Shown: in pieces, positions 1 to 38,725 of the stretch
Layout: each line of letters opens with the position of its first letter
Numbering within the stretch: position 1 is the first letter of the stretch
The notes under the pieces: generated by a model
What the model was told of the DNA's origin: nothing
What the model saw: the letters and a program-made list of their open reading frames with translations, nothing else
Database searches by the model: none
Source: Gemmatimonadales bacterium
Lineage (GTDB): Bacteria; Gemmatimonadota; Gemmatimonadetes; Gemmatimonadales; GWC2-71-9
Direction: 5' to 3'
Length of the DNA stretch: 38,725 nucleotides
NCBI GenBank assembly: GCA_025928645.1
Contig: JAICJD010000012.1
Location: 1-38,725, forward strand
Position numbers and translations under genes: made by a program

Positions 1-131
1 CGGGCCTCCATCTGCTCATCGACCTGACCCCAGACGGGGCCGGGGCCAACCTGGCGCTGACCGACACCGACGGCAGCTCCGCGCTGCCCTCGGCCGCCGG
101 CCCGCGCATCGGCCTCGTTCGGATCCGGTGA
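1..131 (+). CDS. 3' end of an unidentified protein (partial)
   Basis: An open frame in phase with position 3 runs from the window edge to a TGA at 129-131 and encodes about 42 residues ending in GPRIGLVRIR. The stop overlaps the GTG of the next gene (GTGA, 128-131), the same coupling seen at many real gene junctions in this window. That overlap is the main reason for calling it coding. The tail has no recognisable motif and most of the gene lies outside the window, so no function can be proposed. Confidence 0.6.
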   Translation, partial: GLHLLIDLTPDGAGANLALTDTDGSSALPSAAGPRIGLVRIR

Positions 132-1240
132 AGCGCGTGGTATTTCTCGTGGTGGTGGCGGCGATCTTCGCGGGCTACGGGACCGCGTACCTCGCGAGCG
201 ACGACGTGCGCTATCTCACCCGCGCCGGCATTGAGGAGACGCGGATCCTCCAGGCCCGCGAGCCCATCGCCAACCTCGTCGCCGACCCGAGCACCGATCC
301 GTCGCTCCGGGCCTCCCTCGGCCTGGTGCTGGCGAGCCGGGACTACGCGGCCCGGCTCGGCCTCGAGGCCAAGGAGACCTATACCACGTACGCCGACGTG
401 GGCCGCGATACGCTGCTGCTGGTGCTCCAGGCCGCCCCGCGCGACTGCATCTGCCCCCATACCTGGAAGTACCCGATCGTCGGCCGGATCCCGTACAAGG
501 GCTTCTTCGATCTCAAGGCCGCGCGCCGCGAGGCCGACCGCCTGAGCGCCGCCGGCTACGACGTCTACCTCCGGCCGTCGGCCGCGTTTTCCACCCTCGG
601 CTGGTTCAACGATCCGCTGCTGTCGACCGCGGTCACCGGCGACTCGGTGGAGCTCGCCGCCACGGTGTTTCACGAGATCGCGCACAACACGCTCTACGTG
701 AAGAGCGCCACCCCGTTCAACGAGAGCTACGCCCAGTTCGTCGGGTATCACTCGGCCCAGGCGTTCTTCCGCGACCTGGGAGACAGCGTTCTGGCCGATC
801 GCGCGGCCGACCGCTGGCACGACGAAGGCGTGCTGGGCGACTTCTACGCCGACCTCGTGGGCCGGCTGCAGACGCTCTACGCGACCCACCCCGACTCCGC
901 GGCGCTGGAGCGCGGCCGCGCGGAGGCCGGCGCCTGGGCTCGCCAGGAGCTGCAGGGCCCGGTGGCCGCGCGGCTCCGGACCTTTACGATCGGCCGCCTG
1001 CCCGAGCGCCCGGTGAACAACGCGCGGTTGGTCGGGGCGCGGATCTACCGCACGCGGCTGGATCTGTTCGATCGCTGGTTCGAGCAGCACGGCCGGGACG
1101 TGCGGGGCAGCGTCGCGGCGCTGGACACGCTGATGCGGGACGTGCCCGGCGACAGCGCGTATGCCAGGCTCGCCGCCGCCGTGGGCGACACGCTGGCGGT
1201 GGTGGACACCTTGCGGGCGGCGCGGGACACCACGCGGTGA
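128..1240 (+). CDS. Predicted periplasmic aminopeptidase (DUF2265/Aminopep family)
   Basis: The protein has 370 residues. Residues 1-22 form one hydrophobic N-terminal segment, a signal peptide or membrane anchor, so the enzyme should act outside the cytoplasmic membrane. HEIAH at 182-186 gives a zinc HExxH site (His182, Glu183, His186), and Glu199 in PFNES is a likely third zinc ligand, as in gluzincin-type metallopeptidases. The CICPHTWKYPIVGRIPYKG region (107-125) and the FHEIAHNTLYV block are typical of the predicted aminopeptidase family formerly called DUF2265. The substrate is not known from sequence. The GTG start is fixed by its four-base overlap with the upstream stop. The family call is from memory of the motif pattern. 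Confidence 0.82.
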   Translation: MKRVVFLVVVAAIFAGYGTAYLASDDVRYLTRAGIEETRILQAREPIANLVADPSTDPSLRASLGLVLASRDYAARLGLEAKETYTTYADVGRDTLLLVLQAAPRDCICPHTWKYPIVGRIPYKGFFDLKAARREADRLSAAGYDVYLRPSAAFSTLGWFNDPLLSTAVTGDSVELAATVFHEIAHNTLYVKSATPFNESYAQFVGYHSAQAFFRDLGDSVLADRAADRWHDEGVLGDFYADLVGRLQTLYATHPDSAALERGRAEAGAWARQELQGPVAARLRTFTIGRLPERPVNNARLVGARIYRTRLDLFDRWFEQHGRDVRGSVAALDTLMRDVPGDSAYARLAAAVGDTLAVVDTLRAARDTTR

Positions 1241-1283
1241 GCGGGGGCTCCAAAGGCGCGCCGGAGTTGTGATGGCCGTTCTT

Positions 1284-1353
1284 GAGTCATCCTGAGCGAA
1301 GCGAAGGAGCCATGCGTCGGCGCATGGCTCCTTCGCTTCGCTCAGGATGACTC
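1284..1353. repeat. Perfect 33-bp palindrome with a 4-nt loop (REP-like element)
   Basis: The arms 1284-1316 and 1321-1353 are exact reverse complements around the loop TCGG. The core TCATCCTGAGCGAAGCG is a motif commonly seen as dispersed palindromic repeats in GC-rich environmental bacteria. It lies downstream of the aminopeptidase gene and could also end transcription, but no T tract follows. Perfect 33-base pairing is far stronger than an ordinary terminator. Confidence 0.85.
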
Positions 1354-1394
1354 ACATCAGCCACCGCGGTACTCGCGATTGGCCGCCCCACAAC

Positions 1395-1425
1395 AGAAAG
1401 GGCAGGCATCGTGCCTGCCCTTTCT
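1395..1425. terminator. Perfect 14-bp hairpin, probable bidirectional terminator or repeat
   Basis: The arms 1395-1408 (AGAAAGGGCAGGCA) and 1412-1425 are exact reverse complements with loop TCG. It sits between the plus-strand aminopeptidase gene and the 3' end of the minus-strand secreted-protein gene, and the stem ends in TTTCT on either strand. The position suits a shared terminator. The 42 bp separating it from the larger palindrome suggest both may be inserted repeats. Confidence 0.55.
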
Positions 1426-1446
1426 ACCTGCGGCCTCAGATCGCGG

Positions 1447-1872
1447 TCAAGGCGAAGTCGAGTCCGCCGAGCCCGTGCGCGACGTACTCGTGCCCGGCTC
1501 CTTGCTGGGCTGTGCCACGCTCGAGGAATCCGAGGACATCCCCGTCGAGTCGGACGCGGTATCGGCCGCGCTGCCGCTCGGGTTGGTGCTGTCACCCGGC
1601 GCCGTGTGCCGTGGGTGACGGCCGTTCATGCCGGTGTCGCCGGCCGTCGAGTCCGCGCGCCCCGTGCTGAGCGTGTCCATGGCGCCGCCCGCGGTGTCGC
1701 TGGGTGCCACCTGGCCCGGCTGGCCCGACGTATCCACACCGCCGACGCCGGTGTAACCCGAGGTGTCGGGCCGTATTCTCGTGGTGGACGACGTGTCCTG
1801 GGCCGCGAGGCGCGGCGCGGCGAGGCACAGTGCCATCGCCGCGAGGGCGGCCGTGAGTTGACCTTTCGACAT
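1447..1872 (-). CDS. Secreted low-complexity Ser/Thr/Asp-rich protein
   Basis: The protein has 141 residues. The start MSKGQLTAALAAMALCLAAPRLAAQ is a clear Sec signal peptide with cleavage after AAQ. The mature part is dominated by Asp, Ser, Thr and Gly (DTSGYTGVGGVDTSGQPG, then many DST and DTA units), with no hydrophobic core or cysteines, so it is probably disordered. The ATG at 1872 is chosen because AGGAGG lies just upstream. Longer in-frame starts reach into GC-rich noncoding-looking sequence. I do not recognise a family. Such repeats occur in exported linker-like or cell-surface proteins, but that is only a compositional remark. Confidence 0.65.
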   Translation of the reverse strand: MSKGQLTAALAAMALCLAAPRLAAQDTSSTTRIRPDTSGYTGVGGVDTSGQPGQVAPSDTAGGAMDTLSTGRADSTAGDTGMNGRHPRHTAPGDSTNPSGSAADTASDSTGMSSDSSSVAQPSKEPGTSTSRTGSADSTSP

Positions 1873-2041
1873 TCTGCCTCCTGTACCGCTGGGTCTGTCT
1901 CCAACGAGCCGGCCCGACTCCGCGCGCCGGTCCGGGATCCGCGTGTGTGCTGTGGGGCAGGGTAGACGGGCCGGGCGGCGGTGGCGGTGAGGCACGTCAC
2001 CGGGCTCGCGCGCCTGCGGTTCGCGTGTACCTTTCCGGCCC

Positions 2042-3436
2042 ATGGATACCAGCTTTGTCGCCCGCGAGCAGAGCCGCCTGCTGGGCGAGCTCTCCGGCTT
2101 TCTTTCCATCCCGAGTGTGAGCGCCCTGCCGGCGCATGCCGGCGACTGCCGCCGCGCCGCCGAGTGGCTGCGCGACGAGCTGGCCGGCCTTGGCTGCCCC
2201 GTGGTGCAGATCATCGAGGGCAACGGTCATCCCGTGGTGTGGGCGGAGAGCCCGCCTGTGCCCGGCCGGCCAACGCTCCTCATCTACGGGCACTATGACG
2301 TGCAGCCGCCCGACCCCCTCGACGAGTGGATCAGCCCGCCGTTCGAGCCCACGGTGCGGGAGGGGCGACTGTACGCGCGCGGCGCCGCAGACGACAAGGG
2401 CCAGGTGTTCTGCCTGCTCAAGGCGTACGAGGCGACGCTGGACGCCACCCGCCGGCCGCCGCTCAACGTCCGGTTCATCTTCGAGGGCGAGGAGGAGTCC
2501 GGCGGGCACGTGATCGAGGACCTGCTGCATGCCGAGCCCGAGCGCACCCGGGCCGACGCGGCGCTGGTCTGCGACATGTCCTACTACGCGCCGGGGTGGC
2601 CCGCCGTGTACACGGCACTCCGCGGGCTATGCTACGCCGAGATCACGGTTCGGACGCTGCAGCGCGATCTGCACTCGGGCACCTACGGAGGCGTCGCCCC
2701 GAACGCCCTGGAGACGCTGGTGCGCCTGCTCGCGAGGCTCAAGGACGCCGATGGCGAGATCCAGGTTCCGAAGCTGTACAAGGCGGTCGAGCCGCCGTCC
2801 AAGGCCGAGCTCAAGGGCTGGAAGCAGCTTCCCTTCGACAAGGCCGCCTACCTGCGCGACGAGGTCACCGCGCAGGTTCTCACTGGACTGCGGGAGTACT
2901 CGGTGTTCGAGCGGGTGTGGGCTCTGCCCACGTTCGAGATCCACGGCATCAAGGGCGGGTTCGTCGGCGAGGGCGCCAAGACCGTGATTCCGGCGCAGGC
3001 CATGGCGAAGGTGAGCCTGCGGCTGGTGCCCGGCCAGAGCTACGCGAAGGTCGGCAAGCAGCTCGAGCGTGCCGTCGCGTCGCTGGCTCCGCGGTGGGCC
3101 GACGCCCAGGTCCGGCTGCTCCACGGCGGCGATCCGGTCCAGGTGGACGTGGACCACCCCGCCTTCGCCGTGCTCGACGAGGCCTTCGCCACGGTGACCG
3201 GACGGACGGCCGTGCGCATCCGCGCCGGCGGCTCGATTCCGGTGGTGCCCGATCTCGGTCTCGGCGGCGCCCCCGTGCTGCTCACCGGCATCGGCCTGCC
3301 GGACGACGGCCTTCACTCTCCAAATGAAAAACTCGACCTCGCTCAGCTCTGGAGCGGGATCGAGATCTTCGGGCGATTCTTCGAGCAGTTCGCCGAGCAG
3401 GGCGGAGCGGCTAGCTCTCCTCCTCCTCCGGCGTGA
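2042..3436 (+). CDS. M20-family dipeptidase / metallopeptidase
   Basis: The protein has 464 residues, normal for M20 dipeptidases of the carnosinase/PepV-like group. The metal site can be read directly: His84 in YGHYDVQPPDP, bridging Asp117 in GAADDKGQ, and the catalytic and metal-binding pair Glu151-Glu152 in EGEEESGG. A dimerisation (lid) domain should occupy roughly residues 200-350, and a late His occurs in DDGLHSPNE. The protein has no signal peptide, so it should be cytoplasmic, cleaving dipeptides or similar short amides with two bound metal ions. Exact specificity cannot be read. Its last 26 bases overlap the 3' end of the convergent minus-strand gene. Confidence 0.93.
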   Translation: MDTSFVAREQSRLLGELSGFLSIPSVSALPAHAGDCRRAAEWLRDELAGLGCPVVQIIEGNGHPVVWAESPPVPGRPTLLIYGHYDVQPPDPLDEWISPPFEPTVREGRLYARGAADDKGQVFCLLKAYEATLDATRRPPLNVRFIFEGEEESGGHVIEDLLHAEPERTRADAALVCDMSYYAPGWPAVYTALRGLCYAEITVRTLQRDLHSGTYGGVAPNALETLVRLLARLKDADGEIQVPKLYKAVEPPSKAELKGWKQLPFDKAAYLRDEVTAQVLTGLREYSVFERVWALPTFEIHGIKGGFVGEGAKTVIPAQAMAKVSLRLVPGQSYAKVGKQLERAVASLAPRWADAQVRLLHGGDPVQVDVDHPAFAVLDEAFATVTGRTAVRIRAGGSIPVVPDLGLGGAPVLLTGIGLPDDGLHSPNEKLDLAQLWSGIEIFGRFFEQFAEQGGAASSPPPPA

Positions 3437-3968
3437 CCCGCTTGATCGGGCCCGAGTAGCGCGCCTCCGTGCGCGCGTGCAGCTCGTCCACCCCGATGAG
3501 CGCGCGGACCGACGCGATGATCCCGGCTACCACGTCGTCCGCCCAGTAGGGATCGGGACGGTCCGCGGCGGGAAGCTTCGCCGCGCAGGTCTCGAGATAG
3601 CGAATGGCCGTCGTGATCCACTCGGTTTGCGCCGACGCGACCATGGACCACGAGCCGGTGGACCGGAGCTCCATCTCCTCGAGCGCCTGGAGATGCGGCG
3701 TCAGGCCCTGGGTAACCGAGCTCGAGCGGAGCCGGTCCGCGACCAGGGTGAGCACGGTGCGCCGCTCGCTCTCCTGCGGCTCCGGAAGCGGCGCGAGGTA
3801 GTGGCGCTGGTCGGCCACCATTTCGGCCAACCGGATGCACACCGCGCGAATGGCCGGCGTGAGGGCGCCCGGCGCTTCCCTGGACCAGCTCTCCGCCGCC
3901 CGCAGGATGTCCGCGATCCGCTGCTCCGCCTGCGCCTCAGGGGTCGGGCGTCGGGGCGATTCTGACAT
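3411..3968 (-). CDS. Hypothetical helical protein, last gene of the pdh/lip operon
   Basis: The protein is 185 residues from the ATG at 3968; a TTG at 4004 would add 12 residues. It is soluble-looking and mostly helical, with charged and aliphatic residues, no signal peptide, no membrane segment and a Glu-rich C-terminus (TPEEEES). I recognise no motif or family. It lies 51 bases after the stop of the sulfite-oxidase-like gene on the same strand and overlaps the dipeptidase gene tail to tail. Neither start has a strong ribosome binding site, so the start is uncertain. Reading-frame length and operon position support it as a gene. Confidence 0.6.
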   Translation of the reverse strand: MSESPRRPTPEAQAEQRIADILRAAESWSREAPGALTPAIRAVCIRLAEMVADQRHYLAPLPEPQESERRTVLTLVADRLRSSSVTQGLTPHLQALEEMELRSTGSWSMVASAQTEWITTAIRYLETCAAKLPAADRPDPYWADDVVAGIIASVRALIGVDELHARTEARYSGPIKRVTPEEEES

Positions 3969-4019
3969 GTTAGACAGAGAAATCGGATTGAGCGCCAAAG
4001 GCAAGGCTTTTGAGGGGAT

Positions 4020-4640
4020 CTAGCGCGGCCCGCGACGCATCCGCACGGGGTCCGGCCGGCCGAACCGCTCCTCGCGCCAGGGATCGCCCCGCATGTGGTA
4101 GCCGTTCCGCTCCCAGAACCCCGGATCGTCCTCCCCCAGCAGCTCGAAGCCGGTCACCCACTTGGCGCTCTTCCAGAAATAGAGGTGCGGCACCAGCAGC
4201 CGCACCGGGCCGCCGTGCTCGGGCGCCAGCGGCTCGCCGTCGAACGAGAGGGCGAGGAGGTTGGCCGGCCGATCGAGATCGCCGAGAGGCAGATTGGTGG
4301 TGTAGCCCTGTTCGGCGTGCACCAGCGCGAACGCGGCGCCGGGCCGCACCCCGGCGCGGGCCAGCACCGCCTCGACCGGAATGCCGGCGAAGGTGTTGTC
4401 GAAGCGGGTCCACCGCGTGACGCAGTGAATGTCGCAGGAGGTTTCCCGCCGCGGCATCGCCATCAGCTCCTCCCAGTGCAGAGACAATGGCCGCTCGACG
4501 GCGCCGGTCACCGCGAACCGCCAGGTGCGGAGATCCACCGACGGGACGATTCCGTAGTGCAGCACCGGCCACTTTCTGGTCACCACCTGCCCGGGCGGGA
4601 GCCTCGGATGCCCCGGGTCGCGGACGTCGATACGGTCCAT
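4020..4640 (-). CDS. Sulfite-oxidase-like molybdopterin oxidoreductase
   Basis: The protein has 206 residues and belongs to the oxidoreductase molybdopterin-binding family (YuiH/YedY-like single domain). The motif SCDIHCVTRW carries Cys73, the expected thiolate ligand of molybdenum. Supporting conserved stretches are LHWEELMAMP, the GGPVRLLVPHLYFWKSAKW block and the FWERNGYHMRGDPW end. No Tat or Sec signal and no C-terminal dimerisation domain is present, so it is the short cytoplasmic type, whose substrate and partner are generally unknown. GGAGG seven bases before the ATG supports the start. It follows lipB by 13 bases in the same operon. Confidence 0.9.
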   Translation of the reverse strand: MDRIDVRDPGHPRLPPGQVVTRKWPVLHYGIVPSVDLRTWRFAVTGAVERPLSLHWEELMAMPRRETSCDIHCVTRWTRFDNTFAGIPVEAVLARAGVRPGAAFALVHAEQGYTTNLPLGDLDRPANLLALSFDGEPLAPEHGGPVRLLVPHLYFWKSAKWVTGFELLGEDDPGFWERNGYHMRGDPWREERFGRPDPVRMRRGPR

Positions 4641-4653
4641 CCCGGGCCTCCGC

Positions 4654-5376
4654 TCAGCCTCGCTCGCCGGAGCGCGCCACGCCGCGCAGCGCGTCCTCGT
4701 CGAGCCACTCCGTCCCCCCGAACCCGAACCCCTGCGCGAATCCCCGGACGACCCTATCGCGCGCCGCGTCCCACAGCGCCGGGCGCTCCGGGCGCTCCGG
4801 GCTCCCGAGCTCCGCCGCCACGCTGGTCATCACCACCCCGTCGATGCCGCACGGGACGATCACATCGAACCCGCTGAGGTCCGTGGTCACGTTGAGGGCG
4901 AAGCCGTGATAGGTGACCCACTGCTTCACGTGGATGCCGATGCTCGCGATCTTCCGGCCGCCGGTCCAGACTCCCGTGAGCCCGGCGACCCGCCCGGCCG
5001 CGACGCCGAGCTCGTGCAGCGCGTCGATCAGCACGCCCTCGAGGCCGCGCAGATACCAGTGCAGGTCCTCCCGATGCTCGGAGAGGTGGAGGATCGGATA
5101 GCCGACGAGCTGCCCCGGGGCATGATAGGTGACGTCGCCGCCGCGCTCGACCTCGACGACGGGAATCCCGCGCGCCTCGAGCGCGGCGGGCGGCAGGGGA
5201 AGGCTGCTGGCGCGGGTGCTCCGCCCGAGGGTGACCACCGGCTCGTGCTCGACCAGCAGCAGCAGGTCCTCCCCGCGCCGACCGTCCAGACGCTCCCGGC
5301 ACAGCGCGCGCTGCAGCTCGAGCACGTCCTGGTACGCGCGCCGGCCGAGGTCCATCACGAGGAGCCGGCGGCTCAC
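4654..5376 (-). CDS. lipB: Octanoyltransferase (lipoate biosynthesis)
   Basis: The protein has 240 residues, normal for LipB. It moves the octanoyl group from acyl carrier protein to the lipoyl domains of enzymes such as the E2 subunit encoded upstream; LipA then adds the sulfurs. Signature motifs are RGGDVTYHAPGQLVGYPI (79-95), the acyl-binding Lys142 in GGRKIASIGI, HGFALNV and catalytic Cys176 in IVPCGI. The GTG start at 5376 is fixed by a GTGA overlap with the stop of the membrane-protein gene. It shares an operon with lipA and the pdh genes. Confidence 0.95.
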   Translation of the reverse strand: MSRRLLVMDLGRRAYQDVLELQRALCRERLDGRRGEDLLLLVEHEPVVTLGRSTRASSLPLPPAALEARGIPVVEVERGGDVTYHAPGQLVGYPILHLSEHREDLHWYLRGLEGVLIDALHELGVAAGRVAGLTGVWTGGRKIASIGIHVKQWVTYHGFALNVTTDLSGFDVIVPCGIDGVVMTSVAAELGSPERPERPALWDAARDRVVRGFAQGFGFGGTEWLDEDALRGVARSGERG

Positions 5377-5774
5377 GCGTCCGCTCCGGCCCGCCGCGCG
5401 CAGGCGCCGAGCAGCGTCGAAATCCCCAGCGACACCGCCGCCAGCCCGGCGAGCCCGCCGGTGCCGGCGATCTGGTTCACCGGCATGCAGAGGAGCATCG
5501 GGATGACCGTGGCGAGCCCGGCCACCATGCTGAGCCCGCCGCGGCGGTAGGTGGAGGGCACGGGGGCCAGCAGGCGCCACGCGACGACCCCCGCGAGGAT
5601 CAGCCCGGCCAGCGTGCCGAAGACGAGCAGGTAGAATGACGGCCCCACGGTGGGATTCGAGGAAGGGGCCGCAGGGCGCAGCAGCTCGACGCCGAGAACG
5701 CTGAGCGCTACCACGCCGACGCCGAAGGCCACGCCGGACCCCATCGCCAGCGCCACCAGGCGAATGGGGTCCAT
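5373..5774 (-). CDS. Small four-helix membrane protein between lpdA and lipB
   Basis: The protein has 133 residues. Four hydrophobic stretches (about 6-32, 46-70, 80-101 and 106-127) predict four transmembrane helices with short loops. I recognise no family, and no catalytic residues stand out. The ATG at 5774 starts two bases after the lpdA stop, and the TGA overlaps the lipB GTG, so it is embedded in the pyruvate dehydrogenase/lipoate operon and translated with it. That position could reflect a role in uptake or membrane association, but there is no direct evidence. Confidence 0.75.
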   Translation of the reverse strand: MDPIRLVALAMGSGVAFGVGVVALSVLGVELLRPAAPSSNPTVGPSFYLLVFGTLAGLILAGVVAWRLLAPVPSTYRRGGLSMVAGLATVIPMLLCMPVNQIAGTGGLAGLAAVSLGISTLLGACARRAGADA

Positions 5775-5776
5775 CG

Positions 5777-7174
5777 TCAGATGTGGATCACCCGTCCCAT
5801 GGAGTCGAGCGCCGCCTCGGCGATCGCCTCGGACAGGGTCGGGTGCGCGTGAATGGCGAGATCCACTTCCTCGACCGTGTACTCGTTCTCCCGCGCCACG
5901 GTGAGCTCGTGGATCATCTCGGAGGCGTGGCTGCACACGATGTGCGCGCCGAGGATCTCGCCGTACTTTTTGTCGCGGAGGATCTTGACGAAGCCTTCCG
6001 TCTCGTTCGTGCTGCGGGCCCGTCCGTTGGCGCTGAACGGAAACCGGCCGACCTGATAGTCGAGCTTCCGCTCCTTGGCCTGCTCCTCGGTGAGGCCGAT
6101 GCTCGCGACCTCGGGATGGCAGTAGGTCACGCTGGGAACGTTGTCGTAGTGGATCGGGTGCGGATGCTGCCCGGCGATCCGCTCGGCCACGACCACGCCC
6201 TCGCGGCTGCCCTTGTGCGCCAGCATGGGCGGACCCGCCACGTCGCCGATGCAGTAGACGCCGGCGGCGGTGGTCTCGAGGGTCTCGAGGTTCACCTTGA
6301 CGAAGCCGCGGTCGGTGAGCTGGACGCCGGCCTGCTCGAAGCCCATCCCCTCGGTGTTCACGGCCCGGCCCGCCGCCATGAGGACCTTTTCCACCTCGAG
6401 GGTCTCCCGCTTGCCGCCGGCCTCGTACTCGAGCGTGACCTTGTCGGCGGCCACGGTCGCCTTGGTGACCTTGGCGCCGGCCACCGTGGTGATGCCCCGC
6501 TTGCGGTAGCTCTTGGCCAGCGCGTCGGACGACTCGGCGTCCTCGAGCGGCAGGATGCGGGGCAGGGCCTCGATGAGGGTGACCTTGGTGCCGAACGCGT
6601 TGAAGATGTCGGCGAACTCGCAGCCCACGGCGCCGGCGCCGATCACGGCCAGGGTCTTCGGCACCTGCTCGAGAAACAGCGCCTCGTCGGAGCTGATGAC
6701 GGTGGTCTTGTTGATCTCGAGGCCGATCTGGGGAATCCCCTTCACCCGCGAGCCGGTCGCGATCACCACCGCCTTCCGGGCCTGGTACTCGTCGTTCCCG
6801 ACCTTCACCGTGCGGTTCCTGCCCAGCACGCCGGTGCCCTTGATGACCGTGACCTTGTGCTTCTTCATCAGGAACTCGACGCCCTTGGAGTTCTGCTCGC
6901 TCACCTTGCGGGAGCGCCGCATCGCGACCCCGTAGTCGGCCTTCGCGCCGCTTACCTCGACGCCCAGCTCCTTGGCGTCGTGCGCCACCAGGTTCGCCAC
7001 GTACGCGCTGTGGAGCAGCGCCTTGGTGGGAATGCACCCGATGTTGACGCAGACGCCGCCCAGCTTGTCGCGCTCCACCACCGCCGTGGCCAGCCCGAGC
7101 TGGGCGCATCGGATGGCGCAGACGTAGCCGGCGGGGCCGCCGCCGATGATGATGACGTCGAAGTTCGTTGCCAC
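5777..7174 (-). CDS. lpdA: Dihydrolipoamide dehydrogenase (E3)
   Basis: The protein has 465 residues. It reoxidises the dihydrolipoyl arms of the E2 subunit and passes electrons through FAD to NAD. The FAD-binding GGGPAG is at 11-16, and the redox-active disulfide Cys42-Cys47 is in GGVCVNIGCIPTK. A second dinucleotide fold is marked by GAGAVGCEFADIF, GDVAGPPMLAHKG contacts FAD, and HAHPTLSEA near the C-terminus carries the His/Glu pair of the partner subunit's active site. The GTG at 7174 is preferred because GGGAG sits five bases upstream; a TTG at 7186 would add four residues. It follows pdhC closely. Confidence 0.96.
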   Translation of the reverse strand: MATNFDVIIIGGGPAGYVCAIRCAQLGLATAVVERDKLGGVCVNIGCIPTKALLHSAYVANLVAHDAKELGVEVSGAKADYGVAMRRSRKVSEQNSKGVEFLMKKHKVTVIKGTGVLGRNRTVKVGNDEYQARKAVVIATGSRVKGIPQIGLEINKTTVISSDEALFLEQVPKTLAVIGAGAVGCEFADIFNAFGTKVTLIEALPRILPLEDAESSDALAKSYRKRGITTVAGAKVTKATVAADKVTLEYEAGGKRETLEVEKVLMAAGRAVNTEGMGFEQAGVQLTDRGFVKVNLETLETTAAGVYCIGDVAGPPMLAHKGSREGVVVAERIAGQHPHPIHYDNVPSVTYCHPEVASIGLTEEQAKERKLDYQVGRFPFSANGRARSTNETEGFVKILRDKKYGEILGAHIVCSHASEMIHELTVARENEYTVEEVDLAIHAHPTLSEAIAEAALDSMGRVIHI

Positions 7175-7193
7175 GCGGTCTCCCAAGTAGGAA

Positions 7194-8576
7194 TTACCAC
7201 ACCAGCACCAGCGGATTCTCCAGCATCGCCTTGAGCGTCTTCAGGAACTGGGCGCCGGTGGCGCCGTCGATGACCCGGTGATCGCACGACATGGTGAGCC
7301 GCATGCGGCGGCGGAGCGCCACCTGCCCGTCGTGCGCCACCGGCTTGTCGACGATCCGCCCGACGGCGAGGATCCCGGTCTCCGGCGGATTGATCACCGC
7401 GGTGAATTCGTCGATGTCCAGCATGCCGAGGTTCGAAACCGAGAACGTGCCGCCGGTGTACTCCTCGGGCGTCAGCCGCCGCGAGCGCGCCCGCGCGGCC
7501 AGGTCCTGCGCCTCGGCGGCGATCTCGCGCAGCGACTTCCGGTCGGTGTGCCGGATGACGGGGGTGATGAGCCCGTCCTCGATCGCGACCGCCATGCTGA
7601 CGTGGATCTCGTGCCAGTAGCGGATCCGGTCGTCCTGCCACCACGCGTTGCACGCCGGGTGCTGCCGCAGCGCCGAGGCCACCGCCTTGAGGATGATGTC
7701 GTTGAACGACACTTTGGGCCCGTCGCCGAGCGTCTTGAGCGCCTCGCGCGCGTCCCAGGCCCGCTCCATGTCGACTTCGGTGGTGAGATAGAACGTGGGG
7801 ATCGGGCCGATCGACTGCACCAGCCGGCGGGCGATGGTCTTCCGAAGCTGGGTGAGCGGGACGTCGGTATACGGCGCGCCGTCGGACGGCGGCACCACGA
7901 TGCGTGGCGCCACCGGGGCGGCGGCCGCGGCCGGGGCAGCCGCGGGTGCGGCCGAAGCCGCGGGAGAACGTCCGCCGGCCGGTGTTTCCGCCGCCGCCGC
8001 ACCCTCGAGGTCCCGCAGCACGACCCGTCCCTCGGGGCCCGATCCCGAAACTGCCGTGAGGTCGATGCCGCGCTCCGCGGCGATCCGGCGGGCGAGCGGG
8101 GACGCCTTGATCCGGCCCGCAGCGGCCCCGGCGGGAGTGGCGGCCGCGGCGGGCGTGGACGGCGCCGCCTGACCGGCCGTCGGCTTCACGGCGGGGCCCG
8201 ACGCTCCCGCGGAGCCTGACGCGGCTCTCGGCGAAGGCTCGGGCGCGGGCGGCATGGACGTGGGCTGGTTCCGGCCCGGGGCGGGCTGCGTGCCCTGCTC
8301 TTGGGCGCGCGCCGGCTTGCCGTTGTCGACCGATTCGCCCGGCTCGCCGATCAGCGCCACCAGCTCGGACACGGGCACCGTGGCCCCGGCCGGCACGACC
8401 TGCTTGAGCAGTGTACCGCCGGTACGCGCCACCAGCTCCATCACGGCCTTGTCGGTCTCGACCTCCGCCAGCACGTCGCCCACGGCGACGGGCTCGCCTT
8501 CGCCCTTCTTCCACTCGACGAGACGCCCTTCCTCCATCGTGGGCGAGAGCGCCTCCATCACCACCTTGGTCGTCAT
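7194..8576 (-). CDS. pdhC: Dihydrolipoamide acetyltransferase (E2 of pyruvate dehydrogenase)
   Basis: The protein has 460 residues. It has one N-terminal lipoyl domain (about 1-78) with Lys43 in ETDKAVM as the lipoylation site, a long Ala/Pro/Gly linker, a peripheral-subunit-binding domain near ASPLARRIAAERGIDL, a second Ala/Pro linker and the catalytic acyltransferase core. The core ends in SCDHRVIDG, with catalytic His433 and Asp437. Only one lipoyl domain is present, whereas some proteobacterial E2 proteins have three. The ATG lies three bases beyond the pdhB stop. The branched-chain type is a formal alternative, but the neighbouring genes and lipoate enzymes favour pyruvate. Confidence 0.94.
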   Translation of the reverse strand: MTTKVVMEALSPTMEEGRLVEWKKGEGEPVAVGDVLAEVETDKAVMELVARTGGTLLKQVVPAGATVPVSELVALIGEPGESVDNGKPARAQEQGTQPAPGRNQPTSMPPAPEPSPRAASGSAGASGPAVKPTAGQAAPSTPAAAATPAGAAAGRIKASPLARRIAAERGIDLTAVSGSGPEGRVVLRDLEGAAAAETPAGGRSPAASAAPAAAPAAAAAPVAPRIVVPPSDGAPYTDVPLTQLRKTIARRLVQSIGPIPTFYLTTEVDMERAWDAREALKTLGDGPKVSFNDIILKAVASALRQHPACNAWWQDDRIRYWHEIHVSMAVAIEDGLITPVIRHTDRKSLREIAAEAQDLAARARSRRLTPEEYTGGTFSVSNLGMLDIDEFTAVINPPETGILAVGRIVDKPVAHDGQVALRRRMRLTMSCDHRVIDGATGAQFLKTLKAMLENPLVLVW

Positions 8577-8579
8577 CGG

Positions 8580-9560
8580 CTAGTCGCGGTAGAGCACCGA
8601 GCGCGCGGCGGCGACGACCTTGGGGGCGTCGACCTTTGCCGCGCGCTCGAGCTGCTTGTTGTAGGGCATGGGCACGTCGGCGCCGGTCACCCGGAGCACC
8701 GGCGCGTCGAGCTCGTCGAAGGCCTCGCGCTGGATCGTGTCCACCACCTGCGCCCCCACGCCGGCGAACGGCCAGCCTTCCTCGGCCACGACGCACCGAT
8801 GCGTCTTCGCGACCGACTCGAGCAGCGCGGCGGTGTCGAGCGGGCGGATGGTCCGAAGGTCGAGCACCTCGGCGTCCACCTCTTCCTTCGCCAGGGTCTC
8901 CGCGGCCTTGAGGGCGACGGCCACGGTCTTCGAGTGGCACACGATGGTGACGTCGCGCCCTGCGCGCTTCACGTCCGCCCTGCCCAGGGGGACGACGTGC
9001 TCGCCGTCCGGTACCTCGCCCTTCAGGTTGTAGAGCATCTCCCCCTCCATGAACACCACGGGATCGTCATCCCGGATGGCGCTCTTGAGGAGGCCCTTGG
9101 CGTCTGCCGGCGTGGCGGGCGTCACGACCTTGAGGCCCGGGATGTGGGCGTAGAAGCTCTCGAACGCCTGCGAGTGCTGCGCGGCGAGCTGCAGGGCCGC
9201 GCCGCCCGGCCCGCGGAACACCGCGGGCACCCCGATCTGCCCCGCCGACATGTAGCGCATCTTGGCGGCGGAGTTCACCAGCTGGTCGATCGCGAGCAGC
9301 GCGAAGTTCCAGGTCATGAACTCGATGACGGGGCGCAGGCCCACCATGGCGGCGCCCACGCCCACCCCGGCGAACCCGAGCTCGGTGATCGGTGTGTCGA
9401 CCACCCGCATGGGTCCGAACTCCTCGAGCAGGCCGCGGCTCACCTTGTAGGCCCCCTGATAGACGCCGACCTCCTCGCCCATGAGGAAGACATCGGGGTC
9501 CCGCTGCATCTCCTCGCGGAGCGCCTGATTCAGTGCGTCGCGGTAGGTGACGACGGCCAT
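8580..9560 (-). CDS. pdhB: Pyruvate dehydrogenase E1 component, beta subunit
   Basis: The protein has 326 residues, normal for the beta chain of alpha2-beta2 type E1. With the alpha chain it decarboxylates pyruvate using thiamine diphosphate and reductively acetylates E2. Typical segments are FLMGEEVGVYQGAYKV, with Glu29 near the cofactor, RVVDTPITELGFAGVGVGAA with Glu60, EFMTWNFALLAIDQLVNSAAK and His129 in AAQHSQAFES. The last is the conserved active-site histidine region. Beta chains of branched-chain E1 enzymes look alike, so substrate is inferred from the operon. A 105-base gap with a repeat-like sequence separates it from pdhA. Confidence 0.95.
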   Translation of the reverse strand: MAVVTYRDALNQALREEMQRDPDVFLMGEEVGVYQGAYKVSRGLLEEFGPMRVVDTPITELGFAGVGVGAAMVGLRPVIEFMTWNFALLAIDQLVNSAAKMRYMSAGQIGVPAVFRGPGGAALQLAAQHSQAFESFYAHIPGLKVVTPATPADAKGLLKSAIRDDDPVVFMEGEMLYNLKGEVPDGEHVVPLGRADVKRAGRDVTIVCHSKTVAVALKAAETLAKEEVDAEVLDLRTIRPLDTAALLESVAKTHRCVVAEEGWPFAGVGAQVVDTIQREAFDELDAPVLRVTGADVPMPYNKQLERAAKVDAPKVVAAARSVLYRD

Positions 9561-9598
9561 GTCAATCAGCCAACCAACTTGGGTTGTGCGCGGCCGTC

Positions 9599-9634
9599 GT
9601 CACCCTGACCCGAGCGCAGCGAGGGGAAAGGGGC
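9599..9634. repeat. REP-like CACCCTGA...GCGCAGCGAGGGG element inside the pdh operon
   Basis: The gap between pdhB and pdhA carries CACCCTGACCCGAGCGCAGC followed by GAGGGGAAAGG. The ends CCCTGA and GAGGGG resemble the dispersed-repeat core found in the long palindrome at 1284-1353 (TCATCCTGAGCGAAGCGAAGG), but the two are only loosely similar. It is the only sizeable intergenic gap among the pdh genes. Whether it is a functional attenuator or repeat debris cannot be told. Confidence 0.45.
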
Positions 9635-9665
9635 TGGAGATCCGGGCATGCCCCCGAGGCCCCGC

Positions 9666-10685
9666 TCACGGATTCGCGTACACGTCGGTGTACAGCTCCG
9701 ACGGCTCCGGGTCGGGCGCCTCCTCGGCGAACTGGTAGGCGTCATTCACTTCCTCCACGACCTCCTGGTCCAGCGCCTTCACGCCGGCCTCATCCAGGAA
9801 TCCCTCCTCGATCAGCCGCTGGGACCAGACGGCGATCGGGTCCCGCTTCCGCTGATCCTCGACCTCCTCGCGCGTGCGGTAGTGGCCGTGAATCGGGTCG
9901 GACATCGAGTGCCCCATGAAGCGGTACGTGCGGACCTCGAGCAGGGTCGGATGCTTGTCGTTGCGGGCGCGCTCCACCGCGCGCTCCATGGCCGCGTGCA
10001 TCACCAGCACGTCCTGCCCGTCCACGACTTCGTTGGCCATGTCGTACGAGCAGGCCCGCTCCGAGATGTCGTAGATGGCGCTGGCGCGCTCGAGCGCGGT
10101 ACCCATGCCGTAGCGGTTGTTCTCGCAGATGTAGATGGCGGGGAGCTTCCACAGGGCCGCCATGTTGAGCGCCTCGTGGAACGCGCCGTTGTTGACGGCC
10201 GCCTCGCCGAAGTAGCAGACCGCCACCTGGTCGGTGTTCCGATACTTGATGGCGAATGCCATCCCCGTGCTCAGCGGGATGTGGGCCCCGACGATCCCGT
10301 GGCCCCCCAGGAAGCCGAGCGACGCATCGAACAGGTGCATCGAGCCGCCCTTGCCGCCGCTGCAGCCCGCGGCCTTCCCGAACAGCTCGGCCATGACCGC
10401 CCGCGAGCTGATGCCGCGCGCGAGCGCGTGGCCGTGCTCGCGATAGGAGCAGGTGATGTAGTCGTCCGGCCGAAGCGCGGCCAGGCTCCCCACCGCGACC
10501 GCCTCCTGGCCGATGTACAGGTGGCAGAAGCCGCCGATCTTGCCCAGGCTGTAGGCTTCGCCGGCCTTCTCCTCGAACCGGCGGATGAGCAGCATCTGGC
10601 GGAGCCAGGCGCGATACTCGTCCTTGAGGGCCGGGTCCAGGCCTCGGCGGCGCGTCCTGGTCCGCGGGACCGCGGTGCCGGCCAT
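9666..10685 (-). CDS. pdhA: Pyruvate dehydrogenase E1 component, alpha subunit
   Basis: The protein has 339 residues. It binds thiamine diphosphate with the beta chain. Diagnostic stretches are GGFCHLYIGQEAVAVG (51-66), YREHGHALARG, GKGGSMHLFD (111-120), the cofactor motif GEAAVNNGAFHEALN starting at Gly160 and ending at Asn189-Asn190 (ICENN), and RTYRFMGHSMSDP in the C-terminal part. The usual GDG of the cofactor motif reads GEA here, a variation I have seen in related proteins but which deserves checking. The ATG shares one base with the lipA stop (TGATG), so the two are translationally coupled. Acetoin or branched-chain E1 is an unlikely alternative. Confidence 0.94.
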   Translation of the reverse strand: MAGTAVPRTRTRRRGLDPALKDEYRAWLRQMLLIRRFEEKAGEAYSLGKIGGFCHLYIGQEAVAVGSLAALRPDDYITCSYREHGHALARGISSRAVMAELFGKAAGCSGGKGGSMHLFDASLGFLGGHGIVGAHIPLSTGMAFAIKYRNTDQVAVCYFGEAAVNNGAFHEALNMAALWKLPAIYICENNRYGMGTALERASAIYDISERACSYDMANEVVDGQDVLVMHAAMERAVERARNDKHPTLLEVRTYRFMGHSMSDPIHGHYRTREEVEDQRKRDPIAVWSQRLIEEGFLDEAGVKALDQEVVEEVNDAYQFAEEAPDPEPSELYTDVYANP

Positions 10686-11698
10686 CAGCGGCCCCCCGGC
10701 GTGGCGGCCGGCGCCGGCCGGCCCATCTCGCTCCCGGCGCGGCGGCCGGCCAGGGAGCCGGCCGCGCCGCCGCTCACCGACCGCGCGGCGGCGTCCGCCT
10801 GCTCCCACGCGTGATACGACGACCGGGTGAGCGGGCTCGACTGCACGTGGGTGAAGCCCATCGCGAGTCCGATGTCCCTGAGCTCGGCGAATTCGTCGGG
10901 AGTGTAGTAGCGGGCCACCGGCAGGTGGGCGCTCGAGGGGCGGAGGTACTGCCCCAGCGTGAGGATGTTCACGTCGCTTCGGCGCAGGTCCCGCATGCAG
11001 ACCAGCACCTCGTCCCACTCCTCACCCATGCCGAGAATGATCCCGCTCTTGGTGAGGGCGTCCGGCTCCATGCGGCGGGCGTTGGCGAGGAGCGAGAGCG
11101 CCCGGTCGTACCGCCCGCCCGGCCGCGCGAGGCGGTACAGCCGCTCGGCCGTCTCCAGATTGTGGTTGAGGATGTCGGGCTCGGCGTCCATGACGATCCG
11201 GAGCGCCGGCGCGGAGCCCTTGAAGTCCGGGATCAGCACCTCCACCGAGGTCTCGGGGGTCCGGCGGCGGATCTCCGTGATGCAGCCGGCGAATGCCTCC
11301 GCCCCGCCGTTCGGCAGGTCGTCGCGGTCGACCGAGGTGATGACCACGTGCGCGAGTCCCATCCGCTCGACCGCCTCGGCCATGCGCACGGGCTCGAGCG
11401 GGTCGAACGCCGCCGGCGTGCCGTGGGCCACCGCACAGTAGGTGCAGTTCCGGGTGCACACGTCGCCGAGGATCATAAACGTGGCGGCCTGGTGCTCCCA
11501 GCACTCCCCGATGTTCGGGCAGCGCGCCTCCTCGCACACCGTGTGCAGGCCGAGCTCGCGCATCATGGTCTTGAGGCGGGCGTAGTTCGGCCCGCCCGGC
11601 GCCTTGACCTTGAGCCAGGAGGGTTTGCGCGCCGGAACCGCTCCGCCGGCCGGCGGGGCGCCCGAAAGCTGCACCAGCTCGAGCTGGGGGACTGCCAC
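10685..11698 (-). CDS. lipA: Lipoyl synthase (radical SAM)
   Basis: The protein has 337 residues and inserts two sulfurs into octanoyl groups on lipoyl domains. The auxiliary 4Fe-4S cluster is bound by Cys55, Cys60 and Cys66 (CEEARCPNIGEC), with a Ser in the late RSSYHA motif. The radical-SAM cluster is bound by Cys81, Cys85 and Cys88 (CTRNCTYC). VVITSVDRDDLPNGGA and the LTLGQYLRPS region are also family hallmarks. The C-terminus carries about 30 extra Gly/Ala/Arg-rich residues. GTG is the start, with GGAGG four bases before it. It is first in the operon that also encodes PDH and LipB, so cofactor and enzyme would be made together. Confidence 0.96.
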   Translation of the reverse strand: MAVPQLELVQLSGAPPAGGAVPARKPSWLKVKAPGGPNYARLKTMMRELGLHTVCEEARCPNIGECWEHQAATFMILGDVCTRNCTYCAVAHGTPAAFDPLEPVRMAEAVERMGLAHVVITSVDRDDLPNGGAEAFAGCITEIRRRTPETSVEVLIPDFKGSAPALRIVMDAEPDILNHNLETAERLYRLARPGGRYDRALSLLANARRMEPDALTKSGIILGMGEEWDEVLVCMRDLRRSDVNILTLGQYLRPSSAHLPVARYYTPDEFAELRDIGLAMGFTHVQSSPLTRSSYHAWEQADAAARSVSGGAAGSLAGRRAGSEMGRPAPAATPGGR

Positions 11699-11812
11699 TA
11701 CTCCTCCGAGAGTGCGGAATGCGACACGAGTGGACTCGGCCCGAAAGGTAGCCGGGTCCGGCGCCCCTTTTCTACTCTCGTAGGCGGGCGAGGCCGCGGC
11801 ACCGTGGCGCGA

Positions 11813-12229
11813 TCACGGCGTGCCGCAGGCCTGCACGATCTCCTGCGCGGCCTGGCGCACCGCCGCCGATGCCGGCTCTTCGTTCTCGGTGGGCCCGCGC
11901 TGCGTCATGTACTCCGCGAGGGTGTGGCCGACCACCTTGAGCGAGGTCTTCCCATCGGAGCCGGGAAGCGCGTCGATCTCCAACCGGTTGATGATGCGGC
12001 GGAACTCGGGATTAGCCCGCGTGGTGCTGTCGTTGATCCTGCGCGCCACGATGCGGTAGTCGGTGGCGTCGTAGGAGAGGAGACCGTACCGCAGCTTGTT
12101 GAGCGTGTTCCGCGCGCAGTCGGCCACGTCGGGCGGCGCGGCGGCGGGCGTGGCGGTGAGCGTGGTGTACTGCACGCCGCCGCAGCCCGCGAGCAGGACG
12201 AGCGTGCCGAGCAGAGTTCGCGGTGCCAT
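11813..12229 (-). CDS. Small lipoprotein of unknown function
   Basis: The protein has 138 residues. The N-terminus MAPRTLLGTLVLLAGC has a lipobox (LAGC, Cys16), so it should be lipid-anchored in the envelope. The mature part holds a conserved-looking NTLNKLRYGLLSYDATDYRIVARR segment and ends in a Cys (QACGTP), giving two Cys besides the anchor. No catalytic motif or known family is recognised. AGGGGA lies upstream of the ATG. It is on the same strand as the porin-like gene upstream but separated from it by 160 bases with terminators, so it is probably transcribed on its own. Confidence 0.72.
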   Translation of the reverse strand: MAPRTLLGTLVLLAGCGGVQYTTLTATPAAAPPDVADCARNTLNKLRYGLLSYDATDYRIVARRINDSTTRANPEFRRIINRLEIDALPGSDGKTSLKVVGHTLAEYMTQRGPTENEEPASAAVRQAAQEIVQACGTP

Positions 12230-12305
12230 CGTCTGGTCCCCTGAGCGCTGTGAGAAGTGCGCGGAATCTAACCGGGCCCGGGCTCGTGCGGGCGCGGATG
12301 CGCGA

Positions 12306-12373
12306 AGGGCGGCCGCCCCTGGTTCGGAGCGGCCGCCCTCGCTGCCACGGGCCGGAGCGCTGCCGCTCCGGCC
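12306..12373 (-). terminator. Tandem hairpins downstream of the porin-like gene
   Basis: Two exact inverted repeats follow the stop at 12390. The first is 12350-12359 with 12364-12373 (GGCCGGAGCG, loop CTGC), flanked by CACGG/CCGTG that can lengthen the stem. The second is 12306-12316 with 12329-12339 (AGGGCGGCCGC, 12-base loop). Neither is followed by a T tract, which is common in GC-rich genomes. Together they probably end or stabilise the porin transcript. Confidence 0.65.
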
Positions 12374-12389
12374 GACCGTGGGGTGCGGG

Positions 12390-13595
12390 TTAGAAGAACA
12401 GCATCATGCCGACCGAGCCCTGGTCGGTCTTGGCGCCCTTGACGCCGTCGGTGAAGTTGTCCACGTGCCCGTATTCGAAGACCCAGCGGAGCGACTTGCT
12501 CCACTTGTAGGCGACCTGGCCCACGATCGCGCGGTTCTTGAGGATCTCCGAGTCGGTGCCGTCGGCGGTCTTGTCGTCGTCGGTCCGCTTCAGGTGGTTC
12601 TCGCCGAAGCTGCCGCCGATGAGGAACTTGCTGTTGGGCGGGCTGTAGGTGACCTGGCCGATGTAGCCGAACGAGTTCCGGCCGTTGCCCGCGACGTCCA
12701 CGCCGCCGTTGTCGAAGTTGCCGCCGCCCACGATGCCGTCGCCCGAGAGCAGGAAGCCCATGCCCTTGGCGAAGAAGCCCGACCCGGTGAGCGCGAAGCC
12801 CGACACGTCGAGCGTGATGCCGCCGCCGCCGCCCGCGCTGCTGAGCGACTCGGTGGTGCCGGCCACGCCGTCCTTGGCCGTCTGCGCGGCGCCGTTCACG
12901 AACAGCTTGAAGTTCCCGGTCTCGCCCATCTTGGCGCTGTAGTTGAGCTCGGCCTCGACCCGGGGGAGCTGCAGCACCGTGTACGGGCCTTCACGCAGCC
13001 CGTCGAACAGACCGATGCTGAGCTGCGCGGGACGTCCGGCCGGCGTCGAGTAGGTAAGCTGCGGGCGGAAATCGGTGTACAGGTAACCGTAGCCGATGCG
13101 GCCGAGGGTGGTGCCGCGGCCGATCGGGCCGCCGGCCACGCCGACGCCGAGCAGGGTCATGTCGGTGAGGATGTTGCCGCGCTGGTACAGGCCCAGCTCC
13201 TTACCCATGAGCAGTTGCCCCCAGCTGCCGCCGGCGGTCAGGTAGACCTGACGCATGTCGATCTGGGCGCCCGCGGCGTCCGTGCCGAAGAAGCTGGCGT
13301 TGTGCCCGCCCATCTGCACTTCCGGCGCGAATCCGAAGTGCACGCCGAGGTCCAGGTTCTCCTCCTTGCCCTTCGCGTCGAACACCGCGAAGGCGGGGAG
13401 GAGGCCGGTGCCCACGCTCAGATCCTTCCCGGTGGTCACCGAGCCGGCCTTGGCCTGCTGGTAGATGTAGAACGCGTTCACGTTGCCACTGAACGTGAAG
13501 GCCCAGCCGTTGCTCATCTGCATCGTGAGCTGGGCTTCCGCGGCGTTCACCGCGCCGAACGCCAGACCCAAGCACAACAGTGCGACTTTCTTCAT
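12390..13595 (-). CDS. Porin-like outer membrane beta-barrel protein
   Basis: The protein has 401 residues. The signal peptide is MKKVALLCLGLAFGAVNAAEAQ. The mature chain has alternating hydrophobic/polar strands rich in Gly, Tyr and Phe (NGWAFTFSGNVNAFYIYQQ, RIGYGYLYTDFRPQ, NFKLFVNGAAQ, LRWVFEYGHVDNF) and ends in a terminal Phe (SVGMMLFF), the usual signal for outer-membrane insertion. The pattern fits a trimeric-porin-like or DcaP-like barrel, but I cannot name a subfamily. The ATG at 13595 is chosen for its signal peptide and the upstream GGGAGAA; an in-frame extension to 13706 would destroy the signal. It implies a diderm cell. Confidence 0.82.
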   Translation of the reverse strand: MKKVALLCLGLAFGAVNAAEAQLTMQMSNGWAFTFSGNVNAFYIYQQAKAGSVTTGKDLSVGTGLLPAFAVFDAKGKEENLDLGVHFGFAPEVQMGGHNASFFGTDAAGAQIDMRQVYLTAGGSWGQLLMGKELGLYQRGNILTDMTLLGVGVAGGPIGRGTTLGRIGYGYLYTDFRPQLTYSTPAGRPAQLSIGLFDGLREGPYTVLQLPRVEAELNYSAKMGETGNFKLFVNGAAQTAKDGVAGTTESLSSAGGGGGITLDVSGFALTGSGFFAKGMGFLLSGDGIVGGGNFDNGGVDVAGNGRNSFGYIGQVTYSPPNSKFLIGGSFGENHLKRTDDDKTADGTDSEILKNRAIVGQVAYKWSKSLRWVFEYGHVDNFTDGVKGAKTDQGSVGMMLFF

Positions 13596-13680
13596 AGGTG
13601 CTTCTCCCTCAGTGTAAGAATTGACCGCCAACGACAGCCAACCTTCGGGACGTGCCTGCACCAGCAAACGGGGGCCGCGC

Positions 13681-14094
13681 CTAGCGCGCGGAGTCGGTCG
13701 GACCAATGAGCGATGCGTTCACCTCCCAGAAGGCGTACCAGAGGGGGAGCGGACGGTGGTTCTCCCACCAGTAGTAGTCGTTGACGCGGCTGACGTACAC
13801 GTTGGCGGCATAGGGGAATCGGAACCCCCCGTTCCGATACAGCGCCGCCATCGTGTCCCGGAGCCCGGCCGAGTCGGCCGTCGTGCAGCCGGCCCTGCAC
13901 CCCGTTGGAAGCGCCTGCGCAAACCCGGCACCCGCGAGGAACCCGTTCGCATAGGCCACCTGGGCCGCGGGCGCCAGCGCCTTCCATTCCGTTCCGTCCT
14001 GCAGGCTCCAGTGGCGCTCCGGCGCGCCCGCGCTCGCGCGGCCCACCAGGATCCCGGCGGCCGCCACGGCCGCCCACCACCACCGACCAGTCAC
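13681..14094 (-). CDS. Membrane-anchored small protein of unknown function
   Basis: The protein is 137 residues from the GTG at 14094. One hydrophobic segment (about 5-20, WWWAAVAAAGILVG) anchors or exports it. The remainder has three Cys-free helical stretches and a Cys pair (TGCRAGCTT), then an aromatic tract VSRVNDYYWWENHRPLPLWYAFWEVN. I recognise no family. An upstream ATG at 14133 lies in the loop of a strong hairpin (14113-14154), which argues for the GTG start. It sits downstream of the PQQ dehydrogenase on the same strand, with that hairpin between them. A partner role is possible but unproven. Confidence 0.6.
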   Translation of the reverse strand: MTGRWWWAAVAAAGILVGRASAGAPERHWSLQDGTEWKALAPAAQVAYANGFLAGAGFAQALPTGCRAGCTTADSAGLRDTMAALYRNGGFRFPYAANVYVSRVNDYYWWENHRPLPLWYAFWEVNASLIGPTDSAR

Positions 14095-14112
14095 GTTCCG
14101 TCCCAAAGGAAT

Positions 14113-14154
14113 CGGCCGGCAGGCGTGCCCCATACACGGGGCCCCTGCCGGCCG
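14113..14154 (-). terminator. Strong hairpin after the PQQ dehydrogenase gene
   Basis: The outer arms 14113-14123 (CGGCCGGCAGG) and 14144-14154 pair perfectly, and an inner stem GCCCC/GGGGC (14127-14131 with 14138-14142) continues it. It begins ten bases past the TAA of the dehydrogenase gene. No T run follows. It may partly uncouple expression of the small downstream gene and sits over a competing ATG at 14133. Confidence 0.6.
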
Positions 14155-14164
14155 TGAGCGACGA

Positions 14165-15826
14165 TTACTTCTTCGCCTTGGCCGGCAGGCCGAAGACCAT
14201 GACGGCGTTGCCGAGCGGGAAGTTGATCTGGAAATTCCCGCCGCAGGCGACCTCGATGAACTGCTCGCCACCGAAGGTGAACGTCATCGGGGCCGAGTTG
14301 CATCCGGCGCCGGCGTTGAACTGCCACAGCAGCTTGCCGGTCTTCGAACTGTAGGCGTTGAAGTTGCCGTTGCCTTCACCGGTGAAGGTGAGGCCGCCTG
14401 CCGTGCTGAGCGAGCCGCCCATCATCGGCTGGGGGACCTTGTTCTGCCAGGCGATCTTCCCGGTCTTGAGGTCCACGGCGGAGAAGAGGCCGTACTGCTC
14501 CTCGCCCGGAATGGCGACGAAGGCCGAGCCGAGCCACAGCCGGCCCTTTTCCCACGGGGCGCTGTGCACCTTGTAGTGCATCGGCTGGTGCAGCGCGGCG
14601 ACGTAGGCGTACCCCAGCGTCGGGCTGATCGAGATCGGCGACCACTCCGAGCCGCCGTTGGCGCCGGGGAGCATGCGGGTGCCGTCGGGCGTCGGCAGCG
14701 CGAACATGTTCTCCTGGGGCACGAAGTTGTCGCTCCGCCGGACCAGCTTGCCCGTGGCCGCGTCGACCACGTAGACCCAGCCCGTCTTGCCCGCGTGCAC
14801 CACGACCTTCTGCCCGCCCACGGTCGCGACGACCGGCGGCGAGACCGCGTCGAGGTCCCAGACGTCGTGCGGCACCGTCTGGTAGTACCACTTGGTCTTG
14901 CCCGAGGTCGCGTCGATGGCCACGATGCAGTCGGTATAGAGATTGTCGCCCGGACGCAGGCTGCCGTCGAGATCGGGCGAAGGGTTGCCGACGGCGAGGA
15001 AGATCGTGTTGCTCGCCTTGTCGTAGGCCGGCGTCATCCACACGCCGCCGCCGCCCCGGGTCCACGCGTCGGCGTTCTTGGCGCTGTCGCCCTTCTCGGC
15101 GGTGACGTCGCGGTGCAGGTCCGCGCCGTCCGGCGTCTTCGGGGTCCAGGTGCCATACCAACCGTTCGGCGCCTTGTCGTCGAAGGTCGAGTCGCCCTTG
15201 GGGGCGGGAATGGAGTACCACTTCCACACAGGATCACCGCTGACCGCGTTGAAGGCCTGCACGAACCCGCGGATGCCGTACTCGCCGCCCGAGACGCCCA
15301 CGATCACGTTGTCGCCGATGATGAGCGGCGCGTGGGTGATGCTGTAACCCGCGGCCGGGTCGGCCACTTCCTTGTCCCACATGACCTTGCCGTCGGCCGC
15401 ATTGAGCGCGACCAGATGGGCGTCCAGCGTCCCCATGTACAGGTGCGCGCCGCCGTGGATGGCCACACCGCGGTTGTTGGGGCCGCAGCAGAAGATCGTG
15501 GTGCCGAGCTTGTGCTCGTAGCGCCATAGCTCCTTCTTGGTCGCGAGATCGTAGGCGATGGCGGTGTTGTACGGGGTCGTCACGTACATCTTGCCGCCGG
15601 TCACGATCGGCGTGTTCTCGAACGAGCCGAGCTTCGCGATCCCGGTCTGGAAGATCATCCGGGGCACGAGCTGCGCGACATTCGAGGTGTTGATGGTCTT
15701 GAGTTGGGAGTACCGCTGGTTCCAGTCGTTACCGCCGTACGTCGTCCAATCGCCGCTTTGGGCCGCGACCGGCGCGGCGACGGCAAGGAGCACCGGGACC
15801 ACCATCCAACGCGTGCTCATGCGCAT
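14165..15826 (-). CDS. PQQ-dependent (quinoprotein) dehydrogenase, periplasmic
   Basis: The protein has 553 residues with a signal peptide ending in VAAQ (residue 23). It is an eight-bladed propeller quinoprotein of the alcohol/methanol dehydrogenase type. Cys113-Cys114 in FCCGPNNRG match the adjacent-Cys disulfide of PQQ enzymes. Glu182, Asn281 and Asp305 fit the metal and catalytic positions, with DVWDLD downstream. Repeated W-motifs such as DLATKKELW and DGKVMW mark the blades. The residue two after Asp305 is Thr307, not Asp, which argues for calcium rather than lanthanide. No cytochrome domain is fused, and no PQQ synthesis genes are in the window. The substrate is unknown; a reduced PQQ-binding-like protein is the alternative. 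Confidence 0.88.
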   Translation of the reverse strand: MRMSTRWMVVPVLLAVAAPVAAQSGDWTTYGGNDWNQRYSQLKTINTSNVAQLVPRMIFQTGIAKLGSFENTPIVTGGKMYVTTPYNTAIAYDLATKKELWRYEHKLGTTIFCCGPNNRGVAIHGGAHLYMGTLDAHLVALNAADGKVMWDKEVADPAAGYSITHAPLIIGDNVIVGVSGGEYGIRGFVQAFNAVSGDPVWKWYSIPAPKGDSTFDDKAPNGWYGTWTPKTPDGADLHRDVTAEKGDSAKNADAWTRGGGGVWMTPAYDKASNTIFLAVGNPSPDLDGSLRPGDNLYTDCIVAIDATSGKTKWYYQTVPHDVWDLDAVSPPVVATVGGQKVVVHAGKTGWVYVVDAATGKLVRRSDNFVPQENMFALPTPDGTRMLPGANGGSEWSPISISPTLGYAYVAALHQPMHYKVHSAPWEKGRLWLGSAFVAIPGEEQYGLFSAVDLKTGKIAWQNKVPQPMMGGSLSTAGGLTFTGEGNGNFNAYSSKTGKLLWQFNAGAGCNSAPMTFTFGGEQFIEVACGGNFQINFPLGNAVMVFGLPAKAKK

Positions 15827-16235
15827 GGACACACACTCCCTTTCAGCTGGACCTTCGGTGCGGAGACGGACCCTGGCCGGTCCGCTGGCGGTCGAAGGCA
15901 TGCCCCTCGACCCGTCTGTCCACTCCGTCCAGGCGGGCTGCCGCCGTGGACGCACCCCGACGATCGCGCGGCACCGGTCTGTCTGGCCCCGGCCCCTGAT
16001 CCGGGCATGGGGCGAACCTGCGGAGAGGCATCCGTGCGCTGAGGCAAGACGCCCTGGCGGGCGCCATCGAAAGGGGGTGGTAAGTGTCGAGCCGGTTACA
16101 ATCTGCGAGGGCTCGGGCGGGCGTCAAGACCCCAGAATCCCGACACTTCGCGGCTCCGGCTCCGCTCCGCACATGCAACTCTATTCGATGCAAATACTTG
16201 CGCCCAGGACCCGATGTAAGAATTTGCGTCGGTCC
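15827..16235. other. 409-bp intergenic region upstream of the PQQ dehydrogenase
   Basis: No convincing gene is found on either strand. AAAGGGAG before the dehydrogenase ATG is a likely ribosome binding site. Reading toward that gene, TTGACG occurs at 16127-16122 and is a weak -35 candidate without a good -10 partner. Positions 16173-16232 hold ATGCAA at 16173 and an imperfect 26-base-period direct repeat (CGATGCAAATACTTGCG at 16186, CGATGTAAGAATTTGCG at 16212), unusually AT-rich here. These may be regulator sites for one of the flanking genes. No riboswitch fold was recognised. Confidence 0.5.
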
Positions 16236-16373
16236 CTATCGGAACAGGGCGGAGGCCTTCGTGAGGGTGTCCCAGACACCCCACAGCAGCGGAACTCCAA
16301 CCAGGGTCCACGCCACGGCCACGAGCCACCACTGGCCTGAGGCCCTGCGGGTGGACGGCATCCCGTCGGTCAT
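16236..16373 (-). CDS. MFS transporter small subunit (45 residues)
   Basis: A very short gene follows the OFA transporter by 85 bases. The product starts MTDGMPSTRRASG and has one transmembrane helix WWLVAVAWTLVGVPLLWGVW, then DTLTKASALFR at the end. A single helix ending in GVW-TL-K--ALF is typical of the small proteins encoded beside oxalate/formate-type MFS carriers, annotated as MFS transporter small subunits. AGGAG lies six bases before the ATG. Its job is presumed to be assembly or stability of the carrier; that role is known only by association. Confidence 0.85.
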   Translation of the reverse strand: MTDGMPSTRRASGQWWLVAVAWTLVGVPLLWGVWDTLTKASALFR

Positions 16374-16458
16374 CTCGGCTCCTCGCTCCCTCCGCCGGCA
16401 CCAGAGCGGCGCCCGGCGCCGTAACAATATTCAGGTGGGGTGGACTTTATGCAATCGG

Positions 16459-17976
16459 CTACCGCTTGGCCGCCACCGTCAACGCCTCCTGCTCGCGGGC
16501 CAACTCTTCATCTGACATATAGTAGCGCTCGTCCACCGGCCGGACAGCCAGGTTGCAGAAGAGTCCGACCACGAGCAGCCCGACCAGGACGTACATGGTG
16601 ACGTTGTAGGCCTGCGCGGGCGGGATGCCCCGGTCGATCTGGTACTCGCGGATGTAGTTGACCAGGACCGGGCCCAGGATCCCGGCCGCCGACCAGGCCG
16701 TCAGGATCCGTCCGTGAATCGCCCCTACGAACTGGGTGCCGAAGATGTCCGCCAGGTAGGCCGGGATGGTGGAGAACCCGCCGCCATACATGCTGATGAT
16801 GATGCAGAACAGGATCGCGAACACCGCCACGTGCCCCGCGCGGCCGGCCTGGGGTGCGGAAGCGTAGAGCACGATGCCGAGCGCGAAGAAGACGAAATAG
16901 GTGGTCTTCCGCCCGATGTAGTCGGACAGCGTCGCCCAGCCGATGCGTCCCCCGATGTTGAACAGGCTGAGCAGCGCCGCGAATGCCGCGCCGATGGTGG
17001 CGAGCTGGGCCTTCTGCGCATCGGTGAGCTCGCGCAGCGGCACGCCGGCCATGTGGATGAGGCGGCCGCCGAACACTTCCTGGATCATGGGCGAGGCCAT
17101 CCCGATGACGCCGATTCCGGCGCTCACGTTCAGCCACAGCACGGCCCAGAGCAGCCAGAACTGCGGCGTCTTCGACGCCACGTCCACGTGAACGTGCCGG
17201 CCGGTGATCATCGGCCGGCGGAGCGCCGCGTGCTCGGTGGTGAGCGCGCGGTGGCGCGGCACGCCCAGGGCAGGCGACCAGCCCGGGGGCGGCACCCGGT
17301 AGCCGAACGCGCCCGCCATCATCGCCACGAAGTAGATGATCCCCATCGTGATGAATGTCTCCTTCACGCCCACCGAGGTCGGCGTCGCGAAGTGCTTCAT
17401 CAGGATGTCGGCGAGCGGCGCGCCGATCATGGCCCCGCCGCCGAAGCCCATGATCGCCATGCCGGTCGCCAGGCCGCGCCGGTCGGGGAACCATTTGATC
17501 AGGGTCGACACCGGCGAGATGTACCCGAGCCCGAGGCCGCACCCCCCGACAACCCCCGAGCCGAGCCAGAGTAGCCAGATCTGGTGGAGCTGCACGCCCA
17601 GCGCCGAAATCAGGAACCCGCCGCTCCAGCAGAACGCGGCGACGACGCCGGCCTTGCGCGGCCCGGCGTGCTCGAGCCAGCGCCCGAACATCGCGGCTGA
17701 CGAGCCGAGGACCACGAAGAAGAGGGTGAACATCCAGCCGAGGGTGCTGATCTTCCAGTCGCAGTCGGTGGCGACCAGGCTCTGGAAGAATCCCATGCTG
17801 GCCGGACAGGGAACGGACTTGGTGATGCCGATGGCGCGGCTGAGCGGCAGCCAGAACACGCTGAAGCCGTACGCCATCCCGATGGACAGATGGATGGCGA
17901 GCGCGGCCGGAGGAACCAGCCACCGGTTGAAGTCGGGTCCCGCGACGATCCGCTCCCTCGACAGTAGGCCCGCCAT
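16459..17976 (-). CDS. OFA-family (oxalate/formate antiporter-like) MFS transporter
   Basis: The protein has 505 residues with about twelve transmembrane helices. It shows the OFA-type start FNRWLVPPAALAIHLSIGMAYGFSVF, an A-loop motif variant GRWLEHAGPRKAGVV, GLGYISPVSTLIKWFPDRRGLATG (a family hallmark) and GGRIGWATLSDYIGRK in the second half. An insert with several Cys (about residues 55-75, KSVPCPASMGFF and VATDCDWK) lies between helices 1 and 2. The carried anion is not predictable; oxalate and formate are only the best studied family substrates. ATG at 17976 is favoured, with AGGAG seven bases upstream; a GTG precedes it by one codon. It is divergent from the sulfocyanin-like gene. Confidence 0.92.
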   Translation of the reverse strand: MAGLLSRERIVAGPDFNRWLVPPAALAIHLSIGMAYGFSVFWLPLSRAIGITKSVPCPASMGFFQSLVATDCDWKISTLGWMFTLFFVVLGSSAAMFGRWLEHAGPRKAGVVAAFCWSGGFLISALGVQLHQIWLLWLGSGVVGGCGLGLGYISPVSTLIKWFPDRRGLATGMAIMGFGGGAMIGAPLADILMKHFATPTSVGVKETFITMGIIYFVAMMAGAFGYRVPPPGWSPALGVPRHRALTTEHAALRRPMITGRHVHVDVASKTPQFWLLWAVLWLNVSAGIGVIGMASPMIQEVFGGRLIHMAGVPLRELTDAQKAQLATIGAAFAALLSLFNIGGRIGWATLSDYIGRKTTYFVFFALGIVLYASAPQAGRAGHVAVFAILFCIIISMYGGGFSTIPAYLADIFGTQFVGAIHGRILTAWSAAGILGPVLVNYIREYQIDRGIPPAQAYNVTMYVLVGLLVVGLFCNLAVRPVDERYYMSDEELAREQEALTVAAKR

Positions 17977-18050
17977 CACGTGTCTCCTGGGTTAAGTTCC
18001 GGCTGTCACGCAACGCAAGCTACGTCCGACGGGGAGAGGGGGCCAGAGCG

Positions 18051-18611
18051 ATGCCGCGACTGTGGAGGCCTCGCGCGATCCGTACTGCCGGACCGACGCT
18101 CGGTCTCGTGGTCGCGTCGGCGTTCGCCTCGGCGCAAAGCGGCCCCCCCGATTCGTCAGCCACCGCCAGCCCCGCGGCGGAGACACCGGCGTGGCTGGTA
18201 TCCGACTCCGGTGCCCGAAGCGTCTCGTTCAGTCTCGAGGTGACTCGCGGTCCCGAGGGGCCGGCCCTGATCAACGGCCGCCGCGAGGGCGGGCTTCAGA
18301 TCGTGGTGCCACTCGGCTGGACCGTGCAGTGGGACTGGCACAACGCCGATTCCGCCGCGCACAGCCTGGTGGTGATGGTGGAGCGCGAGAAGCTGCCGAC
18401 CGAAGGCGGTCATCCGGCTTTCACCAACGCGATGACCCGCATGGTGTCCGCGGGACTTCCGGCCGGCGGCCACGACCGCACGACGTTTACCGCCGAGGAG
18501 GCCGGGTGGTACTGGCTGCTCTGCGGCGTGCCGGGACATGCCATCGCGGGCGAATACATCGGCCTCCGTATCGACCCCGAGGCGAGGACCGCCTCCGTGA
18601 AGGCCAAGTAG
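18051..18611 (+). CDS. Sulfocyanin-like blue copper protein
   Basis: The protein has 186 residues. An N-terminal hydrophobic stretch ending near ASAQ (29) is a signal peptide or membrane anchor. The cupredoxin fold is shown by GWTVQWDWHNADSAAHSLVV and the C-terminal copper loop WLLCGVPGHAIAGEY. The expected type 1 copper ligands are His104, Cys158 and His163. The axial Met usually four or five residues later is absent; Glu168 stands there. CGVPGH is characteristic of sulfocyanin-type proteins, which carry single electrons outside the cell membrane. GGAGAGGGGG precedes the ATG. Which oxidase or dehydrogenase it serves is unknown; the PQQ enzyme and cydAB are in the window but not adjacent. Confidence 0.85.
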   Translation: MPRLWRPRAIRTAGPTLGLVVASAFASAQSGPPDSSATASPAAETPAWLVSDSGARSVSFSLEVTRGPEGPALINGRREGGLQIVVPLGWTVQWDWHNADSAAHSLVVMVEREKLPTEGGHPAFTNAMTRMVSAGLPAGGHDRTTFTAEEAGWYWLLCGVPGHAIAGEYIGLRIDPEARTASVKAK

Positions 18612-18622
18612 CCGCCGTTTCT

Positions 18623-19816
18623 TCAGCCTTTCTCCGCCAACAACCGCTCGATCTCCCGCGCGAACTCTTTCACCAGCCGCGCGTGCTGGGCTCCCATGGC
18701 AGGTCCGTAGAACCCCGCGTGAACCAGGCGCACCCGCCCGTCTCGTCCAACGAAGACGGTCGTGGGGAACGAGGTGAAGCCGTGGAGCTGTGGCAGGGTG
18801 GCCTGGGCGGCGTCCACATCGTTGATGCCGGCCAGCAGCAGCGGAAACGGGATGTGAAACTTGTCCCGGTATCGCCGGACCTGCCGCGCATCGACCGCCG
18901 AGTCGCCGGTGACCTCGTAGGCGAGCCCGACGATCTCGAGCCCGCGCGAATGGTACTTCCGATACAGGTCGACCAGCACGGGCGCCTGGTCGTGGCAGGT
19001 CGGGCACCAGCTTCCGAAGATGTCCACCAGAACAACCTTGCCCCGGAAGCGCGGATCCCGCGCCGTCACCATCCGGCCGTCGAGATCGGGGAAGGCGAAC
19101 CGGAATGGCGCGCTCGTGTCCGCGCCCGTGATCTCGGTGGGGCGCTTGAGATGCGGCGCGCCCGTGCTGCGCAGCGCGATCCACGGCGTCTCAGTGCGGA
19201 GGCCCGCGTGGAACACGCCGCGCAGCGTGTCGCCGTGGCAGGCGCCCGCGAGGAGGTAGACGAAGGACCCGTCGAAGTGGGCGAGGGTGAAGCTGTCCCC
19301 GGCCATGCGGCCGGCGAAATGCCCGTAGTCGCCCGTGTTCGAGATCATCGTGCCCTCGAGCCCCTGCGCGCCGTTGCGGAACTCGAAGACCCGCGGGCTC
19401 GAGCCGAAGTCGGAGAAGAACGTCGCGTCCCACCGGCCGACCAGCCACGCGGGCGCCGGGGTGACCGGCCACCGGCCGCGTCCGGCGCGGAACGGAATCA
19501 CTCTCGGGCCGCGGTTCCCCACGTTGCGGAAGGTTCCCGTCAGCGAGTCGCCCGCGAGGCGGGCCGTGATGGTCGCCGCGTAGTCGGCGATGCCGAGCGT
19601 CAGGCTGTCGCCATGGAGCTCGACGGTCGAGAGCGGCTCGCAGCGGGTGCCGTTGCACAGCCGGCCGGAGCGCCCGTGCGATCCCCGCGCGAGCTCGAGC
19701 GTGAACGGCAGCATGCCGCCCTCGAGATCCAGCACCGCGCGCCACGGCCCCTCCGGCGCCGGCGCGGCCGCGAGGCCGGCCAGGAGCACCAGCCATGGCC
19801 ATCCAGCCCTTCTCAC
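18623..19816 (-). CDS. TlpA/ResA-like thioredoxin with extra N-terminal domain
   Basis: The protein has 397 residues. A short hydrophobic N-terminus (WLVLLAGLAAAPA) exports or anchors it. Residues about 25-245 form a beta-rich domain with repeated GDS-T turns (HGDSLTLGIADY, AGDSLTGTFRN, AGDSFTLAHF, HGDTLRGVF) of unknown function. The C-terminal thioredoxin domain starts near 250, with WCPTC at 270-274 and a cis-proline segment SFPTTVF. Such proteins reduce disulfides or help cytochrome c maturation outside the cytoplasm. The GTG at 19816 overlaps the upstream stop as GTGA. It is the last gene of the thiO-sigma-anti-sigma operon and could answer oxidative or envelope stress. Confidence 0.86.
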   Translation of the reverse strand: MRRAGWPWLVLLAGLAAAPAPEGPWRAVLDLEGGMLPFTLELARGSHGRSGRLCNGTRCEPLSTVELHGDSLTLGIADYAATITARLAGDSLTGTFRNVGNRGPRVIPFRAGRGRWPVTPAPAWLVGRWDATFFSDFGSSPRVFEFRNGAQGLEGTMISNTGDYGHFAGRMAGDSFTLAHFDGSFVYLLAGACHGDTLRGVFHAGLRTETPWIALRSTGAPHLKRPTEITGADTSAPFRFAFPDLDGRMVTARDPRFRGKVVLVDIFGSWCPTCHDQAPVLVDLYRKYHSRGLEIVGLAYEVTGDSAVDARQVRRYRDKFHIPFPLLLAGINDVDAAQATLPQLHGFTSFPTTVFVGRDGRVRLVHAGFYGPAMGAQHARLVKEFAREIERLLAEKG

Positions 19817-20667
19817 GGCGCGAGCTCGCTCGCCCCCGCGCTGTCGGCGTGGTAGCGCTCGCCCGCGGTCACGGCGGCCGGGATGGTGTTGCCCTGCCAC
19901 GGCGCCGGGCAGGCGTAGGCGGAGCTGTAGGCGCAGAATGGATTGCGGGCCCGGTTGAAATCGAGACGGTACCGGCCGCGGGGCGCCGGCACGAGCGACA
20001 CGAAACGGCCGGCGGGGTAGGTGGTGCGCCCGTTGGTCCCGTCGCGAAAAAAGATCTCCAGCTCGGACTCTTCGCCCCCCGGCGAAGGCAGGCGGCGCAC
20101 CCGCAGGCGGGTTCGCGCGCCGCCCATCGAAACGATGACGCTGCCCGCCTCCGCGGCCTCGACCTCGATGCCGTCCACGCCGAGCAGGCGGACGGTGCCG
20201 CGGTGCTCCGGCGGCAGCAGTCTTCCGACGAACGCGAACCCCGGGGTGGCGGGATAGTACGCGGGCTGCTTCGCGGCGTGGCGCGGGCCGAAGACGGTGA
20301 GCACCTCGCGGCCGGCGGGCCCGTCTACCGTCAGGGTGTACCCGCGGAGCCGCACCGGCAGCCCACGTGGCATGAGACGGGAGACGCCGGGACCCTCGAG
20401 GCCGATGCCGCCGCTGCGCGGCGCCACGATGTGTGCGGGAACTCCGGCCAGCGGGATGTCGGCGTCGGCCGGGCCGAGCCGGACGCCTCGGCCGATCGGC
20501 TGTTGGGCGACGGTCGCGAGTGGGGAGGTGGGCGCCGCCGCGAGCCACCGCACGAAGTCGGCGCGCTCGCGTGCGATCTCGCCCTGCGCGCTGGCCCGAC
20601 CGGTCGCTGCCGCCAAGGCCAGCGACATGATGGCGGCGACGCGCATGGCGCGGGCGACTCGCCTCAC
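19813..20667 (-). CDS. Exported DUF1684 protein
   Basis: The protein is 284 residues from the GTG at 20667, which overlaps the anti-sigma stop as GTGA; an ATG at 20646 is a second choice. MRVAAIMSLALAAATGRASAQ is a clear signal peptide. The C-terminal part has the DUF1684 hallmark RYRLDFNRARNPFCAYS followed by YACPAPWQGN and IPAAVTAGERY. Upstream conserved pieces are RERADFVRWL, GFAFVGRLLPPEHR and the DGTNGRTTYPAGRFV region. The molecular function of DUF1684 is unknown. Being between an anti-sigma factor and a thioredoxin suggests it belongs to the regulated output of the sigma factor, which is inference. Confidence 0.88.
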   Translation of the reverse strand: MRRVARAMRVAAIMSLALAAATGRASAQGEIARERADFVRWLAAAPTSPLATVAQQPIGRGVRLGPADADIPLAGVPAHIVAPRSGGIGLEGPGVSRLMPRGLPVRLRGYTLTVDGPAGREVLTVFGPRHAAKQPAYYPATPGFAFVGRLLPPEHRGTVRLLGVDGIEVEAAEAGSVIVSMGGARTRLRVRRLPSPGGEESELEIFFRDGTNGRTTYPAGRFVSLVPAPRGRYRLDFNRARNPFCAYSSAYACPAPWQGNTIPAAVTAGERYHADSAGASELAP

Positions 20668-21476
20668 GAGCGCTCGAGCGTGCCGGTCAGGACGATCGGG
20701 GTCGTGGGCCTCGACGAGCCGGCTTCCGGCTCGACGGTCACGGCCGCGGCGGTGAGAACGCCCCCCTCGGGCACCGGGACCCGCTCGATGCTGGCGGTTC
20801 CGTCGGACGCCGGGCGGAACGTCACCGAAGGCACCGGCACGCCATCTCTGATGAACCACAGCTGATATGCCTTGCCTCCGGGAATCGGCTTGAGGCGGAA
20901 TCCGTGCACCACGGCCAAGTGACGGCCGCGGTTCCAGAACAGCTGGATGCCGGGCTCGGGGTCCCCGTGGGCGGTGAGCTGGAACATCTCGACGCCGGGC
21001 TCGAGCAGGGCGTCGAGCATCGCCTGACGGGCGCTGAGCTGCTGGCGGGTGCCGGCGAGCAGCGCCTCGCGCGCCCGAAGCTCGGACGCCATCGCGCCGA
21101 GCCGGCCGCGCGCGGAGATCAGACTCGCGCAGAGCCCGACCGCGAGGAGCAGGCTCGCGACGAGCGCGATCCAGGCCGCGCGTGAGGGACGCGCCTGGGC
21201 GACAGCCGAGCGGCCGGGCTCGGCCCCTGTCCCGTCGCGCTGCTGTTCCTGGCCTACCCGGGCCAGCACGCGCTCGCGCAGCGCGCCGTCCGGGGCGGCC
21301 TCCGTCCCACCCAGCGCGAGCAGCGCGGCGACTTCGCGGTACTCGGCCACCTCACGCCGCGCCTCGGGCGACGTGGTGAGGAACGCCTCGAACCGCCGCA
21401 CCTCGTCGGGCGGGAGGGCGCCGAGCGCGTATGCGGCGGCGAGGTCGCGCGGCGATTCCCGCTCGGGGCCCGTCAT
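20664..21476 (-). CDS. RskA-type membrane anti-sigma factor
   Basis: The protein has 270 residues. Residues 1-57 form the sigma-binding helical domain (RDLAAAYALGALPPDEVRRFEAFL is the RskA-type start), without a zinc His-Cys motif. A single transmembrane helix spans about 100-121, and a coiled-coil with several Arg/Gln (RGRLGAMASELRAREALL) runs to about 160. The external RskA-like C-terminal domain (about 165-268) includes GIQLFWNRG, LKPIPGGKAYQLWFIRDG and VPVPEGG. It should hold the sigma factor at the membrane until a signal, probably proteolysis, frees it. Its ATG overlaps the sigma stop (ATGA), so the pair is made together. Confidence 0.93.
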   Translation of the reverse strand: MTGPERESPRDLAAAYALGALPPDEVRRFEAFLTTSPEARREVAEYREVAALLALGGTEAAPDGALRERVLARVGQEQQRDGTGAEPGRSAVAQARPSRAAWIALVASLLLAVGLCASLISARGRLGAMASELRAREALLAGTRQQLSARQAMLDALLEPGVEMFQLTAHGDPEPGIQLFWNRGRHLAVVHGFRLKPIPGGKAYQLWFIRDGVPVPSVTFRPASDGTASIERVPVPEGGVLTAAAVTVEPEAGSSRPTTPIVLTGTLERS

Positions 21477-22093
21477 GTGCCACGCTCGAAGTAGAAGGGA
21501 CGGAGCGCCTCGCGCAGCTTCTCCATGCCGAGGCGCACCCGCGTCTTCACCGTGCCGAGTGGCTGCTGGAGCCGCTCGGCGATCTCCGACTGCGACAGGC
21601 CTTCGAAGTACGCCAGCTCGATGGCCTGCCGCTGCGATGGGCTGAGCCCGTCGAGCGCCCGGCGCACCTGCCGCCGTCGCTCGTCCTGATCGAGCGATGC
21701 CGCGGGATCGGCGAGCAGGTCTCCCATCGCGGGCGGCGCGTCCTGCCGGTCGGCCGCGGCCCCGGCCGCGCCGACCGCTCGCTCGCGCCGACTCCTCGCG
21801 CGAACGAGGTCGAGCGCCCGGCTCCGCGCGATCGTGGTGAGCCATCCCGCGACCGAGCCGCGGCCGGCCTCGAATCGCGGGGCGTCGCGCCACACCTGGG
21901 CAAAGGCGTCGACCACGACTTCTTCGGCATCCGCGCGCCCGCCCACTACCCGATACGCCACCGCGTAGAGCACGGCGCCGTACCGGTCGTACAGGAGTCC
22001 GAGCGCCCGTTCGTCTCCTCCGGCCGCCCGCGCGACCAGCGCGCCATCCGTGACGTCGGCCGAGGGTGAGAGGCGGACAGGCGACCGGTTCAC
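21473..22093 (-). CDS. ECF sigma factor (SigK-like)
   Basis: The protein has 206 residues, normal for an extracytoplasmic-function sigma factor. Region 2 (about 25-100) includes LYDRYGAVLYAVAYRVVG, DAEEVVVDAFAQVWRDAPRF and GSVAGWLTTIARSRALDLVR. Region 4 (about 140-195) includes LDGLSPSQRQAIELAYFEG and the helix-turn-helix LSQSEIAERLQQPLGTVKTRVR. The partner encoded next is of RskA type, so it is best placed in the SigK-like group. GTG at 22093 overlaps the thiO stop (GTGA). Release by the anti-sigma factor should redirect RNA polymerase to stress genes, possibly its own operon. Target promoters are not identified. Confidence 0.94.
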   Translation of the reverse strand: MNRSPVRLSPSADVTDGALVARAAGGDERALGLLYDRYGAVLYAVAYRVVGGRADAEEVVVDAFAQVWRDAPRFEAGRGSVAGWLTTIARSRALDLVRARSRRERAVGAAGAAADRQDAPPAMGDLLADPAASLDQDERRRQVRRALDGLSPSQRQAIELAYFEGLSQSEIAERLQQPLGTVKTRVRLGMEKLREALRPFYFERGT

Positions 22094-23196
22094 CACGACC
22101 AGAACCTCGCCGGCGAATAGGCGTCGATGTCCTCGACTGTCGGCTCGCCGGACAGGAGCTGGCGCACGATCACGCCGGTAATGCCGGCCAGCAGGATGCC
22201 GTTCCGGCCGTGACCCGTCGCGTACCACAGCCCAGGGAGCCGCGGCTCGGCGCCGATGATCGGACGGCCGTCGGGCGTGACCGGCCGAAGGCCGGCCCAA
22301 GTCCGCTTCACGGCCCCGGTACTGAACGAGGGGCATAGCGCCGTGGCGGCGTCGAAGATCCGCGCCAAGCCCGCGGAAGTGGTTTCCGGGCGGTAGCCCA
22401 CGTATTCCATGGTCGAGCCAAGGATCGCCTCGTCGCCGCGGGCCATGAGGTAGCAGCCGTGGCCGTACACGATGGCGCGGCGAGCACCCGCCGGCCAGGG
22501 AAGCGCAACCATCTGCCCGCGGACGGGCGCCACGGCCACCGGGCGGGGGACCCCCTCGACCGAGCCGGACCAGGCCCCCGCCGCGAGGAGTACGTCCGCC
22601 GCGTTGTAGCGGTTCCGCTGCCCGACGACGCCGGCGACCCGGTCGCCGCGCTGCACGACGCCCAGCGCGGCATCCTCGTGCACCGTCGCCCCGAGCCGTG
22701 TCGCGTCGGCCAGCAGGGCGGCTACCAGCTTCTCGGGCTCGAGCGCGCCTTCGCGGGCCGCCCAAAGCGCGCCTGCCGTGGGCCCGAGCCACGGCCAACG
22801 GACCCGCACTTCGTCCGCGTCGAGCCAGTCGCTCAGGAAGCTGTGCTGCCGCTGCCACGCGCACCGGGCCCGAAGCTCGGCGGCCTCCGCCTCGTTGGCC
22901 GCCATGTGCGCGATGCCTTCCCGCCAGAGGCCGATCTCGAGCCCCGTGGTTTCCCGCAGCGCCGGCGCCAGCGAAGAATAGAGCTCGCGTCCCGCGAGCC
23001 CCAGTTCGAGCATCGGATCGTCGGGCTCCGCCTCGATCTGAGGCGCCAGCATACCCGCGGCGGCACGCCAGGCCTGGCCCCGCTCGCCTCCCGGCTCCAG
23101 CACGAGAACGCGCCGCCCGGCCAGGGCGAGCTCCCGCGCCGACGCGGCTCCGATCGGCCCGCCGCCCACGACGATAACATCGTAGCTCGCAGCCAC
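22090..23196 (-). CDS. thiO: Glycine oxidase-like FAD enzyme
   Basis: The protein has 368 residues. The FAD-binding start YDVIVVGGGPIGAASARELALAG is followed by an RGQAWRAAAGMLAPQ region, characteristic of ThiO, which places the flavin. The C-terminal half carries RPVTPDGRPIIGAEP and ATGHGRNGILLAGITG, the second FAD-contact region of D-amino-acid-oxidase-like proteins. ThiO oxidises glycine to the imine used in thiazole synthesis for thiamin, releasing hydrogen peroxide. No other thiamin genes are in the window, so a broader amine oxidase is possible. The GTG start has only a weak ribosome binding site. It leads the sigma-factor operon, a notable position. Confidence 0.85.
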   Translation of the reverse strand: MAASYDVIVVGGGPIGAASARELALAGRRVLVLEPGGERGQAWRAAAGMLAPQIEAEPDDPMLELGLAGRELYSSLAPALRETTGLEIGLWREGIAHMAANEAEAAELRARCAWQRQHSFLSDWLDADEVRVRWPWLGPTAGALWAAREGALEPEKLVAALLADATRLGATVHEDAALGVVQRGDRVAGVVGQRNRYNAADVLLAAGAWSGSVEGVPRPVAVAPVRGQMVALPWPAGARRAIVYGHGCYLMARGDEAILGSTMEYVGYRPETTSAGLARIFDAATALCPSFSTGAVKRTWAGLRPVTPDGRPIIGAEPRLPGLWYATGHGRNGILLAGITGVIVRQLLSGEPTVEDIDAYSPARFWSW

Positions 23197-23269
23197 TTAT
23201 ATTTCCCGCGAAACTTTTTGAAACGTCGGGTCGTAGGACGCGCTGACCCGCTTCCAGAGGGAAAGTACC

Positions 23270-23485
23270 ATGCTCCGTAACCTGCTTGGGTTCGCGATCT
23301 TCGCCATCATCGCGGTGTTCCTGCTCAAAGTCTTCCTGGGCTTGTTCGGGCTCCTGATCGGGTTGCTCGTCACGGTGGCGTGGTTCGCGCTCATCGGCTT
23401 CCTGATCTACCTCGTGCTCAAGGTGATCGCTCCGGACGCAGCGGCAAGAGTGCGGGAGATGATTTCGGGCCGGCCGACGATCTAG
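23270..23485 (+). CDS. Small membrane protein with two helices
   Basis: The protein has 71 residues. Two hydrophobic stretches, LLGFAIFAIIAVFLLKVFLG (about 5-24) and LLIGLLVTVAWFALIGFLIYLVL (about 28-50), are followed by a charged tail KVIAPDAAARVREMISGRP. I recognise no named family. AGGGAAAG lies about five bases before the ATG. It diverges from thiO with 73 bases between start codons, so control regions may be shared with the sigma-factor operon. Composition and spacing support it as a real gene, but its role is unknown. Confidence 0.7.
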   Translation: MLRNLLGFAIFAIIAVFLLKVFLGLFGLLIGLLVTVAWFALIGFLIYLVLKVIAPDAAARVREMISGRPTI

Positions 23486-23525
23486 ACGATCTGGACGAGA
23501 CGAAGGCGATCCGAAAGGGCGACCG

Positions 23526-23581
23526 GGACGGAGAGTGGGCCGACAGGGGTTCAATCGAGATCCCTAATTCGCTCTCCGTCC
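23526..23581. terminator. Bidirectional hairpin between two convergent genes
   Basis: The arms 23526-23535 (GGACGGAGAG) and 23572-23581 are exact reverse complements with a 36-base loop that contains a small inner stem AGGG/CCCT. It lies between the small membrane-protein gene and the 3' end of the minus-strand DHS-like gene. TTCCCCTTCTCT follows on the plus strand. The position fits a shared terminator, although the loop is long. Confidence 0.45.
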
Positions 23582-23614
23582 TTCCCCTTCTCTCCACCGT
23601 AGCTGTCCTTCCCG

Positions 23615-24577
23615 CTACCCTCCGGCCTTCTCCATGCGCTCGACTACCCCCCATACCAGCAGCGGTATCATCAGCTCGTGATGTCCCGTCAGCAGGTAGC
23701 CCTCGCCTCCGGCGCGGGTGGGGCGCTGGACCACGTTGAGCCGGGGCCGGTAGTGCCGCTGCATGTCGAAGTCGGCGGCCAGGAAATGCGTCGGCCGGCC
23801 GGATTCCAGGTTTCGCGCGATGGTGAGCGCCTTGAGGAAGACCTCGGGCAGCACCACGGCGCTGCCCAGGTTCAGCACCGCCCCACCCTGGTGCAGCGAC
23901 GGGAGCGCTCCGGCGAGGCGGCGGAAGTCGCGGTGGCTCGTGGCGCCGATGGCGGCGCCGTCGGCGCCAGGATGCTGGTGAGTGATCTCCGCGCCGATGG
24001 CCGCGTGGACGGTTACCGGGACGCCCAGCTCATGCGCGGCCAGGAGCAGCGACGCGGCGCGGCCCGGCAGCGCCTCCCGCGCGTGCAGCGCGGCGGCCAG
24101 GCCTTCGCCCATTCCCTGATCCAGCTTCGCTGCCGCCCGGATGGCCGCGTTCATCTCGGCGCCCGTTTCCTCGGCCATGCCGAAACTGCCGTCGGCCAAG
24201 CCGCTCTCGACGTCCTCGCTGGTGCCGCCGAACGCCGCCAGCTCGAAGTCGTGAATCGCGGCGGCGCCGTTGAGGGCGATGTGGGTGACCACGCGGCGTT
24301 CCATGAGCGCGCGCAGGAGAGGCCCGAGGCCGACCTTGATCACATGCCCGCCGACCAGCAGCACGACGCCCCGGCCGGCGTCGGCCGCGGACGCCACGCC
24401 GGCGATGACGGCCCGCAGATCACGCGCGGCGAGAACGTCGGGCAAACTGTCGAGAAAGGCGGTGAACGTTCGATCGCCGCCGGGCGCGGCGGCGAGGAGA
24501 GAGGGATCGACCTTGTTCCGGCGCCCGGCGAGCGGCACCGTCGTGACGCGGCCCAGATCGGCCTCGCGATAGCGCAC
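23615..24577 (-). CDS. Deoxyhypusine-synthase-like protein (tentative)
   Basis: The protein has 320 residues. Conserved-looking blocks are VVLLVGGHVIKVGLGPLLRALMERR, THIALNGAAAIHDFELAAFGGTSEDV, GSFGMAEETGAEMN, VPVTVHAAIGAEITHQHPGADGAAIG, GSAVVLPEVFLKALTIARNL and GYLLTGHHELMIP. The order of a nucleotide-binding loop, an -LNGAAAIHDFE- segment and HPGADGAAIG resembles deoxyhypusine-synthase-family proteins, which use NAD. I could not place the catalytic lysine. Bacteria lack the eIF5A substrate, so if the family call is right, a different substrate such as a polyamine is likely. The GTG start lies one base after the upstream stop. Family confidence is low; coding confidence is high. Confidence 0.55.
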   Translation of the reverse strand: MRYREADLGRVTTVPLAGRRNKVDPSLLAAAPGGDRTFTAFLDSLPDVLAARDLRAVIAGVASAADAGRGVVLLVGGHVIKVGLGPLLRALMERRVVTHIALNGAAAIHDFELAAFGGTSEDVESGLADGSFGMAEETGAEMNAAIRAAAKLDQGMGEGLAAALHAREALPGRAASLLLAAHELGVPVTVHAAIGAEITHQHPGADGAAIGATSHRDFRRLAGALPSLHQGGAVLNLGSAVVLPEVFLKALTIARNLESGRPTHFLAADFDMQRHYRPRLNVVQRPTRAGGEGYLLTGHHELMIPLLVWGVVERMEKAGG

Positions 24578-24578
24578 G

Positions 24579-25352
24579 CTAGCGGCCCGTGGCGCCGGCG
24601 GCGGGGGCCAGCACCATCTCCTTCATCCTGAGCGTGATGGTGCCGAACGGGAACTTGCTGCGGATCTGAACCGGAAGGCGGCGCTGGTCGTCCGTGAGCC
24701 AGATCTGAGTGTCGGACCGCTTGGAGAACATGCCCTTGGTATCGATCACGGGATGCAGCACCAGGCACTGCACCTCGCGCCCGTCGGGGAGCTCCATCTT
24801 CTCGCGCTTCTTGACCTCGATCGTGACCGGATTCTTCTCTTTCCGGAAGTACCGGTTGTAGGTGTAGGTCTTACCCACCTGGAGATCGGTCACCCGCACG
24901 AAATAGAAGAACGCCGCGTCGTCGAGCGGGTCGGCCGGCGCCGGCTGCGTGCCGGGCTTTCCTTGCTCGCGGTAGTAGCCCGAGTCCGGGAAGATCTCGT
25001 AGTGCCGTTTGATGGGTTTGCCGTTCTCTACGAAGTCCTGCACGAACCGTCGCGAGATCAGGTCCTGGGTCCCGACGTACGACTCGAGCACGTCGTCCAG
25101 CGAGTAGACGATGGTCTTGCCCTGCAGCCGGAAGCGGAACCTGAACGTCTCGACCCCACGCACCGTGTCGACCCCGGCGACCTGGAGCGTACCCGAGCCT
25201 AGGGAAAGCATCCCCAGCTTGGCGGAATACGTGAGAGTCTCGCCCACCGCCCACGGATAGGAAGGCTGACGGGCGGCGCCGGCCGCCGTGTCGGGCGGCG
25301 GCGAACCCGGCGCCTGGAACAGCGTGAGCGCGAGCAGGAGCGAACCGGTCAT
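24579..25352 (-). CDS. DUF3108 exported protein
   Basis: The protein has 257 residues. The N-terminus MTGSLLLALTLFQAPG is a short signal peptide. The body is beta-rich with the DUF3108 pattern: YPWAVGETLTYSAKLGMLSLGSG, FRFRFRLQGK, VLESYVGTQDLISRRF, YTYNRYFRKEKNPVTIEVK and QIWLTDDQRRLPVQIRSKFPFGTITLRM. Proteins of this family are periplasmic or outer-membrane-facing and their function is unknown. ATG at 25352 overlaps the GT2 stop (ATGA). Being coupled to two glycosyltransferases may point to polysaccharide or envelope work. Confidence 0.88.
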   Translation of the reverse strand: MTGSLLLALTLFQAPGSPPPDTAAGAARQPSYPWAVGETLTYSAKLGMLSLGSGTLQVAGVDTVRGVETFRFRFRLQGKTIVYSLDDVLESYVGTQDLISRRFVQDFVENGKPIKRHYEIFPDSGYYREQGKPGTQPAPADPLDDAAFFYFVRVTDLQVGKTYTYNRYFRKEKNPVTIEVKKREKMELPDGREVQCLVLHPVIDTKGMFSKRSDTQIWLTDDQRRLPVQIRSKFPFGTITLRMKEMVLAPAAGATGR

Positions 25353-26137
25353 GACGCCGCCGGGGCTTCGGCCTCGCGCCGCGGCGCCGGTTCGGGGGGC
25401 GCCGGGGGGACCGGTGACGCGCGGAGCACGGGCCGGGCGGCCCAGAGCGCGCCGGCACACTCCCACGGGCGTACCCGGCTGGGGCGCGTCTTCAGATCGT
25501 GCCGCTCGAGCGACACCACCGACTCGAGCCGCCGAGCGTAGCGGCCGGTACGCCAGTAGAGCTCGGCGTTCGCCGCCCAGCCGTCCGTCTGCAGCAGCCG
25601 GTCGTTCTGGCTTCGAAGCGCATTCCGGAGCGCAACCAGCCGGATGGCGGCGAAGCCGGAAACGATGTCCTTCACACCGGGCACCGAGACCACCCCGCGA
25701 AGCAGGGTCGGAGCGTAGCGCCGGAGCAACCGGTAGGTGCGCGACGGCTGCCCTTCGAGCCGACCCTCGGCCACGACCAGATCGGCACCGCTCTCGATGC
25801 GGCGAACCAGGTCGGGGATCGTCTGCGGCTGGTGAGCGAAGTCGGCGTGCATGAGGATCGCCGTGTCGCGCTTGGGCCGATCGGTGAGCTCGACGGCCTT
25901 CCGGAGCAGCTCCTCGACGGAAGCCGCGTATCCCTGCCGCTGCGAGTGTCGGATGACCTCGAGCGGAAGCACCCGCGTGTAGGGCTCGAGCACCTCGGAG
26001 GTGGTATCCGTCGATGCGTCGTCCAACACCAGGAGTTGGTACTCGCGGGGGAACGCCGCGAACACCTGGCGGATCTTCCATAGGAGCAAGCCCACAGTCG
26101 GGGCTTCGTCATGGCTAGGTATGCAAACGTAAATCAT
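25349..26137 (-). CDS. Family 2 glycosyltransferase (DPM1-like)
   Basis: The protein has 262 residues. It has the GT-A fold start MIYVCIPSHDEAPTVGLLL, then LLVLDDASTDTTSEVLEPY with Asp39-Asp40, RQGYAASVEELLRKAVE, and the metal-site segment ILMHADFAHQPQTIPDLV, where HAD (97-99) replaces the usual DxD/DAD. GVKDIVSGFAAIR and a D-GWAANAELYWR acceptor region follow. Such proteins move one sugar from a nucleotide or lipid donor at the membrane; none can be named here. The C-terminus is a Pro/Ala-rich tail without membrane helices. It follows the GT4 gene by six bases. Confidence 0.9.
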   Translation of the reverse strand: MIYVCIPSHDEAPTVGLLLWKIRQVFAAFPREYQLLVLDDASTDTTSEVLEPYTRVLPLEVIRHSQRQGYAASVEELLRKAVELTDRPKRDTAILMHADFAHQPQTIPDLVRRIESGADLVVAEGRLEGQPSRTYRLLRRYAPTLLRGVVSVPGVKDIVSGFAAIRLVALRNALRSQNDRLLQTDGWAANAELYWRTGRYARRLESVVSLERHDLKTRPSRVRPWECAGALWAARPVLRASPVPPAPPEPAPRREAEAPAAS

Positions 26138-26143
26138 GATCCG

Positions 26144-27214
26144 TCAAGGAAATGGGCCGCACGAACGATACACCGATCCCACCGACGCTGCCATGCGTGC
26201 CGCGCTGAACGTTTCGACTCTTGCGGCCGCCCGCGCCGCGGTTGCCTGTGCCAGGCCGGGATCGGCGAGCAGCCGTGCGACCGCGTCGGCCAAGCTCGCG
26301 GAATCGCCGGGGCGAGCGAGCACTCCCGCTTCATCATCCAGCATCTCCGGAAGCCCGCCCGCGGCCGTGGATGCAACCGGAATGCCAAGCGCCATGGCGT
26401 CGAGCACGGCGGTTCCCAGCCCCTCTTCCCGCGAGCTCATGACAAAGCAGCTGCCGTCCGCGATGAGGCGCTCGGGCTGATCGACATGGCCCAGGAGGTG
26501 GACGCGCCCGCCCAGCCCAAGTCCACCGATCAACCGCTCGAGCCTGATCCGCTCCGGCCCCTCACCGGCGATCACCCAGTGGAGCGAGGGAAGTCGCGCG
26601 ACGAGACGCTCCGCCGCGCGGATCAGCGTCACCTGATCCTTGTGCGGCACCAGGGCCGCGACGTTCACGGCGAGCGGGGTGTCGGGGGCGAGGCCCAGCC
26701 GGGCGCGGATACCCAACGGCTGAATCGCGCGCAGCTCGTCCAGCGCGATGCCGGAGTGGACCACGGCGATTCGCTCCGCGGGAATGCCGTCGGCCTCGAG
26801 CACCCGCGCCACCGCGCCCGAGATGGCGATGAGTCGCGCGGCCCGCCCCCAGAAGCCCGCGCGGCGCAGCGGGAAGTCCACCCGCCGAGTCGCCACGAGG
26901 GGTGCGCGGGCCAGCGCGGCGGCTACCCCTCCCAGGGTCACTGCGTGCGCGTCGTGCGCGTGGACCAGCGACGGCCGGTGCCGAAGCTCCGACCACACGG
27001 CGGGGACCACCCGCGGGTCCAGGCCGGCGGACCATCGGACAGCACGGACCGCGACTCCGTCCCGCCGGAGCCGCTGGGCCAGCTCGCTCCCGCGCCCCGT
27101 GATCACGACCTGCGCCGCACCCAGGCGCGCGAGCTCACGGGCCAGGAGCCACACCTGCCGCTGGCCGCCTCGCCACTCGCGCCCGGACGCGACGTGGACG
27201 ACGCGAAGCGTCAC
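26144..27214 (-). CDS. Family 4 glycosyltransferase (GT-B fold)
   Basis: The protein has 356 residues. The N-terminal domain has VVHVASGREWRGGQRQVWLLARELA and LVHAHDAHAVTLGG. The donor domain has VAALVPHKDQVTLIRAAERL, WVIAGEGPERIRLERLI, RVHLLGHVDQPERLI and SSREEGLGTAVLDAMALGIPV. The E-x7-E catalytic pair of GT4 reads E-x7-D (EGLGTAVLD), a conservative variant. It is a retaining transferase for a nucleotide sugar and probably builds a lipopolysaccharide or exopolysaccharide; the sugar is unknown. GTG at 27214 overlaps the kinase stop (GTGA). No polymerase or flippase is adjacent. Confidence 0.92.
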   Translation of the reverse strand: MTLRVVHVASGREWRGGQRQVWLLARELARLGAAQVVITGRGSELAQRLRRDGVAVRAVRWSAGLDPRVVPAVWSELRHRPSLVHAHDAHAVTLGGVAAALARAPLVATRRVDFPLRRAGFWGRAARLIAISGAVARVLEADGIPAERIAVVHSGIALDELRAIQPLGIRARLGLAPDTPLAVNVAALVPHKDQVTLIRAAERLVARLPSLHWVIAGEGPERIRLERLIGGLGLGGRVHLLGHVDQPERLIADGSCFVMSSREEGLGTAVLDAMALGIPVASTAAGGLPEMLDDEAGVLARPGDSASLADAVARLLADPGLAQATAARAAARVETFSAARMAASVGSVYRSCGPFP

Positions 27215-29172
27215 GCGTCCTGAGCGACGGTCGCGAGGAGCGTGCGGAGCTCGGCCAGGCTGAAGGGCTTGTGCAGGTAGGGCCGGTCGAGGCCCTCGAG
27301 GAACGCGAGCGTATCGCCCCGGACGGTGTCGCCCGTGCTGAAGACCACCCGCGTCGCGAGGGCCGGATGCCGCCGCGCCAGCTCCTCATAGAACTCCCGG
27401 CCGCTCAGCTCGGGCATTCTCAGGTCGGAGATCACCAGGTCGAAGTGTTCCCGGTCGGCCAGGTCGAGTCCCTCGCGTCCGTTCCGCGCGACCACGGGGA
27501 CGTGACCCCAGGCATCCAGTGTGGCGTGCATGTAGTGCAGGATGTGAGGCTCGTCGTCGACGACGAGGACCCGAAGGCGTTTCGTTGGAGTGCCCCCGCC
27601 GGTCGCCTGCGCCGGCGGCGGCGGATTGGTGGCCAGCGGCAGCTGGACGGTGAAGGTCGAGCCCCTGCCTTCCTCGGTCGACAGCATGATGCGGCCGCCG
27701 TGCTCGCGGAGGATGCCCTGGCTGATCGAGAGGCCGAGCCCGGTGCCTTCGCCCTCGGGCTTGGTGGTGAAGAACGGCTCGAACGCCTGCGCGGCGAGCC
27801 CCTCCGACATGCCGGGGCCGTCGTCGATGACGTCGATCGCGACGCCGTCGAGCCAGCGGCGGGCGCGGACCAGGACGCGGCCCGGCCGGCCGGTACTTGC
27901 GATCGCCTGCGCGGCATTGTTGATCAGGTTGACGAACACCTGCTGGATCTGGTTGGGGTCGATGTCCGGCATCGGCAGATCCGGCTCCACCTCCACGACG
28001 GCCTCGACCCGATGGGCCATGAGCTGGTTGCGGAGCAGCACGAAGGTGGCGTCGAGCAGCGGCCGAAGCGCCGTGGGGCGGCGCTGGTGCTCCTGTTTCC
28101 GGGCGAAGCTCAGGAGATTCTTGACGATGTTCGAGGCGCGCTCGGCTTCTTCCCGGATGACCGTGAGCGGCTCGCGCAGCGCCGGCGGAACGCTCGGCAC
28201 CTCGCCCAGAAAGTCGGCGAAGCCGACCACCGACGCGAGCGGGTTGTTGAGGTCGTGGGCGATGCCGGCGATGAGCTGCCCGATGGCGGACATCTTTTCC
28301 GACTGGATGAGCTGGTCTTGCAAACGCCGCCGTTCGGTCTGATCATCGAACAGGAGCACCAGCGCCGAGCGGTCGGTCGCGCTAATCGGCACAGCCGTAA
28401 CCGCATAGGTCTGCTCGCCGGTCCTGAGCTCGACCTCACGGCCCGCTCCTTGCTGCTCCAGGGCGCGCTGCAGGTCGGCGGTCCACTCGGGAGGCACGAA
28501 GGCGATCCAGGGGCGCCCGATGAGACTCGCCGGCGGGGCATTCACCAGATCGGCAAACGCGCGGTTGGCCCGGCGGATCCGGCCGCCGCGATCCACGATG
28601 CAGAGCGCCGGCGAGATGGCGTCCACTACTTCCTGCCACGACCGTCGGCCGTCGTCATGAAGGTCTACCAGGCGGGCGCTCTCGAGCGCGATGCTCGCCT
28701 GCGCGACCAGCCCCTCGAGCAGGCGCAGCGACGACGGGCCGAACCGCCCGTGCTCGCCCCGGATGGCCACGGCTCCGGTGGCGCGTCCCCGCGCGACGAA
28801 CGGCGCCAGCAGCCAGGAGTCCCCGCTGTCGGGCATGGTCGGCAGGTCGCCCTCGGCCACGAGGGCGTCGAGCCCGTCGGGTAGCACGCTCGGTCCGAGG
28901 CGCTCCACCAGCTGGAGCAGGGCGCGGCGGTCGGGACGGCCGGTGGGCCAGGCGTGCACGACGTCCTGGGCGTCGGCGTCACGGTGGAACAGGGTGAGCG
29001 CGATCTCGGTGGGGGACAGGCTCTCGCGGATGTGGCGGAGCAGCAGGTCGATGACCGAGGCTCGCCGCAGGGTGCCGGCCAGCTCCTGACCGAACGCGGT
29101 GACCCGGCGGAGCAGCGCGAGATCGTCGGGGTTGGCGCCGAGAGCGGGATTGGTGGAAGGAGGAGTGACCAT
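27211..29172 (-). CDS. Hybrid sensor histidine kinase with receiver domain
   Basis: The protein has 653 residues and no membrane segments, so it is cytoplasmic. The domains are GAF-like (about 20-170), PAS (about 180-280), HisKA with phosphoacceptor His306 in GIAHDLNNPLASVVG, HATPase with NLINNA (415-420), DDGPGM and GTGLGLSIS, and a C-terminal receiver (about 534-648) with Asp539-Asp540, phosphoacceptor Asp583 in SDLRMP and Lys635. No DNA-binding output is fused, so signals leave by phosphorelay to another protein. Its ATG (29170-29172) overlaps the divergent plus-strand ATG (29171-29173). The kinase start has no good ribosome binding site, so a non-ATG start upstream is possible. It leads an operon with glycosyltransferases. 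Confidence 0.94.
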   Translation of the reverse strand: MVTPPSTNPALGANPDDLALLRRVTAFGQELAGTLRRASVIDLLLRHIRESLSPTEIALTLFHRDADAQDVVHAWPTGRPDRRALLQLVERLGPSVLPDGLDALVAEGDLPTMPDSGDSWLLAPFVARGRATGAVAIRGEHGRFGPSSLRLLEGLVAQASIALESARLVDLHDDGRRSWQEVVDAISPALCIVDRGGRIRRANRAFADLVNAPPASLIGRPWIAFVPPEWTADLQRALEQQGAGREVELRTGEQTYAVTAVPISATDRSALVLLFDDQTERRRLQDQLIQSEKMSAIGQLIAGIAHDLNNPLASVVGFADFLGEVPSVPPALREPLTVIREEAERASNIVKNLLSFARKQEHQRRPTALRPLLDATFVLLRNQLMAHRVEAVVEVEPDLPMPDIDPNQIQQVFVNLINNAAQAIASTGRPGRVLVRARRWLDGVAIDVIDDGPGMSEGLAAQAFEPFFTTKPEGEGTGLGLSISQGILREHGGRIMLSTEEGRGSTFTVQLPLATNPPPPAQATGGGTPTKRLRVLVVDDEPHILHYMHATLDAWGHVPVVARNGREGLDLADREHFDLVISDLRMPELSGREFYEELARRHPALATRVVFSTGDTVRGDTLAFLEGLDRPYLHKPFSLAELRTLLATVAQDA

Positions 29173-29881
29173 GATCCGGGCCAATACGCGAGGCCGCCTG
29201 ACCGCGGCGGACCTGCAGCTGGTGATCCTGCTACTGAGCCGCGGCTCCGCGCATCGGCGCGTCTCGCTCGAGCGGCGGCTGGCGACCGAGGGTCCGGATC
29301 CGCTGCTGGATACGCCCGACCTGCTCGAGCGCCTGCTCACGGTCCGGACGATGCTCGTCCCCTCGGAGGCGCTGTTCTTCTACGTCGTGGTGCGCCACGC
29401 GCTTCGCGGCGCAGGCATCGACGACCGCGAGCTGGCGGACTACCTCGCCGCCCTCCTGCTCGATTTCGGTCAGCGCGACCGCGCCTGGCGCATCGACTGG
29501 CACGACGACCAGCAGCACCGCTACCTGGTGGACATCCTGGCGGATCTCGAAACCAGCGGCGGCGAGCGGCGCTTCCGCGTGATGGTCCATCTCGGCAACT
29601 ACGCGCTCTGGCTGGCCGGCCTGTTCCCCGACTATATCGCGGCCCGGCACCTCCGCAAAGCAGGTCCGGACGTGACCTACTACGACGCGCTTGGCCGCCG
29701 CGGGTTCGGCATGGCGTCGGATCACGCGCTGGCCGGGGAGTATGGGCTCGACGCGGTGCTCCGCACGGCGGCCGAGCGCTTCCCCTCGCTCAGGGGCGCG
29801 CTCAACGGCATGAGCGATCGCCTGCTGTTCCCGGGCGTGCAGACCACCGACCGCCGGTTGCGCGAGCTGGGGGCGCTGTAG
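29171..29881 (+). CDS. Protein of unknown function divergent from the histidine kinase
   Basis: The protein has 236 residues and is soluble and helix-rich, with no signal peptide. Prominent stretches are LQLVILLLSRGSAHRRVSLE, PSEALFFYVVVRHALRGAG, RFRVMVHLGNYALWLAGLFPDYIAARH, and YYDALGRRGFGMASDHALAGEYGL. I do not recognise a domain. An ungapped AGGAGGAG lies four bases before the ATG at 29171, the strongest ribosome binding site in the area, so the start is firm. The upstream region is entirely inside the histidine kinase gene. It may be functionally linked to the kinase, but there is no direct evidence. Confidence 0.75.
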   Translation: MIRANTRGRLTAADLQLVILLLSRGSAHRRVSLERRLATEGPDPLLDTPDLLERLLTVRTMLVPSEALFFYVVVRHALRGAGIDDRELADYLAALLLDFGQRDRAWRIDWHDDQQHRYLVDILADLETSGGERRFRVMVHLGNYALWLAGLFPDYIAARHLRKAGPDVTYYDALGRRGFGMASDHALAGEYGLDAVLRTAAERFPSLRGALNGMSDRLLFPGVQTTDRRLRELGAL

Positions 29882-29907
29882 GGCGCGTGTGATTCGGGTG
29901 ACTGCGC

Positions 29908-30669
29908 TCACGCGCCGGCCGCCTCACCGATCGCCACACCGTCCGCCTGGCGCGCGCCCGCCGCCTCCACCAGCGCGCGGAACAGCCCGCGGTCGGGCGC
30001 GCGCGCGTCCGCGTTCATCTCCTCCGGATGCCACTGGACCGCGAGCAGCCAGGGCGCATCGGGCGGCGTCTCGACCGCCTCGATCAGCCCATCCTCGCTC
30101 CAGCCCGTCGCCACCAATCCCTCCGCCAGCCGCTCCACTGCCTGATGATGGAACGAATTGACGCTGAGGTTCGCCGCCCCGAGCGCGCTGGCCACGCGGC
30201 TTCCTTCCACCAGCCGGACCGCGTGGCTCCGGGCCTGGCGGTCGCCGCCGGGATCGTGGGCCACCGGCCCGGGCCGCTCGGACGGGAGATCCTGGTAGAG
30301 CGTGCCGCCCATCGCCACGTTCACGAGCTGGATGCCGCGGCAGATGCCGAGGATCGGGAGCCCGCGCTGCCGGGCGGCCGCGAACGCCGCCAGCTCGAAC
30401 AGGTCCCGCTCGCGGCTCGGCGGATAGAGATGGGGCGACGGCTCCGCGCCGTACCAGGCGGGATGCATGTCCTCGCCACCGGTGAGCAGAAATCCGTCGA
30501 GGCCGTCGAGCGCCCGGCTCGCGAACGACGGGCCGATCAGCGGCGAGAGAATCACCGGAACGCCGCCCGCCGTCAGCACCGAGCGCACGTAGGCCGAGTT
30601 CACGCCGGTGCGATCGGCGCCGTCCCAGGTGCGGAGCACGCCGCTCACGCCGATCCGGGGCGCGCTCAC
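29908..30669 (-). CDS. Class I glutamine amidotransferase-like C26 hydrolase (PuuD-like)
   Basis: The protein has 253 residues. The nucleophile is Cys110 in ILGICRGIQLVNVA, and the catalytic His214 and Glu216 are in VQWHPEEMN. DGFLLTGGEDMHPAWYG is the gamma-glutamyl-GABA hydrolase-type loop, and SVNSFHHQAVERL is also characteristic. Such enzymes hydrolyse gamma-glutamyl amides, for example in putrescine breakdown, but no other putrescine genes are adjacent. It is cytoplasmic. GTG at 30669 overlaps the lipoprotein stop (GTGA). Gamma-glutamyl hydrolysis fits best; the precise substrate is open. Confidence 0.92.
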   Translation of the reverse strand: MSAPRIGVSGVLRTWDGADRTGVNSAYVRSVLTAGGVPVILSPLIGPSFASRALDGLDGFLLTGGEDMHPAWYGAEPSPHLYPPSRERDLFELAAFAAARQRGLPILGICRGIQLVNVAMGGTLYQDLPSERPGPVAHDPGGDRQARSHAVRLVEGSRVASALGAANLSVNSFHHQAVERLAEGLVATGWSEDGLIEAVETPPDAPWLLAVQWHPEEMNADARAPDRGLFRALVEAAGARQADGVAIGEAAGA

Positions 30670-31151
30670 GGCAGGACCGAGTCTGGGAAGAAGGGACAGC
30701 GCGGATCTTCGATCCGCAACGGGTCGAGCTGGATGCCGATCAGGGGCACCGTCGCGGCGCCGATGTTTACCGTCCCGATCTGCGGCGCGCCTTCGACCGA
30801 GGTTCCCTCGTAGAGCATGACGCCGCGCGCCCGCTCCGCTGTGTCGAGCACGAGCACGCCGTAGCCCGGCTTGACCGCCGCGGGCACGTTGCCCTCCACG
30901 CCGATCACCAGCAACGAATCGGTGCGGCCGACGATCGCCGGGAGCGCCGGCCCCGCCACGACGCGCGCCACCAACCGCTCGGGGAGGTGGCGGGGCGGGA
31001 CGCTGAGCGTCTGGCGCGGCACGCTGAACTGGGTGAGCAACGCGGTCGGCCCGGCCAGCGCGGCGAGCCCGCAGGCTGCGCCGCCGCGATCGGCCGGCTT
31101 GCCGCAGGCCACCAGAGCGGCAAGCAGCGGGAGGAGGCGCCGGATCGGCAT
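30666..31151 (-). CDS. Lipoprotein of unknown function
   Basis: The protein has 161 residues. MPIRRLLPLLAALVAC ends in a lipobox (LVAC, Cys16), so it should be lipid-anchored. Segments such as PERLVARVVAGPALPAIVGR, DSLLVIGVEGNVPAAVKPGYGVLV and NIGAATVPLIGIQLDPLRI are beta-rich and I recognise no family. A Cys near each end (CGKP, EDPRCPFF) could pair. It lies 35 bases after the HD hydrolase stop and shares GTGA with the next gene. No function is proposed. Confidence 0.72.
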   Translation of the reverse strand: MPIRRLLPLLAALVACGKPADRGGAACGLAALAGPTALLTQFSVPRQTLSVPPRHLPERLVARVVAGPALPAIVGRTDSLLVIGVEGNVPAAVKPGYGVLVLDTAERARGVMLYEGTSVEGAPQIGTVNIGAATVPLIGIQLDPLRIEDPRCPFFPDSVLP

Positions 31152-31186
31152 AGCCACAAGATAATGCAGACGGGGCGCGGCCGAGA

Positions 31187-31795
31187 TCAGGCCAGCGCGC
31201 GGTGCAGGTTTTCGCGCGCCTTCGCTTCGTAGCGCCGACGGAAGGCCTCGGTGCGGAACAGCGGTTGCCGCGAGAGCAGCCGCTCCAGAATGCGGCGGCG
31301 ACCGTCGCGGAACTCGGCCGCGGGGATCCAGGCGTACTCCTCGCGGATGCGGCGCTCGTATTCCTCGTACTCGGCGTCGGACCGGCCGAGGATGGACAGA
31401 TCGATGTCGCACACGAGGCGGCCGGCCGCGTCGCCCGGCGGCGCGTCGTGGCGGGTGAGCAGCACGAGACGGGCGACCTCCGTCCCCACGTCGGCCGGTA
31501 TTCCCAGGCCTCCGAGCGCGTCCGCTGCCCAGCGCGCGCTCCGCTCCTCGTTGTCGGAGGCGTGAGGATCGTAGATCCCGTCGTGGAACCAGAGCGCGGC
31601 CTCGACCAGCTCGCGCTCCGGCGCCGACGCCACCTCGTCGAGTCGGGCCAGGCAGTCCTCCAGATGGCGGCGGTCGTGATAGACCCGCGCGGGCGCCGAC
31701 CAGGCGGCCAGCAGCGCGTCGGCGAGCGGCGCCGGGTCGGCGGTAGCGCCCAGCGAACGCAGCAGCGCCATGCAGCGCGCGCGCAGCGCGCTCAC
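31187..31795 (-). CDS. HD-domain metal-dependent phosphohydrolase (COG4339-like)
   Basis: The protein has 202 residues from the GTG at 31795, which overlaps the reductase stop (GTGA). The motif YHDRRHLEDCLARLDE is the family hallmark, and WFHDGIYDPHASDNEERSA gives the His-Asp pair and acidic residues for two metals. LVLLTRHDAPPGDAAGRLVCDIDLSILG contains further His and Asp ligands. The family is predicted to hydrolyse phosphate esters, and no physiological substrate is known to me. It is soluble and cytoplasmic. Position after a flavoprotein and before a lipoprotein gives no clear clue. Confidence 0.88.
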   Translation of the reverse strand: MSALRARCMALLRSLGATADPAPLADALLAAWSAPARVYHDRRHLEDCLARLDEVASAPERELVEAALWFHDGIYDPHASDNEERSARWAADALGGLGIPADVGTEVARLVLLTRHDAPPGDAAGRLVCDIDLSILGRSDAEYEEYERRIREEYAWIPAAEFRDGRRRILERLLSRQPLFRTEAFRRRYEAKARENLHRALA

Positions 31796-32832
31796 GGGCG
31801 CAGGAACCAGGCGGCGAGCGGGCCGCGCAGGCGCGGCTGCACGGCGAGCGCGGCGAGCGCGTCCAGGGTCCAGCGCCGTGGCCCGGGCCGGGCGAGCCAG
31901 CGCGCCAGCCGGTCGTGCCTCCGCTTGGTGCGCAGCCACCGCTCGGTCTTGGGCGAGGGGGCGCGTGGATCGAGGATCGTCCGCGCGACTTCCTCGCCGG
32001 TGACGATGGCGGCGTAGATGCCCTCGGCGGTCAGCGATGAGACCACGCCGGCCGCGTCGCCGACCAGGTGTACGTTGCCGCCGAAGTGGCACCCGTGGTA
32101 CTCCACCTCGATGGCGGCGCCCTCGAACGGCACCCCGCCCCGCGGCACGCCCAGCTCGTCGAGCCGCGCGTCGAGGTAGCGGCGCAGCCCGGACGGCGCG
32201 ACGAGGTGCTTCGGCGCGACCGCGCCGAGCGAGGTGTACTCGGCGTGGGGAAACACCCAGAAGTAGCCGTTGGCGAGCGGGCCGGGGTCGCACTCGACCC
32301 GAAGCGGCTCGAGCCGGAGGCCCGGCACGTTGTACTCGGCGGCGAAGTACTCGCGCGGCGAGGGCAGGCCCAGCGCCCGGCGCACGGACGAGTCCGCGCC
32401 GTCCGCGCCGACGAGATGACGCCAGCGGAGCGTCCGCCCGCCGACCACGGCGACCCGCTCGGCGAGATCGATGCCCGTGGCCGGGGTGCCGGCGAGGATC
32501 CCGGCGCCGGCGGCGCGGGCCCAGCGGGCCTGGAGCTGGCCCAGCTCGCGGCGCGCGATGGTGTGCACGGCGGTCGCTTCGGGATCGAGGGCCACCGCGG
32601 GCCCCCGTGCAAAGGCGACGTGCCCGACATTCCGGAGGGCGGCATCGGCCGGGAGGCCGAGCAGCTCGAGCTCGCGCATCGTCTTCCGCGTGAGGCCGCC
32701 GGCGCAGGTCTTCGGACCTATCTCCGCGTGCTTCTCGACGACGAGCACCTCGCGGCCGGCCTCGGCCAGAACCTGCGCCGCGCGGAGCCCAGCCGGACCC
32801 GCCCCGACGATCAGGTGCTCAACGTCTTCCAC
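31792..32832 (-). CDS. Geranylgeranyl-reductase-family FAD oxidoreductase
   Basis: The protein has 346 residues. It has the N-terminal dinucleotide fold VEHLIVGAGPAGLRAAQVLAEAG (about 5-27), EKHAEIGPKTCAGGLTRK with Cys in the family position, the middle motif LVGADGADSSVRRALGL, and FGGNVHLVGDAAGVVSSLTAEGIYAAI near residue 270, binding FAD. GGR-family enzymes reduce double bonds of isoprenoid chains or have related flavin chemistry; the substrate here is unknown. The GTG start lies inside the tail of the HIT gene (22-base overlap). A general FAD monooxygenase is the alternative. Confidence 0.88.
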   Translation of the reverse strand: MEDVEHLIVGAGPAGLRAAQVLAEAGREVLVVEKHAEIGPKTCAGGLTRKTMRELELLGLPADAALRNVGHVAFARGPAVALDPEATAVHTIARRELGQLQARWARAAGAGILAGTPATGIDLAERVAVVGGRTLRWRHLVGADGADSSVRRALGLPSPREYFAAEYNVPGLRLEPLRVECDPGPLANGYFWVFPHAEYTSLGAVAPKHLVAPSGLRRYLDARLDELGVPRGGVPFEGAAIEVEYHGCHFGGNVHLVGDAAGVVSSLTAEGIYAAIVTGEEVARTILDPRAPSPKTERWLRTKRRHDRLARWLARPGPRRWTLDALAALAVQPRLRGPLAAWFLRP

Positions 32833-33287
32833 GCCTCGTCACTCCGGATGCGCTCGGCGGCGTCCGCCCGCGCGTCATTGCTCGGGTTCGGTCTCAGGCC
32901 CCACTTGCGGAGCTGGCTGCGGGCGCGGCGGTACACGTCGGAGGTCACGTGCCCCGCCGGCAGGCTGGAGGTGCGGGGCAGGAGAAAGAAGTGCACGTGG
33001 CGCACCCGCTCGCCATACGAGGCGACGTATACGCGCTCCGGCCGCACCGCCCGCTCGATGGCGCCCACGGCCGCGCGGAGCAGCGGGCCCAACGCCGCGG
33101 CCTCGGCCGGCGCAAGCTCCGATAGCGATTCGACGTGCCGGCGGGCCTTCACCATCAGCTCGCCAGGGTCGGTCCACGGGCCTGGGTGGTGCGCCACCTC
33201 CCACCATTCATTTCGATGCACCACGCCGCCCGGGGTCGGAACCCGGCCGGCCAGCTCTTCGCACACGGGACAGGAATTCGCGGCCAT
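32811..33287 (-). CDS. HIT-like protein with altered third histidine
   Basis: The protein has 158 residues. CPVCEE (6-11) and His33-His34 suggest a bound zinc. The block PGELMVKARRHVESLSELAP is the HIT fold strand-helix junction, and ERVRHVHFFLLPR is the active-site strand. There the His-x-His-x-His triad reads His97-x-His99-x-Phe101, so the usual nucleophile-flanking pattern is broken. HIT proteins hydrolyse nucleotide phosphoramidates, and a changed triad could mean lost or altered activity. It is the first gene of a minus-strand operon and overlaps the reductase. Confidence 0.82.
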   Translation of the reverse strand: MAANSCPVCEELAGRVPTPGGVVHRNEWWEVAHHPGPWTDPGELMVKARRHVESLSELAPAEAAALGPLLRAAVGAIERAVRPERVYVASYGERVRHVHFFLLPRTSSLPAGHVTSDVYRRARSQLRKWGLRPNPSNDARADAAERIRSDEAWKTLST

Positions 33288-33361
33288 CGGCTCCTCAAGT
33301 GGGTGACGGATCGCACCGGTAGGGTAGCGCGGGCGTGGCGCGGGGGGGAGGCCCGGCTCGC

Positions 33362-33390
33362 TTGACGGTCTCAGCCGGGGCTCCTACCAT
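33362..33390 (+). promoter_or_regulatory. Sigma-70-type promoter before the coiled-coil gene
   Basis: TTGACG at 33362-33367 and TACCAT at 33385-33390 are separated by exactly 17 bases. The -35 matches five of six consensus bases and the -10 four of six. Transcription would begin near 33397, just before the gene at 33464. It implies the start codon is downstream of 33397. Confidence 0.55.
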
Positions 33391-33463
33391 TCGATTTCCC
33401 AACTGCTTGGCTGCCGTCCGGCGGCCGGCCATCGCCGCCAGAAATCGCGAGGTCTTCGCGGCC

Positions 33464-34009
33464 GTGCTCGAAGGTCTGAAGGCGCGACTCGATCAGTTGC
33501 TGCGCGAGGGCGTCCGGGGCGACCCGCGTGCCTACGCCAACGGCCTCCGCGAAGCCATCGTCGAGGCCCGCCTGGGCGTGAGCACGATGCGGGACATGCT
33601 CGTCTCCACTGAACGGGAGCTCGCGGAGGAGCGGCGCCAGCTCGAGGACGCGCTCCGCCGCGGGAAGCTCGCGGCCATGGTGCCCGACCCCGAGACGGTG
33701 CGCATCGCCGAGCGGTACGCGGAGCGGCACCAGCAGCGGTCCGGCGTGCTCGAGCGCAAGCTGGCGGTGCAGCGAGACGAGCTCGCCCTGGCCGAGCGGG
33801 AGCTCGAGGACATGACCGCCGAGGCGCGCCGGGCGGCGGCTGGGCACCCGTCCGACTCGATCGCCGCGGCGTGGCGAGACCTGGAATCGGCCGGCGCCTC
33901 ACGGCCGGGCGAGGGCGAGCTGAGCCAGGCCGCGGACGACCGGCGCCGGCGCGAGGACGCCATCGAGGCGCAACTCGCCTATCTCAAGAAGAAGCTCGGG
34001 AAGCAATGA
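33464..34009 (+). CDS. Coiled-coil protein of unknown function
   Basis: The protein is 181 residues from the GTG at 33464. Nearly the whole chain is charged heptad-like helix: LEGLKARLDQLLREGV, STERELAEERRQLEDALRRGKL, RYAERHQQRSGVLERKLAVQRDELALAERELEDM and AYLKKKLGKQ. PspA-like or Bdr-like stress proteins have the same look but no signature is clear. In-frame starts at 33335 and 33407 are possible, but a good promoter at 33362-33390 makes the first unlikely. It has no signal peptide. It lies 50 bases before the peptide transporter on the same strand. Confidence 0.68.
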   Translation: MLEGLKARLDQLLREGVRGDPRAYANGLREAIVEARLGVSTMRDMLVSTERELAEERRQLEDALRRGKLAAMVPDPETVRIAERYAERHQQRSGVLERKLAVQRDELALAERELEDMTAEARRAAAGHPSDSIAAAWRDLESAGASRPGEGELSQAADDRRRREDAIEAQLAYLKKKLGKQ

Positions 34010-34059
34010 CCGACGCGACACGGTAGCACGCTCACTCACGCATACCGAAAGCAGACCCC

Positions 34060-35607
<1,548 letters not shown>

Positions 35608-36123
35608 CCGCGTAGACCAGCACCTCTCCCACGTCGTCGTCCTCATCCGCCGCGACGGGGCGCATGCCGACGTTCTCCGCCACGCGCAGCGCCGGGGTGT
35701 TCCACACCGGCGCCAGCGTGCGCACCTGGCGCACTCCCGGCTGACGGAACGCCCAGTCGATCATCGCTCGCACCGCTTCGGTGGCGAAGCCGTGGCCCTC
35801 GAACTGCGGGTACATCGCGTAGCCGATGAGCGCCGCGCCCGCGTCATCGGGCGGGCCGCCGAACGCCACCAGCCCGACCGCGCGCCGGGTCTCCCGCTCG
35901 AACATGAGCCAGTTCCACCAGGGCGCCTCCCCCGGCCGGGCGCGCAGTCGCTCGCGCACCGTGGGGAGCGGATCGGTCATGTACGGCGGCGGCGATGCGG
36001 GACGGGGAAACAGGACGCCGGTCAGATCGCGGAGCCGCTGCCCGTCGCCCGCGAGCAGCGCGTCCACCTCATCGAGGGTGAGGGGGGCGAGATCGAGCCG
36101 CTCGGTGTGCACTCGCAGGTCCA

Positions 36124-37176
36124 TCATGCGTTCGGCCCTCCGGTAGGCAGCCGCCGGACCGACCCGGCCGGCTCGGCCTTGAATACGCGAAACAGGTAGT
36201 GCAGCGACGGGACCAGCAGCGCCGCGCCGAGACCCAGCGCGATGAGGATGAGGCGCAACGTCACGGCGGGCGCCGCGGCGCTGGCCACCGTCAGGTCCGG
36301 GGGCACGAGGTAGGGATACTGGGAGAACGCCCACCCCCACACGATGAGCGAGACCAGCGCGCCGACCGTGACCCGAGCCAGATGGTAGTGCCTGGTCCAG
36401 AGGGCCGCCAGGGTCGCCACGGCGGCGGCGCCGGTGGCCAGATGGAACGGCAGCGCCCAGCGCGAGCCGAGCAGACCCGCACCGACGAGCGGCGCGTGTG
36501 ACGGCGCGAGCAGCAACGCGACGAGCGCGGCGAGGAAGACGGTCACGCCGGACCAGAGACCCTCGCGGCGGAAGACATCCTCGAGATCGGGCTCACGCGT
36601 CTCGAGGGTCAGGAATACCGCGGCCAGGTGAGCGAACACGGCGACAGCGAGCACGCCTACCGCCAGGCTGAACGGCGTGAGCCACGGATCCACGAACCGG
36701 TCGGCGAACGAGCCGCGGGCCGGCACCGGCCCGACGCGGCCGCTGGCGACGGCGCCGATGCAGACGCCGAGCAGGAGCGGGGTCAGCAGGCTCGCTACGG
36801 CAAAGATGCGGCCCCAGCGCCGCTGCGCGGCGTCGTGCTCGTCGTCGTAGGCGCGAAAGGTGAAAGCCGAGCCGCGGAGGACGATGCCGATGAGCATCAG
36901 CGTGAGCGGGACGTGCAGCACGATGCCGAGGCGGGCGAACACCGGCGGGAAGCAGGTGAAGGTCAGCACGATCGCGAGGATCAGCCACACGTGGTTGGCC
37001 TCCCAGATCGGGCCGATCGCGTGGCCGATGACCTCGCGCTGGCGCGCCTTGCTCGGCCCGGAGGCGAGCAGATCCCACACGCCGCCGCCGAAGTCGGCGC
37101 CGCCGAACAGCACGTACGCATTCAGGGACAGCGCCACGAGTCCGGCCATCACGCCGGGCAGGCCCGACTCAGACAC
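36124..37176 (-). CDS. cydB: Cytochrome bd-type ubiquinol oxidase subunit II
   Basis: The protein has 350 residues with about eight to nine membrane helices. LSLNAYVLFGGADFGGGVWDLLASG is the N-terminal CydB hallmark, and AIGPIWEANHVWLILAIVLTFTCFPPVFA is the second. Later segments include FRAYDDEHDAAQRRWGRIFAVASLL and WGWAFSQYPYLVPPDL. It forms the quinol oxidase with CydA; subunit II carries no catalytic heme but is needed for assembly. GTG at 37176 overlaps the cydA stop by eight bases. No cydX-like or cydDC gene is seen nearby. Confidence 0.95.
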   Translation of the reverse strand: MSESGLPGVMAGLVALSLNAYVLFGGADFGGGVWDLLASGPSKARQREVIGHAIGPIWEANHVWLILAIVLTFTCFPPVFARLGIVLHVPLTLMLIGIVLRGSAFTFRAYDDEHDAAQRRWGRIFAVASLLTPLLLGVCIGAVASGRVGPVPARGSFADRFVDPWLTPFSLAVGVLAVAVFAHLAAVFLTLETREPDLEDVFRREGLWSGVTVFLAALVALLLAPSHAPLVGAGLLGSRWALPFHLATGAAAVATLAALWTRHYHLARVTVGALVSLIVWGWAFSQYPYLVPPDLTVASAAAPAVTLRLILIALGLGAALLVPSLHYLFRVFKAEPAGSVRRLPTGGPNA

Positions 37177-38512
37177 GGGCGGCCTCGCGGGGCGAGTACA
37201 CCCGGCTCCACTCGCTGTGGCGCGGGCTCCGGATGATCTGGCGGTAGAGCATCCACACGACGATGGCGCCAAGCGCGCAGTAGAGGAGGGTGAAGCCCAC
37301 GAAGGGCACGACCAGGCCGGGCATCGGCGTCACGGCATCGGCGGTCCGCAGCAGGCCGTAGATGACCCAGGGCTGGCGGCCGACCTCGGTGACGGTCCAC
37401 CCGGCCTCGATGGCGAGGAAACCCATCGGCGCCGCGACGGCGATGGCGCGGAGCATCCATGGACTGTCGCACGGATCGTGGCGGCGCAGCGCGCGCCAGC
37501 CGATCCACAGGCTCAGCAGGGCCAGGTAGGTGCCGAGCGCGATCATGACCTGGAAAGCCAGGTGCACGATCGTCACCGGCGGCCAGTCGCGGCGCGGGAA
37601 GTGGTCGAGGCCCGTGACCACGGCGTCGGGATCGTGATGCAGCAGGAGCGAGAGGCCGGCCGGCACCTGGATCGCGTAGCGGGTTCTCCGCGCCTCGACG
37701 TCGGGTATCCCGCCGATGGTGAAGGGCGCGCGCCGCTCGGTCTCGAAGTGCGACTCCATGGCCGCCAGCTTGGCTGGCTGCCAGGCGCCGACGGCGCGGG
37801 CGCTCACGTCGCCCGAGAGCGGCTGGAGCACCGCGGCGGGCGCGCCGACCAGCAGAGCGATGCCGAGCGCCCGGCGATGAAACGCGTTGTGCCGCTCGAC
37901 CAGGAGGAGCGCGGCGTGGATCCCGGCCACCGCGAAGCCCGTCGCGGCGTACGCCGCGAGCGTCATGTGGAGCGTCTGCTGGAAGGTCATCGGATTGAGC
38001 ATCCCCGCGATCGGGTCGACGCCGGTGACCTTGCCCGCGGCCATCTCGAACCCGGTGGGACTGTTCATCCACGCGTTCGCGGTGACGACGAAGATGCCCG
38101 ACGCCGCGCCGCTCACCGCGACCGCGAGGCCCGCGAGCACGTGGGCCCGGGGAGGGATGCGGTCCCAGCCGTAGAGATACACCCCGATGAAAATGGCCTC
38201 GATGAAGAAGGCGAAGCCCTCGAGCGAGAACGGCATGCCGATGACCGGGCCGGCGAGCCGCATGAACTCGGGCCAGAGCAGGCCGAGCTCGAACGAGAGC
38301 ACGGTCCCTGACACGGCGCCGACGGCGAAGAGAATTGCCGTGCCCTTGGCCCAGCGCTTCGCCAGCTCGAGGCAGATCGGGTCGCCGGTGCTGCGGTACC
38401 GCTGCTCCGCGATCACCATGAGGAGCGGCATACCGATCCCGACGACGGCGAAGAGGATGTGGAAGCCGAGCGAGACGGCCATCTGGGATCGCGCGGCCAG
38501 CAGGTCGGGCAT
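37169..38512 (-). CDS. cydA: Cytochrome bd-type ubiquinol oxidase subunit I (CIO-type)
   Basis: The protein has 447 residues, short of the 520 or so of E. coli CydA, which fits the short-loop or cyanide-insensitive (CIO) type. His18 in GFHILFAVVG and His182 in QTLHMTLAAY are heme ligand positions. GTVLSFELGLLWPEFM, SLEGFAFFIEAIF and NAWMNSPTGF are family signatures. The quinol-loop segment QPAKLAAMESHFET keeps the Lys and Glu of the quinol site. It reduces oxygen to water with quinol electrons, without proton pumping. A perfect TTGTGAA-N4-TTCACAA palindrome lies 22 bases before its ATG. Confidence 0.96.
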   Translation of the reverse strand: MPDLLAARSQMAVSLGFHILFAVVGIGMPLLMVIAEQRYRSTGDPICLELAKRWAKGTAILFAVGAVSGTVLSFELGLLWPEFMRLAGPVIGMPFSLEGFAFFIEAIFIGVYLYGWDRIPPRAHVLAGLAVAVSGAASGIFVVTANAWMNSPTGFEMAAGKVTGVDPIAGMLNPMTFQQTLHMTLAAYAATGFAVAGIHAALLLVERHNAFHRRALGIALLVGAPAAVLQPLSGDVSARAVGAWQPAKLAAMESHFETERRAPFTIGGIPDVEARRTRYAIQVPAGLSLLLHHDPDAVVTGLDHFPRRDWPPVTIVHLAFQVMIALGTYLALLSLWIGWRALRRHDPCDSPWMLRAIAVAAPMGFLAIEAGWTVTEVGRQPWVIYGLLRTADAVTPMPGLVVPFVGFTLLYCALGAIVVWMLYRQIIRSPRHSEWSRVYSPREAARV

Positions 38513-38533
38513 CGGCGGGCTCCGAAACAGGTA

Positions 38534-38551
38534 TTGTGAAACTATTCACAA
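38534..38551. promoter_or_regulatory. Palindromic operator TTGTGAA-N4-TTCACAA upstream of cydA
   Basis: TTGTGAA (38534-38540), ACTA, and TTCACAA (38545-38551) form a perfect 7+7 inverted repeat, 22 bases before the cydA ATG. It matches the known Rex (NADH-sensing repressor) operator TTGTGAANNNNTTCACAA. It also contains TGTGA-N6-TCACA, the CRP-family consensus. Rex control of cydAB is known in actinobacteria. Neither regulator gene is in the window. Confidence 0.8.
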
Positions 38552-38618
38552 GGCGCGGCCGGAGGAAGCCTCGCAGCCGTTGGCGCGGTTCGCCGGTAGA
38601 CGGGCATCGGTACAGAAG

Positions 38619-38725
38619 TTCACCACGGAACCACGAAAAACACGGACAACGGCCACGGAAAAGGGCTTTTTGTCAACAGCACACCGGCGAGGTCCCAGGT
38701 CCGCGGACCATTCACCACGGAGGCA
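38619..38725. repeat. TTCACCACGGA/CACGGA dispersed repeat at the window edge
   Basis: TTCACCACGGA occurs twice, at 38619-38629 and 38711-38721, with ACCACG, ACACGGA and CCACGGA units between. Such CACGGAG-type arrays are common dispersed repeats in environmental genomes. The second copy is cut by the window end. It lies upstream of the cyd promoter and holds no gene. Confidence 0.6.

Follow-up and report, generated by a model that had tools for sequence, protein, structure and literature searches.

A conserved glutamate at the axial position of a sulfocyanin-like cupredoxin genetically linked to a PQQ quinoprotein in Gemmatimonadales

The cupredoxin gene and its neighbourhood

The window (the whole stretch of DNA analysed, 38,725 nucleotides from a Gemmatimonadales bacterium) contains, in this order, a PDH and lipoate gene set, the gene pair g12.4 and g13.7, a PQQ quinoprotein gene, an MFS transporter gene, a cupredoxin gene, a TlpA-like gene and an ECF sigma/anti-sigma pair. 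The cupredoxin is an open reading frame product of 186 amino acids (18051–18611, plus strand) with an N-terminal export signal recognised by eye. The PQQ quinoprotein dehydrogenase (14165–15955, minus strand), which was identified by family and structure-sequence matches and whose true start is uncertain, has a vicinal Cys-Cys pair and a WDLD motif. Its gene set includes g13.7 (13681–14271, minus strand), a small conserved protein, and g12.4 (12390–13706, minus strand), by eye a probable outer-membrane barrel protein, both without a Pfam match. The two travel with the quinoprotein, and the larger one (g12.4) is perhaps a substrate channel. The MFS transporter (16459–17979, minus strand) is of the lactate/oxalate type, with scores below the NCBIfam cut-offs, and lies between the quinoprotein and the cupredoxin. 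A TlpA/ResA-like thiol-disulfide oxidoreductase (18623–19729, minus strand) is the convergent neighbour of the cupredoxin, and near it is the ECF sigma and RskA anti-sigma pair (20664–22069), a possible regulator of the locus. CxxCH motifs, the mark of c-type cytochromes, are limited in the window to CPTCH of the TlpA protein and one in a 123-codon frame that resembles chance.

The copper loop and its axial residue

The cupredoxin scores 47 bits against the Pfam SoxE domain (PF06525), above the cut-off of 21. Its score for the NCBIfam sulfocyanin equivalog (TIGR03094) is 42.8 bits, far below the cut-off of 168.4, so it has the SoxE domain but does not qualify as a strictly defined sulfocyanin. 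The translation of the frame contains HSLVVM and, further on, GWYWLLCGVPGHAIAGEYIGLRI. The copper loop CGVPGHAIAGEYI (18522–18560, plus strand), with Cys158, His163 and Glu168 in the spacing C-x4-H-x4-E, was assigned by the reading of the frame, the SoxE alignment and a profile match to rusticyanin. The initial annotation had numbered these three residues correctly and had put the loop at 18524–18575, a span that starts 2 bases late and ends beyond it. The first histidine ligand is His104 of an AAHS motif (codon at 18360–18362, plus strand). The codon of Glu168 is GAA (18552–18554, plus strand), as recovered with pattern strings for the Glu loop. The codon is GAA in four and GAG in five of the nine genomes that carry this form (Glu-type), and the residue is unchanged. 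His104, Cys158, His163 and Glu168 are invariant in 9/9 Glu-type proteins.

A family alignment, which the initial annotation had called for, has no gaps from the Cys to the axial position, and the axial column is E in 8/8 Glu-type and M in 18/18 Met-type SoxE proteins. A SoxE profile of 24 sequences matched rusticyanin (1rcy) with an E value of 1.2e-7 and placed the axial column on the Met of CQIPGHAATGMF. The same profile also aligned with auracyanin and nitrite reductases. His143 and Met148 are the corresponding rusticyanin positions as named in PDB titles and the accessible text of PMC10654088. By alignment, Glu168 falls exactly on the axial Met column, at the place of Met148 of rusticyanin.

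The possibility that a different Met serves as the axial ligand had also been raised; near the loop, no other Met that could play this part is conserved. The sole invariant Met in the nine Glu-type proteins is Met109. It was rejected as a candidate, being five residues after His104 on the same predicted strand and, as inferred from strand geometry, about 17 Å along it. An AlphaFold2 model built from four sequences had a mean pLDDT of 65, with loop residues 124–128 below 50. Foldseek with this weak model gave rusticyanin (1rcy) as the top match with a TM score of 0.43. VIA-align 2 gave nitrite reductase as the top match (Z 8.6, with many ties), and rusticyanin was absent among the best 50 matches. 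Because of the low pLDDT, the model backs only a predicted cupredoxin fold and not the geometry of Glu168.

Distribution of the Glu form

The Glu-type profile was searched in 395 genomes of the phylum Gemmatimonadota and gave matches in 126, most of which were judged by score and not by residue-by-residue reading of their SoxE. Nine genomes stand apart at 215–280 bits, and the next best score is 120. They belong to three genera of one family: G000 (the window), G003, G005, G006, G007 and G008 to one genus, G012 to a second, and G097 and G098 to a third. The axial residue is Glu in all nine, and Met in all of the 21 next-best loci whose residue was read. When the Glu loop was searched as a degenerate DNA pattern, 288 genomes of the order gave 9 matches, which were the same nine, and 394 genomes of the class gave 8, all among these nine (G005 is outside that sample). 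A contig scan, which reaches close relatives only, found three loci, all in Gemmatimonadales, and a scan of viral contigs gave no match.

When two truncated rows were dropped from 55 distinct SoxE rows, the axial residues of the 53 readable ones were 9 Glu, 41 Met, 1 Gln and 2 His. The other readable Gemmatimonadota sequences thus have Met without exception (41/41). In the maximum-likelihood tree of the 53 rows, the nine Glu-type proteins form one clade with support 100/100 and a stem of 1.63 changes per column; the axial column was kept in the alignment as one of 160 columns. The nine proteins are 48–71% identical in pairs and have 45 invariant positions. At least one Met-type paralogue was observed in 8/9 Glu-type genomes, and none was found in G098.

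It had been claimed that Glu168 stands where relatives have Met, and this agrees with the 41 of 50 readable sequences of the phylum. The proposal that Glu might simply be normal in the clade holds narrowly, for the nine-member subfamily, but not for the phylum. Its invariance in that subfamily marks Glu as a trait under selection there and not an accidental change, and the argument for an altered site chemistry stands.

Other axial residues were observed outside the phylum. Seven plasmid records of the outside-phylum sample matched, and Glu was present in none of the three that were read. A sulfocyanin-like protein on a plasmid of Deinococcus sp. NW-56 (L129:3854–4333), located directly downstream of nirK, has an axial Gln, which is another natural axial change in the superfamily. 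SoxE-like proteins of Sinorhizobium meliloti pSymA (L130, near 4001–4450) and a Microvirga plasmid (L131:3917–4507) have the loop CARQTHLMDGHW with an axial His and no Pro-Gly.

Association with the PQQ quinoprotein

The closest structures to the quinoprotein of the window are the quinoprotein ethanol dehydrogenases 6zcv, which we take to be PedH, and 6zcw. Its WDLD motif aligns with WDFD of these two and with WDFS of 1flg, where Ser is found at the +2 position instead of Asp. Asp at +2 marks lanthanide-dependent PQQ dehydrogenases. PqqE is above the cut-off in 8/9 Glu-type genomes, and G098 has a fragment.

Within the family, 36 quinoprotein matches were listed at an E value of 1e-100 or better; the one in G098 reads through one TGA. 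For 19 of the 36, a SoxE gene lies within 3 kb, and the chance expectation is about 0.1 (1.7 SoxE genes per 3.3 Mb). Seven of these SoxE genes are Glu-type, all on the opposite strand, and 12 are Met-type, all on the same strand. In the window, too, the Glu-type gene lies on the strand opposite the quinoprotein and outside its operon. Conversely, 12 of the 41 Met-type SoxE genes listed in the family have a quinoprotein neighbour. The remaining 17/36 quinoproteins lack a SoxE gene nearby; among them is a second paralogue present in three genomes. This second quinoprotein (G000:C221:2237–3862, G008:C121 and G012:C49) is about 73–74% identical to that of the window and has no SoxE neighbour in the stretch seen. 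In G077, a quinoprotein, a Met-type SoxE, g13.7 and g12.4 are found in a row, which is the gene set of the window around a Met-type protein. G097 has a Met-type gene ahead of g12.4 in its LipA block, and its Glu-type gene is on a separate short contig.

As far as the contigs reach, the eight other Glu-type loci keep the gene order of the window, save for losses of MFS or TlpA. The MFS gene is missing in G005 and G006 and the TlpA gene in G005, and both genomes keep the quinoprotein and the Glu-type cupredoxin. The two genes are both present at the conserved locus in eight genomes (G000, G003, G005, G006, G007, G008, G012 and G098). Three genomes (G001, G004 and G013) lack both but retain MFS and TlpA. 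Among the informative genomes, none has only one of the two at the conserved locus. G009 shows only that the quinoprotein site is empty, G002 and G077 carry no information for this count, and the locus is truncated in G097.

In G004, a relic of the Glu-type cupredoxin lies between MFS and TlpA. Its middle part is deleted and it goes out of frame after CGVP; the locus has no quinoprotein. Against the window protein the relic scores 38.5 and 32.7 bits, against others up to 45.1, and the best of 20 shuffles gave 22.3. No quinoprotein relic was found in the intervals of G004, G001, G009 and G013. In G013 the quinoprotein is located elsewhere, beside a Met-type gene, and MFS and TlpA are separated by 3.5 kb of other genes. 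This insertion (L144:7667–11223) encodes ferritin-like or desiccation-type proteins and two small plastocyanin-like domains, as judged by eye. The joint absences may represent one or two events only; the losses in G001 and G004 may be a single event, and the case of G013 is of a different kind. The Glu form and the quinoprotein are genetically linked.

Discussion

We consider it probable (about 0.6) that the Glu-type cupredoxin is a dedicated periplasmic electron acceptor of the PQQ quinoprotein and that its axial carboxylate lowers the potential. This reading builds on three observations: where the Glu is located, that it is fixed in one clade, and that the gene is genetically tied to the quinoprotein. 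From here we infer copper as the metal, Glu168 as a bound ligand, an electron-transfer role with the quinoprotein as partner, and a lowered potential. The exported sulfocyanin-like carrier would be reduced by the PQQ quinoprotein alcohol dehydrogenase encoded next to it and hand the electrons on within the periplasm. The copper ligands would be His104, Cys158 and His163, and Glu168 would take the place of the axial Met. The carboxylate would give a potential below that of the Met paralogue, a greener or redder site and pH-dependence. In azurin, Asp or Glu at the axial position lowers the potential by 50–120 mV (accessible text of PMC12071310), and the Glu-type protein is therefore expected to have a lower potential than the Met-type carrier of the same cell. 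More tentatively, and with clearly less than even confidence, these proteins may be a natural subfamily with a fixed axial carboxylate and a low-potential, proton-coupled green or red site. Such a subfamily would act as the electron acceptor dedicated to a PQQ alcohol dehydrogenase, probably of the lanthanide type, and copper would stand where methylotrophs use cytochrome c.

The site itself allows other readings. Glu168 may occupy the axial place without ligation, with copper three-coordinate or bound by a backbone carbonyl or water and the Glu acting as an outer-sphere charge or proton relay. The loop model is too unreliable to speak against this, and the axial residue varies naturally in the superfamily (Gln in Deinococcus, His in Sinorhizobium and Microvirga). 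However, the reach of Glu is about equal to that of Gln, a known axial ligand in stellacyanin (accessible text of PMC4059628), and we regard a non-ligating Glu as rather doubtful. A site for zinc or another metal, or a copper store, where electron transfer was lost and Met changed to Glu as redox copper was no longer needed, appears improbable. The crystallised Met150Glu nitrite reductase contains zinc according to the title of 2afn, and the long stem branch of the Glu clade would fit a change of function, but both His, the Cys and many core residues are invariant in 9/9 proteins and genomes keep the gene together with that of a redox enzyme. On paper, the His2-Cys-Glu ligand set would also suit a nitrosocyanin-like red copper enzyme that acts on nitrogen oxides. 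This reading is very improbable, as the ligand order and the loop differ, nitrosocyanin is absent among the sequence matches and no nitrogen-oxide genes are present among the window genes examined.

The partner is a separate question. The link to the quinoprotein could reflect hitch-hiking in a conserved block, the real partner being a terminal oxidase, the adjacent TlpA system or iron oxidation. The block is indeed syntenic over about 19 kb, and Fe(II) oxidation has been suggested for Gemmatimonadota sulfocyanin (accessible text of PMC10367259). But the block survives in G001 and G004 minus these two genes while TlpA and MFS stay, and G005 keeps both genes without TlpA and MFS. Hitch-hiking is thus unlikely, and a carrier dedicated to the quinoprotein is preferred.

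A literature search, which covered mainly titles and the beginnings of abstracts, mostly outside subscription papers, yielded no natural cupredoxin described with an axial Glu, no paper joining sulfocyanin, axial ligand and glutamate, and none on a sulfocyanin-quinoprotein pair. As of 2014, the one red cupredoxin characterised in detail was nitrosocyanin, according to the accessible text of the AcoP paper (PMC4059628). In bioinorganic chemistry, axial carboxylates are known mainly from mutants. Cells that carry both this natural, conserved Glu form and a Met paralogue offer a natural experiment in the evolutionary tuning of copper potential. For the PQQ dehydrogenases of Gemmatimonadota, the link between cupredoxin and quinoprotein suggests a copper-based route for electrons, as an alternative to the iron-oxidation role mentioned above.

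Comparison with known copper proteins

In nitrosocyanin, a trimeric red copper protein, the Glu comes from a distant hairpin elsewhere in the chain and the loop is CxxHxxxxH. The initial annotation had drawn a parallel to it, and a carboxylate as copper ligand would be the likeness. The parallel is loose because the origin of the Glu and the loop spacing (C-x4-H-x4-E here) are different, and an identity with nitrosocyanin was rejected on the loop, the ligand order and the sequence matches. The nearest chemical analogue is the engineered azurin Met121Glu, whose type 1 copper site has an axial Glu; that protein is a laboratory mutant, whereas the Glu here is natural and conserved. The phytocyanins stellacyanin and mavicyanin have the C-x4-H-x4 loop in common with the window protein, which gave a sequence match to mavicyanin with Glu168 aligned on its axial position. 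Their axial residue is Gln, with a side-chain amide, instead of Glu. Plant phytocyanins have a disulfide.

Rusticyanin has the same loop spacing and ligand order, and three of the four residues in the frame of His85, Cys138, His143 and Met148 match. Met148 is replaced by Glu168, and the overall identity is low. Sulfocyanin (SoxE, PF06525; TIGR03094) has the Pfam domain, the His/Cys/His ligands and the C-x4-H-x4-axial loop in common with the window protein. Sulfocyanin is further characterised by a blue copper spectrum and a membrane terminal oxidase as partner. It differs in its axial Met; the window protein is below the equivalog cut-off and has the quinoprotein as its apparent partner. As the axial Met is replaced in spite of this likeness, with ligand spacing alike and fold probably alike, the window protein is a variant within the SoxE kind.
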